A DNA stretch of 54,739 bases from Nitrospiraceae bacterium (GCA_013140715.1 JABFSG010000058.1:1-54739), one strand, 5' to 3'. Positions 1-54,739 are shown, counted from the stretch's first letter. Notes: generated by a model from the letters alone, not told the origin. Program-made: numbers and translations.

Positions 1-226
1 CGACTCCAGCCCCGACTGCCGTGCCGGTCGCCACACGACCGGTCTTCCCACCACTCTCCTCAGCCCCTGCCGACTCTGCCATTTTTCGACAGGCTTCAAT
101 ATCCTGGGCTGCGACCTCTTTCCCCACCGATTGCATATGCGCATTGGGATACAACACTGGGTGCGCGGTCGAACAGGCTGCGAGCAACAACAACCCTCCG
201 ATGATCGGCAGCACATTACGCATCAT
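1..226 (-). CDS. Glycine-rich lipoprotein, 3' end outside window
   Basis: The first 75 codons of a secreted lipoprotein are present. An ATG at 226-224 overlaps the TGA stop of the upstream DUF167 gene (ATGA), so translation is probably coupled. The N-terminus MMRNVLPIIGG is followed by a hydrophobic stretch ending in a lipobox, LLLLAAC, so lipidation at that Cys is expected. The visible tail, ATGTAVGAGV, looks like the start of a glycine-zipper segment of the kind seen in small outer-membrane lipoproteins. That family assignment is inference because the C-terminus is missing. The gene is the last visible member of a minus-strand run with the DUF167 and AAA+ genes. Confidence 0.7.
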   Translation of the reverse strand, partial: MMRNVLPIIGGLLLLAACSTAHPVLYPNAHMQSVGKEVAAQDIEACRKMAESAGAEESGGKTGRVATGTAVGAGV

Positions 227-543
227 GATTTCGCCGATTCTCTTTTATGGTCCACGTTCAAACGAGCCAGCACAAACTCCGCGGTTGCTCCTTTGATAAC
301 AACCCGTTTGTGCCGCCCACCAGCACCGGACTTGATCTGTACTGAAGTAACAGGAATCGATAACCGGCGGGCCAAGAACCCGATTAATTCGTCGTTGGCT
401 AAACCGTCGATCGGGGGAGCGGCCACACGAATTTTGATCGCGTCACCGTGAATACCGACACATTCTGTGGTGGAGGCTTTAGGCTGGATATGAACGGAAA
501 GGACCGCTCCTGCTTTGCTGTCTTGCACAATCAGCGCATTCAT
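223..543 (-). CDS. DUF167 (YggU) family protein
   Basis: This 106-residue protein belongs to the DUF167/YggU family, small single-domain proteins of unknown function. The family pattern is visible: a basic beta strand (LSVHIQPKASTTE), then IKIRVAAPPIDGLANDELIGFLA, then VQIKSGAGGRHKRVVIKG. Its length is typical. It lies 29 bp downstream of the AAA+ ATPase gene and its stop overlaps the start of the next lipoprotein gene, so the three are probably one operon. Nothing in the neighbourhood points to a specific role. Confidence 0.85.
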   Translation of the reverse strand: MNALIVQDSKAGAVLSVHIQPKASTTECVGIHGDAIKIRVAAPPIDGLANDELIGFLARRLSIPVTSVQIKSGAGGRHKRVVIKGATAEFVLARLNVDHKRESAKS

Positions 544-572
544 CCGCGACGGGAGACCCCCCAGGCCTGGGA

Positions 573-1391
573 TCAGAAGATGGCCTTCACCAACTCCACA
601 ATACTGCGCTGCATATCGGGATCGTCGGTGATCGGGCGCGCGATCGCCACCTCGCAGGCTCGATCGGTCGCCACGCCCTGCCGAATGAGCGTCCCGGCAT
701 AGATCAGCAATCTGGTGCTGACCCCTTCTTCCAAGCCATGATTCTTGAGATTTCGCACCTTGCCGCCGAGTTTCACCAAACTGGCCGCGAGATCTCGGCT
801 GATCCCCGCTTCCCGCTCCACCACAGCGGTTTCGATGTCCGGCGCCGGATAGTCGAACTCAATCGCCATAAAACGCTGCTTCGTGCTTTGTTTCAAGTCT
901 TTGAGCACACTCTGGTAGCCTGGGTTATAGGAGATCACCAGGAGGAAATCATCGGCCGCTTCGAGAATCTGGCCTTTCTTTTCAATCGGCAGAAAGCGGC
1001 GATCGTCGCTCAAGGGATGGATGATGACCGTCGTGTCCTTGCGCGCTTCGACGACTTCATCCAGATAGACGATTGCGCCATGCTTCACGCCGAGTGTCAG
1101 CGGTCCATCGACCCAAACCGTCTCTTGGCCCTTGAGCAGATAGCGCCCCACTAGATCAGAGGCGGTAAGATCTTCGTGACAGGCCACCGTAATTAATGGG
1201 CGGCCCAGCCGATAGGCCATATGCTGCACAAAGCGGGTCTTGCCGCAGCCGGTCGGCCCCTTGAGCATGACCGGCATCTTGCTGTTTGCCGCAATGGTGA
1301 AGAGTCCGACTTCACCGCGGACCTCGGCATAGAACGGCTCCCGATCGATGCGGAAAGAACCGATGTCGAGTTCTCGTCCCTGCGTTGTCAT
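573..1391 (-). CDS. MoxR-type AAA+ ATPase of the CbbQ/NirQ/NorQ group
   Basis: This is a 272-residue AAA+ ATPase. Walker A is GPTGCGKT (residues 45-52) and Walker B is IVYLDEV (107-113). A C-terminal helical region resembles the CbbQ C-terminal domain. CbbQ and NorQ proteins act with a von Willebrand factor A partner (CbbO or NorD) as remodelling activators of RuBisCO or nitric-oxide reductase. No such partner gene lies nearby; the downstream gene encodes DUF167. The substrate is therefore unknown, and a generic MoxR chaperone role in metal or cofactor insertion is equally possible. The start codon is followed by [13 protein letters not shown], with no competing upstream start. Confidence 0.85.
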
Positions 1392-1500
1392 ATCCCGCTC
1401 GTCCTATTGGTCAGATCGCCCACTTCGGATCTCACGATTCACGTCTCACCCATCTGTTGGGATCACGATAAACGGAACCGAGGTGGAAGATCAAGCGATC

Positions 1501-1530
1501 CAGCGGGATACTGAAAAAGTCCGCCAATCT
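1501..1530. repeat. Fragment of a GGATGCTGAAAAAGTCCGCC-type palindromic repeat
   Basis: The bases GGATACTGAAAAAGTCCGCC match, in reverse orientation, the right end of the complete repeat at 8279-8402 (GCGGACTTTTTCAGCACCCT). Only about 30 bp is recognisable here, directly next to the 9-bp-periodic palindrome. It looks like a half element left in the intergenic space upstream of the AAA+ gene. Confidence 0.6.
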
Positions 1531-1637
1531 GACTTGTTCATTTGGTTTGTTTGGTTTGTCTCGTTTATTTTGTTGGCGAACCTGACCAGAGGAACCAAAT
1601 CAACCAGATAAACAAAACAAACCAGACCTACCAGACT
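1531..1637. repeat. 9-bp-periodic imperfect palindrome, copy 1
   Basis: The left arm repeats TTGGTTTGT-like 9-mers, for example TTTGGTTTGTTTGG. The right arm repeats ACCARAnnn-like 9-mers, for example AACCAAATCAACCAG. The arms are imperfectly complementary, so the transcript could form a long bulged hairpin. It lies between the start of the AAA+ gene and the stop codon of the histidine kinase gene (minus strand), exactly abutting the latter's end. Copies with the same period are at 10739, 11238, 37051 and 40840. A terminator or mRNA 3'-end stabiliser is plausible but unproven. Confidence 0.75.
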
Positions 1638-4600
1638 AGGCGGCCTTCACACCGGTCAGAACTTCGCGCACCTTTTGCGCCAGCGTATGGGGCGAGAAAG
1701 GCTTTGGCAGGAACCCGATTTCCAGGTTCACACCGCCGTGATCGAAAACCGGATGGTCCGGATATCCCGACATATACAGCACTTTGATCCCCGGCCGAAT
1801 AGTGAGAATCTTTTCCGCGACTTCAGGCCCGCTCATCTGGGGCATCACAACATCCGTCAGCAACAGATGGATCGGCCCCACATGTTTTGCGCTGGTAAGG
1901 AGGGCTTCGATACCATGGCGCGCCACCAGCACCGTATAGCCTTGGAGCCGCAGCGTCTCGTTCACCAGACCACGAACCGCCGGCTCGTCCTCAACCAAGA
2001 GGATCGTTTCGTGGCCCCGCACCGAATCGGTCGCATCGACCGCCCCCGTCAGCTCATGAGTTTCTTGTTCGACCCGTGGGAAGTAGATCCGGAACGTCGT
2101 GCCCCGATCAGGAGCGCTCTCCACCGTAATACTTCCTCCACTCTGCTTGACGATGCCGTAGACAGTCGAAAGTCCCAATCCTGTCCCTTTGCCTTTCTCC
2201 TTCGTCGTAAAGAACGGTTCAAACAGGTGCGACCGGGTTTCAGCATCCATCCCTTGGCCACTATCGCGTACCGCCAGCAACACATAGGATCCCGGCCCGA
2301 CTCCCGCGGCATTGAGGCGTAACCCTTCCTCAATCGTCACATTCCTGGTTTCAACCGTCAGGCGTCCACCCTTAGGCATTGCATCGCGGGCATTCACCAC
2401 CAAATTCATGATGACCTGTTCGATCTGGCCGGGATCCGCCTTGATGGCGCCGGCCGACGAATCGAGTTCCGTGTTGAACTCGATGATATCTTCACCGATA
2501 AGACGCCGTAACATCCCATCCATATTGGAAACCAGCGCATTGAGATCGAGGACTTTCGCCGCGATGAACTGACGGCGGCTGAACGCCAGCAATTGACGGG
2601 TAAGCCCGGATGCCCGGTCCGCCGCCTTCTTCACTTCTTCCAAATCCTTTCTCATGCCGTCGGTGGGCCCCAGACGCCCCAAGAGCAACTCGCTGTACCC
2701 TCGAATCACCGTCAGGAGATTATTGAAATCGTGCGCCATCCCGCCGGCCAATCGGCCCACCGCCTCCATCTTCTGCGCCTGCCGCAACTGCGCTTCGGTT
2801 TCTTGTAACACCCCCTCTGTTCGAGCCCGATCGCCGAATTGGCCGATTTTAAGACCGATGTCTTCCGCCATTCGTAGCAATTCACCATCGGGCTGCCGCG
2901 CCTGACGGCTGAAGAATTCGATGACACCCTCGATCTCATTTCCTACGAGAATAGGTAATCCCAACGCCCCGCGAAACCCGACTTGCCGGGCCTGGGACCC
3001 ACGAGGGAAATTGCTATCTACTGTGACGTCCGCCACCCAGGCCGACTTCCCACTGGCCCAAATACGTCCTGGCAGATCCTGGCCTCGTGTAAACGCACGT
3101 TGCCTGGTGTCCGAAACAAACGGTTCGGCCTGGACGGACGGCGCCTGCCACTGGTCGAAACAACGCAGCACCGCAGCCGCTTTATCCACCCGCCAAAATA
3201 CGCCCAGATCCCACTCCAAACTTTCCCCGATTGCCTGAATGATCTTTGGAACCGCCTCTTCCAATGTCACCGCCTCGGAGAGAACTCGGGTCACTGCATA
3301 ATGAGACGCGAGACGCCGTTCAGCTCGACGGCGGTCCGTAATGTCCCGGATAAAGGCGTTGAAGATGTACGCATCCCCATACTTTGCCGGCGACACCGCA
3401 AACTCGACGGGGAACTCCCTCCCATCCTTGTGCTGGGCGAGAATTTCAATCCGGCGATTCAAGATCGCGCCCGTTCCTGTTCGAAGAAATTCACGAACGG
3501 CCTGCTCATGCGCCTGACGGTCCTGTGCGGAAATGAGAGTCTCGGAAAAAGTGCGTCCCAGCGCTTCCTCGCGGGACCACCCAAAAATCGCCGTCGCCTG
3601 CGTATTCCAATCCGTCACTATCCCGGTCGAGTCGATGGTGACCACCGCGTCAAGCGCAGTATCGACGACCGCCCGATTCCTTTCCTGACTCTGGAGCAGC
3701 GCAGCCTCAGCGGCTTTTGCCCAGGCGCTTTCCTGCTGTGCTTGCCGATGCTCCGCTTGTAAACGTGCCATGGCCCAGAACAACAGGCCCATCATGGAAA
3801 TCCAAACCGCCCCGCCTACGATTCCGGCTTTCCACAAGAACGCATGAATGGGCGCCAGGACCTCCTCTCGCTCCATCTGCACCAGAACCGACCAATTCAA
3901 CCCAGTAAATTCTCCAAACCCTCTGGTCTTCGCATAGCCAGTCACTACCTGAACATGCCGACGTACATGTTCTTCCTCGATGAACCCCGGTGCACCGGCC
4001 TCGCTCAGCAGCACCGAAGGGAGCCTGAGCTCTTTGAGATTGAGAGGCTCCTTGCGGGACAGATCCGAGTCGACAAATACCCTGCCACCCTTTGTCGACA
4101 TTCGATATTCCACTCGCCCACCTGCTCCCTGTTGGACTTCAAGCGAGCGAATCGTCCTGGTGCTGACCTCCTCCAAAAATGGAACGCCGACCCGCGCAGT
4201 CACAATGCCCAGAAAGGCGCCTCGTGAGTCGAGAATCGGAGCCGTAAACGCAATCGCAGCAACGCCACTCTCAGCCTCCTGCTCCGCAACATCGGCAATA
4301 TCGAACCGTCGCGTCGTACGAGCGGCGATAAACGATGCAGCGCGGCTATCATCGCGCCCTAGCAGCGAAACCTCCGTCGCCGCCACGACCGTACCCTGGA
4401 CATCCGCCACCACGATCGATTGGTAAGCCGGGGCATATTCTTTCTTCATCCATGTCAGATATTCAGAGCGATAGTTCGGATCGGAATTTTGCAACGCCAA
4501 ATTTCTGGCCATCATGAGCACATCGCCCTGGCGTTCAAACAGCATCCGGTCGAGTTTCTCGGAAATTTCCGCCGCTGCCAGCGTGAGTTCACCTCCTGTC

Positions 4601-4740
4601 GCCGCGACAACACGATCTTCGACGAGCCGGATCAGGCCGACACCGGCGAGGATGGCGCAGACCGTCATGACGAGAAGAAGATAGGGCAACCACCGATAGC
4701 GGCGAGACGTGCTGACTGATAGGGCCATCGAGGTCTTCAT
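1636..4740 (-). CDS. Membrane-bound hybrid sensor histidine kinase (dCache-like, PAS, GAF, HisKA, HATPase, REC)
   Basis: This 1034-residue protein is a complete hybrid kinase. A transmembrane helix near residues 16-38 is followed by an extracytoplasmic Cache-type sensor of about 260 residues and a second helix near 305-327. After these come a PAS domain (VVDTALDAVVTIDSTGIVTD), a GAF-like domain, HisKA with the phospho-acceptor H670 in GGMAHDFNNLL, and a HATPase with the GKGTGLGLSTVYG box. A C-terminal receiver carries phospho-acceptor D963 in LLLTDVVMPQM. The HDFNN-type H-box is typical of NtrB/PAS-hybrid kinases. No separate response regulator gene is adjacent. Its start overlaps the stop of the YkgJ-DUF2156 gene (ATGA), so both are probably co-expressed. 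Confidence 0.92.
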   Translation of the reverse strand: MKTSMALSVSTSRRYRWLPYLLLVMTVCAILAGVGLIRLVEDRVVAATGGELTLAAAEISEKLDRMLFERQGDVLMMARNLALQNSDPNYRSEYLTWMKKEYAPAYQSIVVADVQGTVVAATEVSLLGRDDSRAASFIAARTTRRFDIADVAEQEAESGVAAIAFTAPILDSRGAFLGIVTARVGVPFLEEVSTRTIRSLEVQQGAGGRVEYRMSTKGGRVFVDSDLSRKEPLNLKELRLPSVLLSEAGAPGFIEEEHVRRHVQVVTGYAKTRGFGEFTGLNWSVLVQMEREEVLAPIHAFLWKAGIVGGAVWISMMGLLFWAMARLQAEHRQAQQESAWAKAAEAALLQSQERNRAVVDTALDAVVTIDSTGIVTDWNTQATAIFGWSREEALGRTFSETLISAQDRQAHEQAVREFLRTGTGAILNRRIEILAQHKDGREFPVEFAVSPAKYGDAYIFNAFIRDITDRRRAERRLASHYAVTRVLSEAVTLEEAVPKIIQAIGESLEWDLGVFWRVDKAAAVLRCFDQWQAPSVQAEPFVSDTRQRAFTRGQDLPGRIWASGKSAWVADVTVDSNFPRGSQARQVGFRGALGLPILVGNEIEGVIEFFSRQARQPDGELLRMAEDIGLKIGQFGDRARTEGVLQETEAQLRQAQKMEAVGRLAGGMAHDFNNLLTVIRGYSELLLGRLGPTDGMRKDLEEVKKAADRASGLTRQLLAFSRRQFIAAKVLDLNALVSNMDGMLRRLIGEDIIEFNTELDSSAGAIKADPGQIEQVIMNLVVNARDAMPKGGRLTVETRNVTIEEGLRLNAAGVGPGSYVLLAVRDSGQGMDAETRSHLFEPFFTTKEKGKGTGLGLSTVYGIVKQSGGSITVESAPDRGTTFRIYFPRVEQETHELTGAVDATDSVRGHETILLVEDEPAVRGLVNETLRLQGYTVLVARHGIEALLTSAKHVGPIHLLLTDVVMPQMSGPEVAEKILTIRPGIKVLYMSGYPDHPVFDHGGVNLEIGFLPKPFSPHTLAQKVREVLTGVKAA

Positions 4741-6248
4741 GATTGACGCGCCGGGGAAGCAACAGAGTTGGGAATCAACATGGCAGGATGGTAGGCCTGT
4801 TTCGATGCACGCAATCCCGGGAGGCCTGCATCGTCCATCGTATTGATGTATTCAGCCCCTGCCGCCGCGACCGTCCGGCAGGTCTCCCGGAAGAGATACT
4901 GCGCTAAACCGGGAAGAGTCCGATCCGCCACCTCTAACAGGACACAGAAAGTCCCGCTCGTCAACCAATAGCCGAAGGTATAGGCACACAACCGTCCGTG
5001 AGTCCTCACAACCTTGCCCGTAACTCGAAGAACCGAGGCCTGCGACCAGATCACTTCATGAGCCGACACAGCATCGACCGCCAGCATCGCGCCGAACGAT
5101 TCGAGGCCTTCCGTCTGCTTCTGTCGCGACCAGTCTCCTAAGAGGGTACGACAGCCCTGACGGTCGCTGAGCCGATAGGAGTCCACCTCAAACGACTGTT
5201 CTCGTTCGAATCGATTGCACAATGCCCGTTGAGATCTATACCGATCGCCCGCCAAGGCCGCGAGGTCTGTTGCGCGATACAGATAGTCCGGCTCCTTCGG
5301 CGTCACACGATAGCCCAGCCGTTCCAGCTCTGGGACTAACCGGGCTGGCACGTTCTCAACCCGACTTACCGGCGAATCGCCGTTCCATCGCTGCAACAGC
5401 TGCATCGCATCGAACAAAGGAGCCTCGATCGAGCCGGCCCCGATCGGAGGCAAGGCCATAAACCAGCCATCGGACGATTGTGCAAACAGGCAAAAGGCCC
5501 CCCGAAGCTCCATCCACCAATAGGCCAACATTCGGTTCCACATGTAGTGAAAAACCGGTGCATAGGCCGCAAGCGACTGGCCCTCGCAACTCTCAGACCG
5601 GTCCAAGGCCGCGGCCATAAGCGGGACATCCTCCAGTCCGAACCGATGCAGCCTCGTAGTCCCCCATCGACCAGCCACCGCTTCAGTGAGACGCGGAAGA
5701 GAGGCAAGCACTACCACGTCCTCTTGAAACCGCCCGATGAGGCGAGGATGCGCAACGACTTGATCATGAATATCTGCTTGATTGAGCAGGCCCATGACCT
5801 GCTCGGCATGACGCTGGACCTCCCCCGGGATCTGCTCTCGCATGAAGGGGCATTTCGTATCCCACCCCAACAATACTTGGTCCTGCCGTTCATCCCACAT
5901 CAGCGCCAGCGGATAGAGCTGACAATCGAGCGGGCGCTGCTCGTAGATACGGCAAGTTAAGGTCGCTGTCTCGAATGCCGGACAGATATACCCATCGTTA
6001 TGGGAATCGGGAACCAGCTGCACCTGTGACCCTCGACGATTGGGAAAGGCCCTTCCTTGAAGGCCTCCAGCAAGAGCCCCGGCAATTTCGTTCTCTGTAA
6101 AATAGGGACGAAGAGCGCTATCTGGGTCTGGAAACCGACAGCAGACATCGCACTGGAGACAGATATGGCTCGGTACGAGTTGTGAAAGTGGGGTCAGCGG
6201 TGTCACAGAATGCCAATTAGACCATGGCTGTATGATGTCTAAGCCCAT
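4737..6248 (-). CDS. YkgJ-type cysteine cluster protein fused to a DUF2156/GNAT-like domain
   Basis: The predicted protein is 503 residues from the ATG at 6248. The N-terminal part carries the YkgJ metal-binding motif CLQCDVCC (Cys 30, 33, 36 and 37), followed by ICPAFETATLTCRIYEQRPLDCQLYPL, the second conserved cysteine block. The C-terminal half (PDYLYRATDLAALAGDRY through AGAEYINTMDD) resembles DUF2156, the acyltransferase-like domain at the C-terminus of lysyl-phosphatidylglycerol synthases. A longer reading frame reaches 6461, but its extra residues do not look protein-like and would run into the divergent gene. The exact start is uncertain because no clear ribosome site is visible. The stop overlaps the kinase start. 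Confidence 0.75.
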   Translation of the reverse strand: MGLDIIQPWSNWHSVTPLTPLSQLVPSHICLQCDVCCRFPDPDSALRPYFTENEIAGALAGGLQGRAFPNRRGSQVQLVPDSHNDGYICPAFETATLTCRIYEQRPLDCQLYPLALMWDERQDQVLLGWDTKCPFMREQIPGEVQRHAEQVMGLLNQADIHDQVVAHPRLIGRFQEDVVVLASLPRLTEAVAGRWGTTRLHRFGLEDVPLMAAALDRSESCEGQSLAAYAPVFHYMWNRMLAYWWMELRGAFCLFAQSSDGWFMALPPIGAGSIEAPLFDAMQLLQRWNGDSPVSRVENVPARLVPELERLGYRVTPKEPDYLYRATDLAALAGDRYRSQRALCNRFEREQSFEVDSYRLSDRQGCRTLLGDWSRQKQTEGLESFGAMLAVDAVSAHEVIWSQASVLRVTGKVVRTHGRLCAYTFGYWLTSGTFCVLLEVADRTLPGLAQYLFRETCRTVAAAGAEYINTMDDAGLPGLRASKQAYHPAMLIPNSVASPARQS

Positions 6249-6454
6249 TGAAGAAATCGATTTATGTGCAGCCCATACTAGCACCATTCTGCAGAACTGC
6301 CCAAAAGGATGTTTGATTTCACCGGCACCCCTCCAACTCGCGCCACTGTCGAATATGCGCTGTAACTCCCCAGACTCTCGCCCCCTCCTCTCGCCCCTTG
6401 TACGGTCCTCAAAGCCCGTGTTACAGTTCATGGGCCTCGCATGAGGGGCTCTCA

Positions 6455-7945
6455 TTGACACGAATACTGCCTCTGTCTGACTTGGCTACCTCCGACCTCC
6501 TTCATCGCTGCGCAACCATTCGCGACCGGCTGAGTCAAGCTGGTCTCTTTCCGTCTATACCCGAACAGGTTTCGACTTCTGAAACAGCCGCTGCCACGAC
6601 GACTTGGCGAATTGGTACGACACCCTTTCCTCTTACCAGAGACCAATTGGACTTTTTTCACCGACTCGGGCCGCAGCTCCTATCCTTTTATCGAGCCCTG
6701 AACCGCCTCTATGCCGACAGCCTGCGGGGGCTTCAACCGGCCTGGGTCGCGGGATACCTGGACCAAGGCAAACCGGAGGCCCTGCTCACCTACAGCCGGA
6801 TGAAGCGGTTTCGCGACCAGCTCCCTGCCGTCATCAGACCGGACATCATCCCCACCCAGGACGGCATGGTGATCACTGAACTGGACTCAGTGCCAGGGGG
6901 AATCGGAATGACCGGAGCGCTGACGGAGATATACGGCCAATGGTCATTGGCCAATGATCCCACCCCTCATCCCTTGGAATTCGTTGGAGGCCCTGAGGGA
7001 ATGGTTCGAGGATTTGCAGCCATGTTGAGAGATCAGCTCGCCCAACATACCGGTTGCATCGCGATTCTGCTGTCGGAAGAGGCCAAAGACTATCGGCCTG
7101 AAATGCGATGGCTCGCGGTACGGCTTCAAGCCATCGGCCTCGACGCCTACTGCGTGGAGCCCCGCGATATTCGATTCACCGAAGAAGGCCTCTGGGTCAC
7201 CAACGATGGAAAGGACCGGCCGATCGCCTTGATCTACCGGTTCTATGAGCTATTCGATCTTCTGAATATCCCCAAATCCGAACTTGTCCAATATGCCCTC
7301 AAGAAAGGCCGGGTCGCAGTCACACCTCCCTACAAGCCGGCGCTGGAAGAGAAGCTTGCCTTTGGCCTTCTCCATCACCCAGCCCTACGACCCTTCTGGG
7401 AGAAGGCCTTGGGCTTGGAGGTCTTCCTCCACCTAACCACTATGATGCCTCGCACGTGGATTCTCGATCCTGCGCCGATTCCTCCATCCGCCACGATCCC
7501 CGGTTTGGCAATTGGAGGGCGGGCCGTCATGAACTGGCAAGACCTGACCACCGCGACCCAGAAAGAGCGGCAGTTCGTCATCAAGCCATCGGGGTTTTCA
7601 GAACTCGCCTGGGGCAGCCGAGGCGTGTCGGTCGGACACGATATGCCGCAGAGCGAATGGACCGGCGCCATTGACAAGGCTTTGAACGCTTTCCCTCAAA
7701 CCCCCTACATCCTGCAGGAGTTTCACAAGGGTCGTCTGTATGACCTCGACTACTTCGACCCGGTGACCGGTGAGATGAACCGGATGTCCGGTCGCGCCAG
7801 ACTTTCACCCTATTACTTCGTGAGTGGCGAAAAGACCGAACTGGCTGGTATTCTGGCTACCATCTGCCCGGCGGACAAAAAGGTGATCCACGGAATGAAA
7901 GATGCCATCATGGTACCCTGCGCGATTGAAGCCGGTAAGGGGTAA
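6455..7945 (+). CDS. ATP-grasp-like protein of unknown function
   Basis: I choose the TTG at 6455, which has GAGGGG about eight bases upstream, giving 496 residues. An upstream ATG at 6398 lacks such a site. The protein has features of the circularly permuted ATP-grasp fold seen in glutathionylspermidine-synthase-like proteins: PTQDGMVITELDSVPGG, then QFVIKPSGFSELAWGSRGVSV as the probable nucleotide-binding Lys/Gly-rich segment, and YILQEFHKG. The assignment is by pattern only. The next gene, 8 bp downstream, encodes a thioredoxin-fold protein, so the pair may make or use a thiol or peptide-like conjugate. It is divergent from the YkgJ fusion gene. Confidence 0.6.
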   Translation: MTRILPLSDLATSDLLHRCATIRDRLSQAGLFPSIPEQVSTSETAAATTTWRIGTTPFPLTRDQLDFFHRLGPQLLSFYRALNRLYADSLRGLQPAWVAGYLDQGKPEALLTYSRMKRFRDQLPAVIRPDIIPTQDGMVITELDSVPGGIGMTGALTEIYGQWSLANDPTPHPLEFVGGPEGMVRGFAAMLRDQLAQHTGCIAILLSEEAKDYRPEMRWLAVRLQAIGLDAYCVEPRDIRFTEEGLWVTNDGKDRPIALIYRFYELFDLLNIPKSELVQYALKKGRVAVTPPYKPALEEKLAFGLLHHPALRPFWEKALGLEVFLHLTTMMPRTWILDPAPIPPSATIPGLAIGGRAVMNWQDLTTATQKERQFVIKPSGFSELAWGSRGVSVGHDMPQSEWTGAIDKALNAFPQTPYILQEFHKGRLYDLDYFDPVTGEMNRMSGRARLSPYYFVSGEKTELAGILATICPADKKVIHGMKDAIMVPCAIEAGKG

Positions 7946-7953
7946 GGGGCAAA

Positions 7954-8202
7954 ATGACGCTGTATCACGTAGCCTGGTGTCCGGACTGTGAAGTGGTGCG
8001 CCAAAAACTGGCGGATCTGCACATCGAATATGACCATGTTATTGTGCCAGACATACGCCCGATGCGCACAGTGGTGAAAGAAGTCTCAGGCCAGTACTAT
8101 GTTCCTGTCCTCAAAGACGGGGACCGGGTGTTGACGGAGACCGAGGATATCCTCGATCATCTGGACAAGACCTACGGTCCGGAACGGATCGCCGACAGCT
8201 AG
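7954..8202 (+). CDS. Glutaredoxin / GST N-terminal domain protein
   Basis: This 82-residue single-domain thioredoxin-fold protein starts MTLYHVAWCPDCEVVRQKL. Its CPDC redox-active motif sits in the usual place after the first beta strand. The cis-proline region YYVPVLKDGDRVLTETEDILDHLD matches the glutathione S-transferase N-terminal and glutaredoxin pattern for binding a thiol substrate. The helical C-terminal domain of GSTs is absent, so a glutaredoxin-like role is more likely. It starts 8 bp after the ATP-grasp-like gene and is probably in the same operon. Confidence 0.85.
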   Translation: MTLYHVAWCPDCEVVRQKLADLHIEYDHVIVPDIRPMRTVVKEVSGQYYVPVLKDGDRVLTETEDILDHLDKTYGPERIADS

Positions 8203-8278
8203 TAGGTTATGGAAAAGCCATTTTGCACAGCAAGAACTATGATGACCGACATGTGTGAGACAAGAGGAGAGCACACTC

Positions 8279-8402
8279 GCAGGATGCTCAAAATGGCCGG
8301 CCGCAAGGCCGCAGTGAAGGAAGAGGCGAGGCGTACGCTTCGGTACGTTGAGCCTCTGAGCGAAGCGAGAACGAAGCTGGCGGACTTTTTCAGCACCCTG
8401 CC
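8279..8402. repeat. Complete 120-bp palindromic intergenic repeat
   Basis: The ends are inverted copies: AGGATGCTCAAAA at the left and TTTTTCAGCACCCT at the right. Inside is a second stem, GAGGCGAGGCGTACGC facing GTACGTTGAGCCTC around a TTCG loop. The whole element can fold into an extended cruciform. A 69-codon open frame covers it (8209-8418) but its residues come from the repeat, so I do not call a gene. I recognise the type as frequent in Nitrospira genomes from memory; this was not searched. A half copy is at 1501-1530. Confidence 0.75.
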
Positions 8403-8428
8403 GATCCACCGACAGTAAAGGAGCCCGC

Positions 8429-9553
8429 ATGGAAGCTTGGAGACGCATACTTGCTGACAGCATCGTGAAGCCAAAAGACTTGGCTGACCGGCTGGGTGTC
8501 GACGCCAAAGAAATCGAAGCCATCGTGGGCGACTATCCGATGCGCATTACCCCCACGGTAATGGCGACGATCAAAGAAAAGGGCGACGCCATTTGGAAAC
8601 AGGTAGTCCCGGACATCGCAGAAATGGACGACTTCGAAGCGGAAGACGATCCGCTAGAGGAAGATCTCATGAGTCCGGTCCCGCATCTCGTCCATCGCTA
8701 TCCGGACCGCGTGCTGCTAATGGTGACGAACCAGTGCCCGATCTATTGTCGATTCTGCACCAGAAAACGGCTGGTCGGGAAACCGGGATTCCTCAAGAAA
8801 GGCGAGCTCGACCAGGCCATCGCCTATCTGCGCGAGCATACCGAAGTGCGCGACGTCATTCTCTCCGGCGGCGACCCCCTGCTCCTGCCGGATCATCTAT
8901 TGGAACGGATCCTGAAGGCCCTGCGCACGATTCCGCATCTGGAACTGATTCGTCTCGGATCGCGCGTGCCTGGCACGTTGCCAGAGCGGATCACGCCGGA
9001 GCTCTGCGCCATCGTCAAGAAATACCACCCCATTTATATGAATCTGCATTTCAACCACCCGGACGAATTGACCCCGGCAGTGAAAACAGCCTGCGGAATG
9101 TTGGCCGATGCCGGCGTGCCACTCGGCGCACAAACCGTGCTGCTCAAGGGGGTCAACGACGATCCCGATATCATGAAACGCTTGATGCATCAGCTGCTGC
9201 TCGCTCGCATCAAGCCCTACTATCTCTACCAAGCGGACCTGACCAAGGGCACAAATCACTTCCGCACCACGGTCGAGACGGGGCTCAACATCATCAAGTC
9301 GTTGCAGGGCCACACCAGCGGAATGGCGGTCCCGCATTTCGTGATCGATGCGCCGGGCGGCGGCGGCAAGATTCCCTTACTCCCCAGCGACTATATGGTG
9401 CACATGGATGCCGAGGGGGTCCTCTTGAAGAACTATGAAAACAAGGCGTTTCACTATCCTCAACCGACCCAGGGATCCATGCGGGAACTGCCGATGGTCA
9501 ACGCGGGACCGGTCCTGGAATCCTGCAGCAATGGAGCACACGACGACCTGTGA
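8429..9553 (+). CDS. KamA family radical SAM lysine 2,3-aminomutase-like enzyme
   Basis: This 374-residue radical SAM enzyme has the 4Fe-4S motif CPIYCRFC (Cys 103, 107 and 110). The PLP lysine is K314 in PGGGGK. Both aspartates that bind the lysine substrate in clostridial aminomutase have counterparts here, D270 (YLYQAD) and D307 (VIDAPG), at spacings of 44 and 7 from the PLP lysine that match my memory of the clostridial enzyme. It should interconvert alpha- and beta-lysine or act as an EpmB-like enzyme on elongation factor P. No EpmA or EF-P gene is nearby. AAGGAG precedes the ATG. Its stop overlaps the next start as GTGA. Confidence 0.88.
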   Translation: MEAWRRILADSIVKPKDLADRLGVDAKEIEAIVGDYPMRITPTVMATIKEKGDAIWKQVVPDIAEMDDFEAEDDPLEEDLMSPVPHLVHRYPDRVLLMVTNQCPIYCRFCTRKRLVGKPGFLKKGELDQAIAYLREHTEVRDVILSGGDPLLLPDHLLERILKALRTIPHLELIRLGSRVPGTLPERITPELCAIVKKYHPIYMNLHFNHPDELTPAVKTACGMLADAGVPLGAQTVLLKGVNDDPDIMKRLMHQLLLARIKPYYLYQADLTKGTNHFRTTVETGLNIIKSLQGHTSGMAVPHFVIDAPGGGGKIPLLPSDYMVHMDAEGVLLKNYENKAFHYPQPTQGSMRELPMVNAGPVLESCSNGAHDDL

Positions 9554-10701
9554 GCGCCAGAACCACACAGGGCATTTTGCCCTACCAGCAGATCAAGCAA
9601 CTGATCGCGAGCGGCGCCATCCATGCCGACGTACCGATTGAAGACCGACAGATTCAGCCGGCCAGTCTCGATCTTCGTCTCGGACGCAAAGCCTACCGGT
9701 TGATCAGCAGCTTTCTGCCGGAATTGTCAGAGATCACGAGCCGGCTCAATATCCTGGACTTCTACCAATCCGACCTCGTGATGTACGAGATGGACCTGAC
9801 TGAAGGGGCCATTCTCGAAAAGGGCCACGTCTATTTGGTGCCGCTGCTGGAGCGTGTCGCGTTGCCCAAAACTCTCCGGGCGCGAACCAATCCCAAAAGT
9901 ACGACCGGACGCTTGGACGTCTTTACTCGCGTCGTGACCGATCTCAACACGGGATTCGATGAAATCAGAGCCGGCTATTCCGGGCCTCTCTATCTGGAAA
10001 TCGTCCCGCGCTCGTTTGCCGTCAAGGTAAAGACCGGCTATTCTCTCAATCAAATCCGCTTTGTCCACGGCAGCGCGACCGTCTCGGACCGGTCCCTGCA
10101 GACGCTTCACAAACGAGAGCCCCTGCTATACCACAACCTCCCGGCGAAGCAGGCGCTGGAGACCCGCGAACTCCGAACGGATCGTGGCCTGTTTCTACGC
10201 ATCGACCTGAAGGGAGACGACCGAAGCGACTCGCCGATTATCGGCTATCGGGCGAAGAAGAATAGTCACGTCATCGATCTCTCGAAGGTCGGGCATTATG
10301 CGGCGCTGGACTTCTGGGAACCGCTCTACCGTCACCGCCAGGAGAGTCTTCTTCTGGAACCGGAAGAGTTTTACATCCTCGCATCGAAAGAACGAATTCG
10401 CGTTCCTGCCGGTTACGCAGCCGAGATGGTCGCGTTCGAAGCGGCCTGTGGCGAGTTACGGACCCACTACGCCGGGTTTTTCGATCCCGGATTCGGATAC
10501 GGTCGCGGAGAATTGCACGGCACCCAAGTGGTCCTGGAAGTCCGCCCCCACGACGTGCCCTTCCTGATCCATGATGGACAAACGTTCTTCAAGGTTGTAT
10601 ACGACAGGATGCTCGCACGCCCCAGCCAGCTCTATGGTACGGCTCTCGGATCCTCGTACCAGCGCCAAGGCCTGACCCTGAGCAAACATTTTAAGATCTA
10701 G
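9550..10701 (+). CDS. Two-domain 2'-deoxycytidine 5'-triphosphate deaminase-like protein
   Basis: This 383-residue protein is of the longer dCTP deaminase type, with two dUTPase-fold halves. The N-terminal half has the substrate segment IQPASLDLRLG and the core NPKSTTGRLDVFTRVVTD...GYSGPLYLEIVPRSFAVKVKTGYSLNQIRFV. The C-terminal half repeats the fold (IRVPAGYAAEMVAFE, HYAGFFDPGFGYG, TQVVLEVRPHDVPFLI). It should make dUTP from dCTP for thymidylate synthesis. The GTG start at 9550 overlaps the KamA stop, so translation is coupled, although no shared pathway with KamA is evident. A 9-bp-periodic palindrome follows the stop. Confidence 0.85.
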   Translation: MSARTTQGILPYQQIKQLIASGAIHADVPIEDRQIQPASLDLRLGRKAYRLISSFLPELSEITSRLNILDFYQSDLVMYEMDLTEGAILEKGHVYLVPLLERVALPKTLRARTNPKSTTGRLDVFTRVVTDLNTGFDEIRAGYSGPLYLEIVPRSFAVKVKTGYSLNQIRFVHGSATVSDRSLQTLHKREPLLYHNLPAKQALETRELRTDRGLFLRIDLKGDDRSDSPIIGYRAKKNSHVIDLSKVGHYAALDFWEPLYRHRQESLLLEPEEFYILASKERIRVPAGYAAEMVAFEAACGELRTHYAGFFDPGFGYGRGELHGTQVVLEVRPHDVPFLIHDGQTFFKVVYDRMLARPSQLYGTALGSSYQRQGLTLSKHFKI

Positions 10702-10738
10702 CAGGATGCTCGGCACCCATGAAGCGGGAGAACCGGCG

Positions 10739-10812
10739 GGTTTGTCTAGTTTGTTTCGTTTATTTCGTTGAACCAGAAAAACCAAAGAAACCAGATGAAC
10801 CAAATAAACCTT
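10739..10812. repeat. 9-bp-periodic imperfect palindrome, copy 2
   Basis: The left arm is TTTGTCTAGTTTGTTTCG and onward; the right arm is AACCAGAAAAACCAAAGAAA and onward, with ACCARA recurring every nine bases. Many left-right differences are G:T pairs, so on the plus strand the RNA stem would be kept by G-U wobbles. It follows the dCTP deaminase stop by 38 bp and precedes the small membrane protein gene. Confidence 0.75.
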
Positions 10813-10844
10813 GCACCAACGCGTAAGTTAGGAACCGTCTGACC

Positions 10845-11228
10845 ATGCTGCCAGAGCCGACGAACGAACCGGAGCGACGCAACCCAGAGGAGGACTCCGG
10901 AGGCGATAATCAGATGCGCGTCGCCGGAATGATCGTGGGCATTGCCCTCATTTTCCTCGGGTTTCTCGACATCTTTCTCTCGATCAGCGGGGGATTCGAG
11001 ATCGACGTCATTCCCTTCATGATTTACTTCGCTGGAATTGCCGTGTGGGCGAATGCGGTTATTGAAAATACAACTTTCCGCTACAGCATCATCGGCGGCG
11101 CGCTCCTACTCGCAGCCGTTTTCTATCACTTCGGGGAAGTCCTTTTCTGGCATAAGCAAGTCGTATTTTGGGGCACCGTGATTGTCGTCATGTACTTCAT
11201 GTTCAACGAACCGAAGAAGCCTAAATAG
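10845..11228 (+). CDS. Small integral membrane protein
   Basis: This 127-residue protein has a charged N-terminal tail (MLPEPTNEPERRNPEEDSGG) followed by about four hydrophobic segments: VAGMIVGIALIFLGFLDIFL, VIPFMIYFAGIAVWANAVI, YSIIGGALLLAAVFYHFG and VVFWGTVIVVMYFMF. It ends in a short basic tail. I do not recognise a family. It lies between two 9-bp-periodic palindromes and upstream of the glycosyltransferase genes, with no sign of an operon link to either side. Confidence 0.7.
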   Translation: MLPEPTNEPERRNPEEDSGGDNQMRVAGMIVGIALIFLGFLDIFLSISGGFEIDVIPFMIYFAGIAVWANAVIENTTFRYSIIGGALLLAAVFYHFGEVLFWHKQVVFWGTVIVVMYFMFNEPKKPK

Positions 11229-11237
11229 CAGGAGCCC

Positions 11238-11341
11238 GGTCTGTCTGGTTGGTTTTGTTTATCTGGTTGATTTGGTTCATCCGCTTGGTTCCGTCAATCA
11301 AAAAACCGGACAAACCAAAGGAACCAAACGAACAAGTCTGC
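11238..11341. repeat. 9-bp-periodic imperfect palindrome, copy 3
   Basis: The left arm is CTGTCTGGTTGGTTTTGTTT and onward; the right arm is ACAAACCAAAGGAACCAAAC and onward. The element begins 10 bp after the stop of the small membrane protein gene and ends 10 bp before the glycosyltransferase start, so it fills the whole gap. It has the same periodicity as copies 1, 2, 4 and 5. Confidence 0.75.
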
Positions 11342-11350
11342 TGATGTGTT

Positions 11351-12064
11351 ATGGCGATGCATATTTCGGTGATCATCCCCACGCTGGACGAAGAGCGGAC
11401 CATCTTGGACACACTTGCACGCACCGCATCGCTCGGCTTCGATGAACTCATCGTGGTGGATGGCGGAAGTACCGATGGCACCCACGCGCTCGTCGAATCA
11501 TACCGACTCAACACTCAGGCATCAGCGCTCAGTCCTATACAATGGGTAACTGCTCCCTCTGGACGCGCCCGGCAGATGAACGAAGGCGCGAAGGCCAGTG
11601 GTGGAGAAATCTTGCTCTTTCTCCATGCCGACACGCAGCTTCCCAACGATGCCAAAAAGATAGTAGAAACGACCCTGGCCGATCGACGGATGGTGGGCGG
11701 GCGATTCGATGTCCGGTTCGATCGCCCATCGGGGTGGGGAACGATCATCAGTACCATGATGAACTGGCGGTCAAGGCTGAGCGGCATCGCCACCGGCGAT
11801 CAGGCCCTCTTCGTCCGTCGTCACATTTTCGAACAGATCGGTGGCTTCGCCGATATGCCGTTAATGGAAGATATCGAGTTGTCGCGCAGGCTCAAACGAA
11901 GGGGAACGATCGCGGCCCCCACAGCAACAGTGACGACCTCCTTCCGTCGCTGGGAACAGCACGGACCTTTACAGACAATTCTTCTGATGTGGACGTTGCG
12001 ATTCCTCTACTGGATCGGCATACACCCCCGTACACTGAGTCGATGGTATGGATTGGTTCGGTAA
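11351..12064 (+). CDS. TIGR04283 family glycosyltransferase
   Basis: This 237-residue GT-A fold family 2 glycosyltransferase has ISVIIPTLDEERTI at the N-terminus, the nucleotide-sugar motif VVDGGSTDGT, and FLHADTQLP as the DXD-like metal site. Acceptor-side motifs are GDQALFVRR and LMEDIELSRRLKRRG. Its pattern and size match TIGR04283, named in databases for arsenosugar biosynthesis. That name is not evidence for arsenic chemistry here: no ArsM or ArsS radical SAM gene is nearby. It is separated by 3 bp from the TIGR04282 gene, the usual partner. Confidence 0.88.
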   Translation: MAMHISVIIPTLDEERTILDTLARTASLGFDELIVVDGGSTDGTHALVESYRLNTQASALSPIQWVTAPSGRARQMNEGAKASGGEILLFLHADTQLPNDAKKIVETTLADRRMVGGRFDVRFDRPSGWGTIISTMMNWRSRLSGIATGDQALFVRRHIFEQIGGFADMPLMEDIELSRRLKRRGTIAAPTATVTTSFRRWEQHGPLQTILLMWTLRFLYWIGIHPRTLSRWYGLVR

Positions 12065-12067
12065 TTC

Positions 12068-12829
12068 ATGAAACAGCCTTCCGCTCAGTCGCCTCAAACC
12101 TCCCGCCTCTCACCTCACACGGCATTCGTGATCTTCGCCAAGGCTCCGATTCCTGGCGAGGTAAAGACAAGGCTCTGCCCACCGCTGACCCCAGACGAGG
12201 CGGCCACCCTGCACGGCAGTTTCGTACTCGATATGCTGGAACGATCGACAACTGCGGTCACAAAATTGAAATTGCCGCTGGATCGCTATCTCGCCTGTGC
12301 TCCATCTTCAGCACTCGTGTTTTTCAAGATTATGGAAGAACGTCAACACGTGAAGTTGATCGATCAAGTCGGCGATGACTTGGGAGCGCGCATGTTGCAC
12401 ACGTTTGAGACGCTGTTCGCGCGAGGCTATTCACAGGTCCTGATCGTCGGAACCGACGTACCCACGCTGCCACTTGACCACTATAAACAGGCTCTCGCTT
12501 TCCTGGAGACAAACGATCTTGTGGTGGGTCCAGCCCTCGACGGCGGCTACTACTTGATCGGATTGAAGCGCATGGTTCCCGAGCTCTTCGTGGGAATTCC
12601 CTGGTCAACTGAGAAGGTTCTCGAGACAACCCGGGGGAAAGCCACAACTCTTGGACTCAAGACGGCTCTCCTGCCTCCGTGGAGAGATGTCGATACTATC
12701 GCGGATCTCCGTGCCCTCACCGAATCCAGCGCCCTCGATGCCAAGAAACCGAAGAACGAACAGTCATTTTCGCAGCGTACTGCCGGCACGCTCCAGCTTC
12801 TCGCCAAACGGTTGCAGACACGGGCATGA
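12068..12829 (+). CDS. TIGR04282 (DUF2064) family glycosyltransferase-like protein
   Basis: This 253-residue protein has the DUF2064 pattern of nucleotidyl- or glycosyl-transferases: FVIFAKAPIPGEVKTRLCPPL at the N-terminus, VLIVGTDVPTLPLDHYKQAL and GPALDGGYYLIGLK in the middle, and WSTEKVLETT then WRDVDTIADL near the end. It starts 3 bp after the TIGR04283 gene, so the two form one transcription unit and likely one pathway modifying a sugar acceptor. The tail after about residue 225 is low in similarity to the family and rich in Lys and Gln. Confidence 0.87.
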   Translation: MKQPSAQSPQTSRLSPHTAFVIFAKAPIPGEVKTRLCPPLTPDEAATLHGSFVLDMLERSTTAVTKLKLPLDRYLACAPSSALVFFKIMEERQHVKLIDQVGDDLGARMLHTFETLFARGYSQVLIVGTDVPTLPLDHYKQALAFLETNDLVVGPALDGGYYLIGLKRMVPELFVGIPWSTEKVLETTRGKATTLGLKTALLPPWRDVDTIADLRALTESSALDAKKPKNEQSFSQRTAGTLQLLAKRLQTRA

Positions 12830-12858
12830 TAGATCCATACCAACCATAGGGAATCACC

Positions 12859-13593
12859 ATGAAAGAGCGGGTGGCGCTCATCACAGGCGGGGCAAAAGGC
12901 ATTGGGCGTGGGATTGCCCTCGACCTCGCGGCACAGAAGTGGAAAATCGCCATCTGCTACCGCACCAGCGAAACCGAGGCTCAGAAGACATCCCTTGCGA
13001 TCACGGAACGAGGCGGGCAGGCTATGGCCGTTCGTTGCGACGTATCAGACCCGGTGGCCGCTAAGAATTTGGTCGCACAGGTGGAACAACAGTGGGGGCA
13101 GATCGATGTCTTAATCAATGGAGCCGGCCCCTACCATCGAATCAATCTCTTCGAGGAAACCGTCGAAGGCTGGAACGAGATGTTCGATGGCAACCTCCAC
13201 CCGATTTTCTATCTCGCGCAAGCAATCGCGCCAGGCATGAAGGCTCGAAAATTCGGGCGCATCATCAATTTCGGTATGGCCAATGCCGATCAGATGATTT
13301 CCCAACCGGATGTCACGGCCCATTACATCGCCAAGGCCGGCATCTTGATTCTGACCCGCACCCTGGCCAAACTGTTGGCGCCCCACGGTATTACCGTCAA
13401 TGCAATTTCACCCGGCTTCATCGACTCAGGCAGCGCACCGCCAGAAGAGTTGGCCGGTGTGACCAAACGTATCCCTGCCGGCTATATCGGTACCGTCGAT
13501 GATACAGTGGCGGCCGTGAGGTATTTACTGAGTGACGAAGCGCGCTATGTGAACGGCGCAAATATTCAGATCAGCGGGGCATGGGGAATATGA
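12859..13593 (+). CDS. Short-chain dehydrogenase/reductase with a shifted catalytic tyrosine
   Basis: This 244-residue SDR has the Rossmann motif TGGAKGIGRG (residues 9-18), NGAG (87-90) and the C-terminal ISPGFIDSG, and so looks FabG- or pteridine-reductase-like. The active site is unusual. The conserved lysine K159 (in AKAG) is preceded by Tyr only three residues away (Y156), so the usual YxxxK position is H155. The expected serine position (around 142, in GMANAD) also lacks Ser. Asn112 is kept. NADPH binding looks intact, but standard catalysis is doubtful or altered. GGGAATCACC precedes the ATG. A palindrome begins right at its stop codon. Confidence 0.85.
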   Translation: MKERVALITGGAKGIGRGIALDLAAQKWKIAICYRTSETEAQKTSLAITERGGQAMAVRCDVSDPVAAKNLVAQVEQQWGQIDVLINGAGPYHRINLFEETVEGWNEMFDGNLHPIFYLAQAIAPGMKARKFGRIINFGMANADQMISQPDVTAHYIAKAGILILTRTLAKLLAPHGITVNAISPGFIDSGSAPPEELAGVTKRIPAGYIGTVDDTVAAVRYLLSDEARYVNGANIQISGAWGI

Positions 13594-13696
13594 GGGGTAG
13601 CCTGAGTGCCTTTCTTGCTCGCAGAACGCGCACGCTCAGAAGGTGCTCGTTCGATGCACGCAGTCAAAGGGCACTTCAGGCCTCCCTCTTGGGAGG
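13592..13696. repeat. Stop-codon-abutting palindrome, copy 1
   Basis: GAGGGGTAGCCTGAGTGCC at the left pairs with GGGCACTTCAGGCCTCCCTC at the right. Between them is TTGCTCGCAGAACGCGCACG and a second inner stem. The right arm can instead pair locally (CCTCCC-TCTT-GGGAGG, 13681-13696), so two exclusive folds are possible. The element starts inside the SDR stop codon. A second, diverged copy begins at the next gene's stop (14134). Confidence 0.7.
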
Positions 13697-13729
13697 AGTG
13701 AGGGAAAAAGAGGACATGAGGGAGGGCTT

Positions 13730-14134
13730 ATGAAATCTGAACAGGAGCGGATAGCACATGGCCGATTTGTCCAAGCCTTACAGCATGAACATCTGATCTG
13801 CGCAAAGCCTGGGTGCGGCGGAGCGATGGATGTTGCGGATCACTCTCTGCACGATGCCCACATCAAAACCTACCACGCGGAGTGTGAGCGCTGCCATGGG
13901 AAGGAAACGATCACGGGTGTAGAACAGACTTCCCCGCCCTGGGATGTCGCCTCATTCACCATGATGGCCGAAATGCATCTCCTCCACGAACAACCGACTT
14001 GTCCCTTCGACGACACCCCCATCACCTTTACCTCCATGCCGAACCCTCGACGCAAGGCTCGCTACCGCCTCTCCTGCTTCTACTGCGGAAGACATGCTGA
14101 ATTGAATTGGCCGCCGCCGGAAGCAAAAAGATAA
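13730..14134 (+). CDS. Zinc-ribbon-like cysteine-rich protein
   Basis: From the ATG at 13730, preceded by GAGGGAGGG, the protein has 134 residues. An earlier in-frame start at 13643 would translate part of the palindromic repeat and is not used. It has four Cys pairs or near-pairs: CAKPGCGG, CERC, CPFDD and CFYC, spaced as for two zinc ribbons. I do not recognise a named family. It is likely a metal-binding cytosolic protein. A palindrome of the same family as at 13592 abuts its stop. Confidence 0.7.
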   Translation: MKSEQERIAHGRFVQALQHEHLICAKPGCGGAMDVADHSLHDAHIKTYHAECERCHGKETITGVEQTSPPWDVASFTMMAEMHLLHEQPTCPFDDTPITFTSMPNPRRKARYRLSCFYCGRHAELNWPPPEAKR

Positions 14135-14232
14135 GGGATGGAGCCTGATGGTCTTCTGTGCTCGCGCAACGCGCGGCCTCCGAAGGCCCTCGTTGGACGC
14201 GCGCAGTAGAAGATCAACAGCCCCCATCCCTT
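14134..14232. repeat. Stop-codon-abutting palindrome, copy 2
   Basis: AGGGATGGAGCCTGATGGTC at the left pairs with GATCAACAGCCCCCATCCCT at the right, with a central region TGCTCGCGCAACGCGCGGCC that resembles the centre of the copy at 13592. It begins with the last base of the zinc-ribbon gene's TAA. Sequence outside the central block differs between the copies, but the architecture and stop-codon placement are the same. Confidence 0.7.
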
Positions 14233-14816
14233 GAAGAGAGAACGAGCGAGCTTGGAGGGAACATCCTATATAATGGCGGGTGTCACGCTGAAGTGCGGGT
14301 GAAGAATGCCGCCGCCTAATCTAATCTGGATCGTCTACGGTCTCTGCCATTAAGACGGAAGTGTCAGGTCAAGCAATGCCCCTCAGTGCCTACGCATTCA
14401 GCTCAACTATTGGTTCCTGGCGCCTTTCTCTTCCTCCATCTCTGGAGTAGGCATGTATTCTATTAACGCTTAGTATGGTTCCGCAAACAATGCGGACTTT
14501 TGAACCCCTGTCCGTATAACTCGCCTCGGAACTCTCGCCGAGGCGTGGTGAACTCCTTCATACTCTACGGCTTCCTACCCATACAACAAGGTTACTAACA
14601 TGACGCTCGACCGAGCCCACTCATGACTTATTGCGCCCATCAAGCAAGCATGGAGACAAGTTTTGGGGTCGACCATTAGTATCAACTCATGCTCTGAGCA
14701 TACCGGCAAGACGTGTTGGATCTTCCGTCATCGCGCGCCCAGCTAGTCAGAAGCTACAGAATCGGCGGAAGTTTTGCGGAGCTGCGATAGGCTCGGTTTA
14801 CTGACGAAGTCTTCGC
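14233..14816. other. 584-bp non-coding stretch, possibly structured
   Basis: No convincing coding frame is present on either strand. A TATATAAT box lies at 14267-14274, without a clear -35. A perfect 8-bp stem, CGCCTCGG/CCGAGGCG with an 8-base loop, lies at 14522-14545. A transcribed non-coding RNA is possible but I recognise no family. Confidence 0.4.
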
Positions 14817-15050
14817 TTAGCGCACCGGTTGTGCGACCGACACCCGGTATTCGCAGGGGCGAATGAGTGTCAGCGAAACTTTTCCTGTCCGGCTAAGGCG
14901 ATCCACTGAAAAGAATACCTGCTCCCAGCAGGCGCCTGTCAGGCCTATGAGACCTTCTATGGTTTGCGCCCCTTTTCGCTTCAGAAGTAGCAGCATTTTT
15001 CGATCGACTGATTCTTGGCTGGAAGGCTGTTTGCTTGTAGATCTCATCAT
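14817..15050 (-). CDS. Small winged-helix-like protein
   Basis: From the ATG at 15050, directly preceded by AAGGAGGGGG, the protein has 77 residues. A longer frame to 15080 lacks such a site. The sequence SVDRKMLLLLKRKGAQTIEGLIGLTGACWEQVFFSVDRLSRTGKVSLT has the helix-turn-helix and wing pattern of small winged-helix DNA-binding proteins, ending in a beta hairpin (CEYRVSV). No partner gene is evident. It is minus-strand and 144 bp from the stop of the lipoprotein gene. Confidence 0.65.
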   Translation of the reverse strand: MMRSTSKQPSSQESVDRKMLLLLKRKGAQTIEGLIGLTGACWEQVFFSVDRLSRTGKVSLTLIRPCEYRVSVAQPVR

Positions 15051-15194
15051 CCCCCTCCTTCGCAGAAAGGTGAGAAGCAATGTGGCAGATACTTTTTCGC
15101 GATTATGCGCTGAGTTCGGTTTCTTACAAGGAATTCGTAAAAATACGCAGACGGCAGAGGTCTGTAGGTAGAAAGATGCGTGTACCGAGGACCG

Positions 15195-16346
15195 CTACAG
15201 AAGCCGCTGAATCGAAAATCCAAGTCTCGCCAGGCAGGGCTCCAGCTCGGGTTTTGCGGCTCTGGTCACCACGAAGGCTGCCGGCACATGTTCCCAATGC
15301 CGCAAGTCTGGACGCAATGCGCCTTCCATCACAGCCGGTGCGGTGCGCATCAAAGCCACTCCCCCGACTATCGAGAGTTCACAGAGCCCCCCGTTTCCCT
15401 TGGCTGCGGCATCGAGCATGCAGCCTCCGACCATGACGCCGGCTCCTGCCGCTAGAGGAACCAGACTATAGGTCAAGCCTACCGGCAACCGAACCCAGGC
15501 CTGCACATTCAAGAGCGGGTGATAGCCATGGCTATGGCGGATCGCCACCTTGTCGAACCAACTCTTCGTGGACAACCGCACACCTGTGTCGGATTGGCAG
15601 GCTGGCAGGAATTCTTCGTTCGCCTTCACGGAGAAATATCCGCTGGTAGATCCAAAAAACTTCAGATCCCAGATGAGATCGGGGAATCGACCGATTCCAT
15701 AGACGTGCCATGGCTCGCTGAAATCCTGCCCTTCATCGATCCGATCCACCTGCCTCGCTGCGAATAGCCGGGCTTCGTTCTGCCGGCCTTTCCACATGAC
15801 ACCCAGATCTCTCAACCGGAGCCAATCGACACGCGCTTCATTCACTTCCCCCACCCGCTCCCATAACACAGCGGACAGGAGGAGATTCACCGGGTCTTCA
15901 CCGTAATTGTAGAGCGGCGTAAATAATTCATGATCCAGTTGCCTGAGTTCGACCTTTGCCTCCTCCGGTTTCTGCAGGTTCGCGTAACTCGCCGCCAGCA
16001 ACAGGCTGAGATAGCCTCGCTCATAACTTTCCATCACATAATCGATGAAAGAGCCCTCCGGCACGAAGACATTGGTAGTCTCCTTCATGAGGGAGAAAGT
16101 CTTATGCCGAAATTCCGACCGGGCCTTCTCGCCATGAACAATCACCGTGCCATAACAGCGTCCCGCAAAGGCATCGGCCAGCCGGTTGAGGGTATCGATC
16201 CTGTCGGAAAGATCGATCTGCCGTTCAATCTCCTGGCAAGGCAGCTTTTGAAAGGCCCGCTCGCCTCCGGTCTGACAACCGGCGAGACCGATCGACAGAC
16301 CTATGGCTAAGACAATTGTCCAGCGAGACTTGTGCCGGATCATCAA
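15195..16346 (-). CDS. TPR-like outer-membrane lipoprotein
   Basis: This 383-residue protein has a lipoprotein signal peptide, TIVLAIGLSIGLAGC, with the modified Cys near residue 24. The middle part (ESYERGYLSLLLAASYANLQ, LLSAVLWERVGEVNEARVDWLRL) has alpha-helical repeat character and resembles COG3014 lipoproteins. Near the end is a hydrophobic glycine-rich segment (GLTYSLVPLAAGAGVMVGG), which may be membrane-inserted. The function is unknown. GAGG lies upstream of the double ATG start. It is the next minus-strand gene after rluE-like, 102 bp away. Confidence 0.7.
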   Translation of the reverse strand: MMIRHKSRWTIVLAIGLSIGLAGCQTGGERAFQKLPCQEIERQIDLSDRIDTLNRLADAFAGRCYGTVIVHGEKARSEFRHKTFSLMKETTNVFVPEGSFIDYVMESYERGYLSLLLAASYANLQKPEEAKVELRQLDHELFTPLYNYGEDPVNLLLSAVLWERVGEVNEARVDWLRLRDLGVMWKGRQNEARLFAARQVDRIDEGQDFSEPWHVYGIGRFPDLIWDLKFFGSTSGYFSVKANEEFLPACQSDTGVRLSTKSWFDKVAIRHSHGYHPLLNVQAWVRLPVGLTYSLVPLAAGAGVMVGGCMLDAAAKGNGGLCELSIVGGVALMRTAPAVMEGALRPDLRHWEHVPAAFVVTRAAKPELEPCLARLGFSIQRLL

Positions 16347-16448
16347 ACCTCAGACCTCCGCCTTATCGATATACGCCAATCCAATGCTACATCAGCCTGA
16401 TTACAAGCATCACAGATTGTGGAAGAAATCTCGGAGCAGCGCCAGGAT

Positions 16449-17048
16449 TTACTTGTAAGAGGCAACAGAATTGATCTTCGCAATTTCGTGACTCGTCACT
16501 TCCCGCCACTGGCCAGGCTGGAGGTCGCCCAGTTCAATCGGGCCAATGGCAATCCGCACAAGACGCAGGGTCGGGTGCCCTGCCGCCGCGGTCATACGCC
16601 TGACCTGTCGGTTCAATCCCTCACGGAGTATGATTTCCAACCAGGCAGTCGGGACATTTTTTCGGAAACGGATCGGCGTGGACCGATCGGGCAACTGCGG
16701 ATCGTCCGGCAACAGGCGCACCTCAGCAGGTCTAGTCTTCTTGCCGTTCAATACCACTCCCCTTCGTAATTGCTCCAAGGCCTCCTCGTTTGGAATACGT
16801 TCGACCTGCGCAAGATATACTTTCGGCAGCTTATGGTGCGGGTCCGTGATGCGATGGGCCAAGGTACCGTCCGAGGTGAGCAACATCAGCCCCTCGCTAT
16901 CCAGATCGAGTCGCCCAGCCGCGTAGACGCCAGAAATCGCCACATAGTCAGCCAATGTCGGCCGCCCTTCCGGATCCGTAAAGCAGGGCAAGACCCCGTA
17001 GGGTTTATTCAAGGCAATGGTGTGCGCACTGCAGAGTGAGCGTTTCAC
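16449..17048 (-). CDS. rluE: 23S rRNA pseudouridine synthase, RluE-like
   Basis: This 199-residue member of the RsuA/RluB/E/F family lacks the N-terminal S4 domain, as RluE does. The catalytic aspartate is D48 in the motif GRLDLDSEGLMLLT. The family motifs LNKPYGVL near the N-terminus, KVYLAQV, and EGLNRQVRRMTAAAGHPTLRLVRIAIG near the end are all present. It should convert one uridine in 23S rRNA helix 89 to pseudouridine. The start is GTG at 17048 with no clear ribosome site. It lies downstream of slp-like, separated by a palindromic element. Confidence 0.9.
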   Translation of the reverse strand: MKRSLCSAHTIALNKPYGVLPCFTDPEGRPTLADYVAISGVYAAGRLDLDSEGLMLLTSDGTLAHRITDPHHKLPKVYLAQVERIPNEEALEQLRRGVVLNGKKTRPAEVRLLPDDPQLPDRSTPIRFRKNVPTAWLEIILREGLNRQVRRMTAAAGHPTLRLVRIAIGPIELGDLQPGQWREVTSHEIAKINSVASYK

Positions 17049-17077
17049 AAATGCACGGCGAGAACAATTACCTTAGG

Positions 17078-17149
17078 CCACATTATTCATGACGATTCGT
17101 CGTAGCAGCGGATCGGCGATTGCAGCAGAAGCGTTCATGAATAATGCGG
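17078..17149. repeat. 72-bp element with CATTATTCATGA inverted ends
   Basis: CCACATTATTCATGA at the left end is the inverse of TTCATGAATAATGCGG at the right end, with one mismatch. The 40-bp centre (GATTCGTCGTAGCAGCGGAT and onward) can form smaller stems. It fills the gap between the slp-like and rluE-like genes. It could be a small non-autonomous mobile element or a regulatory hairpin; no target duplication is seen. Confidence 0.55.
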
Positions 17150-17156
17150 GTTAGCA

Positions 17157-17714
17157 TCAGAACCCGATTCGAGATCCCCCACCGCCACGAGAGCCTGCTC
17201 CCACGCCCATTCCACCGTAGGCACCGATATAGGGGCCACCGCGCCGATCGTTAGGGGTGGCAGGAGGCCACAGGTACCAATGTTTCACCGTCAGAGTCGG
17301 GTAGCGATAATCGATGTCGTCCAATTGATCGGTCGTCGCTCCACTCACCTCACCGACAAACGTCACCAACAACCCAGGCGTCAAGGTTGCCGGATCCAGA
17401 AACGTCTGATGCAGCACCATTAGGCGACCTTGCGAACGAGTGAGATCGGACGTCGGCTCTTGATCTGTATCGAGCGGGAGCTGCAGTAACTCGACCTGGG
17501 TCCCCTCTTGAAGCCGCTTGGCCTTGAGAATCTTACCCCCGAGCAGCATCAGACGTCCTGGATAGGATTCGGGTGAAGCAAGCAGTGCCGTGACTGTCAG
17601 ATTTCGATCGATCTGCTGTTCGAGGGGCTCAGGTATTCCGACCGGAGAAAAGGAACAGCCAGATGCGACGAGCAAGGGGATCAGAGATACTAACTTCAGA
17701 GATCGAGACCACAT
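17157..17714 (-). CDS. Slp family outer-membrane lipoprotein
   Basis: From the ATG at 17714 the protein has 185 residues; an in-frame start 11 codons upstream is possible. The signal peptide ends in the lipobox VASGC. The Slp core is visible: an N-terminal LEQQIDRNLTV, then SYPGRLMLLGGKILKAKRLQEGTQVELLQLPL, and GRLMVLHQTFLDPATLTPGLLVTFVGEV. The C-terminus is very glycine-rich (GPYIGAYGGMGVGAGSRGG). Slp proteins are outer-membrane lipoproteins induced by starvation in enterobacteria; the role here is not shown by the context. Confidence 0.88.
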   Translation of the reverse strand: MWSRSLKLVSLIPLLVASGCSFSPVGIPEPLEQQIDRNLTVTALLASPESYPGRLMLLGGKILKAKRLQEGTQVELLQLPLDTDQEPTSDLTRSQGRLMVLHQTFLDPATLTPGLLVTFVGEVSGATTDQLDDIDYRYPTLTVKHWYLWPPATPNDRRGGPYIGAYGGMGVGAGSRGGGGSRIGF

Positions 17715-18052
17715 GCGGCTACTATATCCAACCCCTATAGCAAGCACAATGAACGGCCCTGGCGTTCTGCACAGTTGCCTCGACTATCTGCCCTCTCATT
17801 GAACCAAACAGCATCGAGCAGAAAGGAAGGGTGGCCAAGATCAGAGAATGGAGACTCTGTAGGCCAGACCATACAGTGTTTGTAGCGGCATGCCTCAGCC
17901 CCCTTGTCAGCCAGCAAAGACGAGACGGCAATTTCCCTCAAAATTCATGAAAAACGAGCCATTCTCTTCCCGCAAATGTTCTCGGCATTGGGCATTAAGC
18001 TTGCTCCCTGCCACCGTGGTCTGTTCACCACCATGTAAAGAAGGAGAAGAGG
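17715..18052. other. 338-bp intergenic region between divergent genes
   Basis: It separates the minus-strand slp-like gene from the plus-strand OmpA-like gene. No coding frame is convincing. It must hold both promoters, but I see no unambiguous -35/-10 pair. AAGAAGGAGAAGAGG just before 18053 is a good ribosome site for the OmpA-like gene. Confidence 0.4.
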
Positions 18053-19120
18053 ATGCAAAGAATGTCGATTCATAGAACCATACCCCTCCGGGGCCCTGCA
18101 TTGGCCATGCTCTGTGCGATAGCCGTGGCGGGCTGTGTGAGCACGGAAACCCACACAAAGACACTCGCCGAACTTGAAGCGGCGAAGAAAACATCCACAC
18201 AGCTGCAACAACAGTTGGCCGGCCTCCAAAAGAATCTGGACCAAGAGGCCACGCAGCGCCTCGCAGCCGAAGAGCAAGCCGCTTCCTTGGCCAAAGAGCG
18301 CGAAGCGCTCGCGGCTCGGTCAAACGAGTTGCAGTCCCGCCTGGGCAGCCTGGAAAAGGAGCGGGGGCAGCTGAACAGCGAACTCGGCACAGTGCGCGGA
18401 CAGATCAAGGACCTCGAACAGAGGCTCGTGAGTGGAAGCGCCTCATCGCGGGAAGAAATCACCAAGCTACAGAAGCAGGCTGCTGACCTTGAGGCCGATA
18501 CCGCCCGCCTTGCGAAGGAGCGTGAACAGCTTCGGCAGGAACAATCGCAACTTGCCACAACCTTGGAGCAGGAACGGCTGGCGAAACTGGCAAAGGAAGA
18601 AGAGATCGCACGTCTGACTCGCACCCAAGAAGAGCTGTCGAAATCGCTCCAGGATGAGATCGCGAAGGGAAACATCACGATTCAACAGGTACAGGACCGC
18701 CTGACGATCAACATGGTAGATCGAGTCCTATTCGATTCCGGACAGGCTCAAGTGAAGCCGGCCGGCGTCGGAGTCCTCACCCAAGTCGGTGACGTACTCA
18801 ACAAGATCTCGGATAAGCAAATCCGAATCGAAGGCCACACCGACAATGTGCCTATCAGTCCGAAGTTACAAAGCCGCTTCAAGACAAACTGGGAACTCTC
18901 GACTGCGCGAGCCACGACCGTGGTGCGCCACCTGATCGATCGGGGTGGTGTAGGACGCCAGCACCTCTCCGCAGTCGGCTACGCGGACACGCAACCCCTT
19001 GCCTCGAACGACTCAGAAGAGGGGAGATCATCCAACCGCCGAATTGAGATCGTGCTCTACCCCAAGGACCTCAAAGACATCGCCGGCCAGGTCAAGACCA
19101 ATAGCGCCACATCGAAATAG
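18053..19120 (+). CDS. Coiled-coil OmpA-family peptidoglycan-binding lipoprotein
   Basis: This 355-residue lipoprotein has a signal peptide ending in the lipobox VAGC. About 180 residues of continuous heptad-rich coiled coil follow (many Gln, Glu, Lys and Ala, for example AEEQAASLAKEREALAARSN). The C-terminal OmpA domain starts near residue 215 (NMVDRVLFDSGQAQVKP), with the diaminopimelate-binding pattern IEGHTDNVPI, NWELSTARATTVVRHL and SNRRIEIVL. It should tether the outer membrane to peptidoglycan. A strong terminator follows, so it is probably monocistronic. Confidence 0.9.
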   Translation: MQRMSIHRTIPLRGPALAMLCAIAVAGCVSTETHTKTLAELEAAKKTSTQLQQQLAGLQKNLDQEATQRLAAEEQAASLAKEREALAARSNELQSRLGSLEKERGQLNSELGTVRGQIKDLEQRLVSGSASSREEITKLQKQAADLEADTARLAKEREQLRQEQSQLATTLEQERLAKLAKEEEIARLTRTQEELSKSLQDEIAKGNITIQQVQDRLTINMVDRVLFDSGQAQVKPAGVGVLTQVGDVLNKISDKQIRIEGHTDNVPISPKLQSRFKTNWELSTARATTVVRHLIDRGGVGRQHLSAVGYADTQPLASNDSEEGRSSNRRIEIVLYPKDLKDIAGQVKTNSATSK

Positions 19121-19133
19121 CCTTCCGTCTTCC

Positions 19134-19166
19134 GGAGGCGCCCACCCAGGCGGGCGCCTCCTTCCT
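19134..19166 (+). terminator. Intrinsic terminator after the OmpA-like gene
   Basis: A perfect 10-bp GC-rich stem, GGAGGCGCCC/GGGCGCCTCC, with an 8-base loop, is followed by TTCCTCC. It lies 14 bp after the OmpA-like stop. The T-tract is short and interrupted by C, but stem strength and position fit a terminator. Confidence 0.8.
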
Positions 19167-19346
19167 CCATCGAATCTCTCCTCACAATCCCAGTCAGATC
19201 GACCCCACGCATAAGTCGCCCGATCGAGATACGTTGAGCAGGGCCTTCCCCCTCTCCTCTGCTTCCGTTATGATGTGCCCAAGGTTTCAGTCGTCTGAAC
19301 TACTTGCTGCACAGCTGTCGATCTCCCTTCCCCAACTGAGGTGCCG

Positions 19347-20003
19347 ATGTTGAAACTCACGCTGATACTCCTGCTTCTCGCAATACCAATCGGTTTTTCC
19401 GCCTGTGACACGGCCTATATCACCGCGATGGATAAAATGGGCTACGCCAAGCGCGATCTCCTGAGCAGCCGTGTCAAATCGGCCCGTGATGCCCAGGCGG
19501 ACGCCAAGAAAGATATTCAAGACGCCTTGGATCAATTTGGGCAGGTCGTGGCCTATCAAGGCGGAGACTTGGAAGCGACATATAAAAAACTCAAAAGTGA
19601 ACTGCAAAACAGCGAAGACAGCGCCGAAACGGTGCGGAATCGCATCGAAGCCGTCGAAAATGTCGCAGACTCGTTGTTCTCCGAATGGAAGGCTGAACTC
19701 GGCCAATATTCCAATGGAGACTTACGCCGGAAAAGCGAAGCGAAACTTTCCCAAACCAAAGCCCGCTACCACGATATGCTCGCCGCCATGAAACGGGCGG
19801 AACAGCGTATCGATCCGGTCCTGAAACCGCTCCGCGACCAAGTCCTTTACCTAAAACACAACCTCAATGCACGAGCGTTGGCCGCCATGAAAGGAGAGCT
19901 GGTGAAAGTCGATGCCCAAGTCGATCAGCTCGTTCGAGAGATGAACCGCTCCATCGCCGAAGCCGACAAGTTCATTCAGACGATGGAGAAAGAGCCGGCC
20001 TGA
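19347..20003 (+). CDS. DUF2959 family lipoprotein
   Basis: From the ATG at 19347 the protein has 218 residues; a GTG two codons earlier is less likely. The signal peptide (LILLLLAIPIGFSAC) ends in a lipobox Cys, after which DTAYITAMDKMGYAKRDLLSSRV is the DUF2959 signature. The rest is long alpha-helical coiled coil (KLKSELQNSEDSAETVRNRIEAVENVADSLFSEWKAEL). The family's function is not known; it is a periplasm-facing protein. It lies 39 bp upstream of the YpfJ-type peptidase and may be co-transcribed. Confidence 0.85.
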   Translation: MLKLTLILLLLAIPIGFSACDTAYITAMDKMGYAKRDLLSSRVKSARDAQADAKKDIQDALDQFGQVVAYQGGDLEATYKKLKSELQNSEDSAETVRNRIEAVENVADSLFSEWKAELGQYSNGDLRRKSEAKLSQTKARYHDMLAAMKRAEQRIDPVLKPLRDQVLYLKHNLNARALAAMKGELVKVDAQVDQLVREMNRSIAEADKFIQTMEKEPA

Positions 20004-20042
20004 TCCGCCGCTCAATAGGCTGTACCCTACCGGGAGATCTAT

Positions 20043-20903
20043 ATGCGCTGGGAAGGACAACGAGAAAGCGACAATATCGAAGACCGTCGAGGGATGCCGC
20101 CGGCCAGGGTCGGAGGGGGAAGGCTTGGGATCGGCGGCATCGTACTGCTATTGGCTGTCAGCTATTTCACCGGCATCAATCCCTTAACCCTCATCGAGAT
20201 GCTCAACGGCACCCAGAGCATGACGGAATCGACGGGACCCTCCGAACCGGCGCCGATCGGATCGCCCAACGATCAACTGGGAAAATTCGCCGCTGTTGTC
20301 CTCGCCGATACGGAAACCACCTGGCGGCAACTCCTTGGTCCGCAATACGAAGACCCACGTCTCGTCCTCTTCACCGGAGGTGTCCATTCGGCCTGCGGCA
20401 CCGCTTCCTCAGCCGTCGGCCCCTTCTATTGCCCGAACGATCACAAGGTCTATCTCGATCTCTCATTTTTCAATGAGCTGGCACGACGATTGGGCGCGCC
20501 GGGTGACTTTGCGCAAGCCTATGTGATCGCGCATGAGGTGGGCCATCATGTGCAGAATCTCATGGGCATCGCTGAAAAGGTGACCCGGCTCCAACACCAG
20601 GCCTCCGAGCGGGAAGGGAACGCCTTGTCGGTTCGAATGGAACTGCAAGCCGATTGTTTCGCTGGTGTCTGGGGTCACCATGCCAAGCGTGATCGGAATC
20701 TGATCGAGCCGGGCGATTTCGAAGCAGGACTGAAAGCTGCCTCCGCCATCGGGGACGACCGGCTCCAAAAGATGGGACAGGGTTATGTCCAACCAGAGAG
20801 CTGGACGCACGGGTCATCCGAACAACGGATGACATGGCTTCGAAAAGGTTTAGAGACCGGCGATCCAAGAGCTTGCGATACTTTCGCAAGCAACCGGCTC
20901 TAG
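20043..20903 (+). CDS. YpfJ/KPN_02809 family neutral zinc metallopeptidase
   Basis: This 286-residue protein matches the YpfJ family: MRWEGQRESDNIEDRRG at the N-terminus, one membrane helix (GIGGIVLLLAVSYFTGI), then the peptidase domain with the zinc motif HEVGHHVQ (H164, E165, H168). It ends with MELQADCFAGVWGHHA, where Glu is the third likely zinc ligand, and the QGYVQPESWTHGSSEQR block. It is probably anchored in the inner membrane. The substrate is unknown. The start is preceded by GGGAGATCT. Confidence 0.93.
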   Translation: MRWEGQRESDNIEDRRGMPPARVGGGRLGIGGIVLLLAVSYFTGINPLTLIEMLNGTQSMTESTGPSEPAPIGSPNDQLGKFAAVVLADTETTWRQLLGPQYEDPRLVLFTGGVHSACGTASSAVGPFYCPNDHKVYLDLSFFNELARRLGAPGDFAQAYVIAHEVGHHVQNLMGIAEKVTRLQHQASEREGNALSVRMELQADCFAGVWGHHAKRDRNLIEPGDFEAGLKAASAIGDDRLQKMGQGYVQPESWTHGSSEQRMTWLRKGLETGDPRACDTFASNRL

Positions 20904-21039
20904 CAAGTCTCTGCTGCTATTGTAAGCTGCGGGTAACGCCGAAGGGCGATCAAACGCTTACTCCTTCAGGCTTAGCCTAGACCTCAACCTTAACCTTCCC
21001 CGAACCACGGCAACTTTTCAGCACCCGGTTACTCTAGTT

Positions 21040-21486
21040 ATGGATGACGATCACGAACAGCCGCAAACATCGACCTCCCAGGGCATCTGTGCTGCGCTCC
21101 TGGCCGATGCGCCCTGGAATGCGAAATCCGTCATCGCCGCTGCAATCGCCACGGTTGGAGGTCTCGGGTCATGGATAGCTAACTTCTCATCGCCTGCCCT
21201 GGCAAGCATCGGCGCCAGCTATCTGGGAGGGTTTTTCATTGGCTGGGCGTTCCGGAGATTTTTGAGAATGGCTGCGTTGATCGCCGGCGGCTTACTCGCC
21301 GGCATCGCCGTACTCCAAGAAACCGGTTGGATCGATCTCGATTGGGTGACGGTGGAGACACAGATCCAACAAGCCATCGCAGCAACACACCGGGGGACCG
21401 AAGGACTTAGACACATCCTCTCAGGCTATCTCCCGTCAACAGGGGCAGGAGCCGTCGGAATGTTTTTCGGATTTCGGAAACGCTAA
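21040..21486 (+). CDS. FUN14-family membrane protein
   Basis: This 148-residue protein has three hydrophobic segments with glycine-zipper pattern: IGASYLGGFFIGWAFRRFLRMAALIAGGLLAGIAVLQ contains two, joined by a basic turn. GWIDLDW after them is typical of FUN14 (PF04930). A last hydrophobic segment ends in GMFFGFRKR. The bacterial function is unknown. It is convergent with the RNase HI-ABC gene, with 69 bp between the stops and no clear terminator. Confidence 0.75.
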   Translation: MDDDHEQPQTSTSQGICAALLADAPWNAKSVIAAAIATVGGLGSWIANFSSPALASIGASYLGGFFIGWAFRRFLRMAALIAGGLLAGIAVLQETGWIDLDWVTVETQIQQAIAATHRGTEGLRHILSGYLPSTGAGAVGMFFGFRKR

Positions 21487-21555
21487 CGACAGACCAACGC
21501 GGCAAGGCAGTCTAAGCCTGAACCTTGACCTGCTCAATCAAGCCGATAGGCCCTG

Positions 21556-22821
21556 TTAACATCCTGGAAAAGCCTGATACCACCCATTGACCTGCGCCAC
21601 TGCTATCGGGCAGTCGAATAATGCACTGAGGTTGGCTTCTGTGAGGACGGCGCGTTTCTCCCCATCTTGAAGAATCTTTCCTTGCTTCAAGAGCACGACA
21701 CGCTCGACTTCCGGCGGAATCTCGTGAATGTGATGTGTCACCAGCAACAGTGTTTTCCCCTTCCGCATATGGGCGCGAACGAGATCCAAATAGTGAAATG
21801 TCGCGGTCAGATCGAGTCCGCTCGTCGGTTCGTCGAGCACGAGCGCTGCAGGCTCGTGCACTAACGCGCGGGCTAGGAGACAGCGCCGCTGCTCTCCCGC
21901 CGACATCTCCCCAAACCGCCGATCTTTCAACGAGCCGGCTCCCATCTCCTCCAACATCTCGTCTGCCCGAACGAGCTGCGCGTAACTGAAGTCTTGATGT
22001 CCATAGGTTCCAATACTCGCATAGAAACCGGACAGGATCACTTTGAGCCCGGTTACTTGGTCCATATACTGATGTTGAAGGTCGTGGGACACCATCCCCA
22101 AACGTTTGCGGACATCCCAGACGTTCCACCGTTCTTCACCGAATAGACGAATGCTGGTTTCGTCCAATGGAAGCGGATGGACTTCACCTGATAGGAGTTT
22201 AAGAAGCGTCGACTTGCCTGCCCCATTGGGACCGATGATCGCCGCATGCTCTCCCTCCTCCAGGGCAAAAGAAAAATCTGAGAAGACAGAGGTGTCACCC
22301 CGATAGACCGTGGCATGCTGGATGTCGAGAATCGGCTCTGATGTCGCAGTACAGGAGGTTTTCTCCACCATACCACCGACCGCCTTGCCGGCGCGGAGCG
22401 ACTGTTCAAGACCGGCACGAGCCAGTGCATCCACCCGTTCGTTCTCCGGGTGACCGTTGTGTCCCTTGACCCAGCACCATTCGAGTGTATGGCCTACGGC
22501 TAGCTCATCGAGACGGCGCCAGAGATCCTCATTCTTCACCGGCTCTTTGTTCGCGGTTTTCCAGCCACGCCGCTTCCAGGCATGGATCCATTCGCTGATG
22601 CCTTTTTGAACATACTGAGAATCGGTGTAGACTCGCGCTTCCACCGGTTGAGTGAGCGACTGCAAGGCCTCAATGACAGCAAGCAGCTCCATGCGGTTAT
22701 TCGTCGTGGCCGGCTCGCCGCCGCACAGCTCCGTTTCGACCGCGCCCCTGCGCAGCAAGGCACCCCAGCCGCCAGGCCCAGGATTGCCGCTACAAGCGCC
22801 ATCCGTATAGATTTCGATCAT
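21556..22821 (-). CDS. RNase HI fused to an ABC transporter ATPase
   Basis: One uninterrupted 421-residue frame holds two enzymes. Residues 1-147 are RNase HI with the four catalytic carboxylates D7 (IYTDGAC), E45 (NRMELL), D67 (VYTDSQY) and D131 (NERVDALAR). Residues 164-421 are an ABC ATPase with Walker [10 protein letters not shown] (197-205), signature MSAGEQRR (306-313), Walker B ALVLDEP and switch His in VTHHIHE; it resembles the ModF/YlmA type without membrane domains. Residue 151 is Met with only a weak ribosome site, so the ABC part might also be made separately. RNase HI removes RNA from RNA-DNA hybrids; the reason for fusion is unclear. EcsC lies 55 bp upstream. Confidence 0.88.
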
Positions 22822-22876
22822 TCGTTCCCGTTCCTTCTGAAACTCACCCGCTATCTCCTATCGCTCGAACGAACAC

Positions 22877-23653
22877 TTAGATTCGCTCGTAGGCCCTTCG
22901 CACCTCTTCGGTTCCGTAGTGACGTTCAAGACGCCGCACGGTGAAGTGGCCTCGACTCATGTCTTGGAAATGGTCGATGAATAATAGATTGACGACCGCT
23001 CCGCCCGCAGCGCCGATGATGGGGACCAGCTGCGCTGCAGCCTTTTCCGAGACCTGTATCTGAAAACGCGAAGCAATCAGGGCAATGAGGCGAACCAGCG
23101 CCGGAGCGCTCTCTTCTGCCAATGCCTGCGAGGCAAGATACTCGGCTGCTTCTGAAACGGCCCGGGCAAGCGACGATCGGACAGCGAAGTAGCCGATCTC
23201 TGCCGCGTCATCCCGTCTCGATGTCCCTCCAAGAGCGAAAACCTCGATGCAAGCCAACCGAGTGGAAACGTCGTCAAGCGACTCGCCGTTTGCACGAGCG
23301 ATGTCCGCGATGGAACGGCACATGATCGTCGTGGATACCAGGAGCTCGGCAATCAACCCAGCCAGACCCAACGCCCCTCCTGCTGCACCGCTGACGGCAG
23401 CCGCAACCTTATGCCAGCGAGGATGGGATTCCGAGGACCGACTGTCCATGGTGAGCAACGCCCCTTTCATGGCGAACATCAATGCATCCTTAGTCGCCAC
23501 TCCGATGCGCTGGCCCCAGTTGTCGGGAAGGAGTTCGAACCCCTTCTCAATCGGCTTGCCTACGAAGTTGGTAATCTTCACGGCAAGTCCAGGATTCTCA
23601 AGGAGGCGCTTGGCTTCAGCAAGTTCCGCGAAGTGTTCGTCGGAGAGCATCAT
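22877..23653 (-). CDS. EcsC family protein
   Basis: This 258-residue protein matches the EcsC family: LLPDNWGQRIGVATKDALMFAMKGAL near residues 40-65, the hydrophobic glycine-rich AAAVSGAAGGALGLAGLIAELLVSTTIMCRSIADIARANGE, and RFQIQVSEKAAAQLVPIIGAAGGAVVNLLFIDHFQ before a basic C-terminus. EcsC is encoded with ABC exporters in Bacillus but is mostly of unknown function. Here it precedes the RNase HI-ABC fusion by 55 bp, so the ABC/EcsC association is kept in a different form. The start is the first of two ATGs. Confidence 0.85.
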   Translation of the reverse strand: MMLSDEHFAELAEAKRLLENPGLAVKITNFVGKPIEKGFELLPDNWGQRIGVATKDALMFAMKGALLTMDSRSSESHPRWHKVAAAVSGAAGGALGLAGLIAELLVSTTIMCRSIADIARANGESLDDVSTRLACIEVFALGGTSRRDDAAEIGYFAVRSSLARAVSEAAEYLASQALAEESAPALVRLIALIASRFQIQVSEKAAAQLVPIIGAAGGAVVNLLFIDHFQDMSRGHFTVRRLERHYGTEEVRRAYERI

Positions 23654-23876
23654 GTCGTTTTCCCCAAAGGCAAATGGCTTACCAAGCTATCAAAAACGTT
23701 CGCGCCTGTCGCGGGACGCCGTTTCTACTTTACCCTTACAATAGGATAGTCTCTCGACCAATTCCAGCGGTATGATGGGACTTCTATGCTGCCGACGGGA
23801 TGGTACCATGCCTGCAATGCCCGCACCCAGAGAGCCACTGCGGCCTACCGGCGCACTCGAACGATGGAGCACAGCC

Positions 23877-24611
23877 ATGACACATGAAGACCGACCTGCG
23901 AGCCGACTCCTTTCCCGCCGTGAAGTTGTAACATTTCTAGGAGCCACAGGCGTGGCCTGGCTACTCACTGCGGGACTCAGCCCCAGGCGGGTCGATGCAG
24001 AGACAGTGAGTCCCACATGTGTCGTCCGACCGGAACAAATGGAAGGTCCGTATTTTGTCGACGAACGTTTGCATCGGTCCGATATTCGCTCGGACCCATC
24101 CAATGGGCGAGTGAGCCCTGGTACGCCACTCGCTCTAACGATTCTGGTTTCACGCTTCAATGCCGGAGGCTGCCAGCCGCTGCCCAGCGCCCAGGTGGAC
24201 ATCTGGCACTGCGATGCGCTCGGAGTCTACTCGGACGTGCAAGATCCTGGATTCGACTCCACTGGCCAGAAGTTTTTACGAGGCTATCAGGTCACCGATG
24301 CGCGGGGCTCGGCCCAGTTTGTCACCATATATCCAGGCTGGTATCCGGGTCGGACGGTTCATATCCACTTCAAAATTCGCACTGCGCCTCTGGCCCGACG
24401 AACTTTCGAGTTCACGTCGCAACTGTATTTCGACGATGGGCTGACGGATCGCGTCCATGTTGCCCCACCCTATACCCCGACAGGGCGACGCACGACGAGA
24501 AACCAACAGGATTGGATCTTCCGGCGTGGCGGCGACCAACTTCTTTTGGCTCCGGCTACAACTCCCGACGGCTACTCAGCCACATTCGCAATCGGTCTGC
24601 AGCTTCCTTGA
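23877..24611 (+). CDS. Tat-exported intradiol ring-cleavage dioxygenase-like protein
   Basis: From the ATG at 23877 the protein has 244 residues; a longer frame to 23772 adds a non-conserved N-terminus. It starts with a Tat-type signal, SRREVVTFLGATGVAWLLTAG. The catalytic domain has all four non-haem Fe(III) ligands of the intradiol family: Y118 (GVYSD), Y156 (GWYPGR), H162 and H164 (VHIHFK). Family members cleave catechol-type rings, but secreted bacterial homologues often have unknown substrates. No aromatic pathway genes are nearby, so the substrate is open. It is convergent with the zf-HC2 gene. Confidence 0.85.
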   Translation: MTHEDRPASRLLSRREVVTFLGATGVAWLLTAGLSPRRVDAETVSPTCVVRPEQMEGPYFVDERLHRSDIRSDPSNGRVSPGTPLALTILVSRFNAGGCQPLPSAQVDIWHCDALGVYSDVQDPGFDSTGQKFLRGYQVTDARGSAQFVTIYPGWYPGRTVHIHFKIRTAPLARRTFEFTSQLYFDDGLTDRVHVAPPYTPTGRRTTRNQQDWIFRRGGDQLLLAPATTPDGYSATFAIGLQLP

Positions 24612-24729
24612 ACGGCATGCATCACAAAACGCCCGCCAATATCCAGCTGCGCGAACAGCCTACTCCAACGTTTTCTTTCTGTAGAGATATGGGAGTGGGA
24701 AGCGATACAACTGAGATGGATTGCCGGCG

Positions 24730-25014
24730 CTAGTCGCGTCTGGCGCGAAGGGCTTCTTTGAGCCTGGCCTTGGCAGCAGGAGAAAGCTGCGCATCCCCTG
24801 ACGAGTGGCTCTCAGACGCCGGACGCAAAGTGGCCTGACGCAGGGCCAACAATTGCCGGCGATATTGAGCGCAGGCTTCGCATATCCAGTAATGGAATTG
24901 CAGTTGAATTCTGGTAGAGAGCGGGAGCGTCCTGTCCATGGATTCAGACGCGAGCCTCGTCACGTTGCGGCAAGGCAGTATGATGCTGGCGAGCAAGACG
25001 TTCACAGCATTCAC
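24730..25014 (-). CDS. Orphan zf-HC2 anti-sigma-like protein
   Basis: This 94-residue protein carries the ZAS/zf-HC2 pattern: an N-terminal Cys (LPCRNVTRLASESMDR), then HYWICEACAQYRRQL with the HxxxCxxC zinc site. These proteins usually bind a sigma factor encoded just upstream, but here the upstream gene, 29 bp away, encodes a glycogen debranching enzyme. The C-terminal tail is charged (AKARLKEALRARRD) and there is no membrane helix. The start is GTG at 25014; other starts are possible. It may be a free regulator or a remnant. Confidence 0.75.
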   Translation of the reverse strand: MNAVNVLLASIILPCRNVTRLASESMDRTLPLSTRIQLQFHYWICEACAQYRRQLLALRQATLRPASESHSSGDAQLSPAAKARLKEALRARRD

Positions 25015-25043
25015 ACAAGTAATGGAGCATGCATCGCGCTAGA

Positions 25044-27152
25044 TCATAGCAGAGGATCGCGCAAGGCGCGACCCTTCGCACCGCTAGTCTTCTGTCGTGG
25101 AACCGTGGTTTTGGAAGATGGCTTTTCGACCGGGTCGGATTCTCGGCGCCGGCTCAGAATCACCGTCTTGATCTTGGGACGGGAAGTTTCAGCGATGACT
25201 CCGAGGTCTTCGATGAGGGCTCGCAACGGTTCGGCCACCGACCAAGCCTGCGCGAAACAGCCGCGCGGCCGGTGCGGCGCCTCGGCATCGAAGATTTCAG
25301 AAACTTGGCCCAAACAGGCCTCCTGCAGATGGGCCTCGAGGCCTGTAAGGAAACCGCGCGCCTTCTTCCTGGTTGCAACAGTCCGGCCGAATATTTTCAC
25401 CCAAGCTGTCACAAACGGACCCAATAAAAATGGCCAGACCGTGCCCTGATGATAGGCGCCGTCACGTTTCACGACGCCACCTTCGTAGCGAGCACAATAC
25501 CGAGGATCGCGCGGCGACAGGGTACGCAGGCCAACCGGCGTCGACAGCTGTTCTTCGACAAGGCGAAGGATCTGCTGCGCGCGATCGCGCGGGACCAATC
25601 CGTCAACCAACGAGAGGGCATAGAGTTGATTGGGGCGAAGCGACGCATCGTGTCCTTCCGGCCCATCGATCACATCGTAGAGATAACCGCCCTCTTCGTA
25701 CCAAAACCGTTTCTGAAACGAGGCAATCGCGCGACTTCGGTCACCCCTGCAACGATCTGCATAATCCGCCTCGCCGAATCGTCGCGCGAAAGTTTCGCCG
25801 ACCTCCAGCGCTCGAACCCAGAGGGCTTGAATCTCCACCGGTTTTCCATGGCGCGGCGTCACCACCCAATCGCCGACCTTCGCATCCATCCAGGTCAGTT
25901 GCGAGCCGGGAACTCCACCCGTAATCAAACCATCTTCGGCCATCCTAATCCCGAATCTCGTGCCGCCGCGGTAACCATCGAGAATCTGTTTCACGGCAGG
26001 CCAGGCAGTCTCACGCACAGAGGCTTCGTCTTGTGACGCTGCAAGGTAACGATCGATTGCGTGGATAAACCAGAGTGCGGCATCCATGGTGTTGTACTCC
26101 GGCTGCTCACCGGCATCGGGGAAACGGTTCGGCACCATGCCTTCGGATAGGTGGGCGGTGAAAGACGCGATGATCCGCCAAGCCACATCCAACCGACCGG
26201 TGACCAGACAAAGGCCCGGCAGCGAGATGAAGGTGTCGCGGCCCCAATCGGTAAACCAGGGATAGCCGGCGATCACCGTCTGCCGGTCGCCTCGCCGGGA
26301 TAGATACACCTCCGCAGCATGCTGGAGATCGCCTGCCAAAGAATCGGCGGCTGATGCTGTTTGCCTGACTGTATCGCGGCGAATCTTCTCGCGCTTCACA
26401 AGGCCGGCAATGTCGAGCTGGTCGATAGCCTCGCTGGTAAGGCCCAGCCTACTGATGGACCTTGACTCGAGATCGAACGTGAACTCTCCGGGAGACCACC
26501 AATCTTCCTGAGCGTCGAGCCCCCGTTGCTGTTCGACGGGGAATTCTATCTGCCGATACCACTGTGGTTCATGGCGATAGCCTCCTGAGTGGAACGCCTT
26601 CACTGGAGGCAAATCGGAGTAAGGGTGCCACAAAACCATTCCACTCCCGACCTGGCCCTCCGTCGAGAGACTTCCATTCTCGTGATGGGTCCCATGATAG
26701 TCTCGGCCAGTGAGCTTTGGCCTCACGCGGAGCGCAACTCGCGATCGCGTCTTGCCGATCAGCCGCCACCGTACAATGACAATGTCGCGGCCATGGATCG
26801 ACAGAATCTCCCGCTGAACCATGATTCCGTTGCAGTCGAAAATCCAGGTCGGCCAGGGATCTGTTGAAAATTCGATACAGTGTTCATAACCGGCAGGATG
26901 GACGGCGCCCGGATAGAGATTCGTCGATAAGGGGATTGCCTGACCGTCGATGTCGAGCCATTCTTCAAGCTGGTTGACCAGGACGAATCGCTCGCTCGGA
27001 GGCTTGCGAGCCGTGAGCAAGAGGGCATGGTACCGGCGTGTATTCGCTCCCGCAACCGTACCGGAAGCAAATCCCCCTCTTCCATTCGTCTCGAGCCATT
27101 CAAGACTCAAGGCCCGTTCAAGATTCCGGCAATCCTCCGTTCCAATCTTCAC
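25044..27152 (-). CDS. Glycogen debranching enzyme (GDE family, amylo-alpha-1,6-glucosidase)
   Basis: This 702-residue enzyme has an N-terminal domain starting EWLETNGRGGFASGTVAGANTRRYHALLL, the hallmark of the bacterial and archaeal GDE type. The (alpha/alpha)6 catalytic part contains IAGYPWFTDWGRDTFISLPGL, then YNTMDAALWFIHAIDRYL and RPNQLYALSL, with catalytic acids expected in the first and last of these. The C-terminal 35 residues (SRRRESDPVEKPSSK and on) are charged and unlike the family. It should remove alpha-1,6 branches from glycogen or maltodextrin. It is 18 bp downstream of a GH63 glucosidase gene, likely one operon. Confidence 0.9.
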   Translation of the reverse strand: MKIGTEDCRNLERALSLEWLETNGRGGFASGTVAGANTRRYHALLLTARKPPSERFVLVNQLEEWLDIDGQAIPLSTNLYPGAVHPAGYEHCIEFSTDPWPTWIFDCNGIMVQREILSIHGRDIVIVRWRLIGKTRSRVALRVRPKLTGRDYHGTHHENGSLSTEGQVGSGMVLWHPYSDLPPVKAFHSGGYRHEPQWYRQIEFPVEQQRGLDAQEDWWSPGEFTFDLESRSISRLGLTSEAIDQLDIAGLVKREKIRRDTVRQTASAADSLAGDLQHAAEVYLSRRGDRQTVIAGYPWFTDWGRDTFISLPGLCLVTGRLDVAWRIIASFTAHLSEGMVPNRFPDAGEQPEYNTMDAALWFIHAIDRYLAASQDEASVRETAWPAVKQILDGYRGGTRFGIRMAEDGLITGGVPGSQLTWMDAKVGDWVVTPRHGKPVEIQALWVRALEVGETFARRFGEADYADRCRGDRSRAIASFQKRFWYEEGGYLYDVIDGPEGHDASLRPNQLYALSLVDGLVPRDRAQQILRLVEEQLSTPVGLRTLSPRDPRYCARYEGGVVKRDGAYHQGTVWPFLLGPFVTAWVKIFGRTVATRKKARGFLTGLEAHLQEACLGQVSEIFDAEAPHRPRGCFAQAWSVAEPLRALIEDLGVIAETSRPKIKTVILSRRRESDPVEKPSSKTTVPRQKTSGAKGRALRDPLL

Positions 27153-27170
27153 CCTTCACCCCTCACGTGT

Positions 27171-29852
27171 TCACTCACCGCTCTGCTGAATCAGTTTCGC
27201 CACGAGGCCAGTCCAGCCGGTCTGATGGCTTGCCCCGATGCCTGACCCGTTGTCCCCATGGAAATATTCATAGAACAAGACATGATTGCGCCAGTGGGGA
27301 TCGTCCTGGAATCGTTTCGTGTTGCCGAACACCGGACGTTTTCCCTCGGCATTCTGGAGAAAGATGTGCGTCAAACGGCGTGAGAGTTCGGCCGCCACTT
27401 GCCAGAGCGTGGAATGGCGGCCCGATCCGGTTGGGCACTCCACCTTATACTGGTCGCCGAGATAGTAGTGAAACTTTTGCAGCGACTCGATCAGCAGATA
27501 GTTGACCGGGAACCAGACCGGCCCCCGCCAATTCGAATTGCCTCCGAACAGGCCGGTGCCGGACTCCGCCGGTTCGTAGTCTACACGATGTTCGCGGCCC
27601 ATGACCGACACGACATAGGGATGATCTTTGTGATAGCGCGAGAGTGCGCGGATGCCATGGGGAGACAGAAACTCCTCCTCGTCCAGCATATACCCCAACA
27701 CGGATTTCAACCGATCGCGACTCACGAGCGAAAGGAAGCGCCTCACGCCTCCCTCGGAGGACTGCGTCTCCAGATGCTGCGCAAAGTCCGGACGGTTTTC
27801 GATGAACCACTGCATCCGATGCTTGAACCGAGGCAGGCTGTCTATCAGTTCGGAATCGAGCGTCTCGACCGCAAACAGAGGAATCAGACCGACCATCGAA
27901 CGGACCTTCATATGGGTCGATGCCCCGTTCGGCAGGTGCAGCACGTCGTAGAAGAAGCCGTCCTTGCGATCCCACAACTCGATCTTCTCGCCGCCGATGT
28001 TGTTCATGGCGCGACAGATGTAAACGAAATGTTCGAAGAATTTGCTGGCCACGTCTTCGTACGCGCGATTCTCGCGGGCGAGTTCCAGCGCGATGGTCAG
28101 CATGTTGAGACAGTACATGCCCATCCAACTGGTGGCATCCGATTGTTCAATGTGGCCGCCGGTCGGCAGCGGCGCGCTGCGGTCGAAGACCCCGATGTTG
28201 TCGAGGCCGAGAAAGCCCCCTTGAAAGATGTTTTTCCCTTCGGCGTCCTTTCGATTCACCCACCAGGTGAAATTCAGCAGCAACTTATGGAACACCCGTT
28301 CAAGGAAGACGCGATCGCCGATGCCGTTTCGTTTCTTGTCGATTTTGTAGATGCGCCACGCAGCCCAGGCATGGACCGGGGGATTCACGTCGCCGAGCGC
28401 CCATTCGTACGCCGGAATCTGTCCGTTGGGATGCATGTACCATTCACGGAGCATCAGAACGAGCTGTTCCTTGGCGAATGTCGGATCGACTACTGCCAGC
28501 GGGATACAGTGGAAGGCGAGATCCCATGCCGCATACCAGGGGTACTCCCATTTGTCCGGCATCGAAATGACATCGGCGTTATAGAGGTGCGTCCAGTCTG
28601 CATTGCGCCCTCCGAGGCGCTCATGAGGAGGCTCCGGCATACTCGGATCGCCCTTCAGCCAGCGATTGACCTCGTAATGATAGAACTGTTTACTCCAGAG
28701 CAGACCGGCGAAGGCTTGGCGCTGGACGCAGCGCGCGTCCTCCGAAAGAGTGGCCGGAGCAAGGCTGTCATAGAACTCATTCGCTTCCGTGAGACGCTCG
28801 GTGAAGACTGCATCGAAATCATGTTTCGTAAATTCCGGAGTCTGCTCTTCATTGGTCAGGCGCAAGCGGATCGTCTTGGTCTCCCCCGGCGCCAGGGTAA
28901 GCACATACTGGGCTGCGGCCTTGGTGCCCAAGTGGTCCGGATTGACCGCTTCCTTCTCGCCCCGCACGACATAGTCGTGAAAGCTATCTTTCACAAACCA
29001 GGCGCCTTCTTGGTCGCCATAGAGGCGGCGTGAATTGGTTTCATTTTCAGTGAAGAGCAGGGTGGGTTCGCCTGCGCAGAGCAACCGGCGCAGCCCATAA
29101 TAATCGTGCTGCGTCTCAATGACGCTCATCTGCTCAATCGACTCTCCTTGCTTGAAACGGGGACGCCGGATGTCCGATCCCCAGGACCATGTGTTGCGGT
29201 ACCAGATCGTCGGCAGCAGCGTAAGCTCGGCCTGGTCGGGACCGCGATTGACGACTTGGATACGGATACACAGATCTTCCGGCGAGGCCTTGGCATACTC
29301 CACAAACACATCGAAGTACCGGTTCTCGTCAAAGACGCCACTGTCGATCAATTCAAACTCCGGATTTTGACGCCCTCGACGCAGATTCTCCTCAACCAGC
29401 TGGGTATAAGGAAATGAGGCCTGTGGATACTTATAGAGATATTTCATGTAGGAATGGGTCGGCGTGGAATCGAGATAGAAATAACACTCCTTCACGTCCT
29501 CGCCGTGGTTGCCTTCGTTGCCGGTAAGGCCGAACAAACGTTCCTTCAAAATAGGATCTCGCCCATTCCACAGGGCAATGGCGAAACAGATCAATTGATG
29601 GCGGTCACAGATGCCGGCGAGGCCATCCTCATTCCAGCGATAGGCCCGGGACCTTGCATGGTCATGGGGAAACGATTCCCAAGCTGTTCCGTGAGGGCTA
29701 TAGTCTTCGCGCACCGTTCCCCAAGCCCGTTCGCTTAAATAAGGCCCCCAGCGTTTCCAGTGCCGTTGACGCTGCGCATCCTCCTTGAGGCGCTGCCGTT
29801 CTGCTTGGATCGGTGGTTGAGAAGCTGAACCGGTTTGACGATGAGAAGCCAT
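27171..29852 (-). CDS. GH63-type glucosidase (MGH1-like)
   Basis: This 893-residue cytosolic protein resembles bacterial GH63 enzymes. The early segment [54 protein letters not shown] is followed by the (alpha/alpha)6 barrel with [31 protein letters not shown] and [15 protein letters not shown]. The end carries [16 protein letters not shown]. There is no signal peptide, so it likely cleaves cytoplasmic alpha-glucosides such as glucosylglycerate or glycogen-derived oligosaccharides. It lies in an operon with the debranching enzyme, separated by 18 bp. A long open frame on the opposite strand is only its shadow. Confidence 0.88.
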
Positions 29853-29953
29853 ACGACTCCTTCGGTCGAAAACGTATAAAACAAGAGTCGGCCGACTGCG
29901 GAAAATCTTACAGCAGGCTAGTACCGACTACGCCTGTAGTCAAGCCGAGACGA

Positions 29954-30421
29954 TTAACGAGACGCGACGACGGCAGGAACAGAATCTTCCAGACCGACTA
30001 ATCCTTCTTGGGCCTGTTTGACGTAGTAGCCCCAATCACGATGCGCATATCGCTCCTGCACGCGCCGGTACAGCGCCTGCGCTTCCATCAGATGCTCCGT
30101 CTGAGCCATCACTGCCGCAGCCCTGATGATACAGGCGGCACTGAGCGCTTGCGGATCAACTGAGGCACGGAACGGTTGGCTCGTCACGTGCTGTCCCAAA
30201 AACCTCATCCAGGATGGAGGTTCAGCCCCCGCCGGTACGACCTGCACAAGCTGATCGATGATCAGAAGCAATTCCGTCGGATCGGTGGCCACAAGACACT
30301 GCTGATACCGTTCCCACAACGGCATGATGGGTGGCAGATTCTCAGCCATTGGCCGTTCCAGCAGAGACCCTCCATGGCAACCACCAAGAAGCATTGCGAG
30401 CAAACAGATCATCCAGCGCAT
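29954..30421 (-). CDS. Small alpha-helical lipoprotein
   Basis: From the ATG at 30421 (MRWMICLLAMLLGGC) the protein has 155 residues, with a lipobox at LGGC. A frame extending to 30571 adds a non-hydrophobic N-terminus and crosses a perfect hairpin, so it is rejected. The mature part is helical with a TPR-like end (EHLMEAQALYRRVQERYAHRDWGYYVKQAQEGL). I do not recognise the family. It lies 101 bp upstream of the GH63 gene on the same strand. Confidence 0.7.
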   Translation of the reverse strand: MRWMICLLAMLLGGCHGGSLLERPMAENLPPIMPLWERYQQCLVATDPTELLLIIDQLVQVVPAGAEPPSWMRFLGQHVTSQPFRASVDPQALSAACIIRAAAVMAQTEHLMEAQALYRRVQERYAHRDWGYYVKQAQEGLVGLEDSVPAVVASR

Positions 30422-30547
30422 GGATATCTGTCGGCGAAGGGTACCGCCTCTTACAGGTTTAAAGAAGGATAGGAGGGGAGAGATGTCTTGACCTGGCGCG
30501 CTGACCGGAACGAGAACATGCTGACTGAAGGATTGTGAGTTGAAAGG

Positions 30548-30579
30548 GTGGGTGGATGATTTCACAATCATCCACCCAC
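30548..30579 (-). terminator. Perfect 14-bp hairpin downstream of the DUF6799 genes
   Basis: GTGGGTGGATGATT pairs exactly with AATCATCCACCCAC across a TCAC loop. On the minus strand the stem is followed by CCTTTCAA, a very short T-run. It lies 96 bp after the stop of the nearer DUF6799 gene and just upstream of the small lipoprotein gene. A terminator is likely; an operator for the lipoprotein gene is the alternative. Confidence 0.6.
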
Positions 30580-30674
30580 TCGCTCAGAACGTACAGACGA
30601 AAACACAGGCGGCCTGCCGACCTGATCTAGTGGAGCCAGGCCTATGGAGTCGTCAGACCAGACGACCCGAGAAG

Positions 30675-30974
30675 CTACTTGCCGGACTTGTTATCGATCA
30701 GCTTTCCGTCCAGCATCATGATCTGGCCCTCTTCCAACTGCGATTGCTGCCCATCCTTGGTCACGATCTTGCCGTTCATCATGACCTTCGTACCGTTGGC
30801 CATCGTCGTCATCCGATCCATCGGGCCAACATCCCTTCCCTCGTACATCTTCGCGATCTTGCCGTTCTTCATCATGATGCCATCCTTTTCAGCGGCCATA
30901 ACGGTCGAGGCGGCAAATGACACGGACAAGAAGAGCCCAATAACTGCGAGGGTCAGGATTCTGTGCTTCATCAT
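30675..30974 (-). CDS. DUF6799-like periplasmic protein, copy 1
   Basis: From ATG at 30974 (MMKHRILTLAVIGLF), preceded by GGAGAG, the protein has 99 residues. A longer frame to 31133 lacks signal features. A cleavable signal peptide ends near VMAAEKDG. The mature part is two short Met- and Lys-rich repeats: DGIMMKNGKIAKMYEG and GTKVMMNGKIVTKDGQ, then GQIMMLDGKLI. This matches DUF6799, periplasmic repeats of unknown function, possibly metal-binding through Met. It is a tandem paralogue of the gene at 31152, with nearly identical C-terminal halves. Confidence 0.75.
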   Translation of the reverse strand: MMKHRILTLAVIGLFLSVSFAASTVMAAEKDGIMMKNGKIAKMYEGRDVGPMDRMTTMANGTKVMMNGKIVTKDGQQSQLEEGQIMMLDGKLIDNKSGK

Positions 30975-31151
30975 GCGTAACTCTCCAATCTCTGTTACTG
31001 AAAATGTGAATAAATTAACTGCCCGGATAACACCCAAACCGTACAACCAGGGGGTTGCACATGAGACTTGACCAACTGGCGGAGCGGAACCACGTTGAAC
31101 TCCGCTCGCCGCCAGAATGTCAGTGGTCGTCAATCCGACGACTCTGAGAAC

Positions 31152-31448
31152 CTACCTGCCGGACTTGTTATCGATCAACTTTCCATCCAGCATCATGATC
31201 TGGCCCTCTTCCAACTGCGACTGCTGGCCATCCTTCGTCACAATCTTGCCGTTCATCATGACCTTCGTGCCGTTGGCCATCGTCATCATTCGATCCATCG
31301 GGCCAATATCCCTTCCCTCCTGCATCTTCGAGACTTTCCCATTCTTCATCATGACGCCATCCTTCTCCTCGGCCATAACGGGGGAGGTCAAGAATGACAG
31401 GGACAAGAAGAGCCCAACAACTGCGAGTGTGATGTTTCTGAGATTCAT
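31152..31448 (-). CDS. DUF6799-like periplasmic protein, copy 2
   Basis: This 98-residue protein is the tandem paralogue of the one at 30675. The last 46 residues, from TMANGTKVMMNGKIVTKDGQ to LIDNKSG, are almost the same, while the signal peptides differ (LAVVGLFLSLSFLTSPVMA here). The nucleotide sequence is also very similar over the C-terminal half, so the duplication is recent or the half is under gene conversion. The start is preceded by AAAAGGAGGG. Each copy has its own gap of over 150 bp upstream. Confidence 0.75.
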   Translation of the reverse strand: MNLRNITLAVVGLFLSLSFLTSPVMAEEKDGVMMKNGKVSKMQEGRDIGPMDRMMTMANGTKVMMNGKIVTKDGQQSQLEEGQIMMLDGKLIDNKSGR

Positions 31449-32092
31449 CGTGCGTAACCCTCCTTTTTATGAATGCGTGATGTGAATTAATGACTGAACT
31501 ACACTGAGCATCGCAAAAACTGATGCGGCCATGGGGGGACCGCGCCCGACTTGGACTGACGCAAGACCGACTTCCTTGCTCGGCCACCAAAGCTCAACAG
31601 AGTCGTAGCAGGGCTTTCTCTGTCGCGGCCTCACACATGCCGGTCTTCGTGGGTAATAGAGCGATACGCGAGCGGATGAGACTGACAGGGGCACACACTG
31701 TAGTAGCGGGTACAGGCTTGCCCCCACGACTCGACGCACACGACCGCACATTACAGGTCTTTCCATCACTGCATGGCTCGTCGAATTTACCGGTCAGGCT
31801 GGTAGATAAGCTACGACCTTTCTACACTGTGAACGCCACTGGCCCGCAATAACTGCCCGTCTATCTCACAACGGGCAAGCTCATCGGCTATTCTCGTGGC
31901 TTGCGCGCGAGATTTCTAAATGAGCCGGTTATCAGCCGCCACGCCGCAACACACGTCAGCACTCGGTGACGAAGCTGACCAGCATGAGGTGTAAGACTGT
32001 GCATTGAACTACAGTGCATTGGAAGTTGTCAAGTGCCCGGGCCGGAGACATGAAGCCGTGAAGAATCTGACCAACTCTTCACCCCATTATGC
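31449..32092. other. 644-bp region without a gene
   Basis: No frame on either strand has protein-like composition or a start with a ribosome site. A 7-bp stem TGCCCGT/ACGGGCA with a 10-base loop lies at 31854-31877. No RNA family is recognised. Confidence 0.4.
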
Positions 32093-32122
32093 CTGTCATG
32101 CCACGCAAGGAGGTGCTATAAT
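32093..32122 (+). promoter_or_regulatory. Sigma-70-type promoter for the 59-residue membrane protein
   Basis: TATAAT at 32117-32122 is a perfect -10 box. CTGTCA at 32093-32098, 18 bp upstream, is a 4-of-6 match to TTGACA. The next start codon with a ribosome site (AAGGAGCAGATGCA) is the ATG at 32155. Confidence 0.6.
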
Positions 32123-32154
32123 GCGCCCAAGCGAATCGTCAAGGAGCAGATGCA

Positions 32155-32334
32155 ATGTTTGTTAAAATTCTAGCCAAGACCGAGATGCTCGGATTTTGGC
32201 AGAAGATGTTTAACTACTGCAACGAGGACTTTAACTGTGTGCTCGGCTGGCTAACGGCAGGAATCGTGGGATTTCTGGCGATCTTGCTGAGTCTGGGTTA
32301 TCTGGTTTCACGCGCCAATAAGCGAAGAGAATAA
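32155..32334 (+). CDS. Small single-pass membrane protein
   Basis: This gene of 59 residues reads MFVKILAKTEMLGFWQKMFN at the start, an acidic Cys-containing turn (YCNEDFNCVLGW), one transmembrane helix (LTAGIVGFLAILLSLGYLV), and a basic tail (SRANKRRE). The positive tail after the helix predicts that the C-terminus is in the cytoplasm. AAGGAG lies nine bases before the ATG and a TATAAT box 32 bp upstream. The combination supports a real gene. I know no family; it stands alone in an otherwise gene-poor stretch. Confidence 0.65.
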   Translation: MFVKILAKTEMLGFWQKMFNYCNEDFNCVLGWLTAGIVGFLAILLSLGYLVSRANKRRE

Positions 32335-32762
32335 AGTGCGGCATCACGCCTGAACAACAAGAATCGGTTCGCTGAGCCTCCCCCCTACTTCAGCACCACA
32401 AGCTTCCCCTGCCTTATAAGAAAACCTTCACAGAGGTTGAGAGCTATTAGGTCCCTCGAATGACACCTAATAATGAAGCACAAACGCCGCTTCTGCAGAG
32501 ACGTCTGTGTATAACTTACGAGCGAACGCCTCTCGCAGCATAGCAATTCGCATATAGACGCATCAAACACCCTAGATTATCCAGGGTTTGTTGTTTAACT
32601 ACGTAGTTTTATCAGAATACCACCATATATTGTGGCATAGCGCCATCTCTTACCAATGCCTATTTTCTAGGCAAAGACGTCGTTCGAATAGAAAAATGTG
32701 CGGAATTTTGATGGCCCGGCAATCTTATAAACAGACTTATCCACAGAAATTGGGGAGAGGGT
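32335..32762. other. 428-bp AT-richer non-coding region
   Basis: Composition is visibly richer in A and T than in the neighbouring genes. It contains an imperfect stem (CATCAAACACCCT facing AGGGTTTGTTG, around 32565-32600). A single TTATCCACA (32737-32745) equals the DnaA-box consensus, but one copy is not meaningful. There is no coding frame. Confidence 0.4.
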
Positions 32763-33341
32763 TCAGGACTTGATCGCCATCTTCTTCACGATTCGAAACG
32801 GATGATAATAATAGGCCTGGCTCTCGCAAAAGCTTAAATAGCCTTCCCATTCCTGTTTGGCCTTTACCCGAATCCTGATTCGCACAAACTCTCCCGCTGC
32901 CCGATCATAGGCAGGCGTATATTTGAGATCGTATCCACCGGCCTTGTCATGCTTGGAGGAAAACTGCGGCGCGACGATATCCCGATCTTTCGCATCGACA
33001 ATCGCGATAATCGACTTCTCAACGTCTGAACGTGGGCTTTGTAAATGCTTGGTATCGACCGTGAAACGCAGATTGGCGGATTCAATTTCGATGGCTCGCT
33101 TCGCCCGAATCATCACATCGATCTCGTGCTCTCCTATGTCAACGGTCTTAAAATCGCCGCTCACATTGATCTGGTCATCGCCCTCACTAAAGTACAGCGT
33201 ATAACAATGCTTCTCCGTCCACTTACGCTGAAGCCACTTCCCAACAAAAAAAGCGACAATGAGCACGGCGCCAAGGATCTGTAACGTCTCGGTACAATTC
33301 GCGTCATGTATTGAGCCGGGCAGCTGAGTAAGACAACCCAC
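32763..33341 (-). CDS. Membrane-anchored hypothetical protein
   Basis: This 192-residue protein has one N-terminal transmembrane helix (LQILGAVLIVAFFVGKWL) followed by a soluble, mostly beta domain (HCYTLYFSEGDDQINVSGDF, EIDVMIRAKRAIEIESANLRFTV, EFVRIRIRVKAKQEWEGYLSFC). No family is recognised. It is flanked by gene-poor DNA on both sides. Confidence 0.6.
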   Translation of the reverse strand: MGCLTQLPGSIHDANCTETLQILGAVLIVAFFVGKWLQRKWTEKHCYTLYFSEGDDQINVSGDFKTVDIGEHEIDVMIRAKRAIEIESANLRFTVDTKHLQSPRSDVEKSIIAIVDAKDRDIVAPQFSSKHDKAGGYDLKYTPAYDRAAGEFVRIRIRVKAKQEWEGYLSFCESQAYYYHPFRIVKKMAIKS

Positions 33342-33574
33342 AGTTATTCACCACGATAAAAAGATATGCCCATTCATAGCGCATCCTTGGCATGGGCGTC
33401 CAGATCCACACCATCGACTCCTGTCATGCGAAACCACCTTCCCATGACGACAAGACGGCCTGTTACCTCCCATCGACTTGGCGCCCTACAAAGAGAGAAG
33501 GCTTCAATTGTTCCTCTATTCCATGGCCCTTGTGTTAACGTGAGGGAAGACTGCAATGGAGAATCTGGAGTGAT

Positions 33575-34261
33575 GTGGTGCTGATAGCCCTGCTGGTGAT
33601 CATCGTCGCCATTGTCATATTCGGCCCGCAACTCTGGACCAGACGGGTATTTGCCCGATACAGCGAGCCCCGGCCCGATTATCCGGGAACTGGGGGAGAC
33701 CTGGCACGGCACCTGCTCAGTCAGCTCGACATGGAACACATCAAGGTGGAAACGACCGAGAAGGGCGATCATTACGATCCTGAGACCAAAACGATCCGCC
33801 TGATGCCCGATCACTTCAGCGGAAAATCGCTCACGGCTATCACGATTGCCGCCCACGAGGTGGGGCATGCGATTCAAGACCGCATCGACTTCAGGCCGCT
33901 CGCGGAGCGCACGCGGCTCGTGCGGTTTGCCCAGGGGGCGGAAAAAGTCGGTGCGATGGTGATGATGGGTATTCCGATCGCGACCGCGTTAACAAGAACC
34001 CCTTCGGCAGGCATCCTTGTCATGGTTGCCGGGATGGCGACAATGGGAATCGCCACGCTGGTGCACCTCGTCACCCTTCCAGTCGAATGGGACGCCAGTT
34101 TCAGGCGTGCCCTTCCGATCCTCCAGCAACGTAATTACCTGTCGCCCGACGACATGCGGGGAGCCCGCCGCATTCTGATCGCGGCGGCCCTGACCTACGT
34201 GGCTGCCTCCCTTGCGAGTCTCCTCAACCTGTGGCGCTGGATCGCCTTCTTACGACGATAG
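33575..34261 (+). CDS. YugP-type zinc metallopeptidase
   Basis: This 228-residue membrane protein has the YugP family (PF04298) pattern. There is a membrane helix at residues 2-18, DHYDPETKTIRLMPDHFSGKSLTAITIAAHEVGHAIQ with the zinc motif H94-E95-H98, two hydrophobic segments (VGAMVMMGIPIATAL, AGILVMVAGMATMGIATLVHLVTLPVEWDAS), and a last helix. The start is GTG at 33575 with GGAG upstream. The substrate is unknown. It is upstream of a second, unrelated metallopeptidase gene. Confidence 0.9.
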   Translation: MVLIALLVIIVAIVIFGPQLWTRRVFARYSEPRPDYPGTGGDLARHLLSQLDMEHIKVETTEKGDHYDPETKTIRLMPDHFSGKSLTAITIAAHEVGHAIQDRIDFRPLAERTRLVRFAQGAEKVGAMVMMGIPIATALTRTPSAGILVMVAGMATMGIATLVHLVTLPVEWDASFRRALPILQQRNYLSPDDMRGARRILIAAALTYVAASLASLLNLWRWIAFLRR

Positions 34262-34371
34262 ATTTGATCACTGTGCCAACCTCCTTGCGCAATCCATGTG
34301 ATGGTGTGGAGCAAGGGCTCTGACAAGAGCAAGCAGCTAGTTCGTAATCCTTGCTTGATCGAAACTCCAAT

Positions 34372-34390
34372 TTCCCGCATAGTGCGGGAA
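34372..34390. promoter_or_regulatory. Perfect 8-bp palindrome upstream of the M4-like peptidase gene
   Basis: TTCCCGCA-TAG-TGCGGGAA lies 40-58 bp before the start of the peptidase gene. It could be an operator or a leader hairpin. No -35/-10 pair is obvious around it. Confidence 0.4.
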
Positions 34391-34429
34391 TGGGTTAATG
34401 ATGTGACGCTCTAGAAAAGGAGGGATAGC

Positions 34430-35917
34430 ATGGCCATCAACTTTATTCCGAACGATCCGCGCGCGGGAGCCACTGCACCGGCGATACGAGTGAAAGCCAA
34501 ACGTCCCACACGTCCCGCAACACGCTCTGGCTTCATCTACAGCAAAACGAGTCCCGAAACCGTCAGTGCACCTGGCACACCGGCATTTCTGTTCTGGCAG
34601 GCCCGCGAGGCCGGGATTGCGGCAGTCATGGCCTGGGAAGCCTCCGCCGGGCTGCACAAGGCCTGGCAGGGCAACCGCAAGAAATTGCCCCTGCTGCAAG
34701 ATGCGGGGCAAGACCTCAACGCCTTCTATGACCGGGACAGCTTCTCGTTCTTCCATCAGACTGTGGCAGGCATCACGTTCTTTTCCGGCGCCAGCACGGA
34801 CGTTGTGGCGCACGAAGTCGGCCATGGCCTGCTCGATTCGATACGTCCGGATTTTTTCGACGTGAACTTCCTCGAAGTCGGCGCGTTCCACGAGGCCTTC
34901 GGCGATTGCATGGCGATGCTCACTGCGCTGAACGACCTCGAGACGAGGAAGAAGCTGCTTGCCGCAGCCCCCACTCTGCGCAAGCGAAACTTCGTCGAGG
35001 GCACGGCGGAAGACCTCTCGAAGGGCATCGGCCTGCTCATCCCCGGGCACAACGCCGCCAAGCCGCGCCGCGCATTCAACACATTCAAGTATCAAATCCC
35101 GAGCACCCTGCCCAGCGACGGTGGGCCAGGAGCGCTGATCAATGAGGTGCACAGCTTCGGCATGATCTTCACCGGTTGTTTCTGGGACTTGATCGCCAAC
35201 CTGTTCAACGCATCGGCGCAGAAGACAGAGGCCGCGCTGCTGACAGCCGCTAAACTAGCCGGTAAACTCCTGATCGCCGGGGCCAAGGCGGCGGTGGTGA
35301 CACCGCGCTTCATGCAGTCGATGGGACGTGCCATGACGCTGGCCGACCAGTCTCTCCACGGCGGCGCCAACCACGACAGCATTCGACAGGCCTTTGGGCG
35401 GCACAATATTCTTCTCGGGTCGAATGCGATGCTCGCACCGTCGATGGCGCTGGCCGGCGCCTTTCCCAAGCGCGCAACGCTCACCCAGGCAACCCGCAAG
35501 GACCTGCTGCAGCGCCTAGGCAACGTTCGCGGCGCCAAACTGACCTTGGCATCAGCCAATATGTTTGGAACACCTGTCGTCCAGGCCGTGCAAACCAGAC
35601 CCATCGAGCTCGGCAAGCTGCACCCTCAGTTGAAAGGAGTCGTTGCTCTGGCACAGGAGCCGGTGATGGTCGGCGAGTCCGGCGGCCGTGCCGCCATCAT
35701 GGGAGCGGTTCCTCACGCCAGCGACACCGACAATGAGGTGCGGGCCTTCGTCGAGTCGCTGCTGGCCCACAGACGTATCAAGATGGGTAAAACTACGAAA
35801 GGCGCCGCCGCAACTGGCGCGCACCGGAATCACACGACACACATCGTCAAAACCGTCGGCAGCCAGAAGATGCTTCAACGGACAAGTTTTCAGTGCATCT
35901 GCCACAGGAGCGAATAG
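34430..35917 (+). CDS. Thermolysin-like (M4-type) metallopeptidase with a C-terminal tail shared with a HAD protein
   Basis: This 495-residue protein has the gluzincin motif HEVGH (H128, E129, H132) followed after 22 residues by E155 in GAFHEAFGD, as in thermolysin (HExxH plus ExxxD). It has no signal peptide and no long propeptide, so it may act inside the cell or be exported by another route. The last ~60 residues (EVRAFVESLLAHRRIKMG, THIVKTVGSQKMLQRTSF) resemble the C-terminus of the convergently encoded HAD-like protein at 35947. AAAAGGAGGGATAGC precedes the ATG. The stop is 29 bp from that gene's stop. Confidence 0.75.
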   Translation: MAINFIPNDPRAGATAPAIRVKAKRPTRPATRSGFIYSKTSPETVSAPGTPAFLFWQAREAGIAAVMAWEASAGLHKAWQGNRKKLPLLQDAGQDLNAFYDRDSFSFFHQTVAGITFFSGASTDVVAHEVGHGLLDSIRPDFFDVNFLEVGAFHEAFGDCMAMLTALNDLETRKKLLAAAPTLRKRNFVEGTAEDLSKGIGLLIPGHNAAKPRRAFNTFKYQIPSTLPSDGGPGALINEVHSFGMIFTGCFWDLIANLFNASAQKTEAALLTAAKLAGKLLIAGAKAAVVTPRFMQSMGRAMTLADQSLHGGANHDSIRQAFGRHNILLGSNAMLAPSMALAGAFPKRATLTQATRKDLLQRLGNVRGAKLTLASANMFGTPVVQAVQTRPIELGKLHPQLKGVVALAQEPVMVGESGGRAAIMGAVPHASDTDNEVRAFVESLLAHRRIKMGKTTKGAAATGAHRNHTTHIVKTVGSQKMLQRTSFQCICHRSE

Positions 35918-35946
35918 CTCCCGCATCGACGAATTGATAGCCCTCG

Positions 35947-36915
35947 CTACAGCGCACTGAAGCGCTTGCGCACAAGCCTGCGCCTGCCGTTGTCGTCGGT
36001 AGCAATTTCGTGCGTGGCACCGGCGTTACGAATCGCGCCGCGCTGGGCGATCTGCCCATGCGCGGCCAGGCTACCTACAAATGCTGTCGCCTCAGCGATC
36101 TGTTCTTCTGTCGGCCGACTCACGCGAGAATGTAGTTCCCCCTTGGATCCGCTGATTAGCTCCCCCTCGACCGGTACCGAAACATGAACTGCCTGCAGAT
36201 CGGCAAAGCCCGGCAACACCACCGGGCACCACATCTGACCTGATAATCTGAACCTACCGGGCTTACTGGTCGGTGCAAGACTGGACAATTCAATGTCCTT
36301 CGCAGCCAGATAGGCCTTGATCGCCGCGTGCAGATTTTCTTCTTGGCGCTGGTCAATGAGGTGGGCGATCATGGCTGGCACTTGAGACCAATCATCGAAA
36401 TCGAAGCGATCGGACCCGGCTGCGCGAAACTGAATCGCGGGCATGTGCAATCTGTTGCGGGCCGCCTTGATGTGCGCGGCATTTTCAGTGACAAACAGAC
36501 ATTCCTCCAGCGTCGCCTTCACCCGAAGACGACGTAGCGCAGTCTCAAACAGAGCCCTGTCTGGCTTCAGTACACCGGCCTGTGTGGAGAGGGTCACCCG
36601 CCTCTGCACCGGTTCGAAAAACTGTCGCAACCCGGTCTGGTCGAGGATGCCAAGATACTGGTTGAACAGTGCTCGAACTTTCTGCGCAGTAACGGGAGGC
36701 GTCGCCATGGAAAAATTGGACAGGAGACAACTCCGCAAGGGCTTCCCCTCAGCCGTCTTGAAACTCGCGATAGCGGTAAGCGCCTCGCGCACATGATCGA
36801 ATGGCCGATTGTGCCCATCGATCAATGTCAGCCCGAGATCGAACATCACGACACGAATCAGAGGCTCCCTCTGTCTCCTCACCTTCCCCACTGGCCGCGC
36901 AATTCGAGATGTCAT
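35947..36915 (-). CDS. HAD-superfamily hydrolase with a C-terminal tail shared with the M4-like peptidase
   Basis: I use the ATG at 36915, giving 322 residues; a frame to 37005 reads through the repeat that lies upstream. HAD motifs are VMFDLGLTLIDG (motif I, with the second Asp replaced by Gly: DLGLT instead of DxDxT/V), LLSNFS (motif II) and KPDRALFETALRRL (motif III). VTENAAHIKAARN is the motif IV region, where Glu rather than Asp leads. A missing second Asp makes phosphatase activity uncertain. The final 55 residues (TAFVGSLAAHGQI ... THEIATDDNGRRRLVRKRF) resemble the peptidase tail. Function unknown. Confidence 0.7.
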   Translation of the reverse strand: MTSRIARPVGKVRRQREPLIRVVMFDLGLTLIDGHNRPFDHVREALTAIASFKTAEGKPLRSCLLSNFSMATPPVTAQKVRALFNQYLGILDQTGLRQFFEPVQRRVTLSTQAGVLKPDRALFETALRRLRVKATLEECLFVTENAAHIKAARNRLHMPAIQFRAAGSDRFDFDDWSQVPAMIAHLIDQRQEENLHAAIKAYLAAKDIELSSLAPTSKPGRFRLSGQMWCPVVLPGFADLQAVHVSVPVEGELISGSKGELHSRVSRPTEEQIAEATAFVGSLAAHGQIAQRGAIRNAGATHEIATDDNGRRRLVRKRFSAL

Positions 36916-36941
36916 CTGTGCCCTCGCAACGAGGCAGATTT

Positions 36942-37390
36942 TAGGCGGGATGCAAAGGCCGCGCAATGGGGCTGGATGGGAAATGAGTTGTCGCCGGCCT
37001 GCCACAGGCTCGCGGTAAAACCATCCCTGCCGCGCACGGAGAACCGCGGCGGTCTATCTCGTTCATCTGGTCGTCTGGTTTTCCTTGTTACGCTTGTACC
37101 TCAGACCCAAGGAACCAGAAAAACCAAATGAACCAAACAGACCAGACAGACCAAAAACCGAGGGGCTATCCAGGTCAAAAGGAATCGGCTATTGAGAGGG
37201 AGCCAACCGGACTAACGCTCAGATCGCTGAGATTTTCGTCAGAGGCGAAGAGAGGAAATAACAAGAATATGAAAAGAGTAGCAAGATCGAGTCTCCCTAC
37301 GAAAAGGTCGGCTCAGCCCGCAGGCTGCTCCCCGCGAGAGAATAATGCAAGCGATCAATGATGTCGGCTCCTGGGATCGGTTCCTGACAC
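36942..37390. repeat. Large degenerate repeat, copy A
   Basis: The first 90 bp (TTTAGGCGGGATGCAAAGGC through CTCGCGGTAAAACCAT) is almost the same as the sequence starting near 40731. The similarity then continues in weaker form: a 9-bp-periodic palindrome, GAATCGGCTATTGAGAGGGA, then CAGATCGCTGAG, and finally GCAAGCGATCAATGATGT...GATCGGTTC at 37349-37385. Copy B has matching blocks in the same order up to about 41370. The copies have the same orientation and lie about 3.8 kb apart. Confidence 0.7.
37051..37156. repeat. 9-bp-periodic imperfect palindrome, copy 4
   Basis: It lies inside large repeat copy A. The left arm is GGTCTATCTCGTTCATCTGG; the right arm is AACCAGAAAAACCAAATGAA and onward. 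The right arm shows five clean ACCARA units at nine-base spacing. Confidence 0.7.
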
Positions 37391-37412
37391 CACTTTTCTC
37401 TCACGGCTAGAA

Positions 37413-37614
37413 TCAGCCGGTGGTTTGGAAATCAACTTTGCGGGTTTCAGTCACACGTTTGGAAGCGTCCAAGATTTCGATTGAAACGAGATTGCCGATG
37501 GCATCATAGTCCAGAATCACGCCAGGCTTGTCCTCATCGCTTTCGGCAATAGGAGTGTTGTCTTGTAGGATCATGCTCAACGTATCGGTTTTCTCATCTG
37601 TAAGAGACCTTCAT
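37413..37614 (-). pseudogene. DUF2283 antitoxin-like gene with a frameshift
   Basis: The start MKVSY (37614) overlaps the end of the DUF4258 gene as ATGA. After five codons a single extra base puts the frame out; in the shifted frame the DUF2283 pattern continues cleanly: DEKTDTLSMILQDNTPIAES, DEDKPGVILDYDAIGNLVSI, EILDASKRVTETRKVDF. DUF2283 proteins are typically paired with DUF4258 as putative toxin-antitoxin modules. Both members are frameshifted here, suggesting decay, although a sequencing indel is possible. Confidence 0.75.
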
Positions 37615-37891
37615 GGCTTCCTCCAGTACTTTCCAATCTTACTGGTTCGATACGCGGTCACAACCTCAACCGGCGGCGATCGATATCGACAAACACCCGA
37701 ACGAGAAACGTGGCCGCTGACTCTCCGAATGGGAGTCGTGATTGCAATACCACCCGGCCAGGACGGACCGCACATCGTTGCTCCGGCGCAGACAGTATTG
37801 CATGGATGATCTGTTCGCTCAAGCCGCGGCGAGACAATTCCAATCTCGCATGGTCCGTAATGAGATAATCAGCAATGGAGTCAGCAGCCAT
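37611..37891 (-). pseudogene. DUF4258 toxin-like gene with a frameshift
   Basis: The frame from 37891 reads ADYLITDHARLELSRRGLSE, then VRPGRVVLQSRLPFG, then LVRVFVDIDRR, the DUF4258 pattern. There the frame is lost; in the next frame it continues PPVEVVTAYRTSKIGKYWRKP to a stop at 37611. A one-base indel near 37675 explains this. DUF4258 proteins are RNase-like toxin candidates. The downstream DUF2283 partner has its own indel, so the module appears inactive. Confidence 0.78.
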
Positions 37892-38012
37892 TCAACAGGC
37901 ATCCTCAATTGCGACAAAAGTCCAAAAAAAACAGTACTGCGTGCCACGTCATTCTACATCGATTGGAAGGAGCGGGGAATACACAGCGCTTGGCAGGACC
38001 GAGACCAACACC

Positions 38013-38216
38013 TCACGATGTGCAGACATCGAAAGCAACCAGTTGGAAGGGTATGCCGGGGTTGAGTTCGTAAACCAGGTTCAGCAGGTTATCCGGTGCA
38101 TAGCGACTTGCCTGTTTGAAGATATTGTCGCCGCGCTCGTACTTTTCGGAGAAGCCGGGCTCAACTGCAGATGGAGAGGCGAAAAGGAGGAAACTAAAGA
38201 ACCAGATCATCCACAT
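38013..38216 (-). CDS. Small secreted Asn/Pro-rich protein
   Basis: From the ATG at 38216, with GGAGG just upstream, the protein has 67 residues. A hydrophobic signal (MWMIWFFSFLLFASPSAVE) is followed by a short repetitive part (SRYAPDNLLNLVYELNPGIPFQLV) that looks like degenerate units of NP-rich repeats such as RYAPDNPLNPVN. I cannot name a family. It lies 163 bp downstream of the Sel1-repeat gene on the same strand. Confidence 0.5.
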   Translation of the reverse strand: MWMIWFFSFLLFASPSAVEPGFSEKYERGDNIFKQASRYAPDNLLNLVYELNPGIPFQLVAFDVCTS

Positions 38217-38379
38217 CGGGAGCCTCCGATCGGCGGGGCAGGACATGTGAAAAGCTTGTTCCACGACCGTGAACATCGCAAGGAGCAGGTGGACGACTCA
38301 AGATATGGAGAGGGCTGGCGTCGTTTTGATCAGGCGCTGCCGGAAATGTTGAATGTTCCCGTTTCCCGGCCCCCATAGC

Positions 38380-38970
38380 TCAGCGAGAAGCTGACGGGGT
38401 CTTTGGCTTCCACTCACGCGCCAGCTTTTGCGCCTCGGCGATCTGGGTAGGGGTCATCTCCTTGGCGGTCGCATCACGAAGTTCGGCCGCTGGCTTATCC
38501 CCGTTCGTTGCCGCCAGACTGTACCACTTATATGTCTGGACAATATCATGCGGCACCCCTCGGCCATCATCGTACATAATGGCAATTTTCGTTTGAGCGA
38601 CAGCCTCTCCTTGATCTGCGGCCAGACGGAACCATCGCAAGGCTTGCTGATAGTCTTTCGCGACTCCCTCACCGTTAAAATACAACGTCCCTAGGTTGAA
38701 CTGCGCCTTGGCCTGTCCCTGTACCGCCGACTTTTCATACCACTGTCGTGCTTGAACATCGTCCTGCGGCACACCTCGGCCTTTGCGATACAGCACCCCA
38801 AGGTTGTACTGCGCAAGAGCATTACCCTGCTCAGCAAGGGGACGGAGCAGTTGCGCCGCCCGTGTATAGTCACCACGATCAGCGGCAGAGACTGCGTCCT
38901 CGTAGGAATCCGCTGCCGCACCTGTCGCACACGCCACGACCACGAAGACCGCGAAGAGGAAATGCCGCAT
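38380..38970 (-). CDS. Secreted Sel1-repeat (TPR-like) protein
   Basis: From the ATG at 38970 (MRHFLFAVFVVVACATGAAA) the protein has 196 residues with a signal peptide cleaved near ADS. Four Sel1-like repeats follow: AQLLRPLAEQGNALAQYNLGVLYRKGRGVPQDDVQARQWYEKSA, AKAQFNLGTLYFNGEGVAKDYQQALRWFRLAA, and AVAQTKIAIMYDDGRGVPHDIVQTYKWYSLAA. Sel1 proteins act as protein-interaction scaffolds. The context, between a small secreted protein and an MtfA-type peptidase, does not define the partner. Confidence 0.88.
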   Translation of the reverse strand: MRHFLFAVFVVVACATGAAADSYEDAVSAADRGDYTRAAQLLRPLAEQGNALAQYNLGVLYRKGRGVPQDDVQARQWYEKSAVQGQAKAQFNLGTLYFNGEGVAKDYQQALRWFRLAADQGEAVAQTKIAIMYDDGRGVPHDIVQTYKWYSLAATNGDKPAAELRDATAKEMTPTQIAEAQKLAREWKPKTPSASR

Positions 38971-39184
38971 CGTAGATCTACCTTTCAACAGGGCCAATTA
39001 CACGAGGGTTTCCACACAGTACTTTGCCCCTGAAATAGTCCAGCGTTGTACGTGACAGCGCATTGTAAAGGGGAAGCGACGGTGGGGACGAGTAGAGAAG
39101 GACATGGGATCCTCGCAGGGAGGCGTATTGTAGGAGGGGGACGATCAAACCGCAAGGCGGGGGGACTGAAACATGGTGACCCCG

Positions 39185-40162
39185 CTATCCAGGCTTCGGC
39201 TGACAACAATGTTTATACTTTTTCCCGCTGCCGCAGGGGCAAAGCGCGTTGCGGCCGATTCCCTGGCGATGTCGGGGCACCGACGGGAACAGCAATCCAG
39301 TGTCTTGGTGAAACAAGCTCCGTAGCAGGGCATACAAGGTAGGATCCTGGCGTTTTAATGACTCGGGCGACGTGAAGAAATATTCGGCCAGCACCGCGAA
39401 GAACTCGTGTTCGTTCGTGTAGGCATACGTGCTGAGGCGAGCGCCTCGCCTCGACGGATGAGTCAGTTCCCGAGCCACGTATCGCACCCACTGCCGGACT
39501 GCCATCCAGGGGACTTCCGGAGGAAGCCCATACTCGCTGGCTTCTTTCTCGACCAGATGGGCAAACTCATGCACCCCCACATTGTGCGTGCCTGACGGAT
39601 GGGCGAATCCCGCTAGGAGCGCGGGCTTGGAGAGAATCATCACCCCGCTCAAATGGCGCAGGCCGACCATCCCCAGAATGTGTTCGTTGGGCCCACCACG
39701 GCTCTGATAGGCATCGTCAAATGCGTCCGGATAGATCAGCACTTCATGCAATCGATGATATTCCCAGTCGTGGAAACCAAAGATCGGAATCACCGCGCTC
39801 GCCGCAACAAGCACCCGAACCGTGTCGTCCGCGTCTGTGCGAATGCCCGTGATCCGGACTTCGTCGAGAAAGATTTTGACCAGTTGTCGAAAGCGAGCTT
39901 TCTCCGCCTCGTTAAGCGCATCGAAGAACGCCACGTGTGTGCGAAGAATCTGCTCCCACTGATCGGGAAACGGCTGCTGCATCACTGCCGTTCGTCTGAG
40001 GGACCGCCGCCGCACCCACCAGTACGCGAATGGACCGAGTCCCAGCAGGAGCCAGAGAGGAGGAGAGAGCCAGCCTAACACTCCCGCCGTCCCAGCCACC
40101 AGACCAACAGCCACTAGGGCCTGCCGTTGATTCCGACGATGGGACTCCGGCGTCACAAGCAT
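39185..40162 (-). CDS. MtfA-family (M90) zinc peptidase with a C-terminal SEC-C motif
   Basis: This 325-residue protein has two N-terminal hydrophobic segments (ALVAVGLVAGTAGVLGWLSPPLWLLLGLGPFAYWWV), then the MtfA-like domain with IPIFGFHDWEYHRLHEVLIYPDAF and the zinc motif HEFAH (H198, E199, H202). NEHEFFAVLAEYFF is the third-ligand region. The last 20 residues are a SEC-C zinc-binding tail, CPCGSGKKYKHCC. Escherichia coli MtfA inactivates the Mlc repressor, and lacks the membrane segment and the SEC-C tail present here. The fusion hints at recruitment to SecA/ribosome-like partners, by inference only. Confidence 0.87.
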   Translation of the reverse strand: MLVTPESHRRNQRQALVAVGLVAGTAGVLGWLSPPLWLLLGLGPFAYWWVRRRSLRRTAVMQQPFPDQWEQILRTHVAFFDALNEAEKARFRQLVKIFLDEVRITGIRTDADDTVRVLVAASAVIPIFGFHDWEYHRLHEVLIYPDAFDDAYQSRGGPNEHILGMVGLRHLSGVMILSKPALLAGFAHPSGTHNVGVHEFAHLVEKEASEYGLPPEVPWMAVRQWVRYVARELTHPSRRGARLSTYAYTNEHEFFAVLAEYFFTSPESLKRQDPTLYALLRSLFHQDTGLLFPSVPRHRQGIGRNALCPCGSGKKYKHCCQPKPG

Positions 40163-40189
40163 CTGCTCGGTCTCCCATGTGAAAGTACT

Positions 40190-40735
40190 CTCAGCGGCAC
40201 GATTCTACTCCGAACAAGCCTGGACTTGCCCTCTTGGTTATCTGATCGCGCTGGTTCTCTTGGTTCGCTGAGCGAAATGAACTAGATCTCTCCGAAATAC
40301 ACCGCTCACCTGCTTCGCTTTCGCCGTTCCCACGGCGGCACGGGATGCGGGTCGGCCCACAGGCAAGTTTCGCCTCTCTCGCCTCATTCTCCAGACTCTC
40401 TAGCATCGTATCCCCCGGCGCATATCGCGATACCATAACGGGTGGTGGTGTCGATACCTTGCTTGTGGAGATACGGGTTGGTGTGTTTGCTGCGGAGTTC
40501 GTTGAGGAAGGCTACGAGGTCATGAAGGCTGCGGCCAAGGCGATCTACTGACCGTGCAGCCACGAGATCGAAATCCCGCTGCACGATTCCCTTGCGCAAC
40601 CTATCGAACGCCGGACGACCCTCTCGACCTTTCGAGCCACTGATGCCCTGATCGATAAACCGCTCGACAACCTCCCACCCTTCTTTGACCGCGACGGCCT
40701 CACGCTCACGGAGCCGATTCTCCAGGGCGAATTTA
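40190..40735 (-). pseudogene. Broken serine recombinase (resolvase) gene
   Basis: The reading frame contains the catalytic-domain middle of a serine recombinase: EGWEVVERFIDQGISGSKGR, RPAFDRLRKGIVQRDFDLV, SVDRLGRSLHDLVAFLNEL, KQGIDTTT. The N-terminal part with the catalytic serine (usually YARVSTxxQ) is replaced by sequence of the large repeat copy B. After GIDTTT the frame is lost; a later frame shows LACGPTRIPCRRG, a likely remnant of the LGRPR-type C-terminus. A 9-bp-periodic half palindrome (40232-40283) follows. It cannot encode an active enzyme. Confidence 0.75.
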
Positions 40736-41385
40736 GGCGGGATGCAAAGGCCGCGCAATGGACTGGATGGGAAATGAGCTGTAATCGGCCTGCCACAGGC
40801 TCGCGGTAAAACCATCGTTGCCAAGACGGAGAGCCTTGCTGGTCTTTCTAGACTATCTGGCCTGTCTGGTTGGGTCCGTTACTCTTGAACGTCAGACCCA
40901 GGGGAATCGGATAGACCAGATAGCCCAGGACCGAAGGGGTTTCCGGCTCCGAAGAGATCGGCTAGTGAGACGGAATCAAACGGATTGCCGCACAGATCGC
41001 CGAGGTTCTCGGCCTGAGCAGAGAAAAGAAATGAAATGAAGAGAGAAGAGAGGGTATACGATGGACTCAGCCCTTGATATACTCACGCCAGCCGAAACGG
41101 TCACTCACCAAGACCAACCCCTACCTTCTCGACCCGGCGAAACGCCGCACGATGTTTCAGATGACCGTTTCCACTTCCACAGACATCGAAGGTGTAACAC
41201 TGACGCCATCCGACTTGCGCATCGAAAAAAGAACCTCTCGCCGCGCTACCACATCCCGTGAATCTGGAAAGTTCTCTCGATCACCACGGTAAACAGTTTC
41301 GCCATCGGTTCATAACTTAGTTCCAAGCGATCAATGATGTTGGTTCCTGAGATCGGTTCATAACACCTTACCCTCTCATTCATTG
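40735..41385. repeat. Large degenerate repeat, copy B
   Basis: The first 90 bp (from TTTAGGCGGGATGCAAAGGC) nearly equals copy A at 36942. Matching blocks follow in order: a 9-bp-periodic palindrome, GATCGGCTAGTGAGACGGAA, CAGATCGCCGAGG, and CAAGCGATCAATGATGTTGG...GATCGGTTCATAA near 41330-41370. Copy B contains an additional ~230 bp (41050-41300) not in copy A. It replaced the start of the resolvase gene. Confidence 0.65.
40840..40930. repeat. 9-bp-periodic imperfect palindrome, copy 5
   Basis: It lies inside large repeat copy B. The left arm is GGTCTTTCTAGACTATCTGG; the right arm is AGACCCAGGGGAATCGGATA and onward to GACCAGATAGCCCAGG. It is more diverged than the other copies. Confidence 0.55.
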
Positions 41386-41564
41386 ATACACCTAGCTCGG
41401 TGTCTTTGAAACCGGCAGCAGCCCAGTTTCCCCGTTTTATTTAGCGAATCAAAGCCTTGAACGGTTTCTACTGATTCGATTGATTCTGATGATTGCGGTC
41501 TGTTTTGCAGAGTTTTAGCACAGTGTTTGAGATCCACTGATCAACACCAACCTTGTCTTGCAAA

Positions 41565-41582
41565 TATGCCAATTATGGCATA
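41565..41582. promoter_or_regulatory. Palindromic operator of the HigB/HigA-like module
   Basis: TATGCCA-ATTA-TGGCATA is a perfect inverted repeat with 7-bp arms. It lies 13 bp before the ATG of the toxin pseudogene. Such palindromes overlapping the promoter are the usual HigA-type antitoxin binding sites, so it probably still binds the intact antitoxin encoded at 41931. Confidence 0.65.
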
Positions 41583-41595
41583 CGATGGTGCCTGA

Positions 41596-41934
41596 ATGAA
41601 GCCGGTTCATTTCGTTGGATCATCCCGAGAGGATCTTCGTGCGCTGCCGGAGACCGTTCAAGAAACAGCTGGATTTCAGTTGTTCAAAGTCCAACAAGGG
41701 GAAAGAGCCGGATGATTGGAAGCCGATTCCGGCAGTGGGTCCTGCGTGCAGGAAATCCGAGTCCGCGATGAAAGCGGGGCGTATCAAGTCCTCTATGTAG
41801 CCAAGTTCGCAGAGGCGGTGTACGTCCTGCATGCGTTTGAGAAACGTTCACAGAAAGCAGCGAGGGCTGACCTCGAACTTGAGAAGAGTCGCTATGCCGA
41901 TCTCCTCAGAGGGAGAAGGGAGGAAGGACTATGA
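41596..41934 (+). pseudogene. HigB/RelE-like toxin gene with two compensating frameshifts
   Basis: The reading frame starts MKPVHFVGSSREDLRALPET and runs to GFQLFKVQQGE, meets TGA at 41713 after an extra base near 41703, continues in the shifted frame as EPDDWKPIPAVGP, then loses a base near 41742 and returns to the first frame as VQEIRVRDESGAYQVLYVAK, FAEAVYVLHAFEKRSQKAA. This is the phage Gp49/HigB-like toxin pattern (mRNA interferase). Net frame is restored, so the rest looks intact, but the protein cannot be made from this sequence. The stop overlaps the antitoxin start (ATGA). Confidence 0.85.
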
Positions 41935-42290
41935 AACGTGTGACCGTAACCAAAGGTAGCGGGAATATCTTTCGGGATCTGGGGTTTTCGGAAGAACGAT
42001 CCGCCGAACTCCTTCTCAAAAGCAGTTTGCTTCAAGCCCTTCAAGACACGATCCGGGGCCAAGGGTGGAAGCAGATCGAGGCCGCCTCACGACTTGGTAT
42101 CGATCAGGCCAAAGTGTCCAAGCTCCTCGCGGGACAGATGGCCGGGTTCTCCGTCGAACGATTGGTGCATTTTCTCTCGTTGCTCGGTCAGGATGTGGAA
42201 GTCACGGTGAAGAAGGCGCCTCGTGGACAGCGGTTCGGCACGGTTCGAGCGAAGCTATCGAAACGATCACGAGCGGTGGTCGTATCGTGA
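41931..42290 (+). CDS. HigA-type XRE antitoxin
   Basis: This 119-residue protein is an intact antitoxin of the HTH_37/HigA type: SLLQALQDTIRGQGWKQIEA, ASRLGIDQAKVSKLLAGQMA, then FSVERLVHFLSLLGQDVEVTVKK. The helix-turn-helix covers about residues 42-70. It overlaps the stop of its broken toxin gene by ATGA. A palindromic operator lies upstream of the toxin. The C-terminal 20 residues (GTVRAKLSKRSRAVVVS) are basic and longer than usual. With the toxin disrupted, it may serve as a free repressor or an anti-addiction antitoxin. Confidence 0.88.
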   Translation: MKRVTVTKGSGNIFRDLGFSEERSAELLLKSSLLQALQDTIRGQGWKQIEAASRLGIDQAKVSKLLAGQMAGFSVERLVHFLSLLGQDVEVTVKKAPRGQRFGTVRAKLSKRSRAVVVS

Positions 42291-42303
42291 TTGGAGCTGC
42301 TTC

Positions 42304-42624
42304 ATGATGAAGAATGGCATGCGGCCGGTTCATCCGGGAGAAATCCTGCTGGAGGAGTTTATGAAGCCTTCAGCCCCTCCCATCAATGCCAATGTGCTCG
42401 CCAAGGCAATCGACGTACCGGCCAACCGGATCACGGCGATCATCAAGGGACAGCGTGGCATTACAGGCGATACCGCCGTACGCCTCGCGGCGTTTTTCAA
42501 CACGACTGCTGAATTCTGGATGAATCTACAGAAAACCTATGAGCTGCGTCTTGCCAAACGAGCTCTTACGGGTAAAGTCAGGAGGCACATCGAGCAAAGC
42601 AGGGAAGCACTCGTGTCGGCCTGA
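42304..42624 (+). CDS. HigA family addiction-module antitoxin without toxin
   Basis: From the ATG at 42304 the protein has 106 residues and matches the classical HigA antitoxin: MRPVHPGEILLEEFMKPSAP, then the helix-turn-helix ANVLAKAIDVPANRITAIIKGQRGITGDTAVRLAAFF, and NTTAEFWMNLQKTYELRLAK. The HigB toxin gene that should lie immediately upstream is absent; the preceding gene is another antitoxin, 13 bp away. It is therefore an orphan antitoxin. Confidence 0.88.
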   Translation: MMKNGMRPVHPGEILLEEFMKPSAPPINANVLAKAIDVPANRITAIIKGQRGITGDTAVRLAAFFNTTAEFWMNLQKTYELRLAKRALTGKVRRHIEQSREALVSA

Positions 42625-42921
42625 TGACAGAACAGTCTAGATCCTCCTCGCGACCAGCCACGCAGTAATTCTTCTACCTCTTCCGTTCACAGCGCTTTCG
42701 AAATGAATGGAAGCCCCGGAGTACCGAAGGCTTCCCAGTGAAGACGCTCAGCGCTTCATGACATGAGCCGCGATCCACTTCTTGGCCTCATGCGCGACAG
42801 TGAGCAACGCCTCATGTCATTGAGACCGAACAAAATCCAATTGCGCCACGCCCTGTACTGATCCTTGAATGGGCGGGAGAAAGTTGTTGAGAAGAAGAGA
42901 CCCTTCTCGCTGGTGTTCTCC
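42625..42921. other. 297-bp gap before the IS element
   Basis: No coding frame is convincing. The sequence GCGCTTCATGACATGAGCCG and GCCTCATGCGCGACAGTGAG have no recognised role. It may hold the flank into which the IS3-type element inserted, but no target duplication can be made out. Confidence 0.3.
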
Positions 42922-43979
42922 TGACGTCTCCCCGGAAAACGACGGCAGGTTGAAACTAACGTACACTGACGGCTTCGGCAGTCCCGTACGAAAGGAGCGG
43001 ACCCATGAAGCGGTCGAAATTCTCCGAGGAACAGATCGTGTATGCCATCCGCCAAGCCGAATCTGGCACCCCCGTCGGTGACCTCTGCCGACAGCTCGGG
43101 GTGAGTGACGCCACGTTCTAGCCTGGAAGAAGAAGTACGTGCATCTGGGCGTGAGCGAGTTGCGGCGCCTCCGACAGGTGGAAGAAGAAAATAGCCGGCT
43201 CAAACGGCTCGTGGCCGACCTCTCTCTCGACAAGCCTAGGCTATCGGAGGCCTTGCGAAAAAAGTCTGAGGCCCGCACGCCGTCGAAAACTGGCCGCCTG
43301 GTTTCACGAGACGTTTCAGGTCAGTTGCCTGCGGGCCTGTCGGTTGGCGCAATTCGGCCGAGCCTCCTGGTATCGCCGCGGGTGCGGCGATGCAAACACA
43401 TCGCGCTGCACCGAGGACTGGCTCCGGTACCGGTAGGACCGACGGAGCGCTGGAGCATGGATTTCGTGCAGGATACCCTGGCCGATGGCCGGCCGTTTCG
43501 GATCTTGACGGTCGTGGATACCTGGAGTCGGCATAGTCCGTTACTAGAGGTGGGATTTCGGATGTCGGGTGAGATGGTCGGCCAGGTCCTTGATCGAGCC
43601 TTGAACGGGACGCCAGGTCCCCACTCCATTACGGTGGATCACGGGACGGAATTCCAATCACGGGCGCTCGAAGATTGGGCCGATCGGCGGAGCGTGCAAC
43701 TCGACTTCATTCGGCCCGGCAAACCGGTAGAGAACGCCTTCATTGAATCGTGTAACGGCCGACTACGAGATGAATGTTTGAACGTGCATCAGTTCAACTC
43801 GCTCACCAAGGCCCAACACATCATCGAAACCTGGCGGCTCGACTATAATCACCGCCGCCCACACAGCTCGCTCGGCCACCTGACACCGAGCGAGTTGATT
43901 GGACAACGTCAGGCCCTACAGACCGCCGAAGAAGCCGTCTGCTCCGGTTAAGAACTGCCTCCAAACGGGGCCAACGTCA
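42922..43979 (+). mobile_element. Degenerate IS3-family (IS407-like group) insertion sequence
   Basis: The bounds are set by imperfect terminal inverted repeats: TGACGTCTCCCCGG at the left and the inverse of CCCCGTT...GCCAACGTCA at the right. It is about 1.06 kb, shorter than the usual 1.2 kb of this group, because parts of orfB are deleted. The transposase remnants are listed separately. It lies just upstream of a truncated histidine kinase, which it may have disrupted. Confidence 0.7.
43005..43951 (+). pseudogene. IS3-family transposase, frameshifted and internally deleted
   Basis: OrfA starts MKRSKFSEEQIVYAIRQAES and shows the helix-turn-helix LCRQLGVSDATF, then meets TAG where a base pair is missing before WKKKYVHLGVSELRRLRQ. 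The leucine-zipper region LEEEN-like follows (VEEENSRLKRLVADLSLDK). OrfB has lost most of its N-terminal region but keeps the DDE core: WSMDFVQDTL (first Asp), VDHGTEFQSRAL (second Asp) and GKPVENAFIESCNGRLRDECLN (Glu). The end is YNHRRPHSSLGHLTPSEL. It cannot give an active transposase. Confidence 0.85.
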
Positions 43980-44226
43980 GTGCCCCTTGTTCTCTCGGCG
44001 ACCGCTGGCCACGCTAGTGACGATAGCCCGGCCCAGTTCAATCCAGACTGTGGCCTCGATTCCATCGCCCACCGCGTGCTTGATATCTGGACGTGAACCT
44101 CCCTCGCGCGACTATCCTGCACGATTTATGGCCTGCAATTTTTGCAGAAAAAGATATTAGGCACCAGTTCGATGCTGGGCTATGCCCTAACCTGAAAGCT
44201 TCCACAAAGGTTGCCTTCTGCTTAAA

Positions 44227-44519
44227 TTCAAAGGCATACAAATCAAGAGGGGTGGTACAAAACATGGCATCGGCATTGCTTTAACGAAGGTGCCGCAATC
44301 TCATCCAGGACAGTCGACATTCAAAAGACGCGCTGGCGCCTGAGAACGAACTAGATACGTATTAGCCGCTTTCTGAACCGCATACAGAAGGGGTAACGCA
44401 TCATGGAAGATCATGGTGGAATCATCGAGCTATCCAGTAGGCCGGGGATCGGCGCCACCGTGGTGATCACCTTCCCTATCATAGTAGAAATGGCACAGCC
44501 ATTGGCGGTGCCCTCATGA
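44227..44519 (+). pseudogene. C-terminal remnants of a sensor histidine kinase
   Basis: Two pieces of the HATPase domain remain. At 44227-44285 the frame reads FKGIQIKRGGTKHGIGIALTK, a damaged form of the FEPFFTTK-GTGLGLAITK region. At 44403-44519 it reads EDHGGIIELSSRPGIGATVVITFPI, the usual last strands of the fold. About 110 bp of unrelated sequence separates them. The stop overlaps the start of the sigma-54 response regulator (ATGA), the normal arrangement for a coupled kinase-regulator pair. The kinase has been lost, with an IS3-type remnant next to it. Confidence 0.75.
44265..44280 (+). promoter_or_regulatory. Sigma-54-type promoter match
   Basis: TGGCAT-CGGCA-TTGCT has the exact GG-N10-GC spacing and 10 of 11 consensus positions of a -24/-12 promoter. 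It is 236 bp before a sigma-54 activator gene, which could be self-controlled. It lies within the HATPase remnant, whose coding for GIGIAL gives a similar base pattern, so a chance match is quite possible. Confidence 0.35.
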
Positions 44520-45874
44520 AGTCCCCTGCGCATATTCTCATTGTAGATGACGAGGTTAATATCCGGGGCGCGCTGGTTACGATGCTCGAGGAGAAGGGGC
44601 ATCAAGTGCGCGGAGTGGCCACGGCCGAGGAGGGGTTGACCCAACTGGAAGCAGCCCCCTTCCAATTAGTCTTCACCGACCTCCGGATGCCGGGGATCAG
44701 AGGTATGGAGTTTCTGCGGCATCTGAAACGAACCTGGCCGGATACGGAAATTGTAGTGATGACTGCCTACGGATCCATCGATACGGCCGTCGAGGCGATG
44801 CGCTGTGGAGCCTATGACTATCTTGTGAAACCCATTGATCGAGAGCGATTTTCTATCATCGTCGAGAAGGCGTTGGAGCGACATGCGTTAACGACCGAGA
44901 ACAAACAGCTTCGAGATCAACTCGAAACCAGGACGCGCTTCGATCAAATGATCGGCACGAGCGAGTCGATGCAGCGGGTTTATAGCCTGGTGGAGAATGT
45001 CGCGAATACCGATGTCACGGTGTTGCTCACGGGTGAGAGTGGGACCGGAAAGGAACTCATCTCTCGGGCAATTCATCATATGAGTCCCAGAGCCGACGGC
45101 CCGTTCATTACCATGAATTGCGGAGCTCTGCCGGACGACCTATTCGAAAGCGAATTGTTCGGTTATGAAAGAGGCGCATTTACCGGCGCCATGACAACCA
45201 AGATGGGGCGGTTCGAGCTTGCCGACGGCGGGACGCTGTTGCTGGATGAGGTGGGGGAGCTATCCCTTAAGTCACAAGTTGATTTTTTGCGCGTGTTGGA
45301 GACAAAGGAATTCCGACGCCTGGGCGGCACAAAGCTGCTCAAAGTTGATGTCAGGATCATTGCCGCCACCAACCGTAATCTGGAAGAAGCGGTCAAAGAG
45401 GGAGACTTTCGGGAAGACCTGTACTACCGGCTCAATGTCGTGTCCATTTGCGTCCCTCCGCTCCGCGAGCGGAGGGACGACATTCCGCTTTTGGCTGAAC
45501 GATTTCTCAGTGAGTTTACGGCGCGACACCGTCGTGATCCGAAAGATGTCTCCGTAGATGCCATGAAGCAGCTGCGACTCTACGCCTGGCCCGGAAACAT
45601 TCGCCAGCTCCGGAACCTCATGGAGCGGTTGGTGGTGACGGTGAAAGATTCGATCATCGAGCCGGAGCATTTGCCGGAGGAAATCCATGCTCGCAAGGAG
45701 GACACGCGTACGATGGTAGTGACTCTGGGAACATCTCTGGATCAGCTAGAGCGAGAGATGATTCAACGAACGTTAATACAAATCACGACCCATCGAGGGA
45801 AAGCTGCAAAATTGCTGGGTATCAGTCCCCGGACTCTTCAATATAAAATTAAAGAGTACGGTATTCGAGACTAA
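44516..45874 (+). CDS. NtrC-family sigma-54-dependent response regulator
   Basis: This 452-residue protein has a receiver domain with phospho-acceptor D55 (LVFTDLRMPG), the AAA+ domain with Walker A GESGTGKE (173-180), the sigma-54 contact loop GAFTGA (220-225), Walker B near GGTLLLDEVGEL, and the arginine-finger/sensor region RLNVVSICVPPLRERRDD. A Fis-type helix-turn-helix ends the protein (HRGKAAKLLGISPRTLQYKIKEYGI). All parts are intact. Its coupled kinase gene is truncated to remnants, so phosphorylation must come from another kinase or small phosphodonor. Confidence 0.93.
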   Translation: MKSPAHILIVDDEVNIRGALVTMLEEKGHQVRGVATAEEGLTQLEAAPFQLVFTDLRMPGIRGMEFLRHLKRTWPDTEIVVMTAYGSIDTAVEAMRCGAYDYLVKPIDRERFSIIVEKALERHALTTENKQLRDQLETRTRFDQMIGTSESMQRVYSLVENVANTDVTVLLTGESGTGKELISRAIHHMSPRADGPFITMNCGALPDDLFESELFGYERGAFTGAMTTKMGRFELADGGTLLLDEVGELSLKSQVDFLRVLETKEFRRLGGTKLLKVDVRIIAATNRNLEEAVKEGDFREDLYYRLNVVSICVPPLRERRDDIPLLAERFLSEFTARHRRDPKDVSVDAMKQLRLYAWPGNIRQLRNLMERLVVTVKDSIIEPEHLPEEIHARKEDTRTMVVTLGTSLDQLEREMIQRTLIQITTHRGKAAKLLGISPRTLQYKIKEYGIRD

Positions 45875-46912
45875 GCAAATGTTCCATTCGACCCTCCGTC
45901 GTATGACCCCTTGCCCTTCTCTCCCCTTGCGTTCATCGGCGCGGATGATTGTTGAGTTTGCCGAAGCCCTAAGTCTGCCCGGCTGGAAGGACCCACGATC
46001 TGCAAATCTTGCGGCCATGACGATCTGCGAGAGACCGGGATCGGATCAATTTACTAACTCAGAAACAGCGTAAACCTGTATCTGTTTCACATTCATGAAA
46101 TGGAATTGAGCGCTCGCTTCGATCATCGAGGTATTACAAGCCCCTATTCATCGTAAGGGGCACAATTAAGCAGCCAACTGCTAGTGATCGCCTGTGTAAT
46201 TCTGCTCATATTGTGCAAGACGCAAAACCTCCAAATCATCAGCATCAAATCAAAGCCTGCATTTCCTGCATGATGCGGTGATGGGAGTCAATCCGGTTCA
46301 TGGCAGTTTCTCAGGAGGATCGTAAGTCGGTAGGATCATTCATCCTGACATCCTCAATGCCGTGGGTCTGCTGTATGGAATCCATTGTGCAACTGGCGAA
46401 CGGCATCATTCACAGCAAAGTGGGATGAACCCCTCCAGCAAAAAAGAGGCACGCCTGATGGTCGTTGCCTTAGCCTTGTCCTTGCGACAGTTGAGCGCGA
46501 AACATCCGGCACACGTCAGCGGAAGTCACCAACCATCGAGAACAAGCAGCCAAGTTGCTATACAGCAGCCGCTGGACACTCCACTGTCATAAAAAGTAAA
46601 GATTACGGCATTAGAAGTTACCACCCATCATACGGTTTCTAACGCCTCGACATATCCATACCGACCTGACTATAAAATCTTGCATCACTATGCGTTCTGG
46701 ATTAGGCCCACAACACGAGATCATTTCTCGTTCTGCAAAACGTGCACTCTTTCCTTTCAGCATTGAGGCCAGATCTGCAATTTTCACATCACGAGACGAT
46801 TGGTTCATCACTTTTTTTTAAAGCTACACAATAAGCCCGCAATTTCTTTCACTACTACCCATCACCATAGGATCTTTTATCCGCGGTATCCTTCATGCAT
46901 TGCCGTGGTGCC
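45875..46912. other. 1.04-kb region without a convincing gene
   Basis: No frame on either strand has protein-like composition with a ribosome site. The composition is richer in A and T than the flanking coding DNA. I see no tRNA, repeat or strong hairpin. It may hold the promoter of the TPR gene at 46913. Confidence 0.4.
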
Positions 46913-47527
46913 ATGCCGACAAGAATCAAAAATTTTGGTGAGCCACGGTTACCCAAAAACAATCTTTCCAATCAAGAATTGATTGACCGGATCACTGAGC
47001 TTCAAAAGACTGTGGCAGACTGCCCCGCAGATTTCTCGACCAGAAGTGAGCTGGCAACTTTGTTGGAGCAGGTGAATAAACCGGAAGAGGCTTTGGCCTA
47101 TTGGGCGGAGATTCTGGCGTTCGATCCGAAGAATCTCAAGGTTCGCGAAGGAGTGGTTCGCTGCCTGCAGCTAACAACCGGTCCCGCCAATTCAACCGGT
47201 AAGAGAGAACTTCACATAGCGGCGGTCTATGGCACTCTCGACAAAATTGAGGAAGATATCATAGGCACTCGGTGGATTAATGTGACGACCAGCTTGTTAC
47301 ACGAAGATGTATTCCGAGTTCGTGTCCGTGTCGGCAGGAAGACCGAGGTTCTGCGTGGGATACAAGAGATTGATTTCTCGGAAATTTACACACATGAATT
47401 TGCAGAGGTGACCTACCATGTCATTCACGATGGCATGCTAGAAGCCGACACAATTTATGTCCTTCCTGAGTCCGACCGGCGACCTGATAAAACGAGAAAT
47501 GATAATGCTGGCGGTCGCGGGACCTAG
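46913..47527 (+). CDS. TPR-containing hypothetical protein
   Basis: From the ATG at 46913 the protein has 204 residues; an in-frame ATG six codons upstream is also possible. The N-terminal half has one to two TPR-like units (DFSTRSELATLLEQVNKPEEALAYWAEILAFDPKNLKVREGVVRCL). The C-terminal half is beta-rich and ends in a disordered tail (DRRPDKTRNDNAGGRG). No signal peptide is seen. I do not recognise a family. It lies between the NtrC-type regulator and the DabA cluster. Confidence 0.55.
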   Translation: MPTRIKNFGEPRLPKNNLSNQELIDRITELQKTVADCPADFSTRSELATLLEQVNKPEEALAYWAEILAFDPKNLKVREGVVRCLQLTTGPANSTGKRELHIAAVYGTLDKIEEDIIGTRWINVTTSLLHEDVFRVRVRVGRKTEVLRGIQEIDFSEIYTHEFAEVTYHVIHDGMLEADTIYVLPESDRRPDKTRNDNAGGRGT

Positions 47528-47724
47528 CGAATCGGACTTCAAACGCTGCATGCTTTCGTTGAACCCGGTTGGAAAGTCTTAACTATGCACTGGCGGATCA
47601 GGACGACCGCTTCGAAATCGGCGGCGTTCCTCCTGGCGTGTACAAGAGAAAGTGAACTGGCATCCGTACCTCGGTGGCACGCTGCGTCATGTCGACATGA
47701 ATTATTCGGCAGTATTAATCAGGC

Positions 47725-48135
47725 GTGAACATCGTGCTCATGTTCTTCCTATTGTCCCTCATCGCGAGTTATGCAGTCGGGATGGTGCGTCCATTCTGCT
47801 TCCTACGACAACCGCAGACACAAGGAGTAGTGGGCAGTGTCTCCGTTTGTGTAGCAAGTGTCTTCGGTATCGTATTGGGAATCACCTGGCTGGTGGCTTC
47901 TGAACCGCTGACGGCCTCGATTGGCTCGGCCATTCCCTTTCTTGCCTTTGCGGTTCGGCTCGATCCGCTCTTGTCCTTTTTTGTCCTGACCCTCTCTCTC
48001 GCAGGACTCGCCGCCTCTATCTATGCCGTGAGGTTCTCAAGAGGTGCTGTCAATCTAAGTCGAATAGGGCTGATTTTCTACCTCGGACCAGGAACCTCCA
48101 CCTTCGGCTGCGCCCCATGCAGGGCTGGAGGGTAG
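47725..48135 (+). pseudogene. N-terminal fragment of a HyfB/NuoL-like antiporter subunit
   Basis: The frame shows a hydrophobic N-terminus (IVLMFFLLSLIASYAVG), then VGSVSVCVASVFGIVLGITWLVASEPL, and IPFLAFAVRLDPLLSFFVLTLSLAGLAASIYAVRFSRG. The segment with RLDPLSxFF followed by SLAGLAASIYA is characteristic of HyfB-type proton-channel subunits before transmembrane helix 4. After residue ~112 the similarity stops and the rest (LSRIGLIFYLGPGTSTFGCA) is unrelated. The start is GTG. It is best read as the beginning of a deleted gene just upstream of dabA. Confidence 0.6.
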
Positions 48136-48244
48136 ATTTCATTACGGCGTATGGATACCACAGCTCACGTGTCCAGAAATCAGATGCATTAATTCCACCA
48201 CCCGCCACAAGGTGTGATCTCCGTTTGAGAGTAAGGGGAAACCA

Positions 48245-51200
48245 GTGCGTACTGAGCAATTTTCCGAACAACACGGCGTAGGCACCCAATTGGGAGACGC
48301 CTCCCAGCCTGCGCTGAACGAGGCAGAGCGAGAGGAGCTTCGAGCCCTGGTGTCACAGGCGGCCGAGGTCATTCCTCCGAACTGGCCGCTTCGGACGTTC
48401 GCCTATCGCAATCCCTTGATCGGGTTCGAACATTTGCCCTTTGATGAAGCTGTCTCGCAAGCGAAGCAAGTGCTTGGAGGAGAAGGCTATCTGTCCACTG
48501 CGGAGTACCGAGCCTGCTACGCCGAGGGACGGATTTCTGAGAAGGAGCTGTTGAGCACCCTGCGATCGCGGGTGCCGGAGCTCGCATCGCAGGATAGTGT
48601 CCGTGCCGGTGAGCGGAGTCTCCATCCTGAAGAGATCCTCCTATTCCACTTTGTGTACGGCATCGATCCGCTCGACCCAAAATTATTGCCATGGCAACTC
48701 ACGGAGGAAGACGCCACCCACCGTATCCGGCCTGATGTTCCCCAGTCCATCAAAGATCGGCTGAGATCGCACGCGGCGGGGCGCGACCCTGAAGCGGTCT
48801 ACATCCGTTCGCTGTGGTCCGGGGCCTTGAAGGCGCTCGACCTCTCCGAAGATGGATCGACTGGCAACCACGGGCATTCCCCCACAACGGCCAAGGCTGG
48901 AGGGTCTGTGCACGCCGAGCATGGACCGACGCAGCAGCGCATCCGCACCGCAGCCGAGATCATCGACGATCTCACCGGCTCTGATCTGAAACGAGAGATC
49001 AACGAACATATGATCAAGTGGTGCGCCGCATTCGTGGATGAAGGCATGGCGGATTGGTCGATGCCCTCGCGCACGCACGGATTTTATCGTGCCTGGCGGG
49101 ATCTCGCGCCGCGCGAGGCTTCCCGATGGACCCTCGGGATCTCCGACTGGGCTCGAAGGGTGGAAGCGCTCCCTGACCGCCCTGAAGACGCCCTCGCGGC
49201 GAGCCTTCACCGCTTGCAGGTCCCCGACCGGCAACGGGAAGATTACCTGCGTCGGCACCTCAGCCAGTTGCCAGGCTGGGCCGGCTATATTCGCTGGCGA
49301 GACAAGAACCCGGATTATCCTGAACAGGGCCGTCACCCAATCGATCCGCTGGAATACCTGTCCCTGCGCGTGTTTTACGAGGCTGAGCTGACCGAGAAAG
49401 TCTGTCGGAGCACGTTGAGCATCAACCCGGCACTTCCCGATCTCCTCGAACGCGCACGATCCCATGATCTGGAGGACGTCGACTCCCATGCCCACGCGCA
49501 CGACGCGTACACGGAAACTGTCTGCCGGGACGTCTGGCGCCTCTTCCATATGGCACAATTCCTCGAGTTTCGCCCGGAGGATCTTCAACACCTGCCACCA
49601 GCGGATGCCAGGTCGTTGCTGTCCTGGCTCGATCGGTTCCCTTCTGACGCGCTCCGTCCTGTGTGGCACGAGGCCTACGAGAAAGAATATCGAAACTCGC
49701 TGATTACGAAGCTGGTAAGTGAGAGGCAGAGATCCGCAGACTACACAAGTAACGAGCGTCCGAGACCCCAAGCGCAAGCCGTGTTCTGTATCGATGCCCG
49801 CTCCAAGCCTTTCCGCCGTCATCTGGAAGCCCAGGGCGAGTACGATACGCTCGGATTCGCTGGATTCTTCGGCACGCCGATCGACTACCGAATACTCGAT
49901 CGGGAGGAAGATCTCCTACTCTGTCCTGTGCTGATCAAGCCAAAATATGTGGTGAAGGAGAAACCGCGGTGGGCTCATAACCCCGTGGTCCAACGCCACA
50001 GGCTTGGAGACCGCTGGAACCAGTTCGGCCGGCACCTGTTTCACCAGGTCAAGGCAAACCCCGCCAGTTCCTATCTCACGTTCGACCTGTTCGGGTTTGT
50101 GTTCGGACTGGCGATGCTGGGAAAGACCGTGTTCTTGAAGGCCTATGAGCCTGTGCGCACGGGGTTGCGTCACTGGCTCACCCCACCTATCTCAACTCGA
50201 ATCCCGGTGGAGAAATTCCCTGAACGGGAGCGTGACGCCTTCATTGCCGGCAACGAGCGGACTTGCATCGCCGAGGTGCTCAAGCAGTGGCTCGACCGTC
50301 GGAACGACGCGGTAAACCTCTCGCAGGAGGTACTCGAAGAATTCCGGCTCGCCGCCCTTCGGGAGCCGGAGGATCGCAGTCACGCGATGCGACAGACCAA
50401 AGCGTCCGAGCGGCTCGGTCTTTCCGTAGAGCAAGAGCATGCCGTTCTGGAGGAACTCCGATACCAGTACGGGCTCAATGCCCACAACCACCATGAGTCG
50501 ATCGAACGCTTCACTGCGCGCAGGTTCTCCCTGGCAGAAAAATCAGCGGTGGTCGAAAACGCGCTCCGTGTCATGAGCCTGACCAGAGGTTTCGCGCGGC
50601 TGGTACTGCTCTGCGCCCATGGGAGCACCACAGAGAACAACCCGTACGCATCCGCGTACCACTGCGGGGCGTGCGGAGGGAATCCTGGTGGACCCAATGC
50701 CAGGGTCTTGGCAGCCTTGGCCAATAGGGCGAATGTCCGCCAGGAGCTACGGAACGTGGGAATCGAGATTCCAGAGGACACGTGGTTTATAGCCGGTGAG
50801 CACAATACGACTACGGACCACGTCACCTTATTCGATCTGGAAGAATTGCCCGAGACGTACCGTCCGGAGGTGCTCCAGTTGCAACATGACCTGGAAGCGG
50901 CAAGATTCCTGAACGCTCACGAGCGCGTTGGTCGATTGCCGGGGGCTCCCAGCCGGCCCTCGCCACTGGCTGCCGCCCGCCATGTAGGGCAAGTCAGCCG
51001 TGACTGGGCACAAGTCCGACCGGAATGGGGACTCTCCAGCAATGCGGCGTTTATTATTGGTCGCCGGTCGCTGACACGAGGCCTCAAGCTTGACGGTCGG
51101 GCCTTTCTCCACAATTACGACCAGCCTCAGGACGAAACAGGCAGGGCGCTGGAGGCCATCATGACCGCCCCGCTGGTCGTGTGCCAAATGATCAATTTTC

Positions 51201-51553
51201 AATATTATTTCTCCGCGACGGACAGCTGGGCCTACGGGAGCGGGACCAAAGTCTTGCACAACGTCGTCAGCGGAGTCGGCGTGATGCTTGGGAGGCACAG
51301 CGATCTGCAAACAGGGTTTCCTTTTCAAGCCCTGACCACGGGCACTCGCCGGTTTCATGAGCCGCTTCGTCTGCTCACCGTGATCGAGGCGGACCCGGGA
51401 AGAATTTCCCAAACCATTTCCCGCCATGTGGTGCTTCAGAATTTTTTCAACAATCAGTGGATCTATCTCGTCTCCTGCCATCCCACCACGGGAGAGTTTT
51501 CGGAGTATCAGCCAGGAGGAACCTGGAAGGCGATTTCATCACCGATATCATGA
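48245..51553 (+). CDS. dabA: DabA-type (DUF2309/UPF0753) inorganic carbon transporter subunit, extra-large
   Basis: This 1102-residue protein matches DabA, the beta-carbonic-anhydrase-like subunit of DAB inorganic carbon pumps. The four zinc ligands known for the Halothiobacillus protein have counterparts: C515 and D517 (VFCIDARSKPF), H792 (CAHGST) and C807 (HCGACGG). Spacing inside each pair is preserved (2 and 15), while the distance between pairs is about 100 residues longer. GLDARSE-type arginine R519 is present. The N-terminal 60 residues carry the IPPNWPLRTFAYRNPLIGFEHLPFDEA signature. The start is GTG at 48245. The stop overlaps the next start as ATGA. Confidence 0.9.
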   Translation: MRTEQFSEQHGVGTQLGDASQPALNEAEREELRALVSQAAEVIPPNWPLRTFAYRNPLIGFEHLPFDEAVSQAKQVLGGEGYLSTAEYRACYAEGRISEKELLSTLRSRVPELASQDSVRAGERSLHPEEILLFHFVYGIDPLDPKLLPWQLTEEDATHRIRPDVPQSIKDRLRSHAAGRDPEAVYIRSLWSGALKALDLSEDGSTGNHGHSPTTAKAGGSVHAEHGPTQQRIRTAAEIIDDLTGSDLKREINEHMIKWCAAFVDEGMADWSMPSRTHGFYRAWRDLAPREASRWTLGISDWARRVEALPDRPEDALAASLHRLQVPDRQREDYLRRHLSQLPGWAGYIRWRDKNPDYPEQGRHPIDPLEYLSLRVFYEAELTEKVCRSTLSINPALPDLLERARSHDLEDVDSHAHAHDAYTETVCRDVWRLFHMAQFLEFRPEDLQHLPPADARSLLSWLDRFPSDALRPVWHEAYEKEYRNSLITKLVSERQRSADYTSNERPRPQAQAVFCIDARSKPFRRHLEAQGEYDTLGFAGFFGTPIDYRILDREEDLLLCPVLIKPKYVVKEKPRWAHNPVVQRHRLGDRWNQFGRHLFHQVKANPASSYLTFDLFGFVFGLAMLGKTVFLKAYEPVRTGLRHWLTPPISTRIPVEKFPERERDAFIAGNERTCIAEVLKQWLDRRNDAVNLSQEVLEEFRLAALREPEDRSHAMRQTKASERLGLSVEQEHAVLEELRYQYGLNAHNHHESIERFTARRFSLAEKSAVVENALRVMSLTRGFARLVLLCAHGSTTENNPYASAYHCGACGGNPGGPNARVLAALANRANVRQELRNVGIEIPEDTWFIAGEHNTTTDHVTLFDLEELPETYRPEVLQLQHDLEAARFLNAHERVGRLPGAPSRPSPLAAARHVGQVSRDWAQVRPEWGLSSNAAFIIGRRSLTRGLKLDGRAFLHNYDQPQDETGRALEAIMTAPLVVCQMINFQYYFSATDSWAYGSGTKVLHNVVSGVGVMLGRHSDLQTGFPFQALTTGTRRFHEPLRLLTVIEADPGRISQTISRHVVLQNFFNNQWIYLVSCHPTTGEFSEYQPGGTWKAISSPIS

Positions 51554-53613
51554 TGATGAACACGGCCTATATTCTGATCCCGGCCCTTCCTTTTGCCGCC
51601 TTCCTGATCATCGCGCTGGGCAGCCGGTGGGTCGGCGAGGCGAGCCATCGGCTGGCAATCCCGGCGGTCTTCGCCTCTTTCATCCTCTCGGTCCTTGCCT
51701 GTGTCGACGTGTACCAAAACGGAGCCAGGTCGATCCCGTTGTATACCATTATCAAATCAGGCAGTCTGACCGTCGAAGCAGGTCTCTACGTCGACGCGAT
51801 CACGGTGCTGCTGCTGTTCCTCGTCACGGGGGTCAGCAGCCTGGTCCATGTCTTTTCCAGCCGATACATGCAGGCGGACCCGCGCTACGCACGCTTCTTC
51901 GCACTGATCGCACTCTTTACCTCTGCCATGGTCATGCTGGTCATGGGCGCGAATCTGTTTATGTTATTCATGTTCTGGGAAATCATGGGGTTGTGCTCGT
52001 ACCTGCTGATTTCCCATTGGTCACGCCGTCCGTCGGCCTGCGACGCCGCGACGAAAGCTTTTCTCGTGAATGGGGTGGCGGATATTGGCCTCGCATTCGG
52101 AATCTACCTGACGTGGGCCACCTTCGGCACACTCGACATCCAGGCGATCTTGTCGGCTGCGCCAAACTACGCCGATCAGACAGTGAACCTCCTTGGATGG
52201 CTCGGTCTTGAGTGGCAGGCCCCCATCCTCCCCGTGATTGCGTTGCTGTTGTTCATGGGCCCGATCGGCAAGTCCGCGCAGATTCCCCTCCACGTCTGGC
52301 TCCCATTTGCGATGGAAGCCCCGACCCCGGTCTCCGCGCTGATCCACGCCGCGACCATGGTCAACGCGGGCGTGTACCTCCTGATCCGCATGGGGCCGCT
52401 GTATGTTCTGGCCCCGACCATCATGACCGTGGTGGCGATCATCGGCGGCGTGACCGCCCTCTTTGCCGCCGTGGTAGCCCTCACCGCATTCGACATCAAG
52501 CGCATTCTGGCTTACTCGACGATCAGCCAACTTGGGTTCATGGTTCTGGCCTGCGGAGTCGGCGCATATGGCGCCGCAATCTTTCACCTCCTCACCCATG
52601 GCGCCATGAAGAGTTTCCTGTTTCTTTCCGCAGGCAGCGCCCTTCACAATCTCGGGGGAACCCACCATGGCGAACAGGCCGAACATGAGGGCCCATCACG
52701 AACACGCGTTTCACGACAACAGGTCCCCCTGTACGTCGGCGCCCTTATCATGGCGTTGATTCCTCCGATCATCATTTTCTGGGGGCCCTATGAACAGTTG
52801 TGGGTCATGTCGCACCTCGCCCAGGCACGCGTTGTCTTCTGGATCTTGGGGCTAGCAACCGTGTTTTTCACAGCGTTCTATCTGTTCCAGGGGACCATGG
52901 ACATCTTCACGCCATCCGGTCGCGTCGACTGGTCCGAGGGATTTCGACCGGGGATGATGCGGCCGCAACTGTTTTCGGCATCGCTGCTCCTGGGACTCAT
53001 TCCCATCACGGCAGGACTCGCCGTGTTCCGCATTCTGATCTGGAGCGGCTTTCTCGAATTCATCTTTCCGGCACTCCCAGGGGCAACCGCTGCTTCGGCG
53101 AAGATTCCGCTTGCGGACTGGTCCCCCGCGAGCCTTATTCCTGGCGTCGGCGTCGCGATAGCCGGCTGGGCCACGGCGTTCTATTTCCATATCTTTCCGG
53201 CCCATCCCTCGGCATGGTGGTCAGAGCGCAAAAAAACATTCTACGTGTTCCTTTTGAACAGAGGGTACTTCGATGAAGTATACGCAACCCTGATTGTTCG
53301 TCCTACCTTACGGGTCGCCTCGTGGCTCTGGAGAGTTGTCGATGGGGGGATCGACCGGGCGTACATGGCAGCAGCCGGCGCCTCAGCCGGTATGGCCCGC
53401 ACGCTATGGGAAGGTGTGGATGTGTGGATCATCGATCGGCCTGCCAACGGGCTTGCCGCCGCATCGCTCAGAATGGCAACGGGACTCTCGAAATTCGTTA
53501 CCCACAACAAGTCCGATGAACCTCTGGTGACGTTTGTTCTTCTGAGGCTTCTGGTGTTTGTCATTCTCTTGCTGGTTTTGGCCGAGCAGATAGAGCATTA
53601 TTTCTTAGGGTGA
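51550..53613 (+). CDS. NuoL/DabB-family membrane transporter subunit
   Basis: The first of three ATGs (51550) overlaps the DabA stop, giving 687 residues and about 16 predicted membrane helices. The NuoL/MrpA-type core is clear: GLYVDAITVLLLFLVTGVSSLVHVFS, MFWEIMGLCSYLLISHW with the buried Glu, PIGKSAQIPLHVWLPFAMEAPTPVSALIHAATMVNAGVYLL with the conserved Lys, and FDIKRILAYSTISQLGFM. Partners of DabA (DabB) belong to this family but are usually shorter (around 550 residues). The C-terminal extension (NRGYFDEVYATLIVRP, and a last helix) is of NuoL type. It should bring an ion gradient to DabA. Confidence 0.88.
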   Translation: MMMNTAYILIPALPFAAFLIIALGSRWVGEASHRLAIPAVFASFILSVLACVDVYQNGARSIPLYTIIKSGSLTVEAGLYVDAITVLLLFLVTGVSSLVHVFSSRYMQADPRYARFFALIALFTSAMVMLVMGANLFMLFMFWEIMGLCSYLLISHWSRRPSACDAATKAFLVNGVADIGLAFGIYLTWATFGTLDIQAILSAAPNYADQTVNLLGWLGLEWQAPILPVIALLLFMGPIGKSAQIPLHVWLPFAMEAPTPVSALIHAATMVNAGVYLLIRMGPLYVLAPTIMTVVAIIGGVTALFAAVVALTAFDIKRILAYSTISQLGFMVLACGVGAYGAAIFHLLTHGAMKSFLFLSAGSALHNLGGTHHGEQAEHEGPSRTRVSRQQVPLYVGALIMALIPPIIIFWGPYEQLWVMSHLAQARVVFWILGLATVFFTAFYLFQGTMDIFTPSGRVDWSEGFRPGMMRPQLFSASLLLGLIPITAGLAVFRILIWSGFLEFIFPALPGATAASAKIPLADWSPASLIPGVGVAIAGWATAFYFHIFPAHPSAWWSERKKTFYVFLLNRGYFDEVYATLIVRPTLRVASWLWRVVDGGIDRAYMAAAGASAGMARTLWEGVDVWIIDRPANGLAAASLRMATGLSKFVTHNKSDEPLVTFVLLRLLVFVILLLVLAEQIEHYFLG

Positions 53614-53615
53614 GC

Positions 53616-54739
53616 ATGGAAAATCCTGCAAGCTTGTTCGGGATCCCCCATCTGGTCAGTTGGATTGTGTTGACCCCGCTCATCGGGCTGGTGATCGTTG
53701 GATTCCTCCCTGTCCGCGCAGGCGGGCGCCATATCGAGGCCATTCGCTGGGTGACCCTCGGCGTCACCTTGCTCACGTTGGGGCTCGCGGTGGGGCTGTG
53801 GGCGAGCTTTGACCACACGGCCGGCGGGCCGCAATTCGTGGACCGCGTGGAGCAGATACCGACCTTGGGCATCCACTACGCGGTGGGTGTGGACGGTATT
53901 AGCTTGCCGCTGGTCCTGCTCACTGCGTTTCTCGCCCCCTTGTGCGTGCTGGGCTCCTGGCGCAGCATCGCCACGAACGTGAAGGCCTTCATGATGCTCA
54001 TCCTCCTGGCGGAAGGGGCCGTGATGGGCGTGTTCACCGCCCTGGACGCCTTTCTCTTCTTTATCTTCTGGGAAATCACGGTGATTCCCACGTATTGCAT
54101 GATTGCGTTCTGGGGAGGCCCCCAGCGGACCCAGGCGGCGATCAAGTTCCTCTTGTTCAACTTTACGGGGAGCCTACTATTGCCCGCCGGGATTCTGGCC
54201 CTGCACCACGTCGGGGGCACATACGACATGCTGGCTCTGATGCAGGTGGAGTATGCGCCGAAGGTCCAGTTCTGGATCTTCCTGGCGCTGTTTCTCGGGT
54301 TTGGCATCAAGGTGCCCATGCTCCTCGTTCATGGCTGGCTCGCCGACGCGCATGGGGAGGCGCCCACCGCGGGCAGCGTCATCCTTTCCGGGCTCCTGCT
54401 GAAGATGGGGGCCTACGGGTTGCTCCGGTTCTGTCTCCCCATCCTCCCCGAGGCCTCGGCGGCGTTCGCCCCGCTCATCCAGTGGCTCTCCGTGCTGGCC
54501 ATTTTGTACGGCGGCGCCATGGCCCTCGCGCAACAGGACTTCAAACGACTCATTGCCTATTCTTCCATCGCGCATATGGGGTTCGTCACCCTGGGTATTT
54601 TTGGGCTCAACACTCAAAGCGTCGAGGGCGCCATCCTCCAAATGGTCAATCACGGGATCACCACCGGCGCCCTGTTCCTCGTCGCCGGGATGTTGTACGA
54701 CCGCACGCATGACCGGACGATCAACAACTATGGGGGGCT
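53616..54739 (+). CDS. NuoM-family membrane subunit, 3' end outside window
   Basis: The ATG at 53616, three bases after the preceding stop, opens a frame to the window end: 374 codons are visible. The sequence shows the NuoM core: YAVGVDGISLPLVLLTAFLAPLCVL, LDAFLFFIFWEITVIPTYCMIAFWGG with the buried Glu, GFGIKVPMLLVHGWLADAHGEAPTAGSVILSGLLLKMGAYG with the conserved Lys, and FKRLIAYSSIAHMGFVTLG. It is co-transcribed with dabA and the NuoL-like gene. DAB pumps described to date use only two subunits, so this third one is unusual and could belong to an extended pump or to a complex-I-like cluster beyond the edge. Confidence 0.9.
   Translation, partial: MENPASLFGIPHLVSWIVLTPLIGLVIVGFLPVRAGGRHIEAIRWVTLGVTLLTLGLAVGLWASFDHTAGGPQFVDRVEQIPTLGIHYAVGVDGISLPLVLLTAFLAPLCVLGSWRSIATNVKAFMMLILLAEGAVMGVFTALDAFLFFIFWEITVIPTYCMIAFWGGPQRTQAAIKFLLFNFTGSLLLPAGILALHHVGGTYDMLALMQVEYAPKVQFWIFLALFLGFGIKVPMLLVHGWLADAHGEAPTAGSVILSGLLLKMGAYGLLRFCLPILPEASAAFAPLIQWLSVLAILYGGAMALAQQDFKRLIAYSSIAHMGFVTLGIFGLNTQSVEGAILQMVNHGITTGALFLVAGMLYDRTHDRTINNYGG

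Follow-up and report, generated by a model that had tools for sequence, protein, structure and literature searches.

DAB pumps are one of the main routes by which chemoautotrophs actively take up CO2, and so far they have mostly been found to consist of DabA and one channel. In cyanobacteria, a small operon combines the gene for the CO2 hydrase CupA of NDH-1MS with genes for dedicated paralogues of the NuoL and NuoM types. The roles of the DabA zinc ligands and of an Asp-Arg dyad come from the structure of DAB2, in which a transmembrane finger of DabA carries Glu444, a residue that substitutes for Lys399/Asp400 of NuoL (PMC13144422). The channel subunit DabB2 has no equivalent of the NuoL helix bundle at the finger position and only a short lateral helix, and the changes E444A or E444Q abolish activity (PMC13144422). 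A COGNAT study (2017) describes 'clade C' ybcC operons with a NuoM gene beside ybcC/NuoL and SulP nearby, and its authors already proposed that more membrane subunits would move more ions (PMC5700660); neither the gene arrangement nor the more-ions idea is new. Two later reports describe an nhaB-bicA-mrp-NuoM/NuoL locus in Ca. Nitrospira alkalitolerans (PMC7784846, 2020) and in lineage IV Nitrospira (PMC12342949, 2025).

A three-gene operon and its surroundings

The whole stretch of DNA analysed (54,739 nt; the window) is contig C32 of a 3.58 Mb host genome that is 99.7% complete, and the nearest named relatives of the locus are Nitrospira metagenome-assembled genomes (MAGs), which puts the host in Nitrospirota, near Nitrospira. 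Three genes lie at its end, all on the plus strand. The first, dabA* (48245..51553, 1102 aa), encodes a tandem beta-carbonic-anhydrase-like catalytic subunit with a full-length PF10070 match (864 bits, profile positions 1-747 of 747). The second, for NuoL* (51550..53613; 687 aa from the ATG at 51550, 718 aa in the longest ORF), passes the TIGR01974 cut-off (499.5 vs 407.5 bits), and the third, for NuoM*, starts with GTG and runs from 53610 to 54739 with the rest on contig C5 (TIGR01972, 442 bits for the part in the window). The close packing of the three genes described in the initial annotation is real, both junctions being 4 bp stop/start overlaps (ATGA, then GTGA), and DabA*, NuoL* and NuoM*, each a member of a dedicated clade, are co-encoded in an operon of overlapping genes. 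Contig C32 ends within the NuoM* gene; an exact 127 bp overlap, unique in the genome, joins it to C5 and completes a protein of 513 aa; the NuoM-like gene reported to follow the NuoL-like gene is genuine.

The sequence past 54739 had been singled out as a place where nuoN or other subunits might lie. It carries usp (universal stress protein, 299 aa) and then a CsoSCA-like carbonic anhydrase gene (353 aa; the profile match is weak), and the C5 continuation 3′ of NuoM* contains no nuo genes and no redox or quinone subunits. The order dabA-L-M-usp is confirmed by a relative, L095, where dabA-L-M-usp-SulP lies on a single contig. A nuo cluster just beyond the contig end is ruled out by C5 together with this locus. 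The host has two clusters of complex I antiporter subunits, on contigs C61 and C31. Neighbours of the DabA* loci include SulP, a SulP-CA fusion and CsoSCA-like CA. Matches to the sigma-54 promoter consensus in the window (24, vs 25 by chance) include none directly upstream of dabA.

Catalytic and channel subunits

The zinc site of DabA* (49787..50665, plus strand) is intact, as had been stated for this DabA of 1102 residues: C515 (49787-49789), H792 (50618-50620), C807 (50663-50665) and the dyad residues D517 and R519 are invariant in alignments A1, A2 and A4. The AF2 model (mean pLDDT 77) has CsoSCA (2fgy; Z 13.0, rmsd 4.7 over 317 residues) as its top structural match and also matches the Porphyridium beta-CA (Z 11.4), consistent with a tandem beta-CA-like fold; the DAB2 chain, whose entry is apparently newer than the library, is not among the matches. 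The spacing between C515 and H792 is 277 in DabA* vs 173 (C351-H524) in H. neapolitanus DabA2. The roughly 100 extra residues noticed at the outset are therefore present, as a helical insert after the finger (residues about 660-757; 50222..50515, plus strand; alignment and AF2 model), but they are not special to this system and represent the common long form of DabA. In alignment A1 the spacing is 271-282 for the window, for genomes G237 and G269 and for every DabB-linked DabA (the DabB-linked values being 269-276 when counted like the 277), and 187-203 for the remaining DabA* relatives. A special adaptation is rejected because the insert occurs in DabB-linked DabA and is missing from most Mrp-linked DabA*.

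The predicted finger of DabA* (49982..50128, plus strand; AF2 model) consists of helices 580-604 and 608-628, with a helix boundary that is uncertain because pLDDT falls below 50 at residues 605-615, around Asp614 (50084-50086). Asp614 is the aligned finger residue at the position of DAB2 Glu444. Since the PDB alignments end before the H. neapolitanus finger, the two fingers are not matched residue by residue, and Asp614 is probably equivalent to Glu444 on the basis of its position and of a conserved VE/ID motif. Among 116 distinct DabA, the finger acid is Asp in 42/42 Mrp-linked DabA* and in all nine readable members of the L-M bin, made up of the genuinely compact loci, two Mrp loci assigned to it on account of long ORFs, and L129, where the NuoM-like and NuoL-like genes are in a different order; in all, about 60 DabA* cover the region, and every one has Asp. 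The acid is Glu in all 33 DabB-linked DabA. A single Glu turned up among the sequences binned automatically as Mrp-linked, in L155_17, which has DabB upstream and so belongs with the DabB-linked group. The 29 further DabA with no assigned context (13 Asp, 16 Glu) again divide by clade.

The channel partner has changed as well. The TM12 motif of NuoL* is FWGPYE (52777..52794, plus strand; alignment) in place of F-[FW]-S-K-D of NuoL, and K399 and D400 are lost in 29/29 NuoL*. As a single branch accounts for the finger change and a single branch for the TM12 change, their co-variation is effectively one event and not many independent ones, and the weight of this single-origin pattern comes from its later conservation, not from repeated origin.

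Other residues set NuoL* apart from DabB. E144, K229, K305, H334 and H338 are retained in every one of the 29 NuoL*, K342 in 28, D178 in 27 and H254 in 27 (two gaps), whereas NuoL* has G, A or S at R175, a residue of the second ion pair in NuoL. NuoL itself keeps all the channel residues compared, K399 and D400 among them (4/4). In DabB, K399 and E144 are each lost in 14/14 and D400 is mostly His; NuoL* has neither the DabB residues at E144 nor the HAG-[IV][IV]N-[AVS]-GG stretch. Its predicted model is nearest to NuoL chains. A phylogeny of the NuoL and NuoM proteins, suggested in the initial annotation, puts each paralogue in a clade of its own, and in these trees (quick searches without bootstrap; node values in brackets) NuoL* is a separate clade (99*) outside DabB. 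By its residues, NuoL* stands between NuoL and DabB, a pattern that fits a NuoL adapted to the finger of DabA while still contacting a neighbouring channel, which E144 is taken to face as in complex I. NuoL* is indeed longer than DabB, as had been remarked, because it has a full lateral helix and TM16; the idea of a long DabB is ruled out by the tree and the residues.

NuoM* likewise forms a clade (98*), its nearest neighbour being the host's own complex I NuoM on C61 (94). The residues E144, K234, K265, H322, H348 and E407 are kept in every NuoM* covering those sites; E144 and E407 are presumably at channel-channel contacts. Every complete compact locus has at least one NuoM gene. The paralogue is M1 in the window, L095 and L099, and M2 in L097, L102 and L104, and both occur only in L101; differential loss from an ancestor with two NuoM genes would explain this distribution.

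The lateral helix of NuoL* (residues 574-652; 53269..53505, plus strand) has a 27-residue repeat and is predicted as one 79-residue helix, followed in the model by the TM16 anchor helix (residues 658-686; 53521..53607, plus strand), with pLDDT for the lateral helix mostly 55-79. The period is 27 residues in most NuoL* and 26 or 25 in a few, and in Mrp-linked NuoL* the helix lengths cluster near 78, 104 and 132 residues, in steps of one repeat. When length is measured to the QxxH-type motif, as was done for the comparison with complex I, it is 57 in the NuoL of the host's standard complex I and 82 in that of its four-channel complex I, and 111 and 138 in two Mrp-linked NuoL*, a similar step. 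A comparable NuoL insert is reported for the Nitrospira 2M complex I, as quoted in PMC9040806. The C-terminal lengths of compact-locus NuoL* are 89, 89, 95, 106, 115, 116 and 142. L101, with two NuoM genes, has 116, and L095 and L097, with one, have 89; the window has 115 with a single NuoM gene, so that helix length and NuoM gene number are not strictly correlated. The lateral helix of the window looks about one repeat longer than that of the host's standard complex I NuoL, yet there is one NuoM gene.

Mrp-linked relatives and the compact form

A named genome scan, together with relatives, gave 37 distinct loci of the DabA* type that are followed by 7.7 kb or more of sequence, mostly on MAG contigs. 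The Mrp set occurs together with NuoL and NuoM in 29 of the 37, and the canonical order DabA-MrpEFG-MbhDE-MrpB-MrpC-MrpD-NuoL-NuoM is exact in 25 of these; in two of the 29, MrpE escaped calling under a long ORF that runs across it. Five loci are compact (four L-M, one L-M-M), and in the other three dabA is without L-M within the retrieved stretch. In L135, Pfam confirmed MNHE, MrpF, MnhG, MbhD/MbhE, MnhB, Oxidored_q2 and Proton_antipo_M, and SulP and a CitMHS-family transporter lie upstream. By a strict distance rule, SulP is directly upstream in 20/55 DabA*-type loci with enough upstream sequence, and an MpsC-family gene adjoins dabA in L062. Hosts include Nitrospirota, Nitrospina, Acidobacteria, Planctomycetota, Myxococcota, Deltaproteobacteria and Gammaproteobacteria, single assignments of which may be wrong as nearly all hosts are MAGs. 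The contig of L101 also carries genes in an order that looks gammaproteobacterial by eye. A search for relatives in viral contigs gave 71 pattern matches, none of which was confirmed.

The survey for the same gene order, another step proposed at the outset, thus finds the DabA-L-M trio recurring in relatives from several phyla. The coupling of DabA to both NuoL and NuoM paralogues, the main claim of the initial annotation, is upheld and conserved in relatives, many of which keep NuoM with the operon, and no nuo cluster lies directly downstream in the host. The presence of the trio inside a whole Mrp set in several phyla points to a larger, as yet undescribed type of CO2 pump. Searches of the open-access literature turned up no report on the DabA-Mrp-NuoLM cluster in full.

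The compact form is a single clade (100*) in both the DabA and NuoL trees. It falls within the Mrp-linked sequences, beside L063, an Mrp-linked locus from a genome of the same family (DabA tree, 89 within a 96* set; NuoL tree, 99*). In the NuoM tree the compact and Mrp-linked forms are sister groups, which neither supports nor contradicts the nesting. MnhB was absent from the seven compact-form genomes searched, including that of the window, and was found in G167, G179 and G269; lacking MnhB, the window locus does not qualify as an Mrp antiporter. NuoH is present in all seven. The nesting and the absence of MnhB make reduction from the Mrp-linked form the best reading of the compact operon.

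Proposed mechanism and comparison with described systems

The trio is probably a multi-channel, membrane-potential-driven relative of the DAB CO2 pump, reduced from a DabA-Mrp-NuoL-NuoM machine. We infer complex formation, finger docking, and ion flow and its direction as follows. NuoL* would stand in for DabB as the direct partner of DabA*, and the hydrophobic finger of DabA*, with Asp614, would occupy the gap left by the lost TM12 Lys/Asp. Inward proton flow through NuoL* would then drive the hydration of CO2 to bicarbonate, in one direction only, at the zinc buried in DabA*. E144 and the long lateral helix of NuoL* may hold NuoM*, in one or more copies, alongside as a second proton channel in series, so that more charge would move per CO2 and the cell could build up bicarbonate when CO2 is lower or the gradient steeper. 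Loss of Mrp subunits would have given rise to the compact form from the larger machine, extant in relatives, in which Na+/H+ antiport may take part. With more reserve, slightly short of an even chance, DabA*-Mrp-NuoL*-NuoM* could be an unrecognised class of large CO2 pumps in nitrifiers and several other phyla, having a complex-I/Mrp-type membrane arm of three ion channels with DabA replacing the redox module, and the window operon would be its minimal, naturally reduced form.

The trio could instead be an exchangeable tip of complex I, comparable to CupA-NdhF3-NdhD3 in NDH-1MS, with NuoM* docking on the NuoN of the host and redox energy, not membrane potential alone, driving hydration. The affinity of NuoM* to the host NuoM on C61 (94), its retained E144 and E407, a NuoL* lateral helix of at least complex I length and the occurrence of NuoH in 7/7 and MnhB in 0/7 compact-form genomes are all consistent with such a tip. 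It is the main alternative but a rather unlikely one, as the presumed parent group combines the trio with all of the Mrp genes and lacks redox subunits, and DabA is not known to be related to CupA. DAB2, moreover, functions as a DabA-DabB heterodimer without redox partners (PMC13144422).

Less probable still is that only NuoL* serves DabA*, as its DabB, with NuoM* a structural, separate or vestigial leftover of Mrp that moves no ions. A single channel does suffice for DAB2 (PMC13144422), and compact loci differ in their NuoM paralogue (M1 or M2), so its exact identity seems not to be critical, but the conservation of all NuoM* channel residues, the retention of at least one NuoM in every complete compact locus, and the overlap of the nuoM* start with the nuoL* stop codon argue against this. 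An outward or sodium-driven system, that is, an MpsAB/Mrp-like bicarbonate/cation transporter or antiporter and not a proton-driven CO2 hydrase, is very improbable, for although Mrp-linked relatives carry Na+/H+ antiporter genes, often with SulP and a CitMHS-family gene, at least one (L062) has an MpsC-family gene next to dabA, and MpsAB has been proposed to use Na+ (PMC13144422), the compact form lacks Mrp-specific subunits, the zinc site of DabA* is intact, and DAB2 works without sodium (PMC13144422).

If the multi-channel, potential-driven pump is the correct reading, a two- or three-channel version of DAB would alter the energy balance of carbon uptake in nitrite oxidisers, organisms with little energy to live on. 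The window operon and its relatives would also provide a series, made by nature, of complex-I-like channel arms that carry out no electron transfer, are coupled to CO2 hydration and vary in lateral-helix length and channel number. Such a series would make the in-series coupling of antiporter-like subunits, a long-standing question, directly testable.

Among described systems, NDH-1MS differs in that its hydrase, CupA, has no known relation to DabA and its power is supplied by the photosynthetic complex I. The modules of Mrp antiporters and the membrane-bound hydrogenase (MBH) are shared by the relatives, which carry MrpE, F, G, MbhD/E, MrpB, C and D; the window genome, however, has no MnhB, and DabA replaces any redox module. 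The COGNAT 'clade C' operons are alike in having ybcC/DUF2309 upstream of a nuoL homologue, with NuoM and SulP nearby, but the accessible portion of that report makes no mention of Mrp genes, finger or TM12 residues, the lateral helix or a CO2 function (PMC5700660). The published gene list of the nhaB-bicA-mrp-NuoM/NuoL locus looks like that of the Mrp-linked relatives, including SulP (BicA) and a Na+/H+ antiporter; in the excerpts of those reports the genes are described as antiporter genes, mostly in alkaline/saline adaptation, and DabA is not mentioned. In DAB2 of H. neapolitanus, as in the window locus, the PF10070 subunit has every zinc ligand, the Asp-Arg dyad and an acid-bearing hydrophobic finger, and the NuoL-superfamily partner is without the TM12 Lys/Asp. 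Unlike DAB2, the window locus has a partner, NuoL*, that lies outside the DabB clade and has E144, a long lateral helix and TM16, together with a second channel, NuoM*, an Asp instead of a Glu in the finger, dabA as the first gene and the long form of DabA.

Genes flanking the compact dab operons

Just 5′ of dabA, the window carries an ORF of 136 aa (window:47725-48135) that is similar to the N-terminus of hydrogenase-4 subunit B, and is probably the remnant of an antiporter-like gene. An NtrC-type sigma-54 response regulator (window:44516-45874) is also found upstream of the dabA-NuoL*-NuoM* operon, and response-regulator ORFs occur upstream at loci L095 and L051 as well.

Genes for CsoSCA-like carbonic anhydrases lie near the window's compact dab operon, on the contig that continues its NuoM* gene (C5; L017:2163-3224), and near the compact operon of L095 (L095:20956-22158); the L095 protein is above the Pfam cut-off, the window-genome copy below it. 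The compact dabA-L-M-M operon of a Methylococcaceae MAG has, divergent from it, a gene for a SulP transporter-beta-carbonic anhydrase fusion (L101:7077-9494).

Mixed and doubled loci in relatives

Four loci (L079, L080, L116 and L155) carry a gene of the DabA* type, i.e., the clade of the window's DabA, side by side or convergent with a DabB-linked dab operon, and the far side sometimes bears part of the Mrp set. Genome G157 has a divergent second Mrp-like gene set (L066:622-7257) adjoining its DabA*-Mrp cluster.

A second dab locus and DabB of 850-910 aa

The window genome carries a second dab locus on another contig, C69 (L003:11917-18121), encoding DabB (566 aa), a 443-aa protein that matches the antiporter profile in its second half only, and DabA (1112 aa), with an MpsC-family gene nearby (C69:62709-63038). 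At other loci, such as the anammox L117 and L118, the DabB adjoining DabA is 850-910 aa long, and these proteins look like fusions of DabB with a half-antiporter resembling the 443-aa protein of L003.
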